Source: Xanthobacteraceae bacterium (GTDB lineage: Bacteria > Pseudomonadota > Alphaproteobacteria > Rhizobiales > Xanthobacteraceae). From it: 64,000 bases of DNA. This document shows, in pieces, positions 1 to 64,000 of this stretch. Location of the stretch: contig JANINJ010000026.1 of assembly GCA_024508855.1 (NCBI GenBank), positions 248,001 through 312,000 on the forward strand, read 5' to 3'. Numbering within the stretch: the stretch's first letter is position 1; each line of letters starts with the position of its first letter. The position numbers and the translations under genes were made by a program. Below the pieces are notes generated by a model that did no database searches, was not told the origin of the DNA, and saw only the letters and a list, made by a program, of their open reading frames with translations.

Positions 1-129
1 AAGGATCCGATCTCGATTCCGTCCGACGTCACGCCGTATGTAAAGCTGCCGCCAGCCACCAAATCGGTGTCGGTCGAATTGACCTATCGCGACGGCAGCG
101 TGTCCGAGATCAAGACCTTCCGCAGGTGA
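1..129 (+). CDS. 3' end of an unidentified protein gene (truncated by window edge)
   Basis: An open frame runs in from the left edge for 42 codons and ends with TGA at 127-129. The visible C-terminus ends VELTYRDGSVSEIKTFRR. It has no motif I recognise; the alternating hydrophobic pattern (SVSVELTY) suggests a terminal beta strand. It points towards the convergent AraC gene only 6 bases downstream. The family cannot be named from 42 residues. Confidence 0.6.
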   Translation, partial: KDPISIPSDVTPYVKLPPATKSVSVELTYRDGSVSEIKTFRR

Positions 130-135
130 GGGGCA

Positions 136-909
136 CTATCGATAGAACTCCGATGGCGGCATTCCGAAATGCCGCCGGAACATGGCGGTGAAGGCGCTTT
201 GACTGGCGTAGCCGCAATCGAATGCGACGTCGATGATGCGGTCGCCGCCGGCGATCCGTTGCAGGGCACGTAGCAGACGGGCTTGCTGGCGCCATTGCGC
301 GAAGCTCATGGCTGTTTCTTTTGCGAACAGCCGGTGCACGGTCTTGGCCGTCAGGCCGAGCCGCTTTCCCCATTGGGCGGCCGTAGAGGCGTCTGCAGGA
401 TTGTCGATGAGTGCCTGGCAGATGATCTTGATGCGCGCCTCGTCCGGAATTGGCAGATGCAAGGGGAGGACATCCGACTCGTGCAGCTCGTCAAGCATGA
501 GGCGCATCAGCCGGCCGTCCCGACCGTCCTCTTTGTAATCGAGCGGTATGCGTGCCGCCGCGACGATTAGCTCGCGAAGCAGCGGCGAGACGGCGATGAC
601 GCAGTTCGTATCCGGAAGATGCGGCGCAACCGAAGGCTCGATGAACACGGTTCGTATCTTCACTTCACCGTGCATTCTCACTTCGTGTTCGATGTCCGGA
701 AGGAGCCATATGGCCCGGTTGGGCGGCACGACCCATGACCCCACCTTGGAGTGGACGATCATGACGCCCTCGATCGCATAGAGAAGCTGGCCCCGTGGAT
801 GAGCATGAAGGCCGGTCGAGGATCCGTCCGGATAATCCACCTCCATCGCGGCCATGGCGCGCGATGTGTCATGGAAATCCAGGTGGCGTTTCGTTCGCTC
901 GTCCATCAT
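136..909 (-). CDS. AraC-family transcriptional regulator with N-terminal cupin
   Basis: The product is 257 residues. The N-terminal half looks like an AraC-type cupin sensor (HAHPRGQLLYAIEG near residue 36). The last 100 residues hold the two helix-turn-helix motifs of the AraC DNA-binding domain, with the family signature IDVAFDCGYASQSAFTAMFR close to the C-terminus. Two ATG codons are adjacent at 909 and 906 and either could start translation. It is divergent from the EamA transporter at 1006 with 96 bases between them, so it probably controls that exporter as well as itself; this is the usual arrangement for such pairs but is inference here. The ligand is unknown. Confidence 0.93.
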   Translation of the reverse strand: MMDERTKRHLDFHDTSRAMAAMEVDYPDGSSTGLHAHPRGQLLYAIEGVMIVHSKVGSWVVPPNRAIWLLPDIEHEVRMHGEVKIRTVFIEPSVAPHLPDTNCVIAVSPLLRELIVAAARIPLDYKEDGRDGRLMRLMLDELHESDVLPLHLPIPDEARIKIICQALIDNPADASTAAQWGKRLGLTAKTVHRLFAKETAMSFAQWRQQARLLRALQRIAGGDRIIDVAFDCGYASQSAFTAMFRRHFGMPPSEFYR

Positions 910-1005
910 GTCTCAAACTCTCTAAGCTCGGTCATTCTAGAGCGATACGGACTTTTGGAACAGCGCTAAGCCGGCTTCACCACACGAAGTTCAAGGCTTG
1001 GCATC
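910..1005. promoter_or_regulatory. divergent promoter region between AraC regulator and EamA transporter
   Basis: These 96 bases separate two divergently transcribed genes and must contain promoters for one or both, plus any AraC operator. I could not single out a convincing -35/-10 pair or a clear operator by eye. The EamA ribosome site is probably the AAGG about 8 bases before its ATG. Confidence 0.4.
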
Positions 1006-1914
1006 ATGAAAAACAAAACGGCATATCTCTATCCGTTCTTCGCCATCGTTCTCTGGGCCGGGAACGTCATCGTCTCGCGACTGTCGGCCCACACGATCGG
1101 GCCCGAGGCGATCACCTTTTACCGGCTTCTGCTCGCGGTCGCCTTGATGAGTGCGTTCGTCGCCAGGCCCGCATGGCGCAACCGCGCGGTGATCTGGTCT
1201 CATCTGGGCCAGTTCGCAATCCTTGGCTTTCTGGCCATGTGCCTGTTCCAGAGCCTGTCCTATCTCGCAGCCGAGAGTACGACGGCAACGAATATGGCGG
1301 TGTTTACCGCGCTGACACCGCTGCTGACGATGGCGCTTAGCGCTCTCATGCTCGGGGAGACACCAACGACCGGCATGGTCGGCGGCGGTGTCCTGTCGCT
1401 CATCGGGCTGATCTATCTGGTCAGCAGCGGCGATCCCGTTTCCCTGGCGCGAAATGGGGTGCACCTGGGCGATCCGCTCATGTTCATCGCGGCTCTGGTT
1501 TATGCTCTCTACGGCGTCCTGTTGAAGCGCTGGAATATTCCGGTCGTCGGCTGGCAGTCGACCTATATGCAAGCGCTCTTTGCATTGATGATCATGTTTC
1601 CGGCCTTTCTCGCTACCCCGGCGCACCTGCGCGCGCTCAACGCCGAAACTCTGCCGCTCATTGCCTATGCGGGCGGTCTGGCTTCGGTCGTGCTTCCGTT
1701 CCTGTGGGTTCGAGGGGTGGATATTCTCGGGCCGAACCGCTGTGCGCTGTTCATGAACTTGTTGCCCGTCCTTACGGCAGCCGGCGCAATCGTACTGCTA
1801 GGCGAGCCGGTGCGGCCCTATCACGTGATCGGCGGTGCGATGGCGCTTGCAGGCGTGGCCGTCGCAGAGATGTTCCGTCGGCCGCTGAGGAGGGCATCGA
1901 GGGTTGCCGGATGA
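1006..1914 (+). CDS. EamA/DMT-family transporter (drug/metabolite exporter)
   Basis: The product is a 302-residue inner-membrane protein with about ten hydrophobic segments, made of two EamA repeats. The first begins YPFFAIVLWAGNVIVSRLSA, which has the family's typical WxxNxxxxR-like entry. The second begins near residue 160 (MFIAALVYALYGVLLKRWN). Length matches the RhaT/YdcZ-type DMT exporters (about 300). Proteins of this family export amino acids or other small metabolites; the substrate cannot be told from sequence. Its divergent AraC neighbour suggests induction by a small molecule. Confidence 0.93.
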   Translation: MKNKTAYLYPFFAIVLWAGNVIVSRLSAHTIGPEAITFYRLLLAVALMSAFVARPAWRNRAVIWSHLGQFAILGFLAMCLFQSLSYLAAESTTATNMAVFTALTPLLTMALSALMLGETPTTGMVGGGVLSLIGLIYLVSSGDPVSLARNGVHLGDPLMFIAALVYALYGVLLKRWNIPVVGWQSTYMQALFALMIMFPAFLATPAHLRALNAETLPLIAYAGGLASVVLPFLWVRGVDILGPNRCALFMNLLPVLTAAGAIVLLGEPVRPYHVIGGAMALAGVAVAEMFRRPLRRASRVAG

Positions 1915-1961
1915 AACACCGATCGTATCGGCAGACGGAAATTCCTCTTGGACGATCCCAG

Positions 1962-2396
1962 TCAGCGATGGGTCGGATCGTCCCTCAGGACGATTTCTCC
2001 GGTGCGGGGGTTGGTCAAAGTGACGTTCTCAACCGCCTGGAACCGCCAGACGCCATCGCGGCGCGCGAGTACGGCAAGGATCAACGTGTCGATCTTGTGC
2101 GCGCCGGCCGGATGTGCTGGCCCGGTCGTGAGCCGGCTCCAGAAATGTATGATCGCGGCATCATCCCCAAGGGGAACCACGTCGATCAATTCGTTCTTCA
2201 GAGTCGAATCCCGATAAATTGTCTCATGTATCGGACGATGAAGGGCGACGATTTCATGGACACCGCGCACGTAGTGCCCGAAACGATTCACGAAAGTCGC
2301 GTTATCGGCGAAGAGCTTCCCAAAGGACTCCATGTCGTGAACATTCCATGCGGACTGGAATGCCTCCGGGGCATCTTCCGGTCGCAGCATCGGCAT
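1962..2396 (-). CDS. SnoaL-like / SgcJ-family (NTF2-fold) protein
   Basis: The product is 144 residues when started at the ATG at 2396, which has AGAGGA six bases upstream; a longer open frame runs back into the tRNA gene and is not credible. The sequence AFQSAWNVHDMESFGKLFAD followed by ATFVNRFGHYVRG is the hallmark of the SgcJ/EcaC/DUF4440 group of NTF2-like proteins, and the alternating strands to the C-terminus fit the cone-shaped fold. These proteins are small enzymes or ligand binders of mostly unknown substrate. It is convergent with the EamA gene and lies just downstream of tRNA-Ser. Confidence 0.85.
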   Translation of the reverse strand: MPMLRPEDAPEAFQSAWNVHDMESFGKLFADNATFVNRFGHYVRGVHEIVALHRPIHETIYRDSTLKNELIDVVPLGDDAAIIHFWSRLTTGPAHPAGAHKIDTLILAVLARRDGVWRFQAVENVTLTNPRTGEIVLRDDPTHR

Positions 2397-2458
2397 CAAA
2401 TGTCCTCTTTTGACGTTCCTGCGCATTGAGCCGATGCGCTTTGCCGCATTGTTTTTAC

Positions 2459-2548
2459 TGGCGGAAGGGGTGGGATTCGAACCCACGGTACCCTTGCAGG
2501 CACGCCGGTTTTCAAGACCGGTGCCTTAAACCACTCGGCCACCCTTCC
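2459..2548 (-). tRNA. tRNA-Ser (anticodon UGA)
   Basis: Read on the minus strand the 90 bases start GGAAGGGTGGCCGAGTGG and end with an encoded CCA. The acceptor stem GGAAGGG pairs with CCCTTCC. The anticodon stem CCGGT/ACCGG encloses the loop CTTGAAA, giving anticodon UGA. There is a long variable arm, as expected for serine, and a normal T arm with GGTTCGAATCC. It decodes UCA/UCN serine codons. tRNA-Ser genes are common integration targets, but no integrase or att duplication is seen next to it. Confidence 0.97.
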
Positions 2549-2706
2549 GCGAAGATCAGGCCCTTAGCAAAGCCGGACAGGGAGGGAAAGGGGCGATTGG
2601 CGCGTCTACGCCAACAGAGCGCTGCAATCGCGTTATGGTATGCCTGCTCGGACCGCCGTGGGCGCCGTTTGGGGTACGCAGGTCCTGCGTACCCCTCGAG
2701 CGCCGG

Positions 2707-3084
2707 TTATTTTACCGGATGCAGGACGCACAGCTTGTTGCCGTCAGGGTCGCGCAAATAGGCCAGATAAAACTTCACGTCACCGTTGTCACGGATGCCG
2801 GGCGGGTCCTCGCATGTCGTCGCGCCGTTGGCGACGCCGGTAGCATGCCACGCGTCTGCCTCTTCCTGCGATTTGGCGAGGAAGCCGATCGTGCCGCCAT
2901 TGGCCGGGGTGGCGGGTTTGCCATCGATCGGCTTGGACACCGAGAACGTGCCGGTCTTGGTGCGGTAGAAAATCCGGTGTCGGTCGACGATTGCAGGCGA
3001 AATGCCCAGCGTGCCGAGCAGTTTGTCGTAGAAGGACTTCGCCTTGTCGAGGTCGTTGGTGCCGATCATGACGTGGGAGAACAT
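2707..3084 (-). CDS. VOC-family (glyoxalase/bleomycin resistance-like) protein
   Basis: The product is 125 residues from the ATG at 3084, preceded by AGAGGAA at a good distance. It begins MFSHVMIGTNDLDKAKSFYD, the classic opening of the vicinal-oxygen-chelate fold, and has the second half-repeat ending VKFYLAYLRDPDGNKLCV. The terminal RDPDGNK motif carries the region of the metal ligand in many members. The family includes glyoxalases, dioxygenases and resistance proteins; the reaction here is unknown. It stands alone downstream of a 363-base gap. Confidence 0.88.
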   Translation of the reverse strand: MFSHVMIGTNDLDKAKSFYDKLLGTLGISPAIVDRHRIFYRTKTGTFSVSKPIDGKPATPANGGTIGFLAKSQEEADAWHATGVANGATTCEDPPGIRDNGDVKFYLAYLRDPDGNKLCVLHPVK

Positions 3085-3447
3085 CGCGCGCTTCCTCTTC
3101 TGAATTTTCTGCAAGTCGTTGCAAGTGACCGCAACTATACGGATTTCGCAAGACTTGACGAGGCTGTCGAGAGGCGCTGGCGTCGCGTCTGCATGCGGCA
3201 TCGATTGCACTGAAACATCGCGCGGCCTCCGATCCGTTCGGTCTGACGTTTATCTCCCAATGGCAAACCCGCTCTGCTGGCGGCCGCCGCAAAAGCAACC
3301 AATGGTTTACCACACAGACAGCTCACCCCATTTCCGCCGTGTTTGCACGTCGATATGTTCACACCTGAGCATATAGAACGCCGGGTAGGTCAGGGGACGC
3401 GGCTGCCGTAACTGGGCAGGCGGCTGCGGCAATGGTATTTGGGGCAC
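3085..3447. other. intergenic region between VOC gene and rlpA
   Basis: This 363-base gap separates two divergent genes and should hold the promoters of both. It contains no ORF I can support; the short frames here lack ribosome sites and family resemblance. I did not find a terminator-like hairpin or a clear operator. Confidence 0.4.
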
Positions 3448-4389
3448 ATGGGGATTCGCAGGTCAGCCACTTTCGTTTATGCGGCGCGGGCAGCCACCGC
3501 TGTCGGCGCCTGCCTGCTGCTGGCGAACTGCGCATCGTCGGGAAAATTCGCCAGTCGGGTCGATCCGAAGTATGGCGTCTCCAGCAGCCCCCGCGTGGTG
3601 GCGTTCGGTGAATCCGTTCCGAAAGGCGGCGGTACTTATCGCGTCGGCAAGCCTTACACCGTCGGCGGCCGGCTTTATGTGCCGCAAGAAAATCCACACT
3701 ATCGCCAGGAGGGCATGGCTTCCTGGTATGGCGACGACTTCCACGGTCGTCTGACCGCCAACGGCGAAGTCTTCGACATGACCTCGCTGACTGCCGCACA
3801 TCCCACGATGCCGCTGCCGTCTTATGCGCGCGTCACCAATCTCAGCAACGGCAAGTCGCTGATCGTCCGCGTCAACGACCGCGGCCCGTATCACGGCAAT
3901 CGCCTGATCGACGTCTCGAACCGCGCCGCGCAGCTGCTTGATTTCCGCAGCAACGGTGTGGCTCGCGTTCGTGTCGAATATGTCGGCCGCGCGCCGCTGG
4001 AAGGCTCGGACGATCGCCAGTTGCTCGCAACGTTGCGCACCGGCGAGCCGGCACCGTCGCCTTCGAGCGTTCGGATCGCGTCGGCGCGGCCGTTCGTTCC
4101 TGACATGTCGGGTTCGGTTCATGCCGTGCGCGCCGATGTCCCGGTGCCGGAAGGACGGCCTTACACGCTCGGCAATACGTCCGCAGATGCCTCTTCGATC
4201 AACGCCACGTCGGAGATGTCGTCGGCCCGCAGCCGCCGGTCCGACGGCCGGGTTCTCGAAAATCCGCGGGCTGTCAGCTACGAGCAGAACAGCAACTACA
4301 GGCCTGCGGTGCGAACCGTCGATGCGTATGCGCCGGTCGAACGCCGCGGACCGCCGCAAGAACTTCTGGCGGGCAGGGGCCTCTACTGA
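3448..4389 (+). CDS. rlpA: septal ring lytic transglycosylase RlpA family lipoprotein
   Basis: The product is 313 residues from the ATG at 3448 (an in-frame TTG lies nine bases upstream). It has a lipoprotein signal peptide ending in the lipobox LLAN-C, with the lipidated Cys at about residue 28. The double-psi beta-barrel domain follows: MASWYGDDFHGRLTANGEVF, then an RVNDRGPY motif and DVSNRAAQLLDF. RlpA proteins cleave or bind denuded glycan strands at the septum and cell pole. The C-terminal third is a low-complexity Ser/Arg/Pro stretch and no SPOR domain is visible, unlike E. coli RlpA. It is likely an outer-membrane lipoprotein involved in wall turnover. Confidence 0.93.
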   Translation: MGIRRSATFVYAARAATAVGACLLLANCASSGKFASRVDPKYGVSSSPRVVAFGESVPKGGGTYRVGKPYTVGGRLYVPQENPHYRQEGMASWYGDDFHGRLTANGEVFDMTSLTAAHPTMPLPSYARVTNLSNGKSLIVRVNDRGPYHGNRLIDVSNRAAQLLDFRSNGVARVRVEYVGRAPLEGSDDRQLLATLRTGEPAPSPSSVRIASARPFVPDMSGSVHAVRADVPVPEGRPYTLGNTSADASSINATSEMSSARSRRSDGRVLENPRAVSYEQNSNYRPAVRTVDAYAPVERRGPPQELLAGRGLY

Positions 4390-4398
4390 GGCTCTGAG

Positions 4399-5358
4399 TC
4401 AGGCGGCGGTGCTGCCGCTTTCTTTGAGAAATGCAATCAGCGCCTCGTTCACCTCGGTGGGGCGTTCCTGCTGAATCCAGTGTCCCGCGCCATCGATAAT
4501 CAGCTTTTGCGTGAGGTGCGGCAGCACGCGCTCCATATCGTGCACGCGCTTGGCGCCAATCAGTCCCTTGATCACCGAGTCGTTCGCGCCGGCAATGAAT
4601 AACGATGGCTGATGGATTTGGGCGCCCTGCCACGGTGCGGTCAATTCCCAGTTGCGATCGATGTTGCGATACCAGTTGAGGCCGCCGCGAAATCCGGACT
4701 TTCGATAGGCTTCCACAAATTGGGACAGCTCTTCCTCGGTGATCCAGTCAGGCAGTGAACGCGGTTCAGCGGGATCGCCCAGAAATCCTTTGCCGGGCTG
4801 GACGAACAGCGATGCGGCAGGATCGGAAAACCCGCGCGCGACAACCGCACGCATGGTGAAGGCGACGTCGCGCTCGAACTCGGCTTCAGCGACGCCCGGT
4901 GTCTGGAAATATTGCCAGTAGAAGTTATCGATACCCTCCTTGCTCAAGGTTTCGAGCGGGCGGCCGCGGCCACGGAACGGCGGCGGCACGCTGAGCCCCG
5001 CGACGGCTGTGAAGATATCGGGTCGAAACAGCGCGGCGTGCCAGGCCACCGGCGCACCCCAGTCGTGACCGATGATGACGGCCTGCTTCTCACCGAGCGC
5101 GGACACCAGGGCGACCATGTCGCCGACCAGATCGAAAATACTGTAGGCATGAATATCAGCCGGCGCGCTGGTCTGGCCGAACCCGCGCATGTCCGGCGCG
5201 ACGGCGTGATAGCCGGCATCGGCGATCGGGCCGATCTGATGTCGCCACGAATAGGACAGTTCGGGCCAACCGTGGCACAGCAGAACCAGCGGTCCCTGAC
5301 CGGCCTCGCGAATGAAGATGTCGATCCCGTTTGCGGAAAGGGTACGTGACGACTGCAT
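4399..5358 (-). CDS. alpha/beta hydrolase, epoxide hydrolase type
   Basis: The product is 319 residues from the ATG at 5358 (GGAG ten bases upstream); further upstream in-frame starts are less well placed. The oxyanion-hole motif HGWPE appears near residue 44. The nucleophile elbow is GHDWGAP, with Asp as nucleophile, typical of soluble epoxide hydrolases and haloalkane dehalogenases rather than serine esterases. A catalytic His is likely in GAGHWIQQERP near the C-terminus. Substrate is unknown. It is convergent with rlpA, with nine bases between the stop codons. Confidence 0.9.
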   Translation of the reverse strand: MQSSRTLSANGIDIFIREAGQGPLVLLCHGWPELSYSWRHQIGPIADAGYHAVAPDMRGFGQTSAPADIHAYSIFDLVGDMVALVSALGEKQAVIIGHDWGAPVAWHAALFRPDIFTAVAGLSVPPPFRGRGRPLETLSKEGIDNFYWQYFQTPGVAEAEFERDVAFTMRAVVARGFSDPAASLFVQPGKGFLGDPAEPRSLPDWITEEELSQFVEAYRKSGFRGGLNWYRNIDRNWELTAPWQGAQIHQPSLFIAGANDSVIKGLIGAKRVHDMERVLPHLTQKLIIDGAGHWIQQERPTEVNEALIAFLKESGSTAA

Positions 5359-5502
5359 CGCGTTTTGGCTCCAGCATGGCATGGGAGTGCGACGATAGGG
5401 ACATTGAGAAACCATCGCAACCGGATCGGGGCCGCAAGGCAGGTGGCGATGTTGTTCGGCTCGCGAGGGACTGTTAGACTGAGCTATTCAGGAACAGCCC
5501 TC

Positions 5503-6750
5503 ATGAAGTTCGATCGATTGATATCCGGAATGGCCGCGGTGCATCGCCGCTGGCGAAGCGTGTTGGCCGGATTCGTCGTTATCGGATTGGCGTTCGGCGG
5601 TACGGCTTTCGCGGCCAACAACAGTGTGCAAGGCGCCAGGAAAGACGAAGGCTACAACACCGATGCGCCCACCGCGATCCTGATCGAAGCCAACAGCGGC
5701 AGCGTGTTGTTCGAGAAAAATGCCGACGAATTGCGGGCACCGTCGAGCATGATGAAACTGATGACTGTTGAGGTGGTTTTTCATGCCATCAAGGAAGGCC
5801 AGCTCAAACTGACCGACGAATTCAAGGTCAGCGAGAATGCATGGCGCAAGGGTGGCGCACCGTCCGGCACCTCTACCATGTTCGCTGCGATCCACAGCAG
5901 CGTTCCAGTCGACGACCTGCTGCACGGGGCGATCATCCAGAGCGGCAACGACTCGTGCATGATCCTCGCTGAAGGGATCGCGGGAAACGAGCCGGCCTTC
6001 GTCGAGATGATGACGAAGCGCGCCCGCGAACTTGGATTGACGCGCTCCACCTTCGGCAATTCCAACGGGCTTCCTGACCCCAATAACAAGATGACGGTCC
6101 GCGAACTCGCGATGCTGGCCCGGCATATCATCCAAGCCTATCCCGACTTCTACAAGCTGTTCGGAGAGCGCGAGTTCACCTGGAACAAGATCCGGCAGAT
6201 GAACCGCAACCCGCTGCTGAACTCGCTCGACGGCGCCGACGGGCTGAAGACCGGCTACACGAAAGAGGGCGGTTACGGCATGGTCGGCTCCGCCGTGCAG
6301 AATGGAACGCGGTTGATCGTCGCCATCAACGGTCTCGCGGACAAGGACGATCGTGCGACCGAGGCGAAGAAGCTGCTTGAATGGGGGTTCCGCAATTTCG
6401 AAACGCGGACGCTGTTCGCCGCGCAAGAGCCGGTCGGGTCCGCAAAGGTGTTTGGCGGAGATCGACGATGGATACGGCTTGTGACGGCCGAGCCGGTGCG
6501 CGTAATGGTTCAGAAAAACGGCAACGACAAGCTGATCGCGCGCGTCGTATATCAAGGGCCGGTTCACGCGCCGATTGAGCCCGGTCAGAAGATCGGCAGC
6601 GTCAAGGTTTGGCGCAACGGGAGTGTCGCCGTGGAAGAGCCGCTTTACGCCAGCGGTGCGGTCGGTATCGGTACCACCATGCAACGCGCGTTTGATGGTG
6701 CCAGCGAACTGATGATAGGCGTGCTGCGCGCTGGCGTCGAAAAGCTTTGA
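5503..6750 (+). CDS. dacC: D-alanyl-D-alanine carboxypeptidase (PBP5/6 family, peptidase S11)
   Basis: The product is 415 residues from the ATG at 5503, preceded by a CAGGAA site. It has a signal peptide ending around TAFA-ANN (residue 38). The three penicillin-binding motifs are present: SxxK as S82-M-M-K85, SGN at about 147-149 and KTG at about 249-251. A C-terminal beta-rich domain follows, as in PBP5. The enzyme removes the terminal D-Ala from peptidoglycan stem peptides in the periplasm. It heads an operon, with tmk starting three bases after its stop codon. The symbol dacC is by family likeness; dacA/dacF would be equally defensible. Confidence 0.94.
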   Translation: MKFDRLISGMAAVHRRWRSVLAGFVVIGLAFGGTAFAANNSVQGARKDEGYNTDAPTAILIEANSGSVLFEKNADELRAPSSMMKLMTVEVVFHAIKEGQLKLTDEFKVSENAWRKGGAPSGTSTMFAAIHSSVPVDDLLHGAIIQSGNDSCMILAEGIAGNEPAFVEMMTKRARELGLTRSTFGNSNGLPDPNNKMTVRELAMLARHIIQAYPDFYKLFGEREFTWNKIRQMNRNPLLNSLDGADGLKTGYTKEGGYGMVGSAVQNGTRLIVAINGLADKDDRATEAKKLLEWGFRNFETRTLFAAQEPVGSAKVFGGDRRWIRLVTAEPVRVMVQKNGNDKLIARVVYQGPVHAPIEPGQKIGSVKVWRNGSVAVEEPLYASGAVGIGTTMQRAFDGASELMIGVLRAGVEKL

Positions 6751-6752
6751 CG

Positions 6753-7442
6753 ATGGCGAAAAACGAAATTGCCGAAAATTCCGCGCGCGGGCGATTTATC
6801 ACCTTTGAAGGTGGCGAGGGCTCGGGCAAATCCACCCAGATCAGGCTGCTCGCCGAACGCCTCGATGCCGAGAAATTGCGCGTCGTGGTGACGCGCGAAC
6901 CCGGCGGCTCGCCGGGCGCCGAAATCATCCGCCATCTTGTGCTGTCAGGGATGGGGAAACTGCTTGGTCCCGAGGCGGAAACAATGCTGTTCGCTGCAGC
7001 ACGTGACGATCATGTGCAGACGGTCATCGCGCCCGCGCTCGCGCAAGGCATGTGGGTCTTGTGCGATCGCTTCGCGGACTCGACACGCGCCTATCAAGGC
7101 AAGGTCGGGCAGGTCGACACAAGGCTGCTCGATGGACTGGAGCGGGTGACCATCGGCGACCTCAAGCCCGATCTGACCGTCATTCTCGATCTCCCCGTCG
7201 AGACCGGCATCATGCGCGCGGCGGCGCGCCGTGGTGCCGACGCGCCGGATCGCTTCGAATCGGAGCAGGTCGATTTCCACCAGAAGCTGTGTGATGCGTA
7301 TCGTGAGATCGCACTGAACGAACCGCAGCGCTGTATGCTGATCGACGCTGCTGGAACGCCGGAGGAGGTGGCGGAGAAAGTCTGGGCCGCGGTGCAGGGC
7401 AGATTATTGCCGCTGCACTCCAACGAGGCTTCCCCCGCATGA
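6753..7442 (+). CDS. tmk: thymidylate kinase
   Basis: The product is 229 residues from the ATG at 6753 (a TTG six bases earlier overlaps the dacC stop). It phosphorylates dTMP to dTDP in the cytoplasm. The P-loop GGEGSGKST lies at residues 20-28. The dTMP-binding TREPGGSPGAE motif and the DR(F)ADSTRAYQG segment are both clear. The length is typical of the bacterial enzyme. Its stop overlaps the start of holB by four bases (ATGA), showing translational coupling, a gene order that is widespread in Gram-negative bacteria. Confidence 0.97.
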   Translation: MAKNEIAENSARGRFITFEGGEGSGKSTQIRLLAERLDAEKLRVVVTREPGGSPGAEIIRHLVLSGMGKLLGPEAETMLFAAARDDHVQTVIAPALAQGMWVLCDRFADSTRAYQGKVGQVDTRLLDGLERVTIGDLKPDLTVILDLPVETGIMRAAARRGADAPDRFESEQVDFHQKLCDAYREIALNEPQRCMLIDAAGTPEEVAEKVWAAVQGRLLPLHSNEASPA

Positions 7443-8476
7443 GCCGCAATACCGAGGCAACGCCGACGGTCGGCCCTCCGAAAGAAACGACGTCGCTGGT
7501 CGGACATCGCGAGGCCGAGGCCGCATTGCTTGCAGCCTATCGCAGCGGGCGCATCCCGCACGCCTGGCTGATCGGCGGTCCGCGCGGTATCGGCAAGGCG
7601 ACGCTGGCGTATCGGCTGGCGCGGTTCGTGCTGAGCCACCCGGACGCCTCTGCACCCGACGTGCAGAACGCAATCGACTTGCAGGTCGATAGCACGCATC
7701 CCGTCGCGCGCCAGATCGCAGCCGGTGCGCATGGCGGCCTCCTCACGTTGGAGCGCACGGCCAACGATAAGGGCGTGATGCGCACCGTCATCACGGTCGA
7801 CGAAACGCGCGAGACGATCGGCTTCTTCGGCTCGACCGCCGCCGTCGATGGCTGGCGCGTTTGCGTCGTCGACACGGTTGATGAACTCAATGCCAACGCG
7901 GCGAATGCGCTACTCAAGATTCTCGAAGAGCCGCCGCGACGTTCCATTCTGCTGCTGCTCACCCACGCGCCGGGGAAGGTGCTGCCGACCATTCAGTCGC
8001 GTTGCCGCAAACTCGCCTTGCGCCCGCTGTCGAACGACGACGTGGCGCGCGCGGCGGCCGAAGCCGCGGGCTTGAATGTCGACGACCCTGCCTTGGCGGC
8101 AGCCGCGGAAGTGGCGGAGGGCAGCGTCGGGCGGGCGCTGGGGTTGCTGGATGGCGATGCGCTCAAGCTCCACCAACGGACAGCCGAGCTGTTGCGAACG
8201 TTGCCGCATGTCGACCCCCGGCAGCTTCATGCGCTGGGTGACGCGCTGGGCGGCAGCGACCGTACCACGCTGGCCGCATTTCTCGACAGCGTCGACCGCT
8301 GGATGAGCGATCAGTTGCGGGTTGCGCCGGCAAACGCCGATCTGGCCCAGCTTGCACGGCTTGCCGAGGTATGGGAAAAGATCAATCGCACCGCACGCGA
8401 CGTCGAATCCTTCAATCTTGATCGAAAACCACTGGTTTTTTCCGTGTTCGATCTGCTGTCGGAAGCTACGCGCTGA
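7439..8476 (+). CDS. holB: DNA polymerase III subunit delta'
   Basis: The product is 345 residues. The N-terminal AAA+ module begins LVGHREAEAALLAAYRSGRI, followed by the degenerate P-loop region GGPRGIGKAT. The sensor-type sequence NALLKILEEPP (residues about 155-165) is the delta/tau/gamma family hallmark. It forms part of the clamp loader that puts the beta clamp on DNA. The ATG overlaps the tmk stop codon by four bases. Downstream metG begins 48 bases later. Confidence 0.95.
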   Translation: MSRNTEATPTVGPPKETTSLVGHREAEAALLAAYRSGRIPHAWLIGGPRGIGKATLAYRLARFVLSHPDASAPDVQNAIDLQVDSTHPVARQIAAGAHGGLLTLERTANDKGVMRTVITVDETRETIGFFGSTAAVDGWRVCVVDTVDELNANAANALLKILEEPPRRSILLLLTHAPGKVLPTIQSRCRKLALRPLSNDDVARAAAEAAGLNVDDPALAAAAEVAEGSVGRALGLLDGDALKLHQRTAELLRTLPHVDPRQLHALGDALGGSDRTTLAAFLDSVDRWMSDQLRVAPANADLAQLARLAEVWEKINRTARDVESFNLDRKPLVFSVFDLLSEATR

Positions 8477-8524
8477 CGCTTTGTCCGCGGTGAATCCTTC
8501 ACTCATACCGTTCGATAAACAGCA

Positions 8525-10093
8525 ATGGCGTCCAAGTCCGAGTCATCCCGTCCGCCTTATTTTCTTACGACGCCGATCTTCTATCCGAACGGCGAGCCTC
8601 ACATTGGCCATGCCTACACCGCGATGGCATCGGATGCGATCGCCCGGTTTCGCCGCCTCGACGGCTTTGACGTTCGGTTCATGACTGGGACCGACGAGCA
8701 CGGCCTGAAGATGCAGCAGACGGCGATCGCCGAGGGGCTGACGCCGCTGGAACTGGCGGATCGCAATTCGGCGCGCTTCCGTGAAATGATGGCTGCGCTG
8801 AACATCTCCTATGACGACTACATCCGCACCACCGAGCCGCGGCATGAGCGGTCCTGTCAGGCGCTGTGGGCAGCAATCGAGAAGAACGGCGACATCTACC
8901 TCGACAAATATGCCGGCTGGTATTCGGTTCGTCAGGAAGCTTATTTTGCGGAGGACGAAACCACGGTCGGCCCCGATGGCGTGCGCCGCGAACCGCTTGG
9001 CTCGCCAGTGGAATGGACCGAGGAGGAGACCTACTTCTTCCGGCTCTCGGCGTATCAGGACAAACTGCTCGATCTGTACAAGCGCGTGCCGGATTTCGTG
9101 CTGCCGCGCGAGCGGCTGAACGAGGTGGCGAGCTTCGTGCGCGGCGGACTGCAGGATCTATCGATCTCGCGTACGACGTTCGACTGGGGCATCCAGGTGC
9201 CCGGCGCACCGAAGCACGTGATGTATGTCTGGATCGACGCACTGACCAACTACATCACCGGCGTCGGTTATCCCGATGTCGATGGCGATCTGTTCAAACG
9301 CTACTGGCCGGTGAACCTTCACGTCATCGGCAAGGATATCGTGCGCTTCCACGCCGTGTATTGGCCCGCATTCCTCATGGCCGCCGGCGTCGAGGTGCCG
9401 CATCGCGTGTTCAGCCACGGCTTTCTGCTGAATCGCGGCGAGAAGATGTCGAAGTCGGTCGGCAATGTTGTCAGCCCGTTCGATTTCGCGAAACAATACG
9501 GCGTCGATCAGGTGCGCTACTTCTTCCTGCGCGAAGTCTCGTTCGGGCAGGACGGTAGCTACAATCACGAAGCGATCGTCGCACGCATCAATGCGGACCT
9601 CGCCAACGATCTCGGCAACCTCGCCCAGCGCTCGCTGACCATGATCGCCAAGCAGTGCGCCGGCGTTCTGCCGGAGCCGGGCGCGTTTAGCGATAACGAC
9701 AAGGCGATCCTTGCGCAGGCCGATGGCATGGTCGCACAGGTGCGGACCGCGATGGAAACGCAGCAGATCCATCACGCGCTCAATGCGGTGTGGGCTGTTG
9801 TCGCGGAGGCAAATCGGTATTTCGCCGGCGAAGCGCCGTGGGCGTTGGCCAAGACCGATCCGGCGCGCCAGCGCACGGTGCTCTACGTGACCGCTGAGGT
9901 GTTGCGCCAGATCGCAATTCTCGCGCAACCCGTGATGCCGGAGTCGGCCGCAAAGCTGCTCGACAGTCTCGGCATTCCCGACGATGCGCGGGATTTCAGC
10001 GTGCTCGGCGGATCGACGCGGATCGCGCCCGGCACGACGTTGCCTGCGCCGTCGCCGATCTTCCCGCGTTACGTGGAACCGAAGGCTGAATGA
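8525..10093 (+). CDS. metG: methionine--tRNA ligase
   Basis: The product is 522 residues. It charges tRNA-Met with methionine. The class I motifs HIGH (residues 26-29, in [11 protein letters not shown]) and KMSKS (about 307-311, in [11 protein letters not shown]) are intact. The region after [10 protein letters not shown] that carries a zinc knuckle in some MetRS forms has no CxxC pairs here, so this is the short zinc-free form. There is no C-terminal dimerising EMAP-like domain. It lies in the dacC-tmk-holB-metG-tatD run, all on the plus strand. Confidence 0.97.
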
Positions 10094-10106
10094 ACGGTTT
10101 GCCTTG

Positions 10107-10898
10107 ATGCTCGTCGATAGTCACTGCCATCTCGATTTCCCCGATTTCGCCAACGAACTGGACGCCATCGTCGCGCGGGCCGAAGCGGCGGGCGTAGGGC
10201 GTATGGTGACGATCTCGACGCGCGTTCGTCAGATCGAAAAGTTGCTGCCGATTACAGCACGCTTTCCCAACGTCTACTGCTCGGTCGGAACGCATCCTCA
10301 CCATGCCGACGAGGAAGACGGCATTTCGTCTGCCGAATTGATCGAGCTGTCAAAACATCCCAAGGTTGTTGCGTTCGGCGAGGCTGGGCTCGATTACTTT
10401 TATGACAACGGTTCGCCGGAAGCGCAGGAACGTGGCTTTCGGGCCCATATTGCAGCGGCGCGCGCGACCGGATTACCGCTGGTCATTCACACGCGCGAAG
10501 CCGATGAGGATTGCGGGCGCATTCTCGAAGACGAGATGTCGAAGGGGGCGTTTCGTGCGGTGTTGCACTGCTACACCGGCGGCCGAGAGCTGGCGATGAA
10601 AGCGATCGACCTCGGTCTGTCGATATCGTTCACGGGCATCCTGACGTTCAAGAAATCGCAGGCGCTGCGCGATCTTGCCGCCGAACTCCCCGCCGATCGC
10701 ATCATGGTGGAGACCGACGCGCCATACCTCGCGCCGGGAAAATATCGCGGCAAGCGCAACGAGCCGTCCTATGTCGTCGAGACCGCGAAGGTGCTTGCGG
10801 AAACCCGCGGCGTCAGCGTCGATGAACTCGCGCGACAGACGACAGCGAATTTTTTTCGGCTGTTCAGCAAAGTCCCGGCAGTGACAGCAGACGCATGA
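10107..10898 (+). CDS. TatD-family metal-dependent hydrolase (YcfH-like DNase)
   Basis: The product is 263 residues from the ATG at 10107, 13 bases after metG. It opens MLVDSHCHLDFPDF, containing the HxH metal motif. It continues with GEAGLDYF, HTREADED, HCYTGG and ETDAPYLAP, all TatD-family metal or active-site blocks. TatD proteins are amidohydrolase-fold nucleases with 3'-5' exonuclease or deoxyribonuclease activity. It follows metG and overlaps the next gene by four bases (ATGA). Confidence 0.95.
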   Translation: MLVDSHCHLDFPDFANELDAIVARAEAAGVGRMVTISTRVRQIEKLLPITARFPNVYCSVGTHPHHADEEDGISSAELIELSKHPKVVAFGEAGLDYFYDNGSPEAQERGFRAHIAAARATGLPLVIHTREADEDCGRILEDEMSKGAFRAVLHCYTGGRELAMKAIDLGLSISFTGILTFKKSQALRDLAAELPADRIMVETDAPYLAPGKYRGKRNEPSYVVETAKVLAETRGVSVDELARQTTANFFRLFSKVPAVTADA

Positions 10899-11698
10899 CC
10901 CTGACCCTGACCATTCTCGGCTGCGGGTCGTCCGCTGGTGTGCCTCGCCCCGCGCTGGGGTGGGGCGCCTGCGATCCCGCCAATCCGAAAAACCGCCGCC
11001 GCCGTTGCTCCATGATGGCCGAGCGACGCTCCGAGCACGGCGTGACGCGCGTGGTGATCGACACCTCCCCGGACCTGCGCGAGCAACTGATCGATGCCGA
11101 CGTCGAGCACATCGATGCGGTGTTCCTAACTCATGAACATGCCGACCAGACCCACGGCATCGACGATCTGCGTTCGGTCGTGCTGCATCAGCGCCGGCGG
11201 ATTCCGGTTTACCTGAACCAGTCGACTGCGAAGGACATCATCGCGCGGTTCTCATATTGCTTCACCGCGCCGCCGGGCAGCGACTATCCACCGATCCTCG
11301 AGCAGGCTTCGATCGAAGCAGGCGAGAGCCAAACCATCGAAGGGAAGGGCGGAGCGCTGAACTTGTCGGCGTTTCTGGTCCAGCATGGCAACATTCCAGC
11401 GCTGGGCTATCGGATCGGTGATGCCGCCTACACGCCGGACCTGCACGACATTCCGCAGCAAAGCTGGGGTGCGCTGGAGAATCTCGATCTGTGGATTGTC
11501 GACGGGCTGCGTTATGCGCAGCACCCGAGCCATTTCAGTGTTCGCGATGCCCTGTCGTGGATCGATCGCTTCAAGCCGAAGCGCGCCGTCATCACCAACA
11601 TGCACGCCGATCTCGACTACGAGGTGCTGCGCAAGGAACTTCCGGCAAACGTGATCCCGGGTTATGACGGAATGCGGCTGACGCTCGACGCTACCTGA
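10895..11698 (+). CDS. MBL-fold metallo-hydrolase (PhnP/RNase Z-like)
   Basis: The product is 267 residues and starts inside the tatD stop codon. The opening LTILGCGSSAGVPRP and the motif LTHEHADQTHGIDDLR mark the PhnP-like branch of metallo-beta-lactamase-fold phosphodiesterases. In the usual HxHxDH signature the last His is Gln here (codon CAG), which may change metal loading or be normal for this subgroup. The genomic link tatD-MBL is common in alphaproteobacteria, so a role in nucleic-acid or cyclic phosphodiester hydrolysis is plausible. The exact substrate is not known. Confidence 0.9.
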   Translation: MTLTLTILGCGSSAGVPRPALGWGACDPANPKNRRRRCSMMAERRSEHGVTRVVIDTSPDLREQLIDADVEHIDAVFLTHEHADQTHGIDDLRSVVLHQRRRIPVYLNQSTAKDIIARFSYCFTAPPGSDYPPILEQASIEAGESQTIEGKGGALNLSAFLVQHGNIPALGYRIGDAAYTPDLHDIPQQSWGALENLDLWIVDGLRYAQHPSHFSVRDALSWIDRFKPKRAVITNMHADLDYEVLRKELPANVIPGYDGMRLTLDAT

Positions 11699-11700
11699 GG

Positions 11701-13359
11701 TCAGGCCGAGATGGCCTTGGCCGAGTTCACCTGATCGCGCAGCAGAAACTTCTGGATCTTGCCGGTCGACGTCTTCGGGATATTGCCGAATACCACGGCC
11801 TTCGGCGTCTTGAATCCCGGCATCTGGGTCTTGCAGAATGCAATGATATCCGCATCGGTCGCGGTCGCGCCGTCCTTCAATTCGATGAAGGCGCACGGCA
11901 CTTCGCCCCATTTCGGATCTGGTTTGGCGACGACAGCCGCGAACAAGACCGCGGGATGCTTATAGAGCACGTCTTCGACCTCGACCGACGAGACGTTCTC
12001 GCCGCCGGAAATGATGATGTCCTTCGAGCGATCCTTGATGATGACGTAACCATCGTGATCGAGCACGCCGAGGTCGCCGGTATGAAACCAGCCGCCCTCG
12101 AAAGCCTCTCTGGTCGCAGTCTCGTTCTTGAGATAGCCCTTCATCACCACGTTGCCGCGGAACATCACCTCGCCGATGGTTTCGCCATCGCGCGGCACCT
12201 CGCGCATCGTTTCCGGGTCCATGACGGTGATCGCTTCCTGCAGTGGATAGGCCACGCCTTGCCGACGCTTGAGCTGCGCGCGTTCGTCGTTGGGCAGCGC
12301 GTCCCAGCCCGGCTGCTCGGCGCAGACCGACGCAGGACCATACGTTTCGGTCAGGCCGTAAACGTGCGTGAGCCGGATGCCGATGCTTTCGGCGCCAGCC
12401 AGCACCGCGACCGGCGGGGCCGCACCCGCGATCAGGCCGACCACGGTGCGATCGCTCGGCTTCGGCTTCGGCGCGCCGGGGGCGTTGATCAGCGTGTTGT
12501 AGACGATCGGCGCGCCGCACATGTGGGTGACGCCGTGCTTCGGTATCAGTTCGAAGATCTTCGCCGGATCGACCTTGCGCAGGCAGACGTTGACGCCCGC
12601 GGCCGCCGCGACGGTCCACGGAAAGCACCAGCCGTTGCAGTGGAACATCGGCAACGTCCACAGATAGACCGGATGCTCTCCAAGGCCGCCGGCGAGGATA
12701 TTGCTGACGGCGTTGAGGTAAGCGCCGCGATGGTGGGTCACCACGCCCTTCGGATTGCCCGTGGTGCCTGAAGTGTAACTCAGCGCGATGGCGTCCCATT
12801 CGTCCTGCGGCGGGCGCGCTGCAAAGCCGGGATCGCCCGTGGCCAGAGCGGCCTCGTACTCGATCTCGCCGATCCGGCGGCCGCCCGAATAGGCGGCATC
12901 GTCCACGTCGATCACCTGTGGCTTCGGGCCCTTGATCCGGGTGAGGGCATCGGCAATCACCTCGGAGAATTCCGGATCGACCAGAATCACCTTCGCGCCG
13001 CCGTGATCGAGCTGAAAGGCGATCGCGCCGGCGTCGAGCCTGATGTTCAGGGTGTTGAGCACGGCCCCTGCCATCGGCACCGCGAAATGGATTTCGTTCA
13101 TCGCCGGAATGTTGGGCAGCATCGCTGCAACCGTATCGCCCGAACCGATCCCTTGCTGCGCCAGGAACGATGCGAAGCGGGCGCAGCGATCATGCGTCTC
13201 CGCCCAGGTGAAGCTACGGCCCTCGTATACGGTGCTGACGAGGTTCGGATAAACCGCAGCGGTTCGTTCCAGAAAGCTCAGCGGGGTCAACTGGACGAAG
13301 TTGGCCGGATTCTTATCAAGACCGACGCGATACTGGTTATCTGGCGAAATATCCATCAT
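11701..13359 (-). CDS. acyl-CoA synthetase (AMP-forming, ANL superfamily)
   Basis: The product is 552 residues. The AMP-binding P-loop-like motif YTSGTTGNPKGVVTHHRG lies near residue 195. Later blocks include YGLTETYGP, GWFHTGDLGVLDHDGYV and the C-terminal lysine motif KTSTGKIQKFLLRD. The THHRGAYL variant and length place it among medium/short-chain or DmdB-like acyl-CoA ligases. It activates a carboxylic acid with ATP and CoA. The start MMDISPDNQ has no obvious ribosome site, and TATAAT sits only about 11 bases before it, so the message may be leaderless or nearly so. A 16-bp-arm inverted repeat lies upstream. Confidence 0.93.
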   Translation of the reverse strand: MMDISPDNQYRVGLDKNPANFVQLTPLSFLERTAAVYPNLVSTVYEGRSFTWAETHDRCARFASFLAQQGIGSGDTVAAMLPNIPAMNEIHFAVPMAGAVLNTLNIRLDAGAIAFQLDHGGAKVILVDPEFSEVIADALTRIKGPKPQVIDVDDAAYSGGRRIGEIEYEAALATGDPGFAARPPQDEWDAIALSYTSGTTGNPKGVVTHHRGAYLNAVSNILAGGLGEHPVYLWTLPMFHCNGWCFPWTVAAAAGVNVCLRKVDPAKIFELIPKHGVTHMCGAPIVYNTLINAPGAPKPKPSDRTVVGLIAGAAPPVAVLAGAESIGIRLTHVYGLTETYGPASVCAEQPGWDALPNDERAQLKRRQGVAYPLQEAITVMDPETMREVPRDGETIGEVMFRGNVVMKGYLKNETATREAFEGGWFHTGDLGVLDHDGYVIIKDRSKDIIISGGENVSSVEVEDVLYKHPAVLFAAVVAKPDPKWGEVPCAFIELKDGATATDADIIAFCKTQMPGFKTPKAVVFGNIPKTSTGKIQKFLLRDQVNSAKAISA

Positions 13360-13391
13360 AACACCAATTATAACAGTGATTTAGATATTTT

Positions 13392-13441
13392 ATTTAATTC
13401 ATGATCTAAGGAATGGTGTATTCTCAGATCGTGAATTAAAT
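13392..13441. repeat. AT-rich inverted repeat upstream of the acyl-CoA synthetase
   Basis: The left arm ATTTAATTCATGATCT (13392-13407) pairs with AGATCGTGAATTAAAT (13426-13441) with one mismatch over 16 bases and an 18-base centre. It sits in the 106-base gap between the stop of the TRAP permease and the start of the acyl-CoA synthetase, both minus strand. It is followed by A-rich rather than T-rich sequence in the direction of transcription, so it looks more like an operator or a pair of half-operators than an intrinsic terminator. Confidence 0.75.
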
Positions 13442-13465
13442 TCTGCATGCATTCGACTGCATCTC

Positions 13466-15355
13466 TTATATTTTTAGAAATCCAATCGAAATCCAAGGCA
13501 CGGCGGCCACAACGATCAATCCGATCAGCAGCGCCAGCATGTAGCCGAGGATCGGCTTGATACCTTCGGCTGGATCCACGCGCCCGACCGCACAAGCCGC
13601 GTAGTAGCCTACGCCGAACGGCGGCGCGAACAAGCCGATGCCCATGGCGAGGATGACGATCATCGCATAGTGCACTTCGTGTACACCGACGGCATGCGCA
13701 ATCGGAAACAGCAGCGGCCCGAACAGCACGATTGCCGGAATGCCTTCCAGCACACTGCCGAGGATCATGAAGGCCACGATCGAGACCGCAATGAAGGTGC
13801 CGCGTCCGCCCGGCAATCCCGTCATTGCCGCGGCCAGCGAACGTGAGAAGCCCGACTGAGTCAGGCCCCACGCCATGCCGGTTGCGGTGCCGATAATGAG
13901 CAGGATGGCACCGGACAGGCTGGCCGTTTCCACCAGCATCGGACGCAGGCGCCGCCAGTCGAACTGCCGGTAGACGATCAGGCCAACCACCAGCGCGTAG
14001 ACGATGCCGATGGTCGAGACTTCGGTTGCCGTGGCGACGCCTTCGACCACAGCGGCGCGGATCACGAACGGGAGCGCCAGCGCGGGCAGGGCGACAACGA
14101 AGCTGTGCAGGATTTCGCCACCGCTCACCTTCTTCACGTGGCTGAGGTCTTCCTTGCGATAACGCCACCACACCAGCGCCGATAGGGTAATCGCCAGCAC
14201 CAGGCCCGGCAGCAGGCCGCCAGTGAACAGCGCGGCGATCGATACGCCGGTCACGGAACCGATGGTGATAAGGACGAGGCTGGGCGGAATGGTTTCGGTC
14301 TGCGCGCCGGTCGCGGAGAGCAGGGCGACGAGATCGCCCGGCTTGGCGCCGCGCGCCTTCATTTCCGGGAACAGCACCGGAGCGACCGCGGCCATATCGG
14401 CAGCTTTGGCGCCGGAGATGCCGGAGACCAGATACATCGCGGCGACCAGCACGTAATGCAATCCGCCGCGTACCCGCCCGAGCAGACTGGCGAGAAAGCC
14501 CACCATGGCCCGTGCCATGCCGGTCATCTCGATCAGCAGTCCGAGAAAGACGAACAGCGGCACCGAGAGCAGGATCAAGTGGCTCATGCCCTCGTCCATG
14601 CGGCCGACCAGCACCATCAGCGGCGTGTGGGTCGTCAACGCCAGATAGCCGAGGATCGCCAGCCCGAATGCAAACGCGATCGGGACGCCCGCGAACACGC
14701 AGGAGCCCGCGACGATCACGAAGAAGATCACAAGGTTCAGATTGCCGAGCGTGCGCAGCCACGGCTGCATCAGCCAGAGTGCGCCGATCACCACCGCGAC
14801 GCAGATGATCGCCGCCAACAATGCGCGGACATTGCGAGTCTGTGCCAGCCGCAACAACGAGAAAATTGCCATCAGCGCGATGCCAATGGGTAGTGCAGCC
14901 GCGCGCCAGATATTGGAAATCTGCAGGGCTGGCGTCGTGATGTAGCTTTCTTCGTAGGCGTATTCGTAGGCCGGCCACAGCACCACCAGCAGAAACGCCA
15001 GCGCGCTGCATACCGTGACCGCTTCAAGAAATGCCCGCAGCGCAGGACTGGCGCTGGCAACCAGCGCAGTCATCCGCATGTGCTCGGAGCGGCGGAACGC
15101 CACCACGGCCCCGAACATCGCCAGCCACAGGAACAGGATCGACGCCAGTTCGTCCGACCAGATCAGCGGATTGTGGAGCACATAGCGCGAGACTACGCCG
15201 GCAAACAGGATGACGATCTCGACAACCACGAGCAGGGCCGCCGGAATCTCAACCAAGAGGCCAAGCCGATGCTCGATCGCAGCCAGCAGCGATCGGCCGC
15301 GGGACCTTGAAGCCCCCGCGCCGACCGCGGCATCCGAAGTTCCGGCGTGAGCCAT
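13466..15355 (-). CDS. TRAP transporter permease, fused DctQ-DctM
   Basis: The product is 629 residues. The first part, to about residue 180, is the small four-helix DctQ subunit (RYVLHNPLIWSDELASILFL is the family block). It is followed by a DctM-type large permease with about 12-14 membrane segments; GRMDEGMSHLILLSVPLFVF and the later MGIGLFAPPFGVGYY are typical. Together with the binding protein encoded upstream it forms a sodium-driven tripartite transporter for an organic acid. The stop of the binding-protein gene is 12 bases before its ATG, so the two form an operon. Confidence 0.95.
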   Translation of the reverse strand: MAHAGTSDAAVGAGASRSRGRSLLAAIEHRLGLLVEIPAALLVVVEIVILFAGVVSRYVLHNPLIWSDELASILFLWLAMFGAVVAFRRSEHMRMTALVASASPALRAFLEAVTVCSALAFLLVVLWPAYEYAYEESYITTPALQISNIWRAAALPIGIALMAIFSLLRLAQTRNVRALLAAIICVAVVIGALWLMQPWLRTLGNLNLVIFFVIVAGSCVFAGVPIAFAFGLAILGYLALTTHTPLMVLVGRMDEGMSHLILLSVPLFVFLGLLIEMTGMARAMVGFLASLLGRVRGGLHYVLVAAMYLVSGISGAKAADMAAVAPVLFPEMKARGAKPGDLVALLSATGAQTETIPPSLVLITIGSVTGVSIAALFTGGLLPGLVLAITLSALVWWRYRKEDLSHVKKVSGGEILHSFVVALPALALPFVIRAAVVEGVATATEVSTIGIVYALVVGLIVYRQFDWRRLRPMLVETASLSGAILLIIGTATGMAWGLTQSGFSRSLAAAMTGLPGGRGTFIAVSIVAFMILGSVLEGIPAIVLFGPLLFPIAHAVGVHEVHYAMIVILAMGIGLFAPPFGVGYYAACAVGRVDPAEGIKPILGYMLALLIGLIVVAAVPWISIGFLKI

Positions 15356-15367
15356 GACGCCCCGTTA

Positions 15368-16387
15368 TCAGGCGAGTTTGCCGACGGCCTTCTCGAGAAT
15401 GTCCCAGGCCTTGTCGCCGTATTTGCCTTTCCATTCCGCGTAGAACTTCGCTTCGCGCAATTTCTGGCGGAACGGCGCAACGTCGGGCTGATTGAAGATC
15501 AGGCCCTTGCCCTTCAGGTCGGCCATCACCGTGTCGTTGAGCTTTTCGGTATCGGCGCGCTCCTTGACGGCAGCGGCGTTGATGTTCTTGGCGACGATAT
15601 CGCGCACATCGGCCGGAATCTTCTCCCAGGCGCGGCGATTGGCCAGGAACCAGAAACCGTCCCACATATGGTTAGTCAGCGAGCAGTATTTCTGGACCTC
15701 GTAGAGCTTCGCGGTCGAGATCAGGGCGAGGGGGTTCTCCTGCCCTTCGACGATCTTGGTCTGCAGTGCCGAATAGACTTCGTTGAAGTTGATCGAGGCC
15801 GGCGACGCATCGAAAGCCTTGAACATCGAGGTCCACAACGGCGATACCGGCACCCGGATCTTGAAGCCCTTGAAATCGTCCGGTCCGTTGATGGCCTTGG
15901 TCGAGGATGTGGTCTGCCGGAAGCCATTGTCCCAGATCTTGTCCATGACCTCGAGATTGGCCTTCTTGATCTCGCCGCGCACGTAAGCACCGAGATCGCC
16001 ATCCATGGTCTTCCAGACCGTTGGATAATCCGGGAATGCGAAGCCGATGCCGTTGATCGACGCGGCCGGAACCAGCGTGGACAGGATCAGGCCGGACAGC
16101 GTGAAGAACTCGACGCCGCCGGAACGGATCTGGCTGAGCATATCGGTGTCGGACCCGAGCTGGTTGTTCGGGAAAATCTGGATATCGACGCGGCCATTGG
16201 TCTCGGTCTTGATCGCCGCCGACATTTCCTTGGCGCGGATATTCATCGGATGCGAGTCAGGGAGGTTATTGGCGAATTTGTAGCTGAATTCGGCCTGCTG
16301 GGCGCGCGCCACCAGCGGAGCGCCGACGCTTCCCATGACGGTGGCGGCTGCCGAGGCCTTCAACAACGTACGACGTGACAAACGCAT
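15368..16387 (-). CDS. TRAP transporter solute-binding protein (DctP family)
   Basis: The product is 339 residues from the ATG at 16387, with GGGAG about eight bases upstream. The N-terminus has a Tat-like signal peptide (LSRRTLLKASAAATVMGS ... ARAQQ). The mature part shows the DctP pattern: SYKFANNLPDSHPMNIRAKE, IFPNNQLGSDTDMLSQIRSG, and VEGQENPLALISTAKLYEVQ. A positive residue in the RVPVSP block near residue 170 normally binds the ligand carboxylate. The ligand is unknown, but nearby acyl-CoA synthetase and CaiB-type transferase genes suggest an organic acid degraded as a CoA thioester. Confidence 0.95.
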   Translation of the reverse strand: MRLSRRTLLKASAAATVMGSVGAPLVARAQQAEFSYKFANNLPDSHPMNIRAKEMSAAIKTETNGRVDIQIFPNNQLGSDTDMLSQIRSGGVEFFTLSGLILSTLVPAASINGIGFAFPDYPTVWKTMDGDLGAYVRGEIKKANLEVMDKIWDNGFRQTTSSTKAINGPDDFKGFKIRVPVSPLWTSMFKAFDASPASINFNEVYSALQTKIVEGQENPLALISTAKLYEVQKYCSLTNHMWDGFWFLANRRAWEKIPADVRDIVAKNINAAAVKERADTEKLNDTVMADLKGKGLIFNQPDVAPFRQKLREAKFYAEWKGKYGDKAWDILEKAVGKLA

Positions 16388-17017
16388 CTGATCGTCTCCC
16401 TGAAAAATTTTCTTGCAGAAACGGCTTCTGAAGACCGGTGATCCGGAACGTGCATTATTGGTCAGCATTCTCCAGCGGCCCGGTCAAGCGGTTTTGGGAG
16501 AACGGCCAGAGGATGGATCGACGGATGAAATCCGCTTGAAGTGTCCCAGCGGCGCCGACCAGTACGAGGCCAGGATTTGCCGTCGAGAGGTACATAAGCG
16601 CGCAGGCCAGTGGATCGAGATTGAGATCAGTGGACTGGCCGCGAGCAAGCTACGAGGGATCAGTGGTGAGTTTGGCCGCGAAGCCGACCTAACTGGAGCT
16701 AATTAGTTCAACTTGCTGAAATTGAATGGCTAAATATATTCCATAATATACCTTATGCGAATTACGAATATGGGTGATTGCGTGGGCGCTCGGCCTTCCG
16801 CTCGCTGAAATAGTGTCGCCCCTCACATGGGTTGATCTCACAGCTTCGGCCTGACGCGCTGGCCCTTTGTGTAGCCGTCCACAGTTCTGTCCGATCAGGT
16901 GCGCGCGTGCTGGCGTTGCCAGATCGCACGGACGATGATGGGAATTATACAGACGGCATACCCGTGGGACGAAACGCAGCGACCGGCACCAGCGGTGCCC
17001 AAGATCGGAGAACAAGA
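16388..17017. other. 630-base divergent intergenic region between TRAP operon and CaiB gene
   Basis: No protein-coding gene is supported here; a 97-codon plus-strand frame at 16413-16706 opens with TTG, has no ribosome site and resembles nothing. The stretch from about 16700 to 16770 is sharply AT-rich compared with its surroundings and carries the palindrome listed separately. It is the likely control region for both the TRAP operon (minus) and the CoA-transferase gene (plus), perhaps including the operator of an unlinked regulator. Confidence 0.5.
16735..16750. promoter_or_regulatory. candidate operator palindrome in the TRAP/CaiB control region
   Basis: TATATT-CCAT-AATATA is a perfect six-base-arm palindrome in an AT-rich island. 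It lies about 350 bases from the TRAP start and 270 bases from the CaiB start. Such sites fit GntR-, IclR- or LysR-type regulators, but no regulator gene is adjacent, so the assignment is only a suggestion. Confidence 0.35.
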
Positions 17018-18220
17018 ATGACCGACCAGAATGCAGGGCCGACCCACGAGGCGCCATATCGCGGACTAAGGGTACTCGATTTCGGTCAGGGCATTGCCTC
17101 GCCCTATTGCGGCGCGCTGCTGGCCGCCAACGGTGCCGACGTCATCAAGGTCGAGCCGCCCGAGGGTGACTGGTCGCGACGCCTCGGAACGACCTACGGC
17201 CGCCATACGGCGATCTCCGCGGTGTTCAATCGTGGCAAGCGCAGCCTGTGCCTGGACCTCAAAGACCCCAAGGGCTTGGAGATCGCGAAGCAACTGGCGC
17301 TGCAGAGCGACGTCTTCATCGAGGGATTTCGGCCCGGCGTGGCCGCGCGGCTCGGCCTTGGCTACGAGGCGCTCAGCCACGACAATCCGGGTCTGATCTA
17401 TCTGTCGGTCAGCGGCTTCGGGCAGGCGGGTCCCTACTCCAGCCGCCCCTGTACGGACTCCGTCGCCCAGGCCTTCGGCGGTCTGGTGTCGGTCAATCCA
17501 GGGAGCGATGGCCTGCCGCACCGCGTGGGCACGCCGATCTCGGACGTTGCGACCGGCGCTTACGCGTTTCAGGCCGTGTCGACTGCGTTGTATGCGCGCG
17601 CGACCGTCGGCAAAGGCCGCTGGATCGATATCAATCTCGCACAATCCACGGCAGCGCTGCTCGGTCACAAATTCGCGGAATACATGCTCGAAAGCGGTGC
17701 GCCACGCGCGCTCAATGTGCCCGCGGGATCCTATCAGACGCGCGATGGTTGGCTGATGGTGACGCTGGTGACCGAGCCGCAGTATCAACGCCTGTGCGCG
17801 GTATTGGGACGCGACGACCTCGCTGCCGATCCGAGGTTTGCCGATTTTGCCAAACGCTCGGACGCCGCAGCGGAGCTGATCAGCGAGGTGCGCAATACGT
17901 TCCTGACGAAGACCACGGACGTTTGGCTCAATGAACTGCAGGCAGCGGATATCATTGCCGATCGCATTCTCGATCCCGGTGCGTGGCTTGAGAATGCGCA
18001 TGTTGCCGCGACCCACGGCGCTGTCCGCATGGAAACGCCTGGCGTCGGCACCGTCTATGCCGCCCGTACGCCCGGTGCAGCCGGGCTTGGAGAGGATTCA
18101 CTATCGCCCTCGCCCGACGTCGGCCAGCACAGTCGCGAGGTTCTGGTTGCTCGCGGATATGCCGAAGCAACGATCGACGAGTTGTTCAAGGTCGGCGCCG
18201 TACGCGGTCTCCCGACGTAG
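17018..18220 (+). CDS. CaiB/BaiF-type CoA-transferase (class III)
   Basis: The product is 400 residues from the ATG at 17018, preceded by CGGAGAAC. The N-terminus GLRVLDFGQGIASPYCGALL and VIKVEPPEGDWSR are the family entry motifs. FRPGVAARLGLGYEAL and YLSVSGFGQAGPYSSRP follow in order. The conserved catalytic Asp probably lies in the PCTDSVAQAFGGL block (about residue 145). Class III enzymes move CoA between acyl groups via an aspartyl-CoA intermediate. The neighbouring transporter and acyl-CoA synthetase suggest a shared organic-acid pathway; the acid is unidentified. Confidence 0.93.
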   Translation: MTDQNAGPTHEAPYRGLRVLDFGQGIASPYCGALLAANGADVIKVEPPEGDWSRRLGTTYGRHTAISAVFNRGKRSLCLDLKDPKGLEIAKQLALQSDVFIEGFRPGVAARLGLGYEALSHDNPGLIYLSVSGFGQAGPYSSRPCTDSVAQAFGGLVSVNPGSDGLPHRVGTPISDVATGAYAFQAVSTALYARATVGKGRWIDINLAQSTAALLGHKFAEYMLESGAPRALNVPAGSYQTRDGWLMVTLVTEPQYQRLCAVLGRDDLAADPRFADFAKRSDAAAELISEVRNTFLTKTTDVWLNELQAADIIADRILDPGAWLENAHVAATHGAVRMETPGVGTVYAARTPGAAGLGEDSLSPSPDVGQHSREVLVARGYAEATIDELFKVGAVRGLPT

Positions 18221-18270
18221 CGCGGGACGCGATCGACCCGTAAGCGTTTTCATCAATCGCGGAGCCGACC

Positions 18271-19197
18271 GTGGACCAATTGATCCTGCACAATTACGAC
18301 TTTTCGAACTACGCTGAGAAAGTTCGCGTCGCGTTTGGTTACAAGGATCTCGACTGGGCAAGTGTCATCATTCCGCCGGTGCTGCCAAAGCCCGATCTGG
18401 TGCCGTTGACCGGCGGATACCGGCGTACGCCCGTGCTGCAGATCGGGGCCGATGTCTACTGCGACACGCGCCTCATCGTGAAGGTGCTCGATCGTCTGTC
18501 ACCACAACGTCCGCTATTTCCGCCGGCAACGCTTGGCATGGCGACGGCGATCGCAGCCTGGGCCGAGAGCGAGCTGGTTCGTCCATTGATCCTGTACGTT
18601 TCCGGAATCAATCAGGACGTGATGCCCAAAGAGCTTCGCACCGACCGGGCGAAAATGCGCGGGCTGCCGGAGCCGAGTATCGAAGCGATCACGCGCGCCG
18701 CCCAGCGCAACGCACCCCTCGTCCGCGTCCAGCTTCCATTAATTGAAAACATGCTGGCTGACGGGCGCGAATGGATTTGCGGCGATCGGTTCAGCGTCGC
18801 CGATCTCGCAGTCTACCATCCGCTCTGGTTCATCACCGATCGCACCGACCGGCTGCAGCATGAACTCACGCCCTATCCTGCCATTCAGGCATGGATGGCA
18901 CGCATTCGTGCGTTCGGACATGGCCGCCAGACGACCATGTCCGCTGCAGATGCGCTCGATATCGCACGAGATGCTTTGCCGCGTCCGCCGGGCCGCTCGT
19001 CATCTCAGCCGGAAGACCCCGAGCCTGGCTCTCTGGTCTCCATCCGGCCGGACGATTATGCGAAGGACAACATCAGCGGCGAACTGGTTTTCATCGACGA
19101 TACGGAAATCGCAATCCTTACTCGTCATGAACGTGTGGGCGATGTGGTCGTGCACTTTCCGCGTCTCGGCTATGATTTGCGGAAACGATCGAAATAA
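18271..19197 (+). CDS. glutathione S-transferase family protein with C-terminal extension
   Basis: The product is 308 residues with a GTG start at 18271 and a GGAG site. The N-terminal thioredoxin-like domain begins LILHNYDFSNYAEKVRVAFG, and GGYRRTPVLQIGADVYCDT contains the cis-Pro region. The helical C-terminal domain ends near residue 230. About 75 further residues (from SSQPEDPEPG) form a beta-rich tail with the pattern SGELVFIDDTEIAILTRHE, which ordinary GSTs of about 210-230 residues lack. It lies 50 bases after the CoA-transferase gene and may share its message. Confidence 0.85.
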   Translation: MDQLILHNYDFSNYAEKVRVAFGYKDLDWASVIIPPVLPKPDLVPLTGGYRRTPVLQIGADVYCDTRLIVKVLDRLSPQRPLFPPATLGMATAIAAWAESELVRPLILYVSGINQDVMPKELRTDRAKMRGLPEPSIEAITRAAQRNAPLVRVQLPLIENMLADGREWICGDRFSVADLAVYHPLWFITDRTDRLQHELTPYPAIQAWMARIRAFGHGRQTTMSAADALDIARDALPRPPGRSSSQPEDPEPGSLVSIRPDDYAKDNISGELVFIDDTEIAILTRHERVGDVVVHFPRLGYDLRKRSK

Positions 19198-19206
19198 GCG
19201 CGCTGG

Positions 19207-19620
19207 CTAATAGATCGCCCAGACTCCGGGCGTTACGAGTTCGAGCAGGTGATTGTCGGGATCGCGGAAGTAGATGCTGTGGCCGCCGCGTGGCCAGGCG
19301 GTGCGCCCTTCGATGGCGACGCCCTGCTCCGTCAGCCGCCGCTCCCACACGGGCAACTCGTCGGCGGTGATGGCAAAAGCAATGTGCAAGGGCCCGTGGC
19401 CGTCATGCGGCGGGATGGTGCCGCCGGGCAGATGCACGGTTTCCAGCGTCGCGCCGCGATGAAACAGCAACAGCACGCTGCGACCGCCGACATCGAATGC
19501 CAGAAAACGGGAATCGCTGTTCATGGCGCGAAGGCCGAGCGCGTCCTGATAGAATGCGCGCGCACGATCGAGATCGTCGACGTAGAGCGCGGTCTCGATG
19601 ACGCCGTCCAGTTTCGGCAT
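19207..19620 (-). CDS. VOC-family protein at the 3' end of the suf operon
   Basis: The product is 137 residues from the ATG at 19620. It opens MPKLDGVIETALYVDDLDRA, with a VOC metal-ligand pattern in each half. It ends SIYFRDPDNHLLELVTPGVW, a glyoxalase/FosX-like terminal motif with the likely metal-binding Glu. It begins 14 bases after the sufT stop codon on the same strand, so it is probably cotranscribed with the SUF genes. No link between VOC proteins and iron-sulfur assembly is established, and its reaction is unknown. Confidence 0.9.
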   Translation of the reverse strand: MPKLDGVIETALYVDDLDRARAFYQDALGLRAMNSDSRFLAFDVGGRSVLLLFHRGATLETVHLPGGTIPPHDGHGPLHIAFAITADELPVWERRLTEQGVAIEGRTAWPRGGHSIYFRDPDNHLLELVTPGVWAIY

Positions 19621-19634
19621 CGCCGCGCCCTGTC

Positions 19635-20006
19635 TTACCACATGTTGAGAACGAGTCGGGCTTCGTCGGTCATGCGCTCCGGCGTCCATGCCGGCTCCCA
19701 GACGATGTTGACGTTGACGACGCCAACTCCGGCAACGCTGGCGACCGCGTTCTCGACCATGGTTGGCAACTCAGCGGCGGCGGGACAGTTCGGTGTGGTC
19801 AAGGTCATCTCGACGTCCACCGAACGGTCGTCCTTTAGATCGACCTTGTAGATCAGGCCGAGCTCGTAGATGTCGGCCGGGATTTCCGGATCGAACACCG
19901 TCTTCAGCGCGGCGACGATTTCGGTGCCGAGCCGCTCGGTTTCCTCGGGCGGCAGCGCCGAGATGGTCTGCATATTGCCGGTCTTGGCTTCAATCGTATC
20001 GGTCAT
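19635..20006 (-). CDS. sufT: SUF system Fe-S assembly protein SufT (DUF59/MIP18 family)
   Basis: The product is 123 residues. The DUF59 motifs FDPEIPADIYELGLIYKV and TLTTPNCPAAAELP are intact, including the conserved Cys. Proteins of this type (SufT, PaaD-like, MIP18) help mature Fe-S proteins, probably in cluster transfer, though the mechanism is not settled. Its ATG overlaps the sufS stop codon by four bases. It is the penultimate gene of the nifS-sufB-sufC-sufD-sufS-sufT run. Confidence 0.94.
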   Translation of the reverse strand: MTDTIEAKTGNMQTISALPPEETERLGTEIVAALKTVFDPEIPADIYELGLIYKVDLKDDRSVDVEMTLTTPNCPAAAELPTMVENAVASVAGVGVVNVNIVWEPAWTPERMTDEARLVLNMW

Positions 20007-21247
20007 GAGAACAAATCCCGCGCCTTGATCAGCGCTTCCGCTAGTTGGTCGACTTCCGCACGCGTATTATACATGCCGAATGACGCCCGGCACGTGGCTG
20101 TGACATTGAACCGTTCCAAAAGCGGCATCACGCAATGAGTGCCGGCGCGGACGGCGATCCCCGCCCGGTCGATGACGGTAGCGACGTCGTGCGGATGCGC
20201 GCCGTTCAATTCGAACGAGATCACCGGCCCCTTTTCGTGTGCCGTGCCGATGATGCGCAGCGAATTGATCTCGCGCAGGCGATCGTGCGCATAGGTCAAC
20301 AGGTCGTGCTCGTGGGCGGCGATGCGCTCCTTGCCGATCGAATTGACGTAGTCGATCGCAGCACCAAGGCCGATCGCCTCGACAATTGCAGGGGTGCCGG
20401 CTTCGAACTTGTGGGGCGGATCACCGTAGGTCACCCAATCCTTGGTCACCTCGCGGATCATCTCGCCGCCGCCGTTATAGGGCCGCATCCCGGCGAGAAG
20501 ATCATACTTGGCATAGAGCACGCCTATACCGGTCGGTCCGTAGATCTTGTGCCCGGTAAAAACGAAGAAGTCGCAGTCGATATCCTGCACATCGATATTC
20601 AGATGCACCGCGCTCTGGCTGCCGTCGACCAGAACAGGAATGCCGCGTGCATGTGCGATCTTCACCACGTCCTTCACGGGCACGATGGTGCCGAGTGCAT
20701 TCGACATCTGGGTGATGGCGACCAGCTTAGTCTTCGGCGTCAGCAGCTTCTCAAATTCGTCGATCAGGAAATTACCTTCGTCGTCGACCGGCGCCCATTT
20801 AATCACCGCGCCATGACGTTCGCGCAGGAAATTCCACGGCACGATGTTGGAGTGATGCTCCATGATCGAGAGCACGATCTCGTCGCCGGCCTTGATGTTC
20901 GGCTCGCCCCATGACGAGGCAACGAGGTTGATCGCCTCGGTCGCATTCCGCGTGAAGATGATTTCCTCACGGCGCTTGGCGTTGAGGAATTCGGCGGCCT
21001 TGGTACGGCCGCCCTCGTAAGCCTCGGTCGCCGCATTGGCGAGATAGTGCAGTCCGCGATGCACATTGGCGTATTCGGACATGTACGCCTTCGTCATGCG
21101 ATCGAGCACCGCGAGCGGCTTCTGCGCCGATGCGGCGTTATCGAGATACACGAGAGGCTTGCCGTAAACTTGCATCGCAAGCGCCGGAAAATCCTCCCGG
21201 ACCCGGGCAACGTCGTATGAACCGTTGGCGACTGCCGGATGCATCAT
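20003..21247 (-). CDS. sufS: cysteine desulfurase SufS
   Basis: The product is 414 residues, a PLP-dependent group II desulfurase that takes sulfur from cysteine. The PLP lysine is in FVFTGHKIYGPTGIGVLYAK. The catalytic Cys is in VRAGTHCVMPLLERF near residue 370, the short-loop arrangement typical of SufS rather than IscS. VHRGLHYLANAATEAYEGGR is another family block. Its start overlaps the sufD stop by one base, so it is translated from the SUF message. It would normally need SufE or SufU as partner; neither is present in this window. Confidence 0.96.
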   Translation of the reverse strand: MMHPAVANGSYDVARVREDFPALAMQVYGKPLVYLDNAASAQKPLAVLDRMTKAYMSEYANVHRGLHYLANAATEAYEGGRTKAAEFLNAKRREEIIFTRNATEAINLVASSWGEPNIKAGDEIVLSIMEHHSNIVPWNFLRERHGAVIKWAPVDDEGNFLIDEFEKLLTPKTKLVAITQMSNALGTIVPVKDVVKIAHARGIPVLVDGSQSAVHLNIDVQDIDCDFFVFTGHKIYGPTGIGVLYAKYDLLAGMRPYNGGGEMIREVTKDWVTYGDPPHKFEAGTPAIVEAIGLGAAIDYVNSIGKERIAAHEHDLLTYAHDRLREINSLRIIGTAHEKGPVISFELNGAHPHDVATVIDRAGIAVRAGTHCVMPLLERFNVTATCRASFGMYNTRAEVDQLAEALIKARDLFS

Positions 21248-22572
21248 CAGCCTCGTGCCGCCAGCCAGCGCTCGGCGGTCGCGATCGCCAGCTCGCGCAA
21301 TTGCTCGTCCGCGATGGATTCCATCGCCTCGCCGACGAATGCCTGAATCAGGAGCGCCTGCGCTTCCTTCTCCGACAATCCGCGCGCACGAAGATAAAAC
21401 AGCAGGCTTTCATCCAGTGCACCGGTGGTAGCGCCATGGCCGCACTGCACGTCGTCAGCGAAAATCTCGAGCTCCGGCTTGTTATCGGCTTCGGCCTCGT
21501 CGGACAGCAGCAACGCCCGCGTCATCATCCGGGCGTCGGTCTTCTGCGCATCCGGATGCACGTTGATGCGGCCCTGGAACACCGAATGCGCCCGGTCGTC
21601 GACCACGGCGCGGAATACTTCGCGGCTGTCGCAATGAGGCACTGCGTGGTCGAGAACCAGCGTGGTGTCGCCGTGCTGGCGATCCTTCAGGAGATTGACG
21701 CCATTGATGGTGGCGTTGGCGTGTTCGCCGCCAAACCTCAAGAAGCCCTGATAACGGCTGAGTACTGAACCGCTGGTCAAGTTGAACGAATTGAATTGCG
21801 TCTTGGCACCCAGCGTGACGATAGCCGTCGAGACGTTGGAAGCATCGTGTGAATCTTCGACCAGACGCACGTGCTGTACCTGCGCGTCATCGCCAACCCA
21901 CACCACGACGGCATCATGGACCTGATAGGTTTGCGCGCCGGCTGCAGCGGCAAAACTCTCAACCAGCGTCGCCTGCGCCCCCTTCCCGACCCGCAACAGC
22001 GAGCGAGTGAAGGCGGCAGTGCCGGTCTGCGTCGCGACATGGACGATATGGATCGGCTTTTTCAGGGCAACGTTGTCGTCAACGTTTAGCACAAAGCCGT
22101 CGGTGGCCATTGCGGCATTGAGCGAGACCATGACGTCCGAAGTCGCATTGGTCAGCAACAGATCGCCACGAACCTTGTTGTCGCGGTCTTCCAGAACTTC
22201 GCTCAGCGTGTTCAACCGGACACCGGCTTCTAATGCCGAAACATCCGAGAGTTTAGGAGCGAATACGCCGTCCACCAGCACCAGCTTGTACGCATCGATG
22301 ACGTCCAGCGCAGCGACGGCGGTCGCCGCCTTTGCCAATGCCGCCTGATCGGGCGCAGCAGCAAGTGGTGCCACTTCGCGAAGCAGCGCGCGCAGATCGG
22401 TGTATTTCCATTCCTCGACCCGCCGGTTCGGCAGGCCGCGCTTGGCGAACTCGGCGAATGCCGCCTCACGAACCTCGGAAACGATTCCGGAGCCCGGCAG
22501 GCGGTCGCGCGCCGTGGCGAACAACTCGCCCAATGCGCGCTCCGGTGTAGGCTTGACTACTGCAACATTCAT
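21247..22572 (-). CDS. sufD: Fe-S cluster assembly scaffold subunit SufD
   Basis: The product is 441 residues from the ATG at 22572; a TTG four codons upstream overlaps the end of sufC and is less likely. SufD pairs with SufB in the SufBC2D scaffold. The C-terminal block DVQCGHGATTGALDESLLFYLRARGLSEKEAQ is the common SufB/SufD signature, with the conserved Cys-Gly-His. The N-terminal GLPNRRVEEWKYTDLRAL is SufD-specific. It starts eight bases after the sufC stop. Confidence 0.95.
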   Translation of the reverse strand: MNVAVVKPTPERALGELFATARDRLPGSGIVSEVREAAFAEFAKRGLPNRRVEEWKYTDLRALLREVAPLAAAPDQAALAKAATAVAALDVIDAYKLVLVDGVFAPKLSDVSALEAGVRLNTLSEVLEDRDNKVRGDLLLTNATSDVMVSLNAAMATDGFVLNVDDNVALKKPIHIVHVATQTGTAAFTRSLLRVGKGAQATLVESFAAAAGAQTYQVHDAVVVWVGDDAQVQHVRLVEDSHDASNVSTAIVTLGAKTQFNSFNLTSGSVLSRYQGFLRFGGEHANATINGVNLLKDRQHGDTTLVLDHAVPHCDSREVFRAVVDDRAHSVFQGRINVHPDAQKTDARMMTRALLLSDEAEADNKPELEIFADDVQCGHGATTGALDESLLFYLRARGLSEKEAQALLIQAFVGEAMESIADEQLRELAIATAERWLAARG

Positions 22573-22580
22573 GATTGCAC

Positions 22581-23339
22581 TCAAGCAGCTTGTTCTTCGA
22601 ACTGGGCGTATCCGGACTCTTCGAGTTCGAGCGCCAGTTCCTTGCCGCCGCTCTTCACCACCCGGCCCTTCGACATCACATGCACATAGTCGGGGACGAT
22701 GTAGTTCAACAGCCGCTGGTAGTGCGTGATGACAACCATGGCACGATCGCTGGACCGCAGCGCATTGACGCCATCGGCGGCAATCCGCAGCGCGTCGATG
22801 TCGAGGCCGGAATCCATCTCGTCAAGGATGCAGAGGCTCGGCTGGAACAGCGCCATCTGCAGCACTTCGTTGCGTTTCTTCTCGCCGCCCGAAAAACCGA
22901 CGTTGACGCCCCGGCGAAGCATGTCCTGCGGAATGTTGAGCGAGGCGGCAACCTCCCGCACCTTCTTCAGGAAGTCCGGCGTCGATAGTTCGGTCTCTCC
23001 TCGCGCCTTTCGCTGTGCGTTCAGCGCCGTGCGCAGGAACGTCATGGTCGCAACGCCGGGAATTTCGACCGGATACTGGAATGCGAGAAACACGCCCTTC
23101 GCCGCACGCTCGTCCGGAGACATTTCCAGCAGGTCTTCGCCCTTGAACAGGATTTCGCCACCAGTCACTTCATAGCCCGGCTTGCCGGCGATAACGTGGC
23201 TCAGCGTCGATTTGCCGGAGCCGTTCGGCCCCATGATCGCGTGAACCTCGCCCTTGTTCACCGTGAGCGACAGGCCGTGAAGAATTTCACGATCCTCAAC
23301 GCGGACCTGCAGGTTCTTGACTTCGAGCAATGCGGACAT
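22581..23339 (-). CDS. sufC: Fe-S cluster assembly ATPase SufC
   Basis: The product is 252 residues from the ATG at 23339, preceded by AAAGGGAAA. It has an ABC ATPase fold: Walker A GPNGSGKST near residue 36, signature motif FSGGEKKRNEVLQM near 150 and Walker B SLCILDEMDSGLDIDAL. This NEVLQ signature is specific for SufC. It powers conformational change in the SufBC2D scaffold and is cytoplasmic, without a membrane partner. A repeat element separates it from sufB, so it may rely on processing or readthrough of the operon message. Confidence 0.97.
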   Translation of the reverse strand: MSALLEVKNLQVRVEDREILHGLSLTVNKGEVHAIMGPNGSGKSTLSHVIAGKPGYEVTGGEILFKGEDLLEMSPDERAAKGVFLAFQYPVEIPGVATMTFLRTALNAQRKARGETELSTPDFLKKVREVAASLNIPQDMLRRGVNVGFSGGEKKRNEVLQMALFQPSLCILDEMDSGLDIDALRIAADGVNALRSSDRAMVVITHYQRLLNYIVPDYVHVMSKGRVVKSGGKELALELEESGYAQFEEQAA

Positions 23340-23354
23340 CGTATTTCCCTTTTT

Positions 23355-23455
23355 CGTCATCCTGAGGGCCGCGCCATTCGCGCCGAGCCTCGAAGGACAA
23401 CCCATCGTTTCATCGCCGGTCGCTGAGGGACGCCCTGCGCCTCTCAGGAATGACG
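23355..23455. repeat. REP/MITE-like inverted repeat between sufB and sufC
   Basis: The element is about 101 bases. It begins CGTCATCCTGAGG (23355-23367) and ends CTCTCAGGAATGACG (23441-23455), an imperfect inverted repeat with one extra base. Inside is the text CCTCGAAGGACAACCCATCG. To my knowledge CATCCTGAGG...CCTCGAAGGAC sequences are a widely scattered palindromic repeat of the Bradyrhizobium group. It occupies almost all of the sufB-sufC gap and would fold into a hairpin in the operon mRNA. No transposase is present. Confidence 0.75.
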
Positions 23456-23459
23456 GCTG

Positions 23460-24941
<1,482 letters not shown>

Positions 24942-25140
24942 TCCAACCTCCGCTCGCGGTTTCAAGGACCGCGGTGGATCAACTCACAGCATCCCGACGG
25001 GACCCGCAAAATGTGTCGTTCCAATCATCCGATGTGATCTGTATCCGTCGTCCGCTCTGCGGCGTTGTCGCTCTTCCAGAGGACGTCCGAACACCTCACC
25101 GACGTGCTTTTACGCCGTTTCGCTGAGGAAATCACGTGCC
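24942..25140 (-). other. 199-base gap between nifS and sufB
   Basis: No coding sequence is seen. The gap holds the strong sufB ribosome site (GGAGGT just before 24941) and is long enough for an internal promoter. I did not recognise an IscR or iron box by eye. Confidence 0.35.
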
Positions 25141-26310
25141 TTAGAACCGTTCAAGCACTGTTTCGTCGTCCTTCTTAAGTAGTGCGCCGGAGAGCTTTCG
25201 CCAAGTCTGAATAAACCGATCGACATCAAGATCGGTTGTTGACCAGCCCAGGCTGACCCGTATCCCGCCCCGGGCCAGGTCGGGACCAAGCCCCATCGCC
25301 GTAAGCACGTGCGACGGCTGCACTTTTCCGGACGAGCATGCCGATCCGGAAGACACTGCCACGCCTTCGAGGTCGAAACCGATCACCGCCGTCTCGGCGC
25401 GGAGACCCGGCACGGTAAAAAGGGTCGTATTCGGCAATCGCGGCACGTCTGCGGAAAAGATGATGGCATTCGGTGTTGCCGCCCGAAGTCCGGCTTCCAG
25501 CCGGTCCCGCAGGCTCTTCATGCGGGCAGTATCGGCCTCCTGCGTCGCCGTCGATGCAGTTACGGCCGCACCGAAACCGGCGATTCCCGACACGTTTTCA
25601 GTTCCGGCCCGGCGCCCCTTTTCCTGGCCGCCGCCCCGAATCGGCGCGTGAAAATTGGCAACCCTGTCTGACAAGATCAGGGCGCCCACGCCTTTCGGCC
25701 CCCCAACCTTGTGCGCAGAAATTGAGAGAAGGTCGGCCTCCAATTCATTGATATAGAATTTTATTTTCCCGAATGCCTGGACCGCATCAACATGCAGCAG
25801 GCCGCCGGCCTCGTGGACCATCGCCGCCACGTCGCGAACCGGCTGCAAGGCGCCGCTCTCGTTATTCGCGAGCATGACGGAAACCAATGCGGGCGGCTGG
25901 CCGATGATCAAGGTGCGCAGATGGTCGAGATCGAGCACACCGGACGCCGTAACCCGTATGGTGTCGACTTGCGCCGCCGGGAATTGTCCGCCCTCCAGAA
26001 CCGAGGCGTGTTCGATCGCAGACACCAGCAACCGTTCGACTGGAGTTCCGGAGGGGCCGCGCAACCCGGGCTGCAGGGCCAGGACGTTGGCTTCGGTGCC
26101 GCCGGAGGTGAATATCACCTGCTGCGCCTGCCCGCCGATGGCATCGGCTATGGCGTGGCGTACCCGCTCTACCAACATCCGCACGGCGCGTCCCTCGGCG
26201 TGGACCGACGATGGGTTCCCACAAACGTCGAGCGCGGCCACCATCGCTTCGCGCGCTTCCCGGCGCAGCGGCGTGGTGGCGTTCCAGTCCAGATAGACCC
26301 GGTTGTTCAT
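25141..26310 (-). CDS. cysteine desulfurase, NifS/IscS type
   Basis: The product is 389 residues from the ATG at 26310 (MNNRVYLDWNATTPLRREAR). The PLP lysine is in SISAHKVGGPKGVGAL. The active Cys is in GVAVSSGSACSSGKVQPSHV near residue 325, on the long mobile loop of group I (IscS/NifS) desulfurases. It is a second desulfurase next to group II sufS in the same cluster, as is usual in Rhizobiales. It probably supplies sulfur for SUF or for tRNA thiolation; which one cannot be told from sequence. Confidence 0.94.
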   Translation of the reverse strand: MNNRVYLDWNATTPLRREAREAMVAALDVCGNPSSVHAEGRAVRMLVERVRHAIADAIGGQAQQVIFTSGGTEANVLALQPGLRGPSGTPVERLLVSAIEHASVLEGGQFPAAQVDTIRVTASGVLDLDHLRTLIIGQPPALVSVMLANNESGALQPVRDVAAMVHEAGGLLHVDAVQAFGKIKFYINELEADLLSISAHKVGGPKGVGALILSDRVANFHAPIRGGGQEKGRRAGTENVSGIAGFGAAVTASTATQEADTARMKSLRDRLEAGLRAATPNAIIFSADVPRLPNTTLFTVPGLRAETAVIGFDLEGVAVSSGSACSSGKVQPSHVLTAMGLGPDLARGGIRVSLGWSTTDLDVDRFIQTWRKLSGALLKKDDETVLERF

Positions 26311-26645
26311 TGCGTAGAATAATACCTTAAATTGTATACTGCCGACGCCATACACCGGATCTCCCACTCGATCAGGCAAGGACGTATTCTAGACCAGCTG
26401 CCGCGCAAAATCGCCGGGTCGTGCCACATGGCGGATGTCGGATCGCGGCTGAGCAAACGCAAGACGCTTGCTTTTTGCCCCACCGCTCATGCTAGAACGC
26501 CCACTCCCGTTCACCGGGCGCCGTTCGTGCTTCGCCCAATGACGCTCAAAGACGCCGCTAATGTCGCGCCTCTGTTTGCAGGACGTCATCCGTGCCTGGC
26601 ACGATGGTATCCACAAGGCGTCGGCCGAATATCCAAGGAATACGG
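26311..26645. other. 335-base divergent gap upstream of the suf locus
   Basis: This gap lies between nifS (minus) and an alpha/beta hydrolase gene (plus) and should hold the main SUF promoter. The 40 bases before nifS are AT-rich, with ATAC-CTTAAATT-GTAT (26323-26338) as an imperfect dyad. No gene is supported; a 145-codon plus-strand frame here runs on out of frame through the hydrolase gene and is a shadow. Confidence 0.4.
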
Positions 26646-27293
26646 ATGCCTGAAGTTATTTTCACCGGTCCCGCTGGCCGTCTCGAAGGCCGCTATCACC
26701 CGGCGAAGCAGAAGAATGCACCGATTGCGATGGTGTTGCATCCGCACCCGCAGTTCCACGGCACGATGAACCACCAGATCATCTACCAGTGCTACTACGC
26801 GTTCGTGCACCGTGGCTTCTCCGTGCTGCGCTTCAATTTCCGCGGCGTCGGCCGCAGCCAGGGCTCGTTCGATCACGGCACCGGCGAACTGTCCGATGCG
26901 GCCTCGGCGCTGGACTGGGCGCAGAGCATCAATCCGGAAGCGCGGGCCTGCTGGGTCGCGGGCTTCTCGTTCGGTGCCTGGATCGGCATGCAACTCCTGA
27001 TGCGCCGGCCGGAAGTCGAAGGCTTCATCTCGATCGCACCGCCGGCCAACCTCTACGACTTCTCGTTCCTCGCGCCCTGCCCGTCGTCGGGTCTGATCGT
27101 GCATGGCGAGAAGGACGCCGTCGTCCCGCCGAAGGACGTCAACACGCTGGTCGAGAAGTTGAAGACCCAAAAGGGCATCGTCATCGACCAGCAGGTCATT
27201 CCGGGTGCCAACCATTTCTTCGACGGCAAGCTTGAACCGTTGATGGAATCGGTCACCGGTTATCTCGACATGCGGCTTGCCAATATCCGCTGA
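26646..27293 (+). CDS. alpha/beta hydrolase (dienelactone hydrolase/S33-like)
   Basis: The product is 215 residues from the ATG at 26646. It begins MPEVIFTGPAGRLEGRYHPA. It contains the HPHPQFHGTMNHQIIYQ block, an RFNFRGVGRSQGSFDHGTGE segment and the nucleophile elbow AGFSFGAWIG, where Ser is the nucleophile. The catalytic Asp is in HGEKDAVVPP and the His in GANHFFDG. Close relatives are widespread in alphaproteobacteria as uncharacterised cytosolic hydrolases. The next gene starts nine bases after its stop. Confidence 0.9.
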   Translation: MPEVIFTGPAGRLEGRYHPAKQKNAPIAMVLHPHPQFHGTMNHQIIYQCYYAFVHRGFSVLRFNFRGVGRSQGSFDHGTGELSDAASALDWAQSINPEARACWVAGFSFGAWIGMQLLMRRPEVEGFISIAPPANLYDFSFLAPCPSSGLIVHGEKDAVVPPKDVNTLVEKLKTQKGIVIDQQVIPGANHFFDGKLEPLMESVTGYLDMRLANIR

Positions 27294-27302
27294 GAGCTTG
27301 CC

Positions 27303-27815
27303 ATGGCCGCGTTCATTGCCCTGCTCAGAGCGGTGAATGTCGGCGGCACCGGCAAATTGCCGATGAGCGAATTGAAGGAAATATGCGAAGCGCTGGGGTT
27401 CGAGAAGGTCCGAACCTATATCGCGAGCGGCAACGTCGTTTTCACCAGCCGTAAATCCGAGAGCGCCGTCAAGGCGGCGCTTGAAAAGCAACTCGCGGAC
27501 TATGCCGGCAAACCTGTCGGCGTATTGGTAAGGTCTGCGTCTGAGATGGCTGCAGTACTCGCCGCCAATCCGTTTCCGAAAGCACCGACCAATCGCACCG
27601 TCGCCATCTTCCTCGACAAGTCTCCGCCCGCGGATGCGATTGCAAAGGCACGCGGGCTGGCCGATGAAAAGATCAAGCTCGGAAAGCGGGAAATCTATAT
27701 CCATTACGGCGATGGAATGGCGCATTCGAAACTTGTCATTCCTGCCGCCAGGGATGGCACCGCGCGCAACATGAACACCGTCGCCAAACTCGCTGCCATG
27801 GCGGCCGAACTCTAG
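27303..27815 (+). CDS. DUF1697 domain-containing protein
   Basis: The product is 170 residues. It opens MAAFIALLRAVNVGGTGKLP and continues with RTYIASGNVVFTS, the typical start of the DUF1697 family, whose role is not known. The length matches the family. The stop codon TAG (27813-27815) is supplied by the first bases of a palindromic element (CTAGTGG), so the element abuts or has remodelled the end of this gene. Confidence 0.92.
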   Translation: MAAFIALLRAVNVGGTGKLPMSELKEICEALGFEKVRTYIASGNVVFTSRKSESAVKAALEKQLADYAGKPVGVLVRSASEMAAVLAANPFPKAPTNRTVAIFLDKSPPADAIAKARGLADEKIKLGKREIYIHYGDGMAHSKLVIPAARDGTARNMNTVAKLAAMAAEL

Positions 27816-27890
27816 TGGAGCGGATTTGACATTCGCTACCCACCTTGCCGCGAGTCCGGGAAGCGAATGTCAAATCCAAAGCTCCACTAG
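27812..27890. repeat. palindromic repeat element 1 (CTAGTGG ends)
   Basis: The left arm is CTAGTGGAGC followed directly by GGATTTGACATTCGCT (27812-27837). The right arm is AGCGAATGTCAAATCC, then an unpaired AAA, then GCTCCACTAG (27862-27890). The arms match perfectly over 26 bases apart from the AAA bulge. The 24-base centre is GC-rich and unpaired. Its first bases give the stop codon of the DUF1697 gene. It could also act as a bidirectional terminator between the convergent genes on either side. Confidence 0.9.
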
Positions 27891-27903
27891 AAGCCCATAT
27901 TTG

Positions 27904-27980
27904 CTAGTGGTCCTATAGATTCTAACATTTGCGTAGGTACCTGCTGAAACGGGATGCAGATGTTAGAATCGGACCACTAG
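27904..27980. repeat. palindromic repeat element 2 (CTAGTGG ends)
   Basis: The left arm is CTAGTGGTCC, an unpaired TATA, then GATTCTAACATTTGC (27904-27932). The right arm is GCAGATGTTAGAATC then GGACCACTAG (27956-27980), with one mismatch. It shares the CTAGTGG ends, overall length and one-sided bulge of element 1 but has a different arm sequence. It lies 13 bases from element 1 and directly touches the stop codon of the minus-strand GST gene. No transposase lies near; it is probably a non-autonomous element or a REP-like family. Confidence 0.9.
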
Positions 27981-28655
27981 TCAGGCCGCGACGCCGTTCT
28001 CCAGCTTGGACAGATACGCGTTGTGCTTCCGCATGAAGGCGCGCAGCAGGTCGGGATACTCCGGACTGACTGCCGATTTCACCGACGGACGTGCGGCAAG
28101 CGCGGCGCGCCAGCGCGCGATCTTGGGCTTATTCGCGAGAATTCCGAAATCGCCAATCTTGTCGAACACGTCGAAATAGCGAAACGCCGGCGCGAACACC
28201 GCGTCGACCAGCGAGAATTTCTCGCCGTCGAACCAGGGCGCCGCGACGAGCCGCGTTTCAAGCCGCGCGAACCGCGCCTCTGACTGTTTCGCCTTGGCCT
28301 TGAACGTGGCTTCGTCGGTAGCAGTCTCGAGCCCCCAGATATCGCCCAGCACCGTCGAGCCGAATTCTACCCACGCCCGATGTTCGGCGCGCGTAAGCGG
28401 ATCGTGCGGATGTAGCGGATGCGGCTGGGTCTCCTCGAGATATTCGAGGATGACGGCGGATTCGAATACGACCCTGTCGCCGACCCTGAGCACCGGCACC
28501 TTGCCGAGCGGCGAAATCTTCAAGAACCAGTCAGGCTTGTTATCGAGATCGATATCGATCCGCTCGAACGGTACGCCCTTCTCGGTGAGAGAAATCACTG
28601 CGCGCTGCACGTAAGGGCAGAGCTTGTGGCTGATGAGCGTAAGTTTATCCGTCAT
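27981..28655 (-). CDS. glutathione S-transferase family protein
   Basis: The product is 224 residues from the ATG at 28655, with GAGAGGT just upstream. The thioredoxin-like domain starts LTLISHKLCPYVQRAVISLT, containing the CPYVQR motif of the omega/beta-like group with a catalytic Cys. LGKVPVLRVGDRVVFESAVI gives the cis-Pro and the glutathione-binding Glu-Ser pair. The helical C-terminal domain follows. Its start overlaps a 48-codon upstream ORF by four bases. A promoter with three palindromes precedes that ORF, so the pair is probably an inducible detoxification unit. Confidence 0.94.
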   Translation of the reverse strand: MTDKLTLISHKLCPYVQRAVISLTEKGVPFERIDIDLDNKPDWFLKISPLGKVPVLRVGDRVVFESAVILEYLEETQPHPLHPHDPLTRAEHRAWVEFGSTVLGDIWGLETATDEATFKAKAKQSEARFARLETRLVAAPWFDGEKFSLVDAVFAPAFRYFDVFDKIGDFGILANKPKIARWRAALAARPSVKSAVSPEYPDLLRAFMRKHNAYLSKLENGVAA

Positions 28656-28798
28656 TGCACCTCTCCCGCATCGCGGATGCGGCGGATCACTTTCGAGACC
28701 CGGCACCGCGTCACCCGGACAGCGCCGCGTGCACTGAGAAGCAACTGGGTAGCGAGGAAAACGGCATCACCGATCGGCATAGGATTCGTCCAAATCAT
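28652..28798 (-). CDS. small ORF of 48 codons upstream of and overlapping the GST gene
   Basis: On the minus strand an ATG at 28798 opens a 48-residue frame (MIWTNPMPIGDAVFLATQLL, then an Arg/Val-rich tail ending DAGEVQ). Its TGA overlaps the GST ATG in an ATGA junction, which is usual for coupled genes. An inner ATG at 28780 would give 42 residues. It begins right at the end of a repressor-type promoter. I do not recognise the protein: a short hydrophobic segment followed by a basic helix. It may be a leader peptide or a real small protein; coding status is not proven. Confidence 0.4.
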   Translation of the reverse strand: MIWTNPMPIGDAVFLATQLLLSARGAVRVTRCRVSKVIRRIRDAGEVQ

Positions 28799-28856
28799 GC
28801 ATCTGCATCAAACTACATGCAATCGCATGAATTAGTCAAGATCAATGCAAGTGCAT
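28797..28856 (-). promoter_or_regulatory. promoter with three TGCA-type palindromic operators
   Basis: Three palindromes occur in 60 bases: ATGCA-TC-TGCAT (28797-28808), CATGC-AATC-GCATG (28816-28829) and ATGCA-AG-TGCAT (28845-28856). On the minus strand a -35 TTGACT (28839-28834) and a -10-like TAGTTT (28815-28810) have an 18-base spacer filled by the middle palindrome. The first palindrome would lie at the transcription start. This is the layout of a promoter closed by a dimeric repressor of MarR or TetR type. The regulator is not in the window. Confidence 0.65.
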
Positions 28857-28869
28857 CAACCGGTCGTGA

Positions 28870-29973
28870 TCAGGGCCGGACCATCACCCCGCCGGTCATG
28901 GGCATCGGTACGCCGGTGGTCGCCGGATAGCTCAGCGGCAGTCCCTTGAGGCTTCGTGCTGCGAGGAATCCGAACGCCTGCGCCTCGATGGCATCTCCGG
29001 ACCAGCCGAGCGCATCACCACTCTCGACGGTGGCAGGTGCTAGACGTTCGCGCAGCATCCGCATCATCGTCAGATTGCGGGCGCCGCCGCCGACCACGAT
29101 CCAGTTGCGCGGCGGTTTCGGCAGCAGCGGCACGATGCGCGCGATGCTCGCAGCCGTGAAGGCGGTCAGCGTCGCAGCACCGTCTGCGGGCGCGATATCT
29201 GGCAACTTCAATGACGCGAAATCGTTGCGGTCGAGGGATTTTGGCGGCGGCAGCGAGAAGAACGGCAGTTGCAATCCACGCTGTATCCAGGCCTCATCGA
29301 CGGCACCCTGCTCGGCGAAACGGCCCTCGGAGTCGAAGCGCTGCTTGGTCGTACGCAGCATGAAGTCGTCCAGCAACGCGTTGCCGGGCCCGGTATCGCA
29401 GGCAATCAACGTATCGTCGCCATCGATATAGGTGATGTTGGAGACCCCGCCGATATTCACCAGTACGATCGGCCCTTCGCGCTCCAGCGACTGCGCCAGG
29501 GCCCGGTGATACACCGGCACAAACGGCGCGCCCTGCCCGCCGGAGGCAACATCGGCCGCGCGGAAATCGTACATCACCGGGATCCGGATTGCTCTGGCCA
29601 GAGCGGCGCCATCGCCGATCTGTACCGTCAGCCGTTGCGCCGGCCGGTGCAGAACAGTCTGTCCGTGGAACCCGACGATATCGATATCTTCCGGGGCAAT
29701 CCGATGCTGCGAGGTGAAGGCCGCCAGCGCCTCGGCGTGAGCGGCGGTGACGGTGCGCTCGGCCTCGCCCAGAATACCGGGTCGCGCGTCGCGCTGCGAC
29801 AATCCGGGCGCCTCGTCCAGGGCCCGCCGCAGGATGTCCCGCTCCTGTTCGGTATACGGCCGATAGCCTGAGGGGCCGAACGCCGCGACCCGGCTGCCGT
29901 CGGTTTCGATCAACGCCACATCCACCCCGTCGAGCGAGGTGCCGCTCATCATCCCGATCGTTTTCAACATCAT
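28870..29973 (-). CDS. anmK: anhydro-N-acetylmuramic acid kinase
   Basis: The product is 367 residues from the ATG at 29973 (a second ATG follows directly). It opens [20 protein letters not shown], the AnmK signature. [21 protein letters not shown] and [15 protein letters not shown] follow, along with the catalytic Asp region. The enzyme phosphorylates and opens anhydroMurNAc recovered from cell-wall turnover, giving MurNAc-6-phosphate. It is divergent from tyrS, as in many alphaproteobacteria. Confidence 0.96.
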
Positions 29974-30117
29974 GGGTACGCCACCTTCGGAGAACTCGCG
30001 CCGGACGAGCAACTTGTGCCGCGGGGCTGCATCTTATAATGCCACAGGGCCAGCGCCACGGCAGCCCGGATCGGGCAGCCTCTCGGCTCATGGCAACAAT
30101 GCCAAAGAAGAATGATC

Positions 30118-30147
30118 AGAGTCTTAGAGCCAAGAGTCCTAGAGCCA
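30118..30147 (+). repeat. tandem 15-base duplication at the tyrS start
   Basis: AGAGTCTTAGAGCCA (30118-30132) is followed directly by AGAGTCCTAGAGCCA (30133-30147), identical in 14 of 15 bases. The last A is the first base of the tyrS ATG. Being 15 bases, it keeps frame with earlier in-frame ATGs at 30090 and 30099. It may shape the translation start region. Confidence 0.8.
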
Positions 30148-31397
30148 TGACAGCATTCAAGTCCGATTTTCTGCGCGTGCTGCAGGAGCGCGGCTTCATT
30201 CACCAGGTTTCCGATGCCGAGGGCCTGGATGCGCTCGCCGCGAAGGGCGAGGCGATCGCCTATGTCGGCTATGATTGCACGGCTCCGTCGCTGCACATCG
30301 GCCATCTGCTGTCGATCATGATGCTGCACTGGTTCCAGAAGACCGGCAACAAGCCGATTGCGCTGATGGGCGGCGGCACCACGCGGGTCGGTGATCCATC
30401 CGGCCGCGACGAGACCCGCAAGCTCCTGACCTACGAGCAGATCGACGCCAACAAGGAATCGATCAAGGGCACGTTCTCGAAATTCATCCGCTTCGGCGAC
30501 GGCAAGACCGACGCCGTAATGGCCGACAATGCCGAATGGCTGGCCAAGCTGAACTACATCGAAATGCTGCGCGACGTCGGACGTCACTTCTCGATCAATC
30601 GCATGCTGACCATGGACTCAGTGCGCATGCGGCTCGAGCGCGAGCAGGAACTGTCGTTCATCGAATTCAATTACATGATCCTGCAGTCCTACGATTACGT
30701 CGAACTGGCGCGACGCTACGGCTGCAATCTGCAGATGGGCGGCTCCGACCAGTGGGGCAATATCGTCAACGGCATCGATCTCGGCCGCCGCATGGGCACG
30801 CACCAGCTCTACGCACTCACCTGTCCGCTCCTGACCACGGCATCCGGCGCCAAGATGGGCAAGACCGCGGCCGGCGCGGTCTGGCTCAATGCCGATTTGC
30901 TGAGCCCGTACGACTACTGGCAATACTGGCGCAATACCGAGGACGCCGACGTCGCGCGTTTCCTCAAGCTGTTCACACTGCTGCCGCTCGACGAGGTTGC
31001 TCGCCTCAGTGCGCTGCAGGGCCAGGAGATCAATGAGGCGAAGAAGGTTCTTGCCACCGAGGCCACGGCGCTGATCCATGGCCGCGACAACGCGGTCGCG
31101 GCCTCGGAAACCGCACGGAAGACCTTCGAAGAAGGCGCCATCGCCAGCGATCTTCCGACGGTGGAAATTCCACAGACGGAATTGGCCAGCCTCGGCGTCG
31201 TTGCCGCATTCGTCCGGGCCGGTCTTGTCGCCTCGAACGGCGAAGCGCGGCGCCAGATCAAGGGCGGCGGCCTGCGCGTCAACGACACCGTCGTCACCGA
31301 CGACAAGCAGATGCTCACCTCTGCCGATCTCACGCAGAACGGGGCGATCAAGCTGTCGCTGGGCAAGAAGCGGCACGTGCTGCTGAAGGGCGCATAG
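30147..31397 (+). CDS. tyrS: tyrosine--tRNA ligase
   Basis: The product is 416 residues from the ATG at 30147 ([20 protein letters not shown]), the usual length for TyrRS type 1. Earlier in-frame ATGs at 30090 and 30099 would add up to 19 residues; none of the starts has a strong ribosome site. HIGH is present in [12 protein letters not shown], and the KMSKS loop is the variant KMGKT in [15 protein letters not shown]. The last 65 residues form an S4 RNA-binding domain ([20 protein letters not shown]). The enzyme charges tRNA-Tyr. Confidence 0.96.
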
Positions 31398-31453
31398 GCC
31401 TATTCGCAGAACGCGGTTGTGCTTCGCTGGAGAAATGCGCTCCATGCGAAGCG

Positions 31454-32701
31454 ATGGCAGTTGAATCCACATTTTCCGAATCCGGATCCAGGTCCTTATG
31501 GCCTGGCCGCACGGCGTTGCTGGTTCTCGCGCTGTGTTTCGTGCTGGCACTAATCGGCCGTGGGCTGGGCGAAGCGTTCACCGTCTTCCTGTTGCCGATC
31601 TCGGAGACATTCGGCTGGGCGCGCGCCGACGTCGTGTCGATCTATTCGCTGGCATCGCTGTCGATGGGGCTGGCGTCGCCATTCGTCGGGCGGCTGTTCG
31701 ATCTCTCCGGACCGCGGATCGTCTACGCACTCGGGTTGCTGCTGCTCGGTGCCGGATTGTCGCTGGCAGCCTTCGCCGACAAACTGTGGCAGCTGCAGCT
31801 TTGTGTGGGCTTTGCTGCCGGGCTCGGGACCTCCTGCCTCGGCAACGTCACCAGTTCGTTGCTGCTCGGCCGATGGTTCGGCGACAGGCTCCCGGCAGCC
31901 ATGGCCGTGGTCTATTCCGCGACCGGCGCCGGTGTATTGACCCTGCTGCCGACATCGCAAGTCATGATCGACCATTTCGGCTGGCGCGGTGCGTATCACC
32001 TGACCGGCGGCGTGCTGCTTCTCCTCATCGTGCCGCTGGTGTTGCTGCCGTGGCGGCATATCGCAAAGGACACTGTGCGGTCGTCATCGACGTCATCGCC
32101 GACCTTGGAGGATGAAGGGCTCACACTGTTGCGGGCGCTTCGGCACCAGGCGTTCTGGGCGCTGTTCAGCACGTTCTTCTTCACGGCCATCGGCATGTAT
32201 GCGATTGCCGTGCAGGTGGTGGCGTATCTTGTCGAAGTAGGCTTCCCGCCGCTGCAGGCGGCGACGGCGTGGGGCCTAAGCGGCGTCGTGCTGGTGATCG
32301 GAATGCTGACCGTGAGCTGGCTCGATACCCTGATCGGCCGGCGCCGGGCGATCCTGTTCAGCTACGGGCTGACCACTATCGGCATCGGGTTCCTGTGGCT
32401 GCTGCACCGTTATCCGAATCTGTGGCTGCTCGGCGGCTTCCTGCTGTGCTTCGGCAGCACCATCGGCTCGCGTGGCCCCCTCATCACCGCTGCGGCGATC
32501 AACATCTTTCGCGGCAAACGGGTCGGCACCATCTTCGGCACGATCTCGATCGGAAGCGGCTTAGGTTCGGCGCTCGGTTCACTGACCGGCGGCTTCATCC
32601 ACGACTGGAGCCACAGCTATGATCTCGTCATCCTGTTCGCGCTGGTGAACGTGTTGCTGGGAATGATCCCGTTCCTGACCGTGCGAGCGCTGCGCGAATA
32701 G
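31454..32701 (+). CDS. major facilitator superfamily transporter
   Basis: The product is 415 residues with about 12 membrane helices in two sixfold halves. The first-half motif between helices 2 and 3 appears as SPFVGRLFDLSGPRIVYALG. The second half begins near residue 225 (QAFWALFSTFFFTAIGMYAI). It resembles monocarboxylate/oxalate-formate antiporter-like members in length and loop pattern. The substrate is unknown. It follows tyrS after 56 bases on the same strand and may be cotranscribed. Confidence 0.9.
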   Translation: MAVESTFSESGSRSLWPGRTALLVLALCFVLALIGRGLGEAFTVFLLPISETFGWARADVVSIYSLASLSMGLASPFVGRLFDLSGPRIVYALGLLLLGAGLSLAAFADKLWQLQLCVGFAAGLGTSCLGNVTSSLLLGRWFGDRLPAAMAVVYSATGAGVLTLLPTSQVMIDHFGWRGAYHLTGGVLLLLIVPLVLLPWRHIAKDTVRSSSTSSPTLEDEGLTLLRALRHQAFWALFSTFFFTAIGMYAIAVQVVAYLVEVGFPPLQAATAWGLSGVVLVIGMLTVSWLDTLIGRRRAILFSYGLTTIGIGFLWLLHRYPNLWLLGGFLLCFGSTIGSRGPLITAAAINIFRGKRVGTIFGTISIGSGLGSALGSLTGGFIHDWSHSYDLVILFALVNVLLGMIPFLTVRALRE

Positions 32702-32727
32702 CCTGCTCGCCGGATTCATCATTCGCG

Positions 32728-35700
32728 CTAGTTGTTCGGCGAAGATGGAAGCTCGACGCCGTTATATTGTTTGCCGGTGTTGAACTCGAAGATCTTGCGC
32801 AGCACGCCGGGGGCCATCGCCGAAATAGGATTGACGCGCAGCACCGGTGCACCGGGCGTACCGACGACCTCATACGTCACACCGATCAGACCTTCGTTGC
32901 TGCCGCCGCCGAGGAACAGTCCGACAATCGGAATCTGCCCGAACATATTGTTGAGCCCGTACATCGGCACGAAGGTGCCGCTCATGCGAACCTTGTTTCC
33001 GGGATAATCGATATCGCCCTCGATTGTCGCGCCGATAGTCGGGCCTTTGACGACGCCCTCGCGGATCGACAATTTGCCGCTCTTGCGGGTGAATTCCGCC
33101 CGCAGCCGCGAGAATGCAATACCGGACCGTGTGCCCCCCGGGCCACCAGCCGCGACGCGATCGAGCGCAGCCTCGCCCTTGATCGCGAAGTCGCGGACGT
33201 TCACAAGTCCCTCCTTCGCGCGCGGCTCGGCGGTGGGCGGATCCATCGCCAGCGCGAGTTGGCCGCCGACCATCTTGGCGTAGGTGTCGGTGAAGCGGAA
33301 AAATGCACCGGCGTCGTTGGTCTCGAGATAGACAACTTCGCGCCCCTGGTTACGGCCGCGCATATCGCCGGTCAGCGGAGTGTCGCGCCCAAGTTTGCCG
33401 TTGAGCGTGAAGCTGCGGATCGAGCCGTTGCGACGCGACAGTTTAAGGTCGACGCCACGCACGGCTTCGCCGTAATAACCGGCGACCGCGCCGAGCTTGA
33501 GGTCGACGTCGAAATCCATGCTCTTGGATTTGCTCTTCGGGTCGCTCTCTTTCCCCGACATCGCGGACTTGATAAAGCCGCGACCGTCGAAGACGTCGCC
33601 GCGCATCACGACCTTGACGACCCCATCATTGCTGCGCTCCGCCCGCAGCGACGCCTTGTCGCCCTCGGATGGCGCATAGGTCGGGAAGTAGGCGTTCAGC
33701 AGATCGCCGTCCTGATCGACTTCAAGCGACCCCTTGATCAGCGTGCCGCCCCCATCGATGACGATATCGTCGAGACGCGTCGATTGCGGCTTCTGCGTCA
33801 CGTTGAATGTCATGTGCCCCGATTTTCCCGGCAGCTTGATCCAGCCGGGCAACAGGTTATCGACCTTCAGCGCGGTGAGGTCGGCATCGACGCCGAGACG
33901 GCGATCCTGTTCGTTCGCACCGATCTTGCCGGTCACCTTGACGGGAATGGACCCAGTGATGGCGGAGCCGAGATCGAAGCCGAGCCGAGCGCGGCTCGCG
34001 TCATCGAGCGTCGCCTGCAATTTGACGTCGGCATCGCCGTCGGTCTGTTTGCGGTAATCCAGCGACGCAGGCTGACCGTTGATCTTCACATCGCCCTTGA
34101 CCTGATAGCCCTGGTTGGTCGCAACGATCTTCAGCGCGTTGGCTTCAAGCTTCTGGTTCATCACCAGCCGGTCCGCGGAGAAACCGGAAAGGTCAGCGGT
34201 GACGGCATAAGTCGTATCGGCCTTGGTCAGTTCGCGCTTGATCGGCAATCCCAACGAGACCTGCGCGCTGACGTTTCCCTTGCTGGTGTTTGGATCGATC
34301 GGCGTGCTGTTGAAATCGCTCAGACGATCGGACGTCAGCAATTCCGCCGCAGCCGGAACGCTTCCTTCGATCTTGAATTTGACGCGGGCGGGCGAAGGTT
34401 TAGGCGCCATGTCAGGCACCTCGAACACGACATCCGAAATATTGAGTTTCCGTCCGCTGGACGTATCGGCCGCCGCTTGTCCGATGGTCACGGTGGCGGT
34501 GCGCCCGGTCACGCGCGCGCGCAGATCGGCGTCGCGGATCGATGGCATTCCGTCGACGGGATGGAGACCGACCTTGTTGGCGACGATATTGACCGACAGG
34601 CCGTCATCCGGAATCGGAGGGCCACGCCGCGACAGATTGTGGATCGGTGAGTTCACGCCGATATCGATGCGCTGCAAGGCACCGCGCTCGATCCGTTCGG
34701 TGACCCACTCGCGCACCTCGGGAACGATCAGCACCGGCCACATCCGTTTGAGCGCCGTCGCCGACATCGGCGTGCCGGCAAATCCCAACGTCAGCCGCGG
34801 CTCGGCCGCATAGTCGATGCTGCCGGTTCCGGCGACGCCGATCTCTCCGTTGCTGATGTTGGCCTGCGTCAGCAACACCTTGCGATGTTCGGTATCGAAG
34901 CGAATGCCGATCGATATCTGATTGAAAATCAGCGGGGGCTCGTTGTTGACCCCGGCCAGCACGATGGTGCCACCACTGAAGCCAAGTTGCCAGTCCGGTA
35001 CCATGCCATTGGGCGGCTCGAGATGGGCCAGCAACGTTACGCGATTGGGGCCGGAAACCACTTTGAAAGGCGCCAGCAGAACGCGCCGGCCGGCGTCCCA
35101 CTCGACATTGATTTCCGCCTGATCGATCCCCATCGGATAGTCCGGGGTGTCGTTATCGGTGATGGTTCCTTTTCCGACGTCGATCTTGCCGCGAAGGAAC
35201 GTCGGCAAACCGTCTCGTCCCAACTCACCCTTGATTTCACCGGTCAGCGGAAGATCGGCGCTGTAGGTCAAATCCTTCACGCGCAATGCAAGCAGGATGT
35301 TCTTGGTCGAGACCTTGTTGGCACGGAAGTCGACGGACCGGACGCCGTTCTGCGGCGCGCCGACCTGAACCCGAACCGACCAGGCGTGGGCGCCCTCCTC
35401 GCCGAGGCTGAAGACCACGCCACCGCCGCTCGGGCGGCGAAGGCTCAGGCTGATGTTCTGGAATGTCGAACGATTACCGCGCTGCTCGTCGTCGACGATA
35501 AGGCTGCCGTTCTTCAAACCGATTTCGTTGAGGTTCTGACCGTCAAGCCCATTCAGGCTCAAGCTGTCCAGCCAGTCGAGGCCGGCGAGCAATCCGCTGG
35601 TGACATCGGGTGAAGCAGCCGTGGAATTGGGAGACGTCGACGGCGTCGCATCACGATCGGGCGTCGTGACAGGGATTTGACCAGGCGGTGTTGTGGGCGA

Positions 35701-36342
35701 CCGTGCCGATGCGACGCCGGTTGCGATCGGCCTGGCGTTGTCACCTGTCGAAACCGTGACCTGTCCATCGGGCGTAATCCGAACCGCAAGAACGGCATCG
35801 ACGAGGTTGAGGCTTTCGGCACGCAGTTTCCCCGTCAACAGCGCCATGCCGGAGAGGCGCACCTCCGCCTTCGGTGCGCTGGCGATAACGGTGTGGTCCT
35901 GATCGCGCACGACGATGTCGCGGATTCTCACCGCGATCCGAATTCGACCAGTACGCTCGATCTGGGTGCCGCCAACTTCGACGGTATTGCCCTGCCCGAC
36001 ATTGTCCTCGATCGCAGCCGCCAACCAGGGCGTCGCCATATCGAGGTTGATCGGACCCGCGCCAAGGCGCAGCCACAGGCCGCCAAATCCTGCGGCGCAG
36101 ATGATGAACAAGACCCCTACGACAACAAGCAGTCGTCGGAGCCAGCGTTCGCTGGAAAGCCATTGCCGAATCGAATCGAGCCGGTCCCCCAACTCGTGCC
36201 AGCCGGAACTGGAACGCGACAGCAGACGGTGTGCACGGCGACGCGTGGCCTCATCATGCTGATCCCAGTCAACATCGTCCCACTGCGACAATTGATCGTC
36301 GGCACGCGAATTTAGCGCCGGGGGCGACTTTTTCCTTGCCAT
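32728..36342 (-). CDS. YhdP/AsmA-like protein (DUF3971 family), inner-membrane anchored
   Basis: The product is 1204 residues if started at the ATG at 36342 (MARKKSPPALNSRADDQLSQ). An alternative ATG at 36429 with AAGGA upstream would add 29. A single membrane helix (LRRLLVVVGVLFIICAAGFG) lies near residue 75, after an acidic/basic cytoplasmic head. The long periplasmic part is repetitive beta strand, as in the AsmA-like phospholipid-transport proteins YhdP and TamB. An Asp/Pro/Thr/Ser-rich linker lies around residue 210-240. The C-terminus (LIGVTYEVVGTPGAPVLRVN) is the typical AsmA-like end block. Role in lipid transport to the outer membrane is inferred from the family. Confidence 0.88.
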   Translation of the reverse strand: MARKKSPPALNSRADDQLSQWDDVDWDQHDEATRRRAHRLLSRSSSGWHELGDRLDSIRQWLSSERWLRRLLVVVGVLFIICAAGFGGLWLRLGAGPINLDMATPWLAAAIEDNVGQGNTVEVGGTQIERTGRIRIAVRIRDIVVRDQDHTVIASAPKAEVRLSGMALLTGKLRAESLNLVDAVLAVRITPDGQVTVSTGDNARPIATGVASARSPTTPPGQIPVTTPDRDATPSTSPNSTAASPDVTSGLLAGLDWLDSLSLNGLDGQNLNEIGLKNGSLIVDDEQRGNRSTFQNISLSLRRPSGGGVVFSLGEEGAHAWSVRVQVGAPQNGVRSVDFRANKVSTKNILLALRVKDLTYSADLPLTGEIKGELGRDGLPTFLRGKIDVGKGTITDNDTPDYPMGIDQAEINVEWDAGRRVLLAPFKVVSGPNRVTLLAHLEPPNGMVPDWQLGFSGGTIVLAGVNNEPPLIFNQISIGIRFDTEHRKVLLTQANISNGEIGVAGTGSIDYAAEPRLTLGFAGTPMSATALKRMWPVLIVPEVREWVTERIERGALQRIDIGVNSPIHNLSRRGPPIPDDGLSVNIVANKVGLHPVDGMPSIRDADLRARVTGRTATVTIGQAAADTSSGRKLNISDVVFEVPDMAPKPSPARVKFKIEGSVPAAAELLTSDRLSDFNSTPIDPNTSKGNVSAQVSLGLPIKRELTKADTTYAVTADLSGFSADRLVMNQKLEANALKIVATNQGYQVKGDVKINGQPASLDYRKQTDGDADVKLQATLDDASRARLGFDLGSAITGSIPVKVTGKIGANEQDRRLGVDADLTALKVDNLLPGWIKLPGKSGHMTFNVTQKPQSTRLDDIVIDGGGTLIKGSLEVDQDGDLLNAYFPTYAPSEGDKASLRAERSNDGVVKVVMRGDVFDGRGFIKSAMSGKESDPKSKSKSMDFDVDLKLGAVAGYYGEAVRGVDLKLSRRNGSIRSFTLNGKLGRDTPLTGDMRGRNQGREVVYLETNDAGAFFRFTDTYAKMVGGQLALAMDPPTAEPRAKEGLVNVRDFAIKGEAALDRVAAGGPGGTRSGIAFSRLRAEFTRKSGKLSIREGVVKGPTIGATIEGDIDYPGNKVRMSGTFVPMYGLNNMFGQIPIVGLFLGGGSNEGLIGVTYEVVGTPGAPVLRVNPISAMAPGVLRKIFEFNTGKQYNGVELPSSPNN

Positions 36343-36633
36343 TGCCTCTCGGTGTTGGCGCTGCTGATGGGATTGGTCGCCGACGGGCGTTCGCGCGGAC
36401 AGGCGTGACGAACGCTGTTGTGGCGGCATTGCTGCCAATCCTTGGTTCGAACGGTTACTTTTCACCCACCCCGTGGCAGGCACACAAGAAGCAAGGGACG
36501 ATCCGGCGAATCCCCTGTAACCATAGCCCGGGGTTAGACGATTTGCCCAGCGGCGCCGGCTCAATTCTTGCGAGCCGGGGCACTTGCTGCCTAGATGATT
36601 ATTGATCTGTCGAAAGCGACGAAAGGAAGGCGT

Positions 36634-37452
36634 ATGTCTAAGAAAACGCGCAAGAAATCCTCTAAATCAACGCCCAAGAAGGCTGCGCGCCCCGCCTCGA
36701 AGACAGCAGCCAAAACGTCCGCGAAGAAATCCGTGGCCAAGAAAGTCGCAGCGAAGCGACCTCCTGCCCGCAAGGCAGCCGCGCCGAAACCGACAAAAGC
36801 GAAAGCCGCGAAAGCCAAGGCGCCGAAGTCAGCCCGCGCGCCTGCTCGCTCAGTCGCTTCGCCCAAGGCCAAACCCGTCGCAAAACCGGCGGTCGAGCCG
36901 ATAATCAAGGCCGCAGCCAGACCGGCGCCCACGGCACCGACGGCCCGCGTCAGCAACAATGCAGATCACAGCACGATTCGCGGAACGCAAATCCTGGCCG
37001 AAGGGTCGAAGGTCCCTGCATTTGAACTGCCACGCGACGGGGGCGAGCGAATCTCGCTGGCCCCGAATGCCGGACGTAGCCTCGTCGTCTTCTTCTATCC
37101 GCGAGCCGACACCCCCGGCTGCACCAAGGAAGCGATGGATTTCTCGCGGCTGGCTGCGGATTTTGCCGCCGCCGATACCGATGTCGTCGGCGTTTCGGCC
37201 GACCCGCTGAAGGCGCAGGAGGCCTTTCGCGACAAGCACGAACTGAAGGTTCCCCTGCTCTCGGACGAGCCGCACGACATTCTGGAAGCGTTCGGCGTAT
37301 GGGGTGAAAAATCGATGTATGGCAGGACCTTCCTTGGAATTCTTCGCACAACGGTTCTGATCGGTTCGGATCGAAAAATTCTCAAGATCTGGCATAACGT
37401 CAAGGTCGACGGTCATGCCGACGAGGTACTCGCATACGTCAAAACTCTGTAG
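36634..37452 (+). CDS. bcp: thiol peroxidase (Bcp/PrxQ family) with histone-like Lys/Ala/Pro tail
   Basis: The product is 272 residues from the ATG at 36634, preceded by AAAGGAAGG. Residues 1 to about 105 are a low-complexity tail of Lys, Ala, Pro, Ser and Arg (MSKKTRKKSSKSTPKKAARP and similar repeats), like histone H1 tails and AlgP. The peroxiredoxin domain runs from about residue 117. Its peroxidatic Cys163 is in FFYPRADTPGCTKEAMDF. The resolving Cys found five positions later in E. coli Bcp is absent (Met here), so it should act as a 1-Cys enzyme or use another partner. The tail suggests binding to DNA or another polyanion. Confidence 0.92.
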   Translation: MSKKTRKKSSKSTPKKAARPASKTAAKTSAKKSVAKKVAAKRPPARKAAAPKPTKAKAAKAKAPKSARAPARSVASPKAKPVAKPAVEPIIKAAARPAPTAPTARVSNNADHSTIRGTQILAEGSKVPAFELPRDGGERISLAPNAGRSLVVFFYPRADTPGCTKEAMDFSRLAADFAAADTDVVGVSADPLKAQEAFRDKHELKVPLLSDEPHDILEAFGVWGEKSMYGRTFLGILRTTVLIGSDRKILKIWHNVKVDGHADEVLAYVKTL

Positions 37453-37542
37453 TTTCATTCTCCGAAAATTAACCATGACAAGGTCAAATCGTCTGCAGTT
37501 TTGAGCCGAACCGGATCTGTTCCCGGCGGTGCAGGAGTGCTG

Positions 37543-38874
37543 ATGTCATACCCCTCGAGTCATGTTTCCGAACATCCCCAGCACCATTCACACCATCATG
37601 GCCGCTCGCCCGCCCGGCGGCCTCACCCTGCAGCCAAACCGACCGCGGTACCGCATCAAAGAACCGCCAATGGCTATACCCTCGCGCATGCGGGCAAACA
37701 GGTACGGTTCGGGCCGGTGGTGTTCTGGATCGTGGTCGGGACGGTAACGCTGCTCGGCGCATGGTCGGCCGCCACCGCGACCTACTTTGCATTTCGCGAC
37801 GACGTGCTGACGCGGCTGATCGCGCGGCAGGCCGAAATGCAATATTCCTACGAGGATCGCATCGCCGAATTGCGTGCGCGCATTGATCGCACGACGAGCC
37901 GGCAATTGCTCGATCAGGAGCAGTTCGATCAAAAGCTCGATCAGATCGTGCGGCGTCAGGCTGCCCTGGATTCGCGTACCGCGGCGCTCGGAGGCCTTTC
38001 CGACACCAGCGTGACGGGTTCGATCAAGGCCACGACGCGATCCCTGTCCGAGAAACTGTTCGGCAGAGCCAAGCCATCGCCGATCAGCGACAGCGGGACC
38101 TCCGTCGTTCGCCCGGAGCGTCAATCCCGACTCGATACCTCGTCCTCTTTTGCCAAGGATGAAAGCCTCGACACGACCATCAGCCGCCTGCAGGCGTCGC
38201 TCGACCGCGTGGAGAGTCGGCAGAACGCAGTGTTAGCTTCGGCGGAAGGCAGCGCCCAAGCCCGCCTGCAAAAGATGCGCGGACTGTTCACCGATCTGGG
38301 CTTGAATGCAGCACACATGGAATCGACGGCGCCGCGCGGCGTCGGCGGTCCCTATGTCCCGGTCAAACTGGCCGCCAATGCGGGACCGTTCGAGCGCCAG
38401 CTTTATCAGGTCAGCCTGACCCGTGCGCAGGCGGATCGCCTCACCCACACCCTCGCCCAGGTGCCGTATCGCAAACCGATCACCGGGCCGATTGAATTCA
38501 GTTCGGGCTTCGGCGTCAGAAGCGATCCGTTTCTCGGCCGGCCCGCCATGCATACCGGCCTCGACTTCCGAGCTTCGACCGGTGATCCGGTCCATGTCAC
38601 CGCCAACGGCAAAGTGGTGCATGCAGGCTGGGCCGGTGGCTACGGTCGCATGGTCGAGGTCGATCACGGCAACGGTCTCTCGACACGTTACGGCCACCTC
38701 TCCGCGATCCACGTCAAGGTCGGCGATCACGTCCAGATCGGACAGGTCGTGGGCCTGGTAGGCTCCACAGGTCGTTCCACGGGTCCTCATCTGCATTACG
38801 AAACCCGCATCGATGGCGAAGCCGTCGATCCGCAGCGGTTCCTTCGCGCCGGCGCACGCTACGCATCCAACTGA
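37543..38874 (+). CDS. M23-family metallopeptidase (LytM-type, membrane anchored)
   Basis: The product is 443 residues from the ATG at 37543 with a GGAG site. A His-rich cytoplasmic head (SEHPQHHSHHHGRSPARRPH) is followed by one membrane helix at about 57-77. Residues 80-260 are mostly coiled coil. The C-terminal M23 domain has the zinc ligands in MHTGLDFRASTGDPVH and GRSTGPHLHYE. Such enzymes cut peptidoglycan cross-bridges during growth and division, and rhizobial relatives (RgsM-like) serve polar growth. The catalytic His and Asp are all present, so the enzyme should be active. Confidence 0.93.
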   Translation: MSYPSSHVSEHPQHHSHHHGRSPARRPHPAAKPTAVPHQRTANGYTLAHAGKQVRFGPVVFWIVVGTVTLLGAWSAATATYFAFRDDVLTRLIARQAEMQYSYEDRIAELRARIDRTTSRQLLDQEQFDQKLDQIVRRQAALDSRTAALGGLSDTSVTGSIKATTRSLSEKLFGRAKPSPISDSGTSVVRPERQSRLDTSSSFAKDESLDTTISRLQASLDRVESRQNAVLASAEGSAQARLQKMRGLFTDLGLNAAHMESTAPRGVGGPYVPVKLAANAGPFERQLYQVSLTRAQADRLTHTLAQVPYRKPITGPIEFSSGFGVRSDPFLGRPAMHTGLDFRASTGDPVHVTANGKVVHAGWAGGYGRMVEVDHGNGLSTRYGHLSAIHVKVGDHVQIGQVVGLVGSTGRSTGPHLHYETRIDGEAVDPQRFLRAGARYASN

Positions 38875-38982
38875 CGCTGTCTCATCGTCACGGTCATCGG
38901 CGGGCGAACTTCGGCCCTGCTTGATACGTGACGATTGACATGCTTCATGTCGATCGTGCCACGCACGCTGGAGGTGCAGACA

Positions 38983-41151
38983 TTGAACGTCACGAAAAGC
39001 CGAATTGGGCCAACCTATCCACGGCTCGCAAGGACAGTTTTTCGTTCCGTGCAGTGGCTCAGCGAGCGCGTCATGCAGCGGAGCGGCTTTCACCGGCTCG
39101 GCAGCGACTTCGTCAATGCGCGACTTTCATCGATCAAGCAGCGATTGCAGCAGGGCGAAACGGTTTACATTGCCGGACTGGCCTCGTCCGGAACGCACAA
39201 CACGGGCGTCGCGCTGATCGAGGTGACGCAGGCCCACGGCCCCCGCCTGATCGTCAACAACGAAGAAGAGCGATTTTCCGGCAACAAGCACACGACCGAA
39301 TTCCCGCATCGCTCGCTCGATGAGATGCGCACCACATTGCAGCGGATGGGCCGCGACATCGACGACATCGCCGCATTCGTGACGACCTGGGATTATCCGG
39401 CGTTGATGGGCACGCTCTTTCGCACCGTTTTTGAGGAAGCGCCCGGCAGTTTCAAACTCCTGCGTCTCTCTAACGCGATCGGCATCGATCGACGTCGCCT
39501 CGATCAGATGCGGCGGACACCGCGCATCCTGGCCAGGCAATTCCATCGGTCCGAACCGGTGCCGCTGATCTGCCTGCCGCATCACGATAACCACGCATGG
39601 TTTCCTTACGCCGCATCGCCGTTTCCCGACAGCGAAGAACCGGTTGCGATCTGCATCGTGGATGGCACCGGCGACAGAGGATCAGTGTCGCTCTACGTCG
39701 TCAAATCCGGCTCGATGCAGAACATCTACTGCAACAACAGCGTGTTCGATTCACTCGGCGCTTTCTACAGCGTGATTTCATCGACGCAGGGCGGCTGGAC
39801 ATGGCTGTCGAGCGAAGGCCGCTATATGGGCGCGGCCGCGTGGGGCAACATGGACCGCGCAACGAACTCTTATTATGCACGGCTGCGGACGGTCCTTGAT
39901 TTCGGTCCGAACGGTGAAATCAAGCTCAATCGCGCGATGGCCAACTGGTATCGCGACCCGTTCGATAATCCTTACAAGCAGCCCCTCATCGATATTCTGG
40001 GCCAGCCTCTCAAGCCGGACCAGTTGTGGAATCCGGATGCCGTGCTGCGCGTCGAGGACATCCAGCACCGCCCCGATACGCAGGATCGTCTCGACAAGGC
40101 CGCCGCGACGCAGCTGGTACTGGAAGATGCACTGATCCACATCGTCGATCACCTGCTGCGCACGACCGGGGCCAACAAGCTAATCTTTTCCGGCGGCGTC
40201 GCGTTGAACGCGCTGGCCAGCATGCGGCTGCTCGATCATTTCGACGAGGCATGGTTCGCGAAGGCGCAGAACCGCAAGGCGCGATTGCATCTGTGGGTGC
40301 CGCCGACGCCGAGCGACCCCGGCGTGCCGATCGGCGCAGCGTGGTTGTTCGCTCATCTGGCGGGAGCGCGACGCGGAGCCGCGTTCACTCATGCATTTTA
40401 TTGCGGCACACCGGCCAGTAATGACGACATCGTTCAGGCCCTCGCAGCGCCAGACATCGCTTCCCAGCAGATCGGCAGCATCGCGAGCCGAGAGAATCGC
40501 GATGCCATCGCCGACCTGATGGCATACTGCGTCGCCGCAGGCGGCATCGTCGCCTTGTCGCAAGGCGCCGGAGAGACCGGACCGCGCGCACTCGGGCATC
40601 GCTCGATCTTCGCCAATCCGTGCGATCCGCTAACCCGTGAGCGGCTCAACGAACGCGTCAAATATCGCGAATCCATTCGCCCACTGGCGCCGATGCTGAC
40701 GCGTGAGGCGGCCGACGAGTTCTTCGAACTGCAGGAAGGCGCGTCGGACGCCGACTACAATGCCTACAACTACATGGTGCTGACCGCGCGTTCCAAACCG
40801 TCGGCGCGCCACAGGATACCGTCGGTGATCCACGCCGACGGCACCGGCCGCATCCAGATCGTACGCGAAGACGCCGATCCCCTCACCCACGCCTATCTCA
40901 AGGCGCTTGGCCGCCGCATCGGCGTCGAAGTGTCGGTAAACACCTCGTTCAACGTTGCCGGACCGATCGCACAAACGCCGGAACAGGCGATGGAAACGCT
41001 GCGCCGTTCGAAGGGACTCGATGCCGTGTTCATGGTTGCGGAGGACGGCACGGTACATGCCGCCTGGCATGGCGGCGACCGCGACAGCGGCCGTTTCAGG
41101 CAATGGTATGCGGAGTGGTCTGCTGCGCGGCCGGCTTCACAACCAAGGTGA
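38983..41151 (+). CDS. carbamoyltransferase of the NodU/CmcH family, no partner genes
   Basis: The product is 722 residues if started at the TTG at 38983, which has GGAGGT seven bases upstream; the earlier ATG at 38947 has no ribosome site. The N-terminal Kae1/TsaD-like domain holds IVNNEEERFSGNKHTTEFPH and the metal block CLPHHDNHAWFPYAASPF. The C-terminal domain holds QGAGETGPRALGHRSIFANP and RPLAPMLTREAADEFFEL, both hallmark blocks. These enzymes move carbamoyl from carbamoyl phosphate to a hydroxyl group of sugars or antibiotics. About 45 residues precede the first domain. No nod or antibiotic genes lie near, so the acceptor is unknown. Confidence 0.9.
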   Translation: MNVTKSRIGPTYPRLARTVFRSVQWLSERVMQRSGFHRLGSDFVNARLSSIKQRLQQGETVYIAGLASSGTHNTGVALIEVTQAHGPRLIVNNEEERFSGNKHTTEFPHRSLDEMRTTLQRMGRDIDDIAAFVTTWDYPALMGTLFRTVFEEAPGSFKLLRLSNAIGIDRRRLDQMRRTPRILARQFHRSEPVPLICLPHHDNHAWFPYAASPFPDSEEPVAICIVDGTGDRGSVSLYVVKSGSMQNIYCNNSVFDSLGAFYSVISSTQGGWTWLSSEGRYMGAAAWGNMDRATNSYYARLRTVLDFGPNGEIKLNRAMANWYRDPFDNPYKQPLIDILGQPLKPDQLWNPDAVLRVEDIQHRPDTQDRLDKAAATQLVLEDALIHIVDHLLRTTGANKLIFSGGVALNALASMRLLDHFDEAWFAKAQNRKARLHLWVPPTPSDPGVPIGAAWLFAHLAGARRGAAFTHAFYCGTPASNDDIVQALAAPDIASQQIGSIASRENRDAIADLMAYCVAAGGIVALSQGAGETGPRALGHRSIFANPCDPLTRERLNERVKYRESIRPLAPMLTREAADEFFELQEGASDADYNAYNYMVLTARSKPSARHRIPSVIHADGTGRIQIVREDADPLTHAYLKALGRRIGVEVSVNTSFNVAGPIAQTPEQAMETLRRSKGLDAVFMVAEDGTVHAAWHGGDRDSGRFRQWYAEWSAARPASQPR

Positions 41152-41154
41152 GCT

Positions 41155-42030
41155 TCACCCAGGCTTGATCCGCCCGACGACGTCGATCAGGCGTCCCTCA
41201 TCGTCGTCCGGCGCGTGGACCTTTGCCGCCGCATAGACGTCAAGCGTCGCACGGCTGACTGGAAGATCGAGCTGCAGGTCTTGCGCGAGCGTCAACGCGT
41301 AGCTCGCATCCTTGTGACGGAGCGCTGCTGTGAACGACGCACCGGCGAAATCGCGCGCGACCATGCGCTTGGAATGCCGAACCACTTGCGGGCTGGCAAC
41401 CGCGCCGCTGGCCAAAGTCTCCTGCACCATCGTCATATCGAGACCGGCCTGCTCGGCGATACGAAGGCCCTCGGCAAGGCTCGCGATCTGAACCGCGCCC
41501 ATCAGGTTGTTGATCAGCTTGAAAACGGTGCCCGCACCGACCGGACCCAAATGCCGAATGGCGTTGCTGATCGGCGCGAGATAGGGCTGCGCCCGCTCGA
41601 GATCGGCGGCGTCAGCGCCGACCAGCAAGGTGAGTTTGCCGTTCGCGGCTGCCTCGGGCAAACCGGTCACCGGACAATCGAGATAGATCAATCCCCGCTC
41701 TCGCAAATCGTGCGCAAGATCGAGCGCGTGCTGGTGCGAAACCGTCGAGCACTCGATCGCCAGCGTATCGGGCCGTGCCGTCGTGGCTGCACCATTCTTG
41801 CCGAGCCATACCTCGCGAGACGCGTTGTCGTCGGCTACCATGGTGACGATGGCATCTACATCGCGCGCCGCATCCGCTGGCGAATCCGCCCAGCGTGCGC
41901 CTCGCGCAATCAGGTCATCAGCCTTGGCGCGGCTGCGATTCCACACTGACACGGCAAATCCGCTATCGAGGTAACGCCCCGCCATGCCGTGGCCCATGCG
42001 GCCGAGCCCGATGAAAGCAACATGGGCCAT
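41155..42030 (-). CDS. NAD(P)-dependent oxidoreductase, 3-hydroxyisobutyrate dehydrogenase family
   Basis: The product is 291 residues from the ATG at 42030, with AGGAG six bases upstream. The Rossmann motif is in VAFIGLGRMGHGMAGRYLDS. The substrate-binding block DCPVTGLPEAAANGKL and the catalytic Lys in FKLINNLMGAVQIASLAEGL (FKLxNN) are as expected for beta-hydroxyacid dehydrogenases. The typical reaction is NAD(P)-linked interconversion of a beta-hydroxyacid and its semialdehyde. It is 15 bases downstream of prfB and so probably on the same message. Confidence 0.92.
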   Translation of the reverse strand: MAHVAFIGLGRMGHGMAGRYLDSGFAVSVWNRSRAKADDLIARGARWADSPADAARDVDAIVTMVADDNASREVWLGKNGAATTARPDTLAIECSTVSHQHALDLAHDLRERGLIYLDCPVTGLPEAAANGKLTLLVGADAADLERAQPYLAPISNAIRHLGPVGAGTVFKLINNLMGAVQIASLAEGLRIAEQAGLDMTMVQETLASGAVASPQVVRHSKRMVARDFAGASFTAALRHKDASYALTLAQDLQLDLPVSRATLDVYAAAKVHAPDDDEGRLIDVVGRIKPG

Positions 42031-42045
42031 GGGCAACTCCTGTCC

Positions 42046-43177
42046 TCAGTCGACATCCTCGATCGCGCCCGGCGTGGTGCCGAAGGCCTTCTGCGCCAAT
42101 GTCGCGGCCATGAACTCATCGAGATCGCCGTCGAGCACGCCCGAGGTGTCGGATGTCTGCACACCGGTGCGCAGATCCTTCACCATCTGATAGGGCTGCA
42201 GGACGTAGGAGCGGATCTGATGACCCCAGCCGATATCGGTCTTGGCGGCCTGATCGGCGGCAGCCTGCTCTTCGCGCTTCTTCAGTTCGATCTCGTAAAG
42301 ACGCGCGCGCAGCATGTCCCACGCCTGCGCGCGGTTCTTGTGCTGTGAACGCCCGGCCTGACACACCACCGCGACACCGGTGGGAATGTGCGTCAGCCGT
42401 ACAGCAGATTCAGTCTTGTTGACGTGCTGTCCGCCAGCGCCGCCCGACCGCATGGTGTCGGTGCGCACATCGGATTCCTTGATGTCGATCTTGATGCTGT
42501 CGTCGACGACGGGAAAAATCGCCACGCTCGAAAACGACGTATGACGTCGTGCGTTGGAATCGAACGGCGAGATGCGGACCAGACGATGGACGCCGGCTTC
42601 GGTCTTCAGCCAGCCATAGGCGTTGTGTCCGCTGATCTGAATCGTCGCGGATTTGATGCCGGCTTCTTCGCCTTGCGTCTCTTCGAGATATTCGATCTTG
42701 AAGCCATGTTTCTCGGCCCAGCGCGTATACATGCGCAGCAGCATCGAGGCCCAGTCCTGGCTCTCGGTGCCGCCGGCGCCGGCGTGAACTTCGAGATAGG
42801 TGTTGAAGCGATCCGCTTCGCCCGACAGCAGCGCCTCGAGTTCGCGGCGTGCGACTTCCTTCTTGAGCTGCTTCAACGCAGTTTCGGCTTCCTGCACCAC
42901 GCCTTCGTCGTTTTCGGCTTCGCCAAGCTCGATCATCTCGATGTTGTCATCGAGTTCGCGTTCGACCTTGCCGATGCCCGTCAGCGCGTCCTCGAGCGAG
43001 GTGCGCTCCTGCATCAGCTTCTGAGCCTTCTGCGGATCGTTCCAGAGGTCGGGGTCTTCGGCGAGCTTGTTCAGCTCCGCCAGTCGTGCCGTCGAAGCAT
43101 CGACGTCAAAGATGCCTCCTCAGCAGCCCGACTGACTGCTTGATCTCTTCGACAAGTCTTTCGATTTCAGCGCGCAT
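42046..43177 (-). CDS. prfB: peptide chain release factor 2 (expressed by programmed +1 frameshift)
   Basis: Translation starts at the ATG at 43177 ([20 protein letters not shown]), reads 23 codons and meets an in-frame UGA at 43108-43106. A +1 shift at CUU-U then continues at GAC ([13 protein letters not shown]) to the stop at 42046, giving about 376 residues. This is the well-known autoregulatory arrangement in which RF2 levels control their own frameshift. The SPF tripeptide ([13 protein letters not shown]) and GGQ motif ([15 protein letters not shown]) are intact. RF2 ends translation at UAA and UGA. The UGA does not indicate a pseudogene. Confidence 0.97.
43106..43120 (-). other. prfB programmed frameshift signal
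   Basis: On the minus strand the signal reads AGGAGG (43120-43115), CAT, CTT, TGA then C. The AGGAGG acts as an internal Shine-Dalgarno, three bases before the CUU slip codon. UGA-C is the weak stop context seen in nearly all frameshifting prfB genes. E. coli has AGGGGG-TAT-CTT-TGA-C at the same place. Confidence 0.96.
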
Positions 43178-43307
43178 GATGAATCCCGCTTCGGATTGTG
43201 CACCCTTTACCCGCCGGACCACCCGTAATCAACCGACAAATCGATAGACAACGTTCCGTGGCCTTACATACGATCGGCATCCAAACAAAAAATCTCCGGG
43301 AGGATTC

Positions 43308-44297
43308 ATGTCGATCTTGCGCAACTTGGGCGGCATCGTTGCGGTTCTGCTCACGATCGCTGTGGCCCCTCCAGCGCCGGCAGCGGAGATGAAAGTCACC
43401 CTGCTTGGAACCGGTACGCCAACGCCGCGCCTGTCCAGTTTCAGCGCCGCAACCCTGATCGAGGCGGGCGATCAGCGCCTGTTGTTCGATCTCGGGCGTG
43501 GCGTTACGATTCGATTGTTTCAGAAGCGGATTCCTCTTGGGTCGATCACCGCAAGTTTCCTGACCCATCTGCATTCGGATCATGTGGTCGGTCTACCGGA
43601 CATCTGGCTCAGCGGCTGGGTCGGCACGCCATGGGCATCGCGCAAAACGCCGTTCGTGATTTACGGCCCGCCCGGCACGGTTGCGATGACAGAGAATCTG
43701 ACCAAGGCCTTCGCAGAGGATTTGCGTATCCGCACCGCCGACGAGCATTTGCCCGCCGCCGGCATCGCGTTCGACGCGAAGGATATTTCACCCGGCGTCG
43801 CGTACGAGAAGGCCGGTGTGAAAGTCACGGCGTTCGAAGTCAATCACGGCGAGAACATCAAGCCGGCATATGGCTATGTCGTCGAATACGACGGCAAGAA
43901 AGTCGTGCTCTCGGGTGATACCAAATACGACGAGCGTGTAATCGCTGCGGCAAAAGGTGCGGACCTCCTGATCCATGAAGTCGCGGTGATCGAACCGGAC
44001 CTGGTCAAGACTTATCCGTCCTATCGCGAGATCGAGGGGCACCACACCTCACCGGAAGAAGCCGGGCGCGTGTTCGATCAGGCCAAGCCAAAACTGGCGG
44101 CCTATTCGCATATCGTGTTCGCGACCGTGAAGCCGGTACAGGACGTCCCCGAAGATGCGCTGCGCGAACGCACACAGTCGACGTACAAGGGCCCGTTCGT
44201 GATCGGTCGCGATCTGACGTCATTCACGTTGAAGGATGGCGGCATCACCGTTCAGCGCGCGGATGGCAGCACTGTCGAGCCTTTCAAAGCGCAATAG
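43308..44297 (+). CDS. exported MBL-fold metallo-hydrolase
   Basis: The product is 329 residues from the ATG at 43308 with GGGAGG upstream. A signal peptide ends at PAPAA-EMK (about residue 26). The mature protein opens VTLLGTGTPTPRLSSFSAAT and has the full metal signature THLHSDHVVGLPD, then GDTKYDERV and a late HHTSPEEAG. It resembles arylsulfatase/RNase Z-like lactonase-type enzymes of the superfamily. The signal peptide argues for a periplasmic role rather than tRNA processing. It lies opposite in strand between prfB and the PBP1A gene. Substrate unknown. Confidence 0.92.
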   Translation: MSILRNLGGIVAVLLTIAVAPPAPAAEMKVTLLGTGTPTPRLSSFSAATLIEAGDQRLLFDLGRGVTIRLFQKRIPLGSITASFLTHLHSDHVVGLPDIWLSGWVGTPWASRKTPFVIYGPPGTVAMTENLTKAFAEDLRIRTADEHLPAAGIAFDAKDISPGVAYEKAGVKVTAFEVNHGENIKPAYGYVVEYDGKKVVLSGDTKYDERVIAAAKGADLLIHEVAVIEPDLVKTYPSYREIEGHHTSPEEAGRVFDQAKPKLAAYSHIVFATVKPVQDVPEDALRERTQSTYKGPFVIGRDLTSFTLKDGGITVQRADGSTVEPFKAQ

Positions 44298-44351
44298 GCT
44301 TGCGGAGCCGACAGTCGCGCCGCCACAGAACTGCAAACGCCTTCCGTCGGC

Positions 44352-46847
44352 TTAGTAAAGTCCGCCGGTACCCGAGCGGATGATCGCGCGGTCCGCATCC
44401 GGCGAGACGGTGAGCGGACGTCCATCCGCATCCGCGACGCCGATCACCGAGTAGTTATCCGGCGGCGCAGTGCCCGGCTTGAATGCCTCAAGGATCGTGC
44501 GTCCGCTATCGCCAGGCCCCGCCCGCATGCCGGTCTTGGCATCGACGCGGATCAGCTTGATCCCGGCCGGGACCTTGAACGGAACCGCAGGCTTGTCGGC
44601 CAGCGCCAGCTTGAAGAAGTCACGGGCGACGGGAGCGGCCAGATGACCGCCGGTGGCACCGCGGCCGAGATTGCGCGGCTTGTCGTAGCCGATATAGACG
44701 CCGACCACGACGTCGGGTGAGAAGCCGACGAACCAGGCGTCCTTCTCATCGTTGGTCGTGCCCGTCTTGCCTGCGATCGGCTTGCCGAACCCGGCGAATG
44801 CCGGCTGGGCGGTGCCGTGCTGCACGACGCCTTCCATCATCGAGGTGATCTGGTACGCGGTCATTGGATCGAGCACTTGTTCGCGGTGATCGATGAGTTG
44901 CGGTTCCGGCTGGTTCTTCCAGCCACCCGGCGCGTCACAGCCGCGGCATTCGCGCTGATCGTGCCGGAAGATGGTGTGGCCGTAGCGATCCTGGATGCGA
45001 TCGATCAACGTCGCCTTGATGCGCCGGCCGCCGTTGTCGAACATCGAATAGGCGGTGACCATGCGCATCACGGTCGTTTCGCCGGCTCCGAGCGCATAGG
45101 ACAGATAGTTCGGCAGTTCATCGTAGACGCCGAAACGCTTGGCGTATTCGCCGATCAGCGGCATGCCGATGTCCTGTGCTAGACGCACCGTCACGGTGTT
45201 GAGCGACTTCTGCAATGCGTTTCGCAGCGTTTGCGGACCGTAGTATTTTTCCTTCGAATAATTTTCGGGCCGCCAGACGCCGGCACCCTGCCCCTGATCG
45301 ATTTCGATCGGCGCGTCGACCACGACCGTCGACGGCGTATAGCCGTTGTCGAGCGCGGACGAATACACGATCGGCTTGAACGAGGAGCCCGGCTGCCGAT
45401 ACGCCTGCGTCGCGCGGTTGAACTGGCTTTGGTCGAAGGAGAAGCCACCCACCATCGCCAGCACGCGGCCGGTCCGCGGGTCCATCGCGACCATCGCACC
45501 GGACACTTCAGGAAGTTGCCGCAAGCGGTATTGGCCTTCGACGGGCTTGCCGTCCTTGCCGATCAACGGATCGACATAAATGACATCGCCGGGCGACAGC
45601 ACCTGCGACACAGTCGTCGGCGTCTTGAATCGGGTCGGCCCTGCCGCAGCCTTGGCCCATTTCACGCCTTCGAGACTGATCAGGCCGGTGTCGCGCGCCT
45701 TGCTGACCGCACCGCCAAGTTCTCGGCCGGGCTGAAATCCGATCCGGGCGGATTGATCGCTGGTGTCGAGCACGACCGCCATCCGCCACGGCTGAATATC
45801 CGAGAGCGATTTGATATCGGCGAGCTTCAAACCCCAGTCGCCGGAGATATCGAGCTTGCTGACCGGCCCGCGCCAGCCCTTGGCCTCGTCGAAGTTGACC
45901 AGTCCCTTGCTCAGCGTCTGGCGCGCCTCGATCTGCAATTTCGGATCGAGCGACGTGCGAACCGACAGGCCGCCTTCGTATAGTTTCTTTTCCCCGTAGC
46001 GCTCGAACAGATCGCGGCGGACTTCCTCGGCGAAATACTCGCCGGCGAAGGTGTGCGCACCGTTGGCGCGGTTCGTGACGATGAGCGGATCCTTGCGCGC
46101 CTTGTCGGCGTCGGCCTGGCTGATCCAACCGTTCTCCAGCAGACGATCGATCACGTAGTTGCGGCGCTCGACGGCGCGTTCGTGGTTCTTGACCGGATGC
46201 AGCGTCGATGGCGCCTTCGGCAGTGCCGCCAGATAGGCAGCTTCCGCCACGGTCAGTTCATTCACCGACTTGTCGAAATAGACCAGCGAAGCGGCGGCGA
46301 TGCCATAGGCACCGAGACCGAGATAGATTTCATTGAGATAGAGCTCGAGAATCTTGTCCTTCGAATAGGTGCGCTCGATCCGCATCGCCAGCAGGGCTTC
46401 CTTGATCTTGCGGCTGAAGGAAACCTCATTGGTCAGCAGGAAGTTCTTCGCCACCTGCTGGGTGATGGTGGATGCGCCCTGCGGTCGCCTGTTCGAGCCG
46501 TAGTTCTGCGCATAGAGCAGCGCGGCGCGCGCCATGCCGGAATAGTCGATACCGCCGTGCTCGTAGAAATTCTTGTCTTCGGCCGCGAGGAACGCGTTGA
46601 TCACCAGCTTCGGCACGGCCTGGATCGGCAGGTACAGCCGCCGTTCCTTGGAATACTCTGCGAGCAGCGATCCGTCGGAGGCGTGAACACGCGTCATGAC
46701 CGGCGGTTCGTAGTTCTGAAGCTGCGTGTAATCCGGCAGGTCCTTGGAGAAATGCCAAATCAGCCCGGCGACGGCCGCGACGCCAACCAGAAACACGATG
46801 GTCCCTGCCGCAAACAGGAAGCCCATGAACCGGAACAGCAAACGCAT
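44352..46847 (-). CDS. mrcA: penicillin-binding protein 1A (transglycosylase/transpeptidase)
   Basis: The product is 831 residues. An N-terminal membrane anchor spans about residues 8-32. The GT51 transglycosylase has its catalytic Glu90 in FLAAEDKNFYEHGG. The transpeptidase motifs are SSFK (488-491), SxN further on and KTGT (694-697). A PBP1A-type OB-fold insert (SPGDVIYVDPLIGKDGKPVE region) lies between. It polymerises and cross-links peptidoglycan. It is next to amiC on the same strand, separated by 211 bases, the common alphaproteobacterial order. Confidence 0.97.
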   Translation of the reverse strand: MRLLFRFMGFLFAAGTIVFLVGVAAVAGLIWHFSKDLPDYTQLQNYEPPVMTRVHASDGSLLAEYSKERRLYLPIQAVPKLVINAFLAAEDKNFYEHGGIDYSGMARAALLYAQNYGSNRRPQGASTITQQVAKNFLLTNEVSFSRKIKEALLAMRIERTYSKDKILELYLNEIYLGLGAYGIAAASLVYFDKSVNELTVAEAAYLAALPKAPSTLHPVKNHERAVERRNYVIDRLLENGWISQADADKARKDPLIVTNRANGAHTFAGEYFAEEVRRDLFERYGEKKLYEGGLSVRTSLDPKLQIEARQTLSKGLVNFDEAKGWRGPVSKLDISGDWGLKLADIKSLSDIQPWRMAVVLDTSDQSARIGFQPGRELGGAVSKARDTGLISLEGVKWAKAAAGPTRFKTPTTVSQVLSPGDVIYVDPLIGKDGKPVEGQYRLRQLPEVSGAMVAMDPRTGRVLAMVGGFSFDQSQFNRATQAYRQPGSSFKPIVYSSALDNGYTPSTVVVDAPIEIDQGQGAGVWRPENYSKEKYYGPQTLRNALQKSLNTVTVRLAQDIGMPLIGEYAKRFGVYDELPNYLSYALGAGETTVMRMVTAYSMFDNGGRRIKATLIDRIQDRYGHTIFRHDQRECRGCDAPGGWKNQPEPQLIDHREQVLDPMTAYQITSMMEGVVQHGTAQPAFAGFGKPIAGKTGTTNDEKDAWFVGFSPDVVVGVYIGYDKPRNLGRGATGGHLAAPVARDFFKLALADKPAVPFKVPAGIKLIRVDAKTGMRAGPGDSGRTILEAFKPGTAPPDNYSVIGVADADGRPLTVSPDADRAIIRSGTGGLY

Positions 46848-47058
46848 TCTCGACTATCCGTCCTGATCCGCGCCATCCATGGGCGGTATGTTGGCCATCA
46901 ATTCGGACCGATTACCAGCCGGGCCGCGCCAAGCCACGGTTGGGCCGAGCGGTGTCCTGCTCGATTCGGTCGCACCCGTTGCGGTTTCTATAGAGCCCCG
47001 GCTGTGTCCAAACTAGGGCTTGCAGCGCACAGGAAAGGTCTTTTTTCAGTTCCAGCGG

Positions 47059-48378
47059 TCAGTGACCGGGTTCGGCCGATACGATCCGCTTGGCCAGGAA
47101 CGCGTCGATCGCCTGCGCGACGGCTGAAACCGTGTGCGATCGCCAGTTATCCGACACCAGATGCTTGAGGTCATCCTTGTTGGATACGTAGCCGAGTTCG
47201 ATCAGCGCCGACGGCACGTCGGGAGCCTTGAGCACCTTGAATCCGGCCGACTTCAGAGGATGCTTGTGCATCCGCACCGTCGTCTTCATCTCGCCCATCA
47301 GGGTTCGCGCAAAACGGTTGGAGAAGGTGCGGGTTTCGCGCTGGGCCAGATCGATGAGGATGTCGGCGACTTCCGTGGGCTCTTCGGTCAGGTTGACGCC
47401 GCCGATGGCGTCCGCCTTGTTTTCCGACTCCGCCAGCCGTTCGGCCTCCGCGTCGGACGCCCGGTCGGACAGCGTATAGATCGTAGCGCCCTGCGCATCG
47501 CCCTCGCCGCGCGGCAGCGCGTCGGCATGGATCGAGACGAACAGCGCCGCATTATGGCTGCGCGCGATCTTCACGCGATCGCCCAGCGGGATGAAGGTGT
47601 CATCGGCACGGGTCAGGACCACGCGATATTTACCGCTCTGCTCGAGGCGATCGCGCAGCGCCAGACCGAAAGCCAGCACGATGCTCTTCTCGGTCTCTCC
47701 GCTATGCGCCTGGGTTCCGTTGTCGATGCCGCCATGGCCCGGATCGATCACGATCACCGGGCGGAGGTCCGTATGGTCGGTCGCTGGAGATTCGGGTGCT
47801 GCGGCGGCCGGGTTCGAAGCCTGCGGCGGCTCGGAAGCCTTGGCTTCCCCTGCCTGGTCACTGGCCTTCTTGTCGGCCGGTGGAGACTGAACGAAAGCCG
47901 CCTTGTCGACGGCCGCCAGTTCCAGCACCAGCCGCGGCGGCTGATCGTTCGCAGCGTCGAGAACGTAAGCCTTCTCGATCTTGGCGGGCCCCGACAGGTC
48001 GAAGACCAGCCGCGAACCGCCCGGCATCACTAGACCGTAACGAAACGCCTTGATCAGGCCGCGTCCCTTCTCCCCGGAATCGGCGGGCAGATGAAACGTG
48101 ACCTGGGGTGTGTCGATCACTACCCGGTACGGATTACCGAGCGTGAAAGCGCGCAGGTCGATCTTTTTGTCGAGGTCGAGGATGAAACGGGTCTGTTTGG
48201 CATCACCGGCGATACGGACGTCCGACGCAACAGGGAATGCTTCGATCGAAGATGCAACCGGGGGCTGCGCTGAACCGGTTCCCCCCGCGGCAATTGCGCT
48301 GGCCGGAAAACACGGCGCCGCGATGCCGCAAGTGAGCGCGCCAATCAACAAAAGGATGTGATTCCTGCAGCCCGCCAA
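47059..48378 (-). CDS. amiC: N-acetylmuramoyl-L-alanine amidase (AMIN + Amidase_3)
   Basis: The product is 439 residues with a TTG start at 48378; GGAGG lies 11 bases upstream and no in-frame ATG or GTG is nearer. A signal peptide ends near residue 31 (ASAIAAG). The AMIN domain (residues about 45-155) targets septal peptidoglycan. A Pro/Ala/Ser linker follows. Amidase_3 has zinc ligands in IDPGHGGIDNG, a further Glu and His, and the catalytic Glu in ALIELGYVSN. The enzyme splits the septal wall so daughter cells separate. A CtrA-type box lies at the expected -35 position of its promoter. Confidence 0.95.
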   Translation of the reverse strand: MAGCRNHILLLIGALTCGIAAPCFPASAIAAGGTGSAQPPVASSIEAFPVASDVRIAGDAKQTRFILDLDKKIDLRAFTLGNPYRVVIDTPQVTFHLPADSGEKGRGLIKAFRYGLVMPGGSRLVFDLSGPAKIEKAYVLDAANDQPPRLVLELAAVDKAAFVQSPPADKKASDQAGEAKASEPPQASNPAAAAPESPATDHTDLRPVIVIDPGHGGIDNGTQAHSGETEKSIVLAFGLALRDRLEQSGKYRVVLTRADDTFIPLGDRVKIARSHNAALFVSIHADALPRGEGDAQGATIYTLSDRASDAEAERLAESENKADAIGGVNLTEEPTEVADILIDLAQRETRTFSNRFARTLMGEMKTTVRMHKHPLKSAGFKVLKAPDVPSALIELGYVSNKDDLKHLVSDNWRSHTVSAVAQAIDAFLAKRIVSAEPGH

Positions 48379-49090
48379 CGAATCCCGAGCCTCCGAGATA
48401 TTCTTTCTACCGCAATAGGACGGCAGGGTTAACCGAGCCTTAAGTCGAGAGAGTTGAATAAAACGCAGTGTGTTGCAGGTCTGTGACGCTTCCCTTGCAT
48501 GGAGGCATCATTCCACGTATGTATCGGAAGCTGACGGTTTAAACTTTTGGTTGTGTTGCGTTCAACCTCCCGGTGCGGCGCTGGATAACCCTGAATGTTT
48601 CAGGATCCCCGCGTTTCGTCCGCTCATTCCACGGCCAGCGCAGTGCGCGACCGTTCCGGATGACGGTCCTTGCCCGAGCGGAGTCCGATCCCAGGTCGCC
48701 ACTCCTCCCAAGGATCGGTTTCCATGGATCGGCGGCACTGCACAACCAGAATCGCAGCCGAAAGGTTGCAATATGCAAAGCTCGCGAACGCCCAGGCGTT
48801 GTGCCGGCCTGTCAGCGACGAATAAGCGGCCCTTTCGTGCCGCCAACCTGTTCAGACGGGCCGACGCTTGATGCGCCAGACTGTAATACCGACCCGGACT
48901 TACGCGACGACCTCGCCGACGCGACGCATGAGCGACGCGCGACGCATGGCGCTCGCTTCGGGATCGGCACAGCGCGGCGGTTTTCGCTTCGGCCTTCCCC
49001 TCACCCCCGAATCAGGTGGACCGTCCCGTCATCCGGCTGCGCTTTGCGCGCCTGCCGTCCGACGTGCTCTCCGCCGCCAAGAGTTTCCCT
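48379..49090. other. 712-base gap: amiC promoter and long rne leader
   Basis: This divergent gap has no supported protein gene over 60 codons. Near amiC it carries the CtrA-type box. Towards rne it contains a hairpin-prone stretch GGTTG-TGTTGCGTT-CAACC near 48549, a TTGCA-ATA-TGCAA dyad at 48766-48778 and a 32-codon ORF at 48773-48871 with a good ribosome site. A long, structured leader is known for rne in other bacteria, where RNase E controls its own message. That it does so here is inference. Confidence 0.5.
48429..48443 (-). promoter_or_regulatory. CtrA-type binding site in the amiC promoter
   Basis: TTAA-CCGAGCC-TTAA fits the CtrA consensus TTAA-N7-TTAA exactly. On the minus strand the inner TTAACC could act as -35, with a TAGAAA -10-like hexamer 17 bases downstream, about 35 bases before the amiC start codon. 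CtrA is the alphaproteobacterial cell-cycle regulator and controls division genes, which suits an AMIN-domain amidase. Confidence 0.6.
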
Positions 49091-52000
49091 ATGCCGAACA
49101 AAATGTTGATCGACGCCACCCACCCGGAGGAGACCCGGGTCGTTGTGGTCCGTGGCAACCGCGTTGAAGAATTCGACTTCGAGTCAGCGCAACGCAAACA
49201 ACTCCGTGGCAATATCTACCTTGCCAAAGTCACCCGGGTAGAGCCTTCGCTTCAGGCCGCATTCATCGAATACGGTGGCAACCGCCACGGTTTCCTCGCC
49301 TTCAGCGAAATTCATCCGGACTACTATCAAATCCCGGTGGCCGACCGTCAGGCTTTGATCGAAGCCGACGAGCGCGCGCATCGCGAGGCGGAGGAAGAAT
49401 CCGAGCAGCGTCCGAACCGGCGCCGTTCGCGCCATCGCAACTCACGCCGCCGCAACAGCGGCGAACGCGTGCAGAGCGAGGTGATCGAGATCACCGAAGG
49501 CGAGCAGCCCTCGCAGCCGGTCGCGGCCGACGACCACTCCAGCCATCACGACAGCCAGCATGGCGACGACGTGCAGCCGCACGAGGCCGTCGAATCCGGC
49601 AGTCACGATTATGCGCCTGGCCATGAACACCACGATGGCGAGGATCATCATCCTGAGCATGGTCATCACGATCAAGACCATGGCGATGACCACACGTATC
49701 ATGCGCAAGATGCCGCCCCGGCCGCGCATGAGGACGAGCCTGCCGCGACGACGACTGAAGCGCCGGCCGAATTCGGTGCGCCTGCTCCAGCCGAGATCGC
49801 ACCAAATGTGGAAGCCGTTAGCAGCGATACGGCCGACCAGCCTGCCGCCGAGTTCCAAGACGAACATCACGGCGACGAACATCACGGCCACGCCGAAGAC
49901 GCCTCTCAGGAGGAAACTCGGCACGACGATCATCACGCCGAGACCGACGATGGCGAAGATGACGACGACAACGGCGACGAGGTCGAGGAAGAAGTTGAAT
50001 CGGTCGGTGGCGACGATGCGCTGGAGGAAATGCCGGAGCGCGCGTTCCGTCCGCGCCGTCAGTACAAGATTCAGGAAGTGATCAAGCGCCGGCAGGTGAT
50101 GCTGGTGCAGGTCGTCAAGGAAGAACGCGGCAACAAGGGTGCCGCGCTCACCACCTACCTATCGCTGGCCGGTCGCTATGCCGTGCTGATGCCGAACACG
50201 GCACGTGGCGGCGGCATCAGCCGCAAGATCACCTCGGCGCAGGATCGTTCGCGCCTGAAGGAAGTCGTGCAGGATCTCGACGTGCCGGAAGGCATGGGCA
50301 TCATCCTGCGCACCGCAGGCGCCTCGCGCACCAAGCCGGAAATCAAGCGCGACTTCGAATACCTGATCCGGATGTGGGAAACCGTCCGCGATCTGACGCT
50401 GAAGTCGCAGGCGCCAACCCTCGTCTACGAGGAAGGCTCGCTGATCAAGCGTTCGCTGCGCGATCTCTACAACAAGGAAATCGACGAAATCCAGGTCGCC
50501 GGCGAAGCCGGTTATCAGGAAGCCCGCGATTTCATGAAGATGCTGATGCCGTCCAATGTGCGGGCGGTGAAGCTCTATCGCGATGGCCAGCCGCTGTTCT
50601 CCCGCATGGGCGTAGAGAGCCAGCTCGACGCGATGTTCTCGCCGACCGTGCAACTGCGTTCCGGCGGTTACATCGTCATCAATCAGACCGAAGCGCTGGT
50701 TTCGATCGACGTCAACTCCGGTCGCTCGACGCGCGAACATCACATCGAAGACACCGCGCTCAAGACCAATCTCGAGGCGGCTGAGGAAGTGGCGCGACAG
50801 TTGCGACTGCGCGACCTCGCGGGCCTGATCGTCATCGACTTCATCGATATGGACGAGAAGCGCAACAACCGTGCGGTCGAGCGCAAGCTCAGCGATTGCC
50901 TGCGGCAGGATCGTGCGCGCATTCAGGTTGGCCGCATCTCGCATTTCGGTTTGCTGGAAATGTCGCGTCAGCGCATCCGCGCCAGCGTGCTGGAAAGTTC
51001 GACCGAGCCCTGCCCGCATTGCGGCGGCAGCGGCCATGTCCGTTCGGTCTCGTCGGTGGCGCTGCAATTGCTGCGCAATCTCGAAGAAACGCTAATGAAG
51101 GGCGCCACCCACAACATGGTGGTGCGCACCCGAACCGACGTTGCGCTCTACGTGCTGAACCACAAGCGCGGCCATCTGCGCGATCTCGAAACCGGCTTCA
51201 AGGTGACGCTGTCGGTGATTGCTGATCCGACGGTCAGCGCGCCGCAATCCTTCGTCATCGAACGTGGCGAGCAGGTGCATACGCTGGAAGCGGCCAAGGC
51301 GCTTCTCGCATCTCAGGTCGCGGCGCTGCCGCCGCCGTCCGACGACAGCTTCGACGACGAAGAGTCCTTCGAGATCGAAGCGGAAGTCGAGACCGAAGAA
51401 ACCGAAGGATTGACCGAGGAGCAAGCTGCCTCCGACGATGGCGACGCCGAGGACGGGCGCAAGCGCCGCCGCCGCCGGCGACGCCGCGGACGGTCGGGCG
51501 AAGCGCGTGACACCAACGGCGCACGCGAGGAAACCGACGCGGTGGCTGCTGAAGCTGCATCCGATGAAACTTCCGCCGACGGCGACAGTGCGGACGACAG
51601 TTCCGAGGATGCCGCAAGCGAAACACGTAGCGACAATGGCGAGGCCGGCGAACGGCGTCCGCGCCGCCGCGGTCGCCGCGGTGGCCGGCGGCGTCGCGGC
51701 GGACCGGAAGAAGGTCTGGCCGGATCGATCACCGACGAACTCGCGCCGGTATCGGTTTCGGAAGCCGCCGATGCGGTAGCGGATTTCGACGAGGTCCCGT
51801 CATCCTCGGAAATTCAAACGCTTTCCGTCGACGATCTGCGGTCCGCGAGCGTTCAGCCCGACGACGTACAACCCCGCTTCGAGCTTCAAGCTGAGCCGCC
51901 GCACCGTAACGACGATCATCAGCCGGAGAACACCGCCGCAGCGATCTCCGAGGAGCCCGCGCAGGATAACGAGAAGGCCGCGCGTCGCCGTTCGACGGTG

Positions 52001-52186
52001 CGCGAGAAGGTCAGCTTCGCTACCGAGCCGCAATCGCCCGCTCCTGCGCCCGCCGAGCCGGTTGCGCAGTCGCCGGCTCCCGCCCCGGTCGCGCCGGAAC
52101 CGCAGCCCGCAAGCGAAGAAGCAACTCCGGCAACCGATGCACAGCCGCGTCGCGGCTGGTGGTCTCGCCGTTTCGGCGGCTCCTGA
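49091..52186 (+). CDS. rne: ribonuclease E with long His/Asp/Glu-rich insert
   Basis: The product is 1031 residues from the ATG at 49091 (MPNKMLIDATHPEETRVVVV). The S1 domain starts near residue 36 (GNIYLAKVTRVEPSLQAAFI) but is split by about 220 extra residues (roughly 100-320). That insert has an Arg-rich patch, then a His/Asp/Glu-rich run (HEHHDGEDHHPEHGHHD). The catalytic RNase H-like and DNase I-like region follows. The zinc-link CPHCGG is at about 641-646. The C-terminal tail is disordered with alternating acidic and Arg-rich blocks (RKRRRRRRRRGRSGE), the usual RNA and degradosome scaffold. It has a terminator downstream. Confidence 0.96.
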   Translation: MPNKMLIDATHPEETRVVVVRGNRVEEFDFESAQRKQLRGNIYLAKVTRVEPSLQAAFIEYGGNRHGFLAFSEIHPDYYQIPVADRQALIEADERAHREAEEESEQRPNRRRSRHRNSRRRNSGERVQSEVIEITEGEQPSQPVAADDHSSHHDSQHGDDVQPHEAVESGSHDYAPGHEHHDGEDHHPEHGHHDQDHGDDHTYHAQDAAPAAHEDEPAATTTEAPAEFGAPAPAEIAPNVEAVSSDTADQPAAEFQDEHHGDEHHGHAEDASQEETRHDDHHAETDDGEDDDDNGDEVEEEVESVGGDDALEEMPERAFRPRRQYKIQEVIKRRQVMLVQVVKEERGNKGAALTTYLSLAGRYAVLMPNTARGGGISRKITSAQDRSRLKEVVQDLDVPEGMGIILRTAGASRTKPEIKRDFEYLIRMWETVRDLTLKSQAPTLVYEEGSLIKRSLRDLYNKEIDEIQVAGEAGYQEARDFMKMLMPSNVRAVKLYRDGQPLFSRMGVESQLDAMFSPTVQLRSGGYIVINQTEALVSIDVNSGRSTREHHIEDTALKTNLEAAEEVARQLRLRDLAGLIVIDFIDMDEKRNNRAVERKLSDCLRQDRARIQVGRISHFGLLEMSRQRIRASVLESSTEPCPHCGGSGHVRSVSSVALQLLRNLEETLMKGATHNMVVRTRTDVALYVLNHKRGHLRDLETGFKVTLSVIADPTVSAPQSFVIERGEQVHTLEAAKALLASQVAALPPPSDDSFDDEESFEIEAEVETEETEGLTEEQAASDDGDAEDGRKRRRRRRRRGRSGEARDTNGAREETDAVAAEAASDETSADGDSADDSSEDAASETRSDNGEAGERRPRRRGRRGGRRRRGGPEEGLAGSITDELAPVSVSEAADAVADFDEVPSSSEIQTLSVDDLRSASVQPDDVQPRFELQAEPPHRNDDHQPENTAAAISEEPAQDNEKAARRRSTVREKVSFATEPQSPAPAPAEPVAQSPAPAPVAPEPQPASEEATPATDAQPRRGWWSRRFGGS

Positions 52187-52205
52187 AATTTGAAGCATCA
52201 CAACA

Positions 52206-52235
52206 AAACCGCCCGGCATGCCGGGCGGTTTTTTG
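52206..52235. terminator. bidirectional intrinsic terminator between rne and dctA
   Basis: AAAACCGCCCGGC (52206-52218) pairs perfectly with GCCGGGCGGTTTT (52221-52233), with a two-base centre and a T run after it. A and T runs on both sides allow it to end both convergent genes. Confidence 0.95.
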
Positions 52236-52247
52236 TTTGTGTGGCAA

Positions 52248-53573
52248 TCAGCCGGTCGTAACAGCCGTTTCTACATTTGAGGTATCTACGGTCTGGCTCA
52301 GGTTTGCCTGCAGCTTGTCGCGATCGAGTTCGCCTTCCCACCACGATACCACCACTGTCGCGACGCCATTGCCGGTGATGTTGGTCAGTGCGCGGACTTC
52401 GCTCATGAACTTGTCTACCGAGAAGACGATCGCCATTCCCGGCACCAGCACCGGATTGACGACCGACAGCGTGGCCGCGAGCGTGACGAAACCCGCGCCC
52501 GTCACGCCGCTCGCGCCTTTCGACGTCAACATCGCCACGACCAGGATCGTCATCTGCTGGCTGAACGACAGGTCGACGCCCAACGCCTGCGCGATGAAGA
52601 GCGTGGCCAACGTCATGTAGATGTTGGTGCCGTCGAGGTTGAATGAGTAACCGGTCGGCACCACCAGTCCGACGACGGACTTGGAGCAGCCGAGCCGTTC
52701 AAGCTTTTCCATCAACTGCGGCAGTGCGCTTTCCGAGGAGCTGGTGCCGAGAACGATCAGAAGCTCGTCCTTGATGTAGGCGATGAACTTGAAGATGCTG
52801 AAGCCGACGATGCGTGCAATTGTTCCCAGCACCAGGACGACGAACAGTCCTGCGGTCAGGTAGAACACCGCGATCAACCCGACGAGATTGCCCAGCGCCG
52901 CGGGCCCGTATTTGCCGATGGTGTAGGCCATCGCTCCGAATGCCCCGAGCGGCGCAGCCTTCATGACGATGGCGATGACGCCGAACACGGCATGCGACGT
53001 ATCGTCGATAATATCCCGCAGCTTGTGCCCGCGCTCGCCCAATGCCATCAGCGCAAAGCCGAACAGGATCGCGAACAGCAGCACCTGCAGGATGTCGCCC
53101 TTGGCAAATGCGCCGACGACGCTGTCGGGAATGATGTTGAGAACGAAGTCGACCGATTTGTGCGCTTCGGCTTCCTTGACGTACTTCGCTACCGCCGCCG
53201 CATCCGGATGTGCCGACAATCCATGCCCGACCTGCAGCAGGTTTCCCATGATGAGGCCGAGGATCAGCGCAAAGGACGAGACGACTTCGAAGTAGACCAG
53301 CGCCTTGACGCCGACACGGCCAACCTTGCGGGCATCCTGGATATGCGAAATGCCGGAGACCACGGTGCAGAAGATGATCGGCGCGATCACCATCTTGATC
53401 AGGCGGATGAAGCCATCTCCCAATGCCTTGATCCAGTCGTTGGTCGCAAATGACGGCCATAGCCAGCCGACGATGACGCCGAGGACGATCGCAATCAGAA
53501 CCTGAACATAGAGGACGGTATACCAGGGTTTGGCGGCGCGCTCGGGCGCCTTGGTGGCAATCGTTGCCGACAT
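52248..53573 (-). CDS. dctA: C4-dicarboxylate/H+ (cation) symporter DctA
   Basis: The product is 441 residues with about 8 membrane helices plus two re-entrant loops of the DAACS family. It begins with [20 protein letters not shown]. The hallmark blocks are [13 protein letters not shown] (serine-rich loop), [16 protein letters not shown] (helix 7) and the substrate-binding [19 protein letters not shown]. It takes up succinate, malate and fumarate. In Rhizobiales DctA usually depends on DctBD and RpoN; no dctBD genes are adjacent here. CGGAG lies eight bases before the ATG and is part of a long inverted repeat. Confidence 0.95.
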
Positions 53574-53581
53574 GGGTCACT

Positions 53582-53680
53582 CCGCGATGTTGCGCGGGGC
53601 GCGCTGAACTGGTCCGCCCCCGGACGCATCAGCCAATCAGACCCTTAAGCGAAGTCAATGGCGCGCATGCAACATCGCGG
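53582..53680 (-). repeat. 12-base inverted repeat spanning the dctA upstream region
   Basis: CCGCGATGTTGC (53582-53593) and GCAACATCGCGG (53669-53680) are perfect inverted copies 75 bases apart. The copy nearest dctA ends next to the ribosome-binding CGGAG. If both arms are transcribed they can pair and hide the ribosome site. If transcription begins between them they act only as DNA. Inside is a small GTCCG-CCCC-CGGAC hairpin (53613-53626). Confidence 0.7.
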
Positions 53681-53706
53681 CTCGAACGACGCTGGTCGGA
53701 TCGGCA

Positions 53707-54894
53707 TCACGCCAGCCAGCGGGCGATCCGTGCCACGGCTTCATGCATCTCTTCGCTCGACCGCGAGTAGCAGAAGCGAACGAAGGAGCGACCGTGCACG
53801 GGATCGAAATCGATGCCAGGCGTCGCGGCGACATGCGCCTGCTCCAGCATCCGCTTGGTGAAGTCGAAGCTGTCATCCGTGAATTTCGAGACGTCCGCAT
53901 AAAGATAGAAAGCCCCGTCAACCGGCAGGAACTCGGTCAGTCCCGCCTTCGGCAATCCTTCGGTCAGGATGCGGCGGTTCTCCTCGTAGCCGTGTTTGAT
54001 GATCTCCATCTCGGCTCGCCCATCGAGCGCTGCTTCGGCGGCGATCTGCGACAGCGTCGGCACCGAGATCGAGAGGTTCTGCTGGAGCCGTTCGATAGGC
54101 CGCACCAGCGGTTCGGGCACTACCATCCAGCCGACCCGCCAGCCGGTCATGCAGAAATATTTCGAGAACGAATTGATGACCAGCGCATGGGGCGACAGTT
54201 CGGCGGCGGTCACTGCCGGGAATGCGTAGTCGAGACCGTGATAGATCTCGTCGGAGATGAAGCGGATACCTTCGCTTTCCGCGGCCGCCATCAGGCCCGC
54301 CAGCGCCTCGCGCGACATCATGGTCCCGGTCGGATTGGCCGGGCTTCCGACCAGCACGCCCTTCAGCGGCGTCTTGCGGTGTGCCGCGAGCAACATGTCG
54401 CCGGTGAGCGCGTGACGGGTTTCGCTGGTCGTCTCGATCAGCACCGGCTCGCAGCCGAGAGCAGTGAGGATATGCCGATACGGCGGATAGCCCGGCACGG
54501 TCACCGCAACCCTATCGCCCGGCTCGAACATCGACAGAAATGCCAGGATGAAGCCGCCGGACGATCCGGTGGTGACGACAATCCGTTCCGGATCCACCGT
54601 ACAGTTGTAGGTCTCGCGGTAATGCCGCGCGATCCGCGCCCGCAGCGACGGAATGCCGAGCGCCGAGGTGTAGTCGATCCGCCCGACCTCGAGCGCCGCC
54701 TTCGCGGCGGCGATCGCGACCTTCGGCGCCGACGCCGAAGGCTGGCCGACTTCCATATGGATGACATGGCCGCCCGCCTCCTCGATGCGCGCGGCAGCCG
54801 CCATGACATCCATCACCATGAATGGCGGAACCTCGCTGCGGCCGGCAGCGGTCAAGAGGCGTTTTGTCCTATCGGTCAGTGTCGCATCGAGCAT
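53707..54894 (-). CDS. PLP-dependent aminotransferase, class I/II (AspC-like)
   Basis: The product is 395 residues. It has the N-terminal substrate block HVIHMEVGQPSASAPK, the PLP-site VTTGSSGGFILAFL, and the PLP lysine in NSFSKYFCMTGWRVGW with a conserved Arg. AVARIARWLA closes the chain. It belongs to the family that includes aspartate and aromatic aminotransferases; the amino-acid substrate cannot be assigned from sequence. It is divergent from the M48 protease gene, with 93 bases between. Confidence 0.93.
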   Translation of the reverse strand: MLDATLTDRTKRLLTAAGRSEVPPFMVMDVMAAAARIEEAGGHVIHMEVGQPSASAPKVAIAAAKAALEVGRIDYTSALGIPSLRARIARHYRETYNCTVDPERIVVTTGSSGGFILAFLSMFEPGDRVAVTVPGYPPYRHILTALGCEPVLIETTSETRHALTGDMLLAAHRKTPLKGVLVGSPANPTGTMMSREALAGLMAAAESEGIRFISDEIYHGLDYAFPAVTAAELSPHALVINSFSKYFCMTGWRVGWMVVPEPLVRPIERLQQNLSISVPTLSQIAAEAALDGRAEMEIIKHGYEENRRILTEGLPKAGLTEFLPVDGAFYLYADVSKFTDDSFDFTKRMLEQAHVAATPGIDFDPVHGRSFVRFCYSRSSEEMHEAVARIARWLA

Positions 54895-54987
54895 GGAAAT
54901 CTGTTACGTGACCGGCGCTGGAAACAGGGGAATTGACGAGATGATGCGCCGCTCTCTCGCCGTATTCCAAGGTTTGGTAGGGCATAT

Positions 54988-56427
54988 ATGGTATTCGAAC
55001 CCCGGCCAATGGCTAACGACAGGCATTCTGCGATCCGTCCCTTGCGCCGCGGTTATCTCGCGCGATTGACCGCCGGTTTCGTTGCATTTGCGTTGGCGGT
55101 CGCGCCGCTGTCGGCTCAGGCGCAGGAGAATTCCGAGAAGAAGGGCCCCCGCCTGCTGCGGGATACCGAGATCGAGCAATTGCTGCGCGACTACGCGCGT
55201 CCGGTCCTGCGCGCTGCCGGCCTCGAAAAGCAGAACATCCAGGTCTCGATCATCAACGATCCGAGCTTCAACGCCTTTGTCGCGGACGGCCGACGCATCT
55301 TCGTCAATTACGGCGCGCTGATGCAGTCGACGACACCGAACCAACTGATCGGCGTTCTCGCCCACGAGACCGGCCATCTTGCCGGCGGTCATCTCTCGAA
55401 GCTGCGCTCGCAGCTCGCGCAGGCGCAGACCCAGATGATCGTCGCGATGCTGCTCGGCGTCGGCGCCATGGTTGCGGGCGGCGGCCGCAACAGCGGCAGC
55501 ACCAATGCGGGCCTCGCCGCCATTGCCGGGCCGCAGGAAATGATCCGCCGCAACCTGTTGTCCTATCAGCGCCAGCAGGAAGAGAACGCCGACCGCGCCG
55601 GCGTGCGTTTCCTCAACGCGACCGGCCAGTCGGCCAAGGGCATGTACGAGACCTTCCGCCGGTTCACCGACGAAAGCCTGTTCAGTTCGCGCGGAGCGGA
55701 CCCGTATCTGCAATCGCACCCGATGCCGGCCGATCGCGTGGCCGCGCTGGAAGCGCTGGCCAAGACCAGTCCGTACTGGGACAAGAAGGACGATCCGGCC
55801 CTGCAACGGCGCCACGACATGATGCGGGCAAAAACCTCCGGATTCATGGAGCGCCCGGAGACCGTGTATCGGCGCTACCCGCTATCCGACACCAGTCTGC
55901 CGGCGCGCTACGCCCGCGCCATTTCGACCTACCTGCATGGCGATCCGCGCTCGGCGCAGGCCCAGATCGAAACGCTGATCCAGACCGAGCCCCGCAATCC
56001 GTATTTCTATGAACTGAAAGGCCAGGCCCTGCTGGAGGGCGGCAAGCCGAACGACGCCATCGCCCCGCTGCGCAAGGCGGTCGAATTGTCCCATCGTGCC
56101 CCGCTCATCGAGATGTTACTTGGGCAGGCACTGGTCGCCACGGATAATAAAGCCTATGCAAACGAGGCGATTTCGATTCTGAAGGCCGCACTGGTACGGG
56201 AGACCGAAGCCCCGCTCGGCTATGCACAGCTTGCCATGGCATATGGCCGCAGGGGCGAATATGCGGAAGCGGATCTGGCATCGGCACAGGCGGCCTATTT
56301 GCGCGGCGACAGCAAGACGGCGCGGGCGCTGGCGGCCCGGGCCAAAACCCGCTTCGCGGTTGGAACTCCAGGCTGGGTCAAGGCCGACGATATCGTCAGT
56401 ACGAAACACCTGTCCGACAAGAACTGA
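54988..56427 (+). CDS. M48-family metalloprotease with TPR-like tail (BepA/YfgC-like)
   Basis: The product is 479 residues from the ATG at 54988; a second ATG at 55009 is also possible. The signal peptide ends APLSAQA-QEN. The peptidase signature HETGH lies at residues 126-130 (VLAHETGHLAGGHLSKLR) and a downstream Glu occurs in QEENADRAGVRFL. The C-terminal part, from residue about 300, has TPR-like helical repeats (YFYELKGQALLEGGKPNDAI). BepA-type proteins assemble or degrade outer-membrane proteins. A DsbA-like gene follows 57 bases later. Confidence 0.94.
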   Translation: MVFEPRPMANDRHSAIRPLRRGYLARLTAGFVAFALAVAPLSAQAQENSEKKGPRLLRDTEIEQLLRDYARPVLRAAGLEKQNIQVSIINDPSFNAFVADGRRIFVNYGALMQSTTPNQLIGVLAHETGHLAGGHLSKLRSQLAQAQTQMIVAMLLGVGAMVAGGGRNSGSTNAGLAAIAGPQEMIRRNLLSYQRQQEENADRAGVRFLNATGQSAKGMYETFRRFTDESLFSSRGADPYLQSHPMPADRVAALEALAKTSPYWDKKDDPALQRRHDMMRAKTSGFMERPETVYRRYPLSDTSLPARYARAISTYLHGDPRSAQAQIETLIQTEPRNPYFYELKGQALLEGGKPNDAIAPLRKAVELSHRAPLIEMLLGQALVATDNKAYANEAISILKAALVRETEAPLGYAQLAMAYGRRGEYAEADLASAQAAYLRGDSKTARALAARAKTRFAVGTPGWVKADDIVSTKHLSDKN

Positions 56428-56484
56428 CGACAGACATTCGACACACCGATACTCCATACCGGGTATTCCATAGAGGATTGAACG

Positions 56485-57252
56485 ATGCCCTTTAAACGAA
56501 CTCTCGCCCCTGCTCTTCTTGCGCTCGCTGTCTGCAGCGCACCGCTGGCGGCGTCCGCACAGAATTTCTCGGACGCGCAGCGCGGCGAGATCGAGACCAT
56601 CATCAAGAATTATCTGGTTACGCATCCCGAAGTTCTCGAGGAAGCATCGGCCGAGTTGAGCAAGCGGCAGCAGGCTGCCGAAGCCGAGAAGCACGCCAAT
56701 GCCGTCGCCGAGAATGCGAAGACCCTTTTCAACTCGCCGCGCGGCGTCACCCTCGGCAACCAGAACGGCGACGTCAATTTCGTCGAGTTCTTCGATTACA
56801 ACTGCGGCTACTGCAAGCACGCCATGGGCGATATGCTTTCGCTGCTGAAATCCGATCCGAAGCTGCGGGTCGTGCTGAAGGAATTCCCGGTGCTTGGACC
56901 GGGTTCGGTCGAAGCCGCTCAGGTTGCGGTCGCGGTCCGCATGCAGGATCCGGGCGGCAAGAAGTATCTCGACTTCCACCAGAAGCTATTGGGTGGACGC
57001 GGACAGGCCGACAAGGCTCGCGCGCTGGCCGCGGCGAAGGACGCCGGTCTCGACGTCGCCCGTATCGAGAAGGATATGAGCAGCCCCGAAGTGCGCGCGA
57101 CAATCGAAGAAAACTTCAAGCTCGCCGAATCGATGGGCATGAACGGCACGCCGAGTTACGTGATCGGCAAGCAGGTCGTCGTCGGCGCCGTCGGTCTTGA
57201 CGCACTCAAGGAAAAGATCGGCTACGCCCGCTGTGGCAAGGCGACCTGCTGA
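56485..57252 (+). CDS. DsbA-family thiol-disulfide oxidoreductase
   Basis: The product is 255 residues from the ATG at 56485, with AGAGGA upstream. It has a signal peptide ending near residue 27 (AASAQ). A short helical N-terminal extension precedes the thioredoxin fold, as in ScsC/BdbD-like forms. The active site is FFDYNCGYCKHAMGDM, a CxxC at 107-110, and the cis-Pro loop is in MNGTPSYVIGKQV. It acts on disulfides of envelope proteins. It follows the M48 protease gene and ends at a clear terminator. Confidence 0.95.
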   Translation: MPFKRTLAPALLALAVCSAPLAASAQNFSDAQRGEIETIIKNYLVTHPEVLEEASAELSKRQQAAEAEKHANAVAENAKTLFNSPRGVTLGNQNGDVNFVEFFDYNCGYCKHAMGDMLSLLKSDPKLRVVLKEFPVLGPGSVEAAQVAVAVRMQDPGGKKYLDFHQKLLGGRGQADKARALAAAKDAGLDVARIEKDMSSPEVRATIEENFKLAESMGMNGTPSYVIGKQVVVGAVGLDALKEKIGYARCGKATC

Positions 57253-57295
57253 GATTCACAGCACTAAAATTTCTTTTTCCATTCGGAACAAACCG

Positions 57296-57325
57296 AACCC
57301 GACTGCATCGCGCAGTCGGGTTTTT
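57296..57325 (+). terminator. intrinsic terminator after the DsbA-family gene
   Basis: AACCCGACTGC (57296-57306) pairs with GCAGTCGGGTT (57312-57322) around a five-base loop and is followed by a T run. Confidence 0.93.
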
Positions 57326-57426
57326 CGTTTGAACCCGTCGTGCGTCGAATCCATCTCGCGAATTGCAGGAACATCGCGCATTCCCTCTCGTTGTCACGCG
57401 GGCAGTGCAAAGAAGAGGAGACGAAG

Positions 57427-58143
57427 ATGAACAAGCGATTGTTCCTATCTGCGGCGGCGGCCGCATTGATTGCTGGAACTGGCGCCGCAAGCGCCCAGGG
57501 AACGATGAATCGCGATACGCCGTCGGCGACGCAGCAAGCACCGTCGAGCGAACGCGCCCCTGGCGCCAGGACGCCGATGAACCACGGCGGCAATTCGGAA
57601 ATGAAGGCCAACGAGCCGGCACAACCTTCACGCGCCGGCGAGAGCAATCAACGCGCGCAAGACAATAAAATGCAGCCCAACCGATCCGCTCAAGAGAACA
57701 ACGGAAAAGGTGACAAGGGCACGATGCGGTCTGAAGGCGAACACGCCAAGGACCAGAAGAACATGAAGGCCGAAGAACACACCGGCAAGGACAAGAGTAT
57801 GAAGGCCGAGGAGCCCAACGGCCGCACCAATGCCGCGGCTAAAAATTCGGAGAGCAAGACGCAAACCACAGGTCAGGCCGGCGCGGGTGCGAAACTGTCG
57901 ACCGAACAGCGCACCAAGATCACGACCGTGATCAGGGAGCAGAAGGTGCAGCCGGTGACCAACGTCAACTTCTCGATCTCGGTCGGCACGCGGGTGCCGA
58001 GGTCGGTGCACTTCCATCCGTTGCCGGCAGAGATCGTCACCGTCTATCCGGATTGGCGCGGATATGAATTCTTCCTCGTCCGCGACGAAATCATTGTCGT
58101 GAACCCGCAGACGTTCGAGATCGTGGCCGTGCTGGAAGCCTAG
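57427..58143 (+). CDS. DUF1236 domain-containing exported protein
   Basis: The product is 238 residues from the ATG at 57427, with GAGGAG ahead. A signal peptide ends TGAASA-QGT. The middle (about 25-150) is a hydrophilic low-complexity region rich in Asn, Lys, Glu, Gln and Thr. The last 80 residues are the DUF1236 domain (TNVNFSISVGTRVPRSVHFH, then EIVTVYPDWRGYEFFLVRDE), usual in Rhizobiales envelope proteins of unknown function. The middle resembles stress- or desiccation-related hydrophilins, but that is only an analogy. Confidence 0.93.
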   Translation: MNKRLFLSAAAAALIAGTGAASAQGTMNRDTPSATQQAPSSERAPGARTPMNHGGNSEMKANEPAQPSRAGESNQRAQDNKMQPNRSAQENNGKGDKGTMRSEGEHAKDQKNMKAEEHTGKDKSMKAEEPNGRTNAAAKNSESKTQTTGQAGAGAKLSTEQRTKITTVIREQKVQPVTNVNFSISVGTRVPRSVHFHPLPAEIVTVYPDWRGYEFFLVRDEIIVVNPQTFEIVAVLEA

Positions 58144-58183
58144 TCGCGAATGGTCCAGGACCGCGTTCGACACATGATTCCGA

Positions 58184-58203
58184 GGGCCCCGCTCGCGGGG
58201 CCC
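58184..58203 (+). terminator. probable terminator after the DUF1236 gene
   Basis: GGGCCCCGC (58184-58192) pairs with GCGGGGCCC (58195-58203) in a strong nine-base stem with a two-base centre. The following TTGATCTATT is only weakly T-rich, so efficiency is uncertain. Confidence 0.65.
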
Positions 58204-58214
58204 TTGATCTATTC

Positions 58215-58230
58215 GTTAACAGTGGTTAAC
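58215..58230. promoter_or_regulatory. paired GTTAAC sites upstream of aroQ
   Basis: GTTAAC-AGTG-GTTAAC is a direct (and self-palindromic) double site 155 bases before aroQ. It resembles a CtrA box, but the two TTAA cores are six and not seven bases apart. It may be a CtrA-like, LysR or other operator; evidence is weak. Confidence 0.3.
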
Positions 58231-58384
58231 GAGGCAATTCTTGGCCTTCCACATGGTTTTTCATGAGTTGGCTGAACCGTTTGAGGGTTAGCTGGCGGGG
58301 TTCGGACTTCCCCTGCGACCTCAGGTTACCTATAAACGCGGGGAACCGGCGCCCCGCGCCGCTCCCAGATATCTCGGAATCCGG

Positions 58385-58840
58385 ATGGCGAAGACAGTTT
58401 ACGTGCTGAACGGCCCGAACCTCAACCTGCTCGGAACCCGTGAACCGGAGACGTATGGGCACGCGAGGCTCGCGGATGTCGAGAAGCTTTGCAGCGAGAC
58501 GGCCGCGCGCTACGGGCTTGCCGCCGATTGCCGCCAGTCCAATCGCGAAGGCGAACTGATCGATTTCATCCACGAAGCGCATGCGAAGAAGGCCGTCGGA
58601 ATCATCATCAATGCCGGCGGCTATTCGCACACGTCGATCGCCCTGCACGATGCGCTGGTGGCCGTGAAAATCCCGACCGTCGAAGTTCACATCAGCAACA
58701 TTCACGCGCGAGAAGAATTCCGCCATCACTCCTTCACCGCCAAGGCCGCGTTCGCGTCCCTGTGCGGTTTCGGAATCGATGGCTATCGACTTGCTATCAG
58801 CGGCCTTGCCGCAAAAATCGGCGCCGCGTCACAAGCGTGA
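58385..58840 (+). CDS. aroQ: 3-dehydroquinate dehydratase, type II
   Basis: The product is 151 residues ([20 protein letters not shown]). It has the active-site loop [13 protein letters not shown] with the catalytic Tyr, [12 protein letters not shown] and [17 protein letters not shown] with the catalytic His. The enzyme removes water from dehydroquinate in the shikimate pathway. Length is typical of the dodecameric type II enzyme. It heads aroQ-accB-accC, a frequent alphaproteobacterial gene order, with accB starting 42 bases after its stop codon. Confidence 0.96.
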
Positions 58841-58882
58841 CGTCTCGCCCATCCCCTCGACAGAAAGTTTCGGAATAACAGC

Positions 58883-59368
58883 ATGGCGCGACAGCCCGAA
58901 GATTCACCAGCAGCCAAGCCCGTGCCGGGCAGCGACAGCGCATTGATCCGCGAACTGGCAACGCTGCTCGATGAAACCAAGCTCACCGAGATCGAGATCG
59001 AGCGCGACGGATTGCGCGTTCGCGTCGCGCGCAACGTCAGCATCGCTGCAGCCATGCCGGTTGCAACCGCGCATGCTGCAGCCGCGCCGGCGGCATCGGC
59101 AGCGGCCGCGCCGCCTGCGGATATCACGAAGCATCCCGGCGTCGTTCCGTCGCCGATGGTCGGCACCGCCTATTGGGCGTCGGAACCCGGCGCGAAGCCG
59201 TTCGTCGACGTCGGCAGCAAGGTCAAGATCGGCGACACGCTGCTGATCATCGAAGCCATGAAGACGATGAATCAGATTCCTTCGCCGCGCGCAGGCACGG
59301 TGACGCAGATTCTCGTCGAAGACGGCCAGCCGGTCGAATTCGGCGAACCCCTCATCATCATTGAATAG
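58883..59368 (+). CDS. accB: acetyl-CoA carboxylase biotin carboxyl carrier protein
   Basis: The product is 161 residues. Residues about 15-45 form the N-terminal helical part; an Ala/Pro-rich hinge follows (about 55-80). The biotinyl domain starts at [20 protein letters not shown]. The biotin Lys is K127 in [17 protein letters not shown], where Thr replaces the usual Met after the Lys but the EAMK context is kept. It carries CO2 for acetyl-CoA carboxylase. accC follows 23 bases later. Confidence 0.96.
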
Positions 59369-59391
59369 TTCGATCGGATCCAGGCGCCGCG

Positions 59392-60747
59392 ATGTTCGAT
59401 AAAATCCTGATTGCCAATCGCGGCGAAATCGCCTTGCGCGTGTTGCGCGCCTGCAAGGAGTTGGGCATCGCGACCGTCGCGGTGCATTCCACCGCCGACG
59501 CCGACGCGATGCATGTGCGCCTCGCGGACGAGAGCGTTTGCATCGGTCCGCCGCCGTCGAAGGACAGCTATCTTAATATTCCGAACCTGCTCGCCGCGTG
59601 CGAGATCACCGGCGCCGATGCGGTGCATCCGGGCTACGGCTTCCTGTCCGAGAATGCGCGGTTCGCGGAAATCCTCGCCGAGCACAATCTGGGATTCATC
59701 GGTCCCAAGGCCGAACACATCCGCCTGATGGGCGACAAGATCGAAGCCAAGAAGACCGCGAAGCGGCTCGGCATTCCCGTCGTGCCCGGCTCCGATGGCG
59801 CGGTTGGCCCGGAAGACGATGCCATGGCAATCGCGGAGTCGATCGGCTTTCCGGTGCTGGTGAAAGCGGCTGCCGGCGGCGGCGGCCGCGGCATGAAAGT
59901 CGCGCAGACGGCCGACGACCTGATGCTGGCGCTGTCGACCGCCGGCAGCGAAGCCAAATCGGCCTTCGGCGATGCTTCGGTCTATCTCGAGAAATATCTG
60001 CAGAAGCCACGCCACATCGAAATCCAGGTGCTCGGTGACGGCCGCGGCGGCGCCATTCACTTGGGAGAGCGCGACTGCTCGCTGCAGCGCCGCCACCAGA
60101 AGGTCTGGGAAGAAGGCCCCTCGCCGGTGCTGAGCCCCGCGGCGCGCGCCAGGATCGGCGGGATTTGCGCCAAGGCGATGCAGGACATGCAGTATCTCGG
60201 CGTCGGCACCATCGAATTCCTCTACGAGGACGGCGAGTTCTACTTCATCGAAATGAACACGCGCATCCAGGTGGAGCATCCGGTCACCGAGATGATCACC
60301 GGCATCGATCTGGTGCTTGAGCAGATCAGGATCGCGGCCGGCGGCGACTTGCCGGTGACGCAAGAGCAGATCGTCATCAACGGCCACGCCATCGAGTGCC
60401 GCATCAATGCGGAAAATCCGGAGACCTTCCGGCCGTCTCCCGGCAAGATCCTGCAATATCACCCGCCCGGCGGCCTCGGCGTCCGGATCGATTCGGCGGT
60501 GTATCAGGGCTACGTCATCCCGCCCTACTACGACTCGCTGGTCGGCAAGCTCATCGTCCACGGCAAGACCCGCGCCGAATGCCTGATGCGGCTGCGGCGC
60601 GCGCTCGACGAAATGGTGGTGGACGGAATCGAGACCACGCTGCCGCTATTTCGAGCCCTGGTGAGAAACCCCGACATCATCGACGGCGACTATCACATCC
60701 ATTGGCTGGAGCAGTACCTGGACACCGCCAAGGCTTCGTCAAAATAA
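59392..60747 (+). CDS. accC: acetyl-CoA carboxylase, biotin carboxylase subunit
   Basis: The product is 451 residues ([20 protein letters not shown]). ATP-grasp motifs are present: the glycine-rich loop [15 protein letters not shown] and the metal-binding [16 protein letters not shown]. The family block [16 protein letters not shown] also appears. It carboxylates biotin on AccB with ATP and bicarbonate. It is the last gene of the aroQ-accB-accC operon. Its next neighbour in many relatives is aat, but here three signalling genes come first. Confidence 0.97.
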
Positions 60748-60863
60748 GCCTTCTCGGTGCGGAACCTTTGGTCAAACAGTGCTTTAATACCTGCCGGATG
60801 ACATCCGATGCGGGGCCGCCTTGACGCCAATTCCACCGACCAGACCTTTTGCGGCAAGCTGAG

Positions 60864-62402
60864 ATGCTTGTAACGGTCGACGCTACGCGACGCCGCCGGC
60901 TCACACAGATCATCCTGCTCGTGGCGGGACTGTTGGTGCTCGTCGCCATCAGCGCTGCCTCGATCATGCTCGTCGACAAAGCGCGCGATGACAGCTCGCT
61001 CGTGGTTCATACCGTTGAGGTGGAGAATCAGATCTCGGGCGTCCTGCTCGAAATCCACCGCGCCGAGAGCGCCGTCCGCGGCTATCTGCTGATCTCCGAG
61101 CCGGCATTCCTGACCCAGTACGAAACTGCGGTCATTGCCAGCCGCGGCACGGTCAACAGACTCCTCGGGCTGACGTCCGATAACCCGGTTCAAATCGCCA
61201 ACGGCAACGAACTGAAGGCGGCGGTCGAAAAGCGTCTGCGGGAATTCAATGCGGAGATGGCGCGCCTTAAGGACAACGACCGCCAGGGCAGCATCGATCT
61301 GCTGCGTACCGCGCGTGTCGCCGCCACAACGCAGCGGATAACGGAAATCACCGACGCGATGCGCCGCGAGGAAGACCGCCTGTTCGCCGCACGGACGATT
61401 TCAGCCGATCGCAGCCAGGCACTCGCCTCCGTGGTGACGATCGCGGGCTCCGGCCTGGTGATCGCCCTCGCAGGCCTTTCGATCTTTCTGGTGCGGCGGT
61501 CGTCACGCGCCCGCGACGAGGCAGAAGCGCAACTGCGCGACAACAACCTCAACCTTGAAACGACGGTGGACGAACGCACCGCCGACCTGCGCGAAGCGAA
61601 CGAGGAGATCCAGCGCTTCGCCTATATCGTCAGTCACGACCTGCGTTCGCCGCTGGTCAATATCATGGGATTTACCAGCGAACTCGAAGAACTCCGCAAC
61701 GACATCTTCCGGCGCATCGCGTCGCTCAGCCGTGCCGCATCGCCCGACACTCTGGCGCCGGAGAATGTCACCGATTCCGCCGAGCCGGTTCTCGACGGGC
61801 CGGACGCGAAGCTTTCAGAGGATTTCAACGAAGCGCTTGGATTCATCAAGTCGTCCATCGGCAAGATGGATCGCCTGATCACCGCGATCCTCAATTTGAC
61901 ACGCGAAGGACGTCGCGAATTCAAGCCGGAAAAGATCGACGTCCGTGAATTGATCGAGACCATCGTCGCGACGGTGGCGCATCAGGCCGCGGAAGCCGAT
62001 GCGCAGATCCGCGTGCAGCCGTTGCCCGACATTGTCAGCGACCGGCTGGCGCTGGAGCAGATCTTCTCCAATCTCATCGATAACGCGCTGAAGTACCTCA
62101 AGACCGGCGTGCCCGGCGATATTTCCATCAGCGGCCGCACCAAGCTGGGATTCGCCATCTTCGAGGTGACCGACAACGGCCGCGGTATCGACGCCAAGGA
62201 CCATCAGCGTATTTTCGACCTGTTCCGCCGCGCCGGAACGCAGGACAAGCCCGGCCAGGGTATCGGTCTCGCCCATGTCCGTGCCCTTGTCCGACGCCTG
62301 GGCGGAACCATGTCCGTCACGTCGGAACTTCAGGCCGGCAGCACTTTTACCATAACGCTGCCCCTCAAATGGACCCTCAGCACCCGAGGCAAGAACACAT
62401 GA
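60864..62402 (+). CDS. sensor histidine kinase with CHASE3 domain
   Basis: The product is 512 residues from the ATG at 60864 (TTG at 60849 is less likely). The first membrane helix is at about 15-38, the CHASE3 domain (about 40-180, with GVLLEIHRAESAVRGYLLIS) is periplasmic, and the second helix is near 190-213. A short coiled coil leads to the HisKA domain with the phosphorylated His near 258 (IVSHDLRSPLVNIMGF). An extra 45-residue loop follows before the second HisKA helix. The HATPase part has the N-box NLIDNALKYL and G-boxes DNGRGI and GQGIGLAHV. Its stop overlaps the next start (ATGA). Confidence 0.94.
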   Translation: MLVTVDATRRRRLTQIILLVAGLLVLVAISAASIMLVDKARDDSSLVVHTVEVENQISGVLLEIHRAESAVRGYLLISEPAFLTQYETAVIASRGTVNRLLGLTSDNPVQIANGNELKAAVEKRLREFNAEMARLKDNDRQGSIDLLRTARVAATTQRITEITDAMRREEDRLFAARTISADRSQALASVVTIAGSGLVIALAGLSIFLVRRSSRARDEAEAQLRDNNLNLETTVDERTADLREANEEIQRFAYIVSHDLRSPLVNIMGFTSELEELRNDIFRRIASLSRAASPDTLAPENVTDSAEPVLDGPDAKLSEDFNEALGFIKSSIGKMDRLITAILNLTREGRREFKPEKIDVRELIETIVATVAHQAAEADAQIRVQPLPDIVSDRLALEQIFSNLIDNALKYLKTGVPGDISISGRTKLGFAIFEVTDNGRGIDAKDHQRIFDLFRRAGTQDKPGQGIGLAHVRALVRRLGGTMSVTSELQAGSTFTITLPLKWTLSTRGKNT

Positions 62403-62839
62403 GCACACCTGTCACCATCATCATGATCGAGGACGACGAAGGTCACGCGCGCCTGATTGAGAGGAATATACGGCGCTCCGGTGTCAACAACGAGATCAGG
62501 CCGTTCACAAATGGTACAGAAGCGATCGAATACCTGTTTGGTCCGGATGGGACGGGATCGGCGCACAAGAACGAAGCCCTGCTCGTGTTGCTCGATCTCA
62601 ACCTGCCCGACATGTCCGGAATCGATATCCTGCGCCGGGTGAAAGAGAATCGTTTTCTGAAGTACGCGCCGGTCGTCGTTCTGACCACCACCGACGACGA
62701 ACATGAGATCAAGCGATGCTACGAATTGGGATGCAACGTCTACATCACGAAACCGGTTAACTACGAGAGTTTCGCCAACGCCATTCGCCAACTCGGTCTG
62801 TTTTTCTCCGTCATTCAGGTCCCGCAAGCCACGACATGA
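62399..62839 (+). CDS. single-domain response regulator
   Basis: The product is 146 residues from the ATG at 62399, inside the kinase stop codon. It is a receiver domain alone, with no output domain: acidic pocket IIMIEDDEGHARLIER, phosphorylated Asp in LLVLLDLNLPDMSG, Thr in VVVLTTTDD and Lys in VYITKPVNYESF. The Rcp1-like sequence is typical of regulators found beside phytochrome-type and CHASE3 kinases. It probably shuttles phosphate between the kinases that flank it. Confidence 0.94.
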   Translation: MSTPVTIIMIEDDEGHARLIERNIRRSGVNNEIRPFTNGTEAIEYLFGPDGTGSAHKNEALLVLLDLNLPDMSGIDILRRVKENRFLKYAPVVVLTTTDDEHEIKRCYELGCNVYITKPVNYESFANAIRQLGLFFSVIQVPQATT

Positions 62840-63921
62840 GCCTCGATAATCCCCGCCTTCTGTATGTGGACGACGACGAGGCCCTTGCCCGTCTGGTCAG
62901 TCGCGGCCTCGCGCGGCAAGGCTTCGATGTCGTGCATGCGAATAACGGCGAAGCGGGCCTCGCGCGGATTGCCGAGGGCGGTATCGATGTGATCGCGCTG
63001 GATCAGTACATGCCCGGTCTCGATGGCCTCGAGATCCTCGAACGGATTCGTGCAATTCCCAATGCTCCGCCGGTGGTGTTCGTCACCGCCTCGCAGGACA
63101 GCAAGATCGCTGTAACCGCGCTCAAGGCCGGCGCCGACGATTATCTCGTGAAGGATACACAGGGCGATTTCATTCCGCTGCTGCACGTCGCGGTCGAAGG
63201 CGCGCTGCGCCAGGCCCGCGTCCGCAAGGCTCGCGACGATGCCGAAGCGGAGGTTCATGCCTCGCGCGATCGCTATGCCGCGCTTGCCGCAGAACGCGAG
63301 GTTCTGCTGCGCGAGGTCAATCATCGCGTCGGCAACAGCTTGCAGATCATCGCGTCGCTCTTGCACCTGCAGGCAAATTCCAGCACGCAGGAAGACGTCA
63401 AGGCGGCGCTGAGCAATGCCATGGGCCGCGTGGCCGCCGTCGCGCAGGTGCATCGCCGGCTTTATACGTCGCAGGACCTCAACAGCGTGATGCTCAATCA
63501 GTATCTCGAGGCGCTGCTGGAAGACCTGCGGCGTTCCGCCGAAGGCAACCGCATGTCGCGCCTGACGCTGAAGGCCGAGCCCGTCGAGATCGATCCGGAC
63601 CGCGCCGTTGCGATCGGGATCATCGTCAACGAGCTCGTCATGAACGCGGTAAAATACGCTTATCCCGACGGCCCGGGCGCCATCCAGGTCGAACTGACCG
63701 CCGAGGGCGACGATCTCGAACTGTCGATCGCCGACAACGGCGTCGGCCTCAATGTGAAAAGCGATCCGCGCTCGACCGGCATGGGACAACGGATCGTCGG
63801 CGCCATGGCTGCGAAACTCTGCACCGAGGCCGAACGCGATCCCAACCACGACGGGACCCGCGTCGTGCTCAAGTTCAAGCGGGTCAATCAAAAGCCCGCG
63901 CCGACCACCATCGCCAGCTAG
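62836..63921 (+). CDS. hybrid response regulator / HisKA_2-type histidine kinase
   Basis: The product is 361 residues and overlaps the previous stop by four bases. An N-terminal receiver domain (phosphorylated Asp in DVIALDQYMPGLDGLE, about residue 55) is followed by a coiled coil and a HisKA_2 (HWE-like) dimerisation domain with His163 in LREVNHRVGNSLQIIASL. The HATPase part has IIVNELVMNAVKYAYP and IADNGVGL. Kinases of this type often signal to PhyR-class regulators of the general stress response, but no phyR or ecfG gene is present here. It has no membrane segment. Confidence 0.93.
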   Translation: MSLDNPRLLYVDDDEALARLVSRGLARQGFDVVHANNGEAGLARIAEGGIDVIALDQYMPGLDGLEILERIRAIPNAPPVVFVTASQDSKIAVTALKAGADDYLVKDTQGDFIPLLHVAVEGALRQARVRKARDDAEAEVHASRDRYAALAAEREVLLREVNHRVGNSLQIIASLLHLQANSSTQEDVKAALSNAMGRVAAVAQVHRRLYTSQDLNSVMLNQYLEALLEDLRRSAEGNRMSRLTLKAEPVEIDPDRAVAIGIIVNELVMNAVKYAYPDGPGAIQVELTAEGDDLELSIADNGVGLNVKSDPRSTGMGQRIVGAMAAKLCTEAERDPNHDGTRVVLKFKRVNQKPAPTTIAS

Positions 63922-63944
63922 GCAACGCCCTGCTATCGTCCGGC

Positions 63945-64000
63945 ATGGCCTATCGCGACTCCGCATCGTCTGAAATCACCCCGGAAGTTCTACTGCGGGC
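63945..64000 (+). CDS. aat: leucyl/phenylalanyl-tRNA--protein transferase, 5' part
   Basis: The window ends 18 codons into a frame that starts with an ATG at 63945. The visible sequence MAYRDSASSEITPEVLLR matches the start of Aat (ITPEVLLRAYxxGIFPM in relatives), and aat next to accB-accC is a usual alphaproteobacterial order. The enzyme adds Leu or Phe to N-terminal Arg/Lys proteins for ClpS/ClpAP degradation. Confidence 0.75.
   Translation, partial: MAYRDSASSEITPEVLLR

Follow-up and report, generated by a model that had tools for sequence, protein, structure and literature searches.

A histone H1-like Lys/Ala/Pro tail on a PrxQ peroxiredoxin of the Xanthobacteraceae and its possible role at the nucleoid

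Dps binds bacterial DNA and shields it from peroxide; it is a ferritin-type protein without thiol chemistry and with a short tail. Thiol peroxidases have been linked to DNA as well. Bacterial Bcp proteins bind and protect DNA in vitro according to a review that considers the physiological relevance still open (PMC8945050), and the 1-Cys Bcp of Plasmodium is described as nuclear and present in chromatin fractions (PMC3337327, PMC4053738). Among basic tails, a fragment of the AlgP tail and KPAA peptides are reported to bind DNA (PMC9239181), and lysine repeats are described in TopA, HrdB, Ku, and the HU-type protein HupS (PMC7398561). Here we describe a prxQ locus in a 64,000-nucleotide stretch of Xanthobacteraceae DNA (the window), in which the two kinds of sequence are joined in one protein. 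The original prediction knew of no characterised protein of this design, and no tailed one was found; DNA-binding bacterial Bcp proteins are already in print in the account of the same review (PMC8945050). The H1-like tail is the new part: none on a bacterial peroxiredoxin was found in a literature search that left subscription papers mostly uncovered.

The prxQ locus and its peroxiredoxin domain

A 272-residue PrxQ/Bcp peroxiredoxin is encoded at window positions 36634-37452 on the plus strand, and the full protein is the sole match to itself in the genome at 1e-3 and at 1e-20. The features of the locus are as follows.

32728..36564, minus strand: YhdP-like divergent upstream neighbour, syntenic marker (Pfam YhdP, 6e-23); the true start of this ORF is probably further in than listed
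36612..36633, plus strand: conserved leader GAAAGCGACGAAAGGAAGGCGT with ribosome-binding site, abutting the start codon (orthologue conservation)
36634..36666, plus strand: conserved tail head MSKKTRKKSSK, codons 1-11 (synonymous codons kept at 2-5, 7, and 8)
36634..36972, plus strand: histone H1-like Lys/Ala/Pro tail, residues 1-113 (composition, predicted disorder)
36994..37449, plus strand: PrxQ/Bcp peroxiredoxin domain, approximately residues 121-272 (Pfam, NCBIfam, PDB, predicted fold)
37501..38874, plus strand: M23 peptidase, downstream neighbour, syntenic marker (Pfam Peptidase_M23, 7e-35)

The M23 peptidase gene is followed by a carbamoyltransferase at 38935-41151 (Pfam Carbam_trans N and C). 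The YhdP-like gene lies upstream in the opposite direction at all 82 tailed loci and at 72 of the 75 tail-less loci; the M23 peptidase lies downstream at 82/82 tailed and 48/75 tail-less loci (61 of these 75 span more than 1500 downstream bases).

That a Bcp-type peroxiredoxin underlies the tail was borne out. Pfam AhpC-TSA matches residues 124-250 above its cut-off (7.7e-31), with the domain beginning at about residue 122. The NCBIfam models for PrxQ (1.6e-39; 135.2 bits) and thiol peroxidase (1.2e-38; 132.4 bits) match below their whole-protein cut-offs of 260 and 140, respectively. Bcp entries of the PDB were matched both by sequence (best 4.1e-32) and by predicted fold, with a TM-score of 0.93 on the target's length. 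The protein carries the PrxQ active-site motif Pxxx(T/S)xxC with Gly preceding the peroxidatic Cys, and P156, T160, G162, and C163 are invariant in 27 alignment rows. Judged by its domain and active-site motif, the window protein is a PrxQ/Bcp peroxiredoxin.

Its only Cys is the peroxidatic Cys163 (codon 37120-37122), within TPGCT; the Cys found at +5 from the peroxidatic Cys in the 2-Cys form is absent. The original prediction was correct that the usual resolving Cys is lacking, but this is not special to the tailed protein. A Cys at +5 occurs in 0/78 tailed and 1/72 tail-less orthologues, and 68/78 tailed and 57/72 tail-less orthologues have a single Cys. The review cited above states that most prokaryotic BCP proteins have no resolving Cys; it adds that thioredoxin can reduce the 1-Cys Bcp of Burkholderia cenocepacia, though glutathione/glutaredoxin does so better (PMC8945050). 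With 57 of 72 tail-less orthologues also single-Cys, the absent resolving Cys is ordinary in Bcp and unrelated to the tail, and we rejected it as an element of a tailed design.

We considered whether the tail could result from a misannotated start. The ORF has in-frame starts at 36595 (ATG), 36634 (ATG), and 36733 (GTG), and the next one, at 37135, lies 3' of the catalytic Cys codon at 37120. No in-frame start lies after codon 34 and ahead of the catalytic Cys, so any enzyme made from this frame carries about 80 tail residues or more. The ATG at 36634 has an AAGGA-type ribosome-binding site, the best-scoring of the in-frame candidates, and the conserved leader of the orthologues supports this start. 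A misannotated start was rejected on these grounds.

All 22 leader bases are at least 90% conserved across the 78 tailed loci, and the leader core GACGAAAGGAAGGC is exact in 74 of them. Allowing at most 2 mismatches within 45 bases of the start, the core is present at 77/78 tailed and 49/72 tail-less loci; a control stretch lying 200 bases farther upstream has it at 0/78 and 0/72. Tail-less loci with the core number 34/36 in the window's family and 12/33 in other families of the order. The genome holds one copy of the leader at up to 3 mismatches. The conservation continues into the coding sequence: codons 2, 3, 4, 5, 7, and 8 are identical in 89-100% of the pairs that share the residue, compared with a same-codon share in the domain of 0.55 on average (95th percentile 0.87, maximum 0.949). 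Codons 6 and 9, at 0.61 and 0.64, are unremarkable, and the synonymous constraint wanes beyond about ten codons. A block of about 50 bases over the prxQ start (36612-36663) is kept across genera, synonymous sites included. The leader has no fold more stable than its shuffles, no Rfam match that reaches the gathering score (a single hit, E 0.86, is at chance level), no sigma-70-like promoter, and no EcfG-type pattern, whose sole match within the window is at 57368. Part of the conservation of MSKKTRKKSSK may stem from the RNA being constrained, for example for translation initiation or as the target of an sRNA.

Composition, distribution, and constraint of the tail

The Lys/Ala/Pro-rich N-terminal tail had been predicted at 36634-36960 with about 105 residues, which proved accurate; we place it at about 113 residues with a net charge of +31 (K25, R8, A32, P15, and two D+E). 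In an AlphaFold prediction on 27 orthologues, residues 1-120 are without secondary structure (block pLDDT 46-63) next to a confidently modelled domain, and the window tail is predicted to be intrinsically disordered. Such a composition is rare: of the 10,612 ORFs listed mechanically from fetched loci totalling 1.53 Mb, with some overlap, only 4 that were not recognised as PrxQ have a comparable K/A/P-rich stretch of 40 residues, and two of these adjoin prxQ. This rarity argues that the composition is not due to chance. Separately, the ORF at 1936-2298 of locus L129 has a Lys/Ala-rich C-terminal end and lies some 2 kb away from a prxQ without a tail. Searching the genome with the tail as query returned one other match (E 0.765), which contains a stop, in a search whose bias correction may hide low-complexity kin; a general abundance of such low-complexity sequence in this genome was not seen.

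Pfam returned no family for the window tail even at E 10, HC2 (PF07382) included; the NCBIfam model hist_H1_lk_Burk gave E 0.26 and 11.5 bits against a cut-off of 80; and the HC2 model has no match anywhere in the window's genome at 1e-5. Membership in a named histone H1-like family was rejected, as the curated cut-offs are not reached. What stands of the predicted likeness is the general character of such tails: disorder, Lys/Ala/Pro richness, few acidic or aromatic residues, and spaced charges. For the tails together, 0.258 of the gaps between K/R are four residues, compared with 0.108 after shuffling, and in the window tail alone 9 such gaps were counted where 2.8 are expected (P 0.001). 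The spacing is significant (P below 0.05) in 12 of 29 chosen tails, namely the window and 11 of 28 others; the remaining 17 gave no significant signal. KK is depleted (106 vs 224 shuffled), and SPKK-type H1 motifs are not enriched (6 vs 8.3 shuffled). The four-residue spacing resembles the 4-residue KPAA repeats. Repeat expansion could contribute to it; the window tail contains two short 9-base repeats only.

For the distribution we searched the genomes of 101 relatives (98 with a match at 1e-3); a further 71 loci came from public genome contigs. Since tail peptides were among the patterns used to retrieve these 71, tailed proteins are over-represented in them and they are uninformative on frequency. 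A single start-calling rule gave 157 loci, with no PrxQ at its threshold in L104 and L107-L109. The tail is borne by 78 of 150 non-redundant orthologues and is 36-179 residues long. In the window's family (61 genomes, 5 of them without a usable PrxQ), a tail of at least 30 residues was found in 21 of the 56 genomes with a readable PrxQ, in 13 genera. Tailed loci belong to the window's genus and, by genus name, to Bradyrhizobium, Afipia, and one Nitrobacter assembly; the single Pseudolabrys locus is tail-less. The original prediction had reckoned a tail absent or not basic in orthologues as evidence against it, and the outcome is divided: the tail is absent in 35/56 genomes of the family and in all 33 inspected from other families of the order (the strong matches G065 and G087 are not among these 33), and it is basic wherever present (78/78, with a net charge per residue of at least 0.19).

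The domain tree of 150 sequences (four duplicate loci, one identical domain, and the distant L105 and L106 were left out) was of the quick kind, with the tail columns excluded. A single branch separates the 78 tailed proteins from all others; its SH-aLRT support of 94 falls slightly short of what the program counts as firm. Defining a tail by 15-25 or 40-60 residues raises the number of changes on the tree from 1 to between 2 and 6, and a single origin thus depends on a cut-off of 30-36 and on the branch with support 94. On this tree the tail was probably gained once, in the ancestor of the tailed clade. Tail-less orthologues occur at the same locus, mostly with the same leader, which suggests that the tail was added after an existing start codon; insertion between the old start codon and the enzyme is the simplest reading.

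A wider draw of 337 genomes from the class gave 240 with a prxQ match at 1e-20. The N-terminus was read in 47, a non-random set made up of the best matches and 20 mostly chosen for long open frames, and two of the 47 (family f42) belong to the window's own order. One alphaproteobacterial PrxQ in this draw (L224) has a K/A/P/T-rich tail of 37 residues and a Cys at +5 (TVQAC); this tail apparently arose independently. Two others have a K/A/P/T-rich stretch of 17 residues (L219) and 34 N-terminal residues of another kind behind a weak GTG (L221). Some further apparent tails at class level were rejected as reading-frame shadows or weak starts.

The charge of the tail is retained while its sequence drifts. 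Over aligned columns, identity to the window averages 51% for tails and 65% for domains. The 78 tails average 28.6% K+R and 1.6% D+E, contain no Cys, and have a minimum net charge per residue of 0.192. We modelled neutral drift simply, by random mutation of the window tail without indels. At 60% identity the drifted tails have a mean net charge per residue of 0.165 (99th percentile 0.248), and at 39% identity a mean of 0.113 (99th percentile 0.204). All 78 tails surpass the mean of 0.165, and the 99th percentile is surpassed by 75/78 at 39% identity and 62/78 at 60%, the tails not being independent of each other. Pairwise comparison of 16 Bradyrhizobium loci (120 pairs) gave a dN/dS of 0.42 in the tail, against 0.20 in the domain. 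The tail is under constraint, though less than the domain, and charge kept despite sequence drift favours a function for it.

A free-standing HC2-type gene beside prxQ

In one genus of another alphaproteobacterial family (g258), two loci have a free-standing Lys/Ala/Pro gene between glnE and prxQ.

L208, 1694-2263: free-standing HC2-type gene between glnE and prxQ
L211, 1805-2786: free-standing HC2-type gene between glnE and prxQ

In both, the stop of the HC2-type gene lies one base ahead of the TTG start of prxQ, and the two genes are probably translationally coupled. The L208 protein passes the Pfam HC2 cut-off (69.4 vs 40); the L211 protein alone falls under it at 35.4 and reaches 41.7 with its in-frame neighbours. 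An HC2-type match at 1e-5 was obtained in 91 of the 337 class genomes. Among the matches listed with both coordinates, HC2 adjoins prxQ in 2/54 genomes, and the next-nearest pair, in G205, is about 9 kb apart; by rough arithmetic, fewer than 0.1 such cases are expected by chance. In the order of g258, prxQ was found in 12/15 genomes, with the HC2 gene in 2 (both g258) and absent in 9; one further locus (L228) begins at a contig end. HC2 beside prxQ was rejected as a general pattern, having been seen in g258 only. The adjacency is no more than a hint to the function of the tail.

A possible nucleoid tether and its relation to known systems

The computations suggest that the tailed PrxQ, which we infer to bind DNA, may protect the chromosome. 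As the best explanation we favour, at slightly better than an even chance, that the tail is an electrostatic tether that keeps PrxQ on the nucleoid. The tail would bind the DNA backbone non-specifically, by analogy with the KPAA and lysine-repeat tails; the tethered 1-Cys PrxQ would clear H2O2 and organic hydroperoxides near the DNA, and it might be recycled by thioredoxin or glutathione/glutaredoxin as in the Burkholderia 1-Cys Bcp. Counted in favour are the basic tails, charge beyond drift, the four-residue spacing, the predicted disorder, and the adjoining HC2-type gene. Counted against are a tail less constrained than the domain, the tail-less genomes of the family (35/56), no Pfam match, 17/29 tails without the spacing, HC2 adjacency in one genus only, and the reported association of AlgP-type tails with polyphosphate granules as well (PMC9239181). 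If ordinary Bcp proteins already bind DNA, the tail is not needed for binding, and since H2O2 diffuses, the gain from tethering may be small. Work on the yeast nuclear peroxidase Dot5 both supports and limits the idea: tsa1 dot5 double mutants are reported to have more gross chromosomal rearrangements, and in the same report Dot5 has a minor role, with the dot5 mutant as resistant to H2O2 as the wild type (PMC2688748).

The alternatives differ in what the positive charge would be for. Next in rank to the nucleoid tether, and rather unlikely, is a polyphosphate anchor that draws PrxQ to granules, which tend to sit in the nucleoid region. The tail composition suits a generic polyanion binder, and AlgP with its H1-like KPAA tail is reported to associate with polyphosphate granules and to localise in dependence on polyphosphate kinases, although in the same report AlgP sits on the nucleoid when these kinases are missing (PMC9239181). 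Nothing seen at the prxQ locus, flanked by genes for a YhdP-like protein and an M23 peptidase, hints at polyphosphate. Ribosomal proteins often carry disordered Lys/Ala-rich extensions, and the conserved quantity here is charge, as would fit a tail that directs the peroxidase to the translation machinery by binding RNA or ribosomes. We regard this as improbable, because the tail matches no RNA-binding family and the sole adjacent free-standing protein is of the histone H1-like type.

Just as improbable is a tail that serves the enzyme rather than its location, through solubility, chaperone activity, or the attraction of anionic substrates or membranes. A length varying from 36 to 179 residues fits an unspecific charged brush, and the PrxQ of Deinococcus is reported to double as a chaperone (PMC6590489); against this, a tail of more than 100 residues with a positive charge at about every third or fourth of them carries, in our judgement, more than solubility should need, and the enzyme does without a tail in 35/56 genomes of the window's family. 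We give the lowest probability of all to a tail of low-complexity sequence under no selection of its own, which would persist by chance or through an mRNA constraint near the start codon. The unusual nucleotide conservation at the start means that part of MSKKTRKK could be a by-product, but the synonymous constraint weakens beyond about the tenth codon, whole tails hold their charge against simulated drift, the tail dN/dS is below 1, and the window tail has just two short 9-base repeats.

Returning to the nucleoid tether, we hold a more detailed version with somewhat less confidence, a little short of an even chance: that Bradyrhizobium, Afipia, Nitrobacter, and their kin evolved a dedicated nucleoid-bound peroxiredoxin by acquiring an H1-like tail after the existing PrxQ start, which gave the DNA affinity reported for other Bcp proteins a set location, and that a second lineage arrived at a similar arrangement with a free HC2-type gene directly before prxQ, probably translationally coupled. 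If the tail tethers PrxQ, sister genera that have the gene at one locus, with the tail in some and without it in others, form a natural experiment on whether a peroxidase placed on DNA protects the genome better than a free one, although H2O2 diffuses; some of them are culturable. If true, root-nodule bacteria and their relatives would have a thiol peroxidase to set beside Dps among the few DNA-bound antioxidants of bacteria.

Among known systems, the closest to the enzyme are the PrxQ proteins of Xanthomonas (5iiz/3gkn) and Burkholderia (5enu), which are alike in fold, in sequence over about residues 122-270, and in active-site motif. Their chains of 153-163 residues have no such tail, and the Xanthomonas protein has a second Cys (C84S mutant entry) that the window protein lacks. 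In location, the DNA-binding Bcp of Coxiella burnetii and a DNA-protecting Bcp (as described in PMC8945050) and the nuclear peroxiredoxin PfnPrx of Plasmodium, a eukaryote, are likened here by description only. Yeast Dot5 (nTPx) has a PrxQ-like fold (2a4v) and is described as a nuclear thiol peroxidase (PMC2688748); it differs as an atypical 2-Cys enzyme that is located by the nucleus and is weakly similar to the window protein (E 5.5e-9). TK0537 of Thermococcus, likewise a 1-Cys peroxiredoxin, was assayed for DNA binding and is reported to keep DNA from being damaged, but it is archaeal and of the Prx6 subfamily, and the available text of the report mentions no K/A/P tail (PMC4416765). For the tail, Pseudomonas AlgP, PhaF, and the HC2-type proteins are described as having, like the window protein, a disordered tail of Lys, Ala, and Pro in which repeats or spacing run in steps of four residues; they are not peroxidases, and the HC2 model does not recognise the window tail. 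Actinobacterial topoisomerase I, like the window protein, is reported to carry H1-like lysine-rich repeats on an enzyme (PMC7398561); there the repeats are C-terminal and the enzyme itself acts on DNA.
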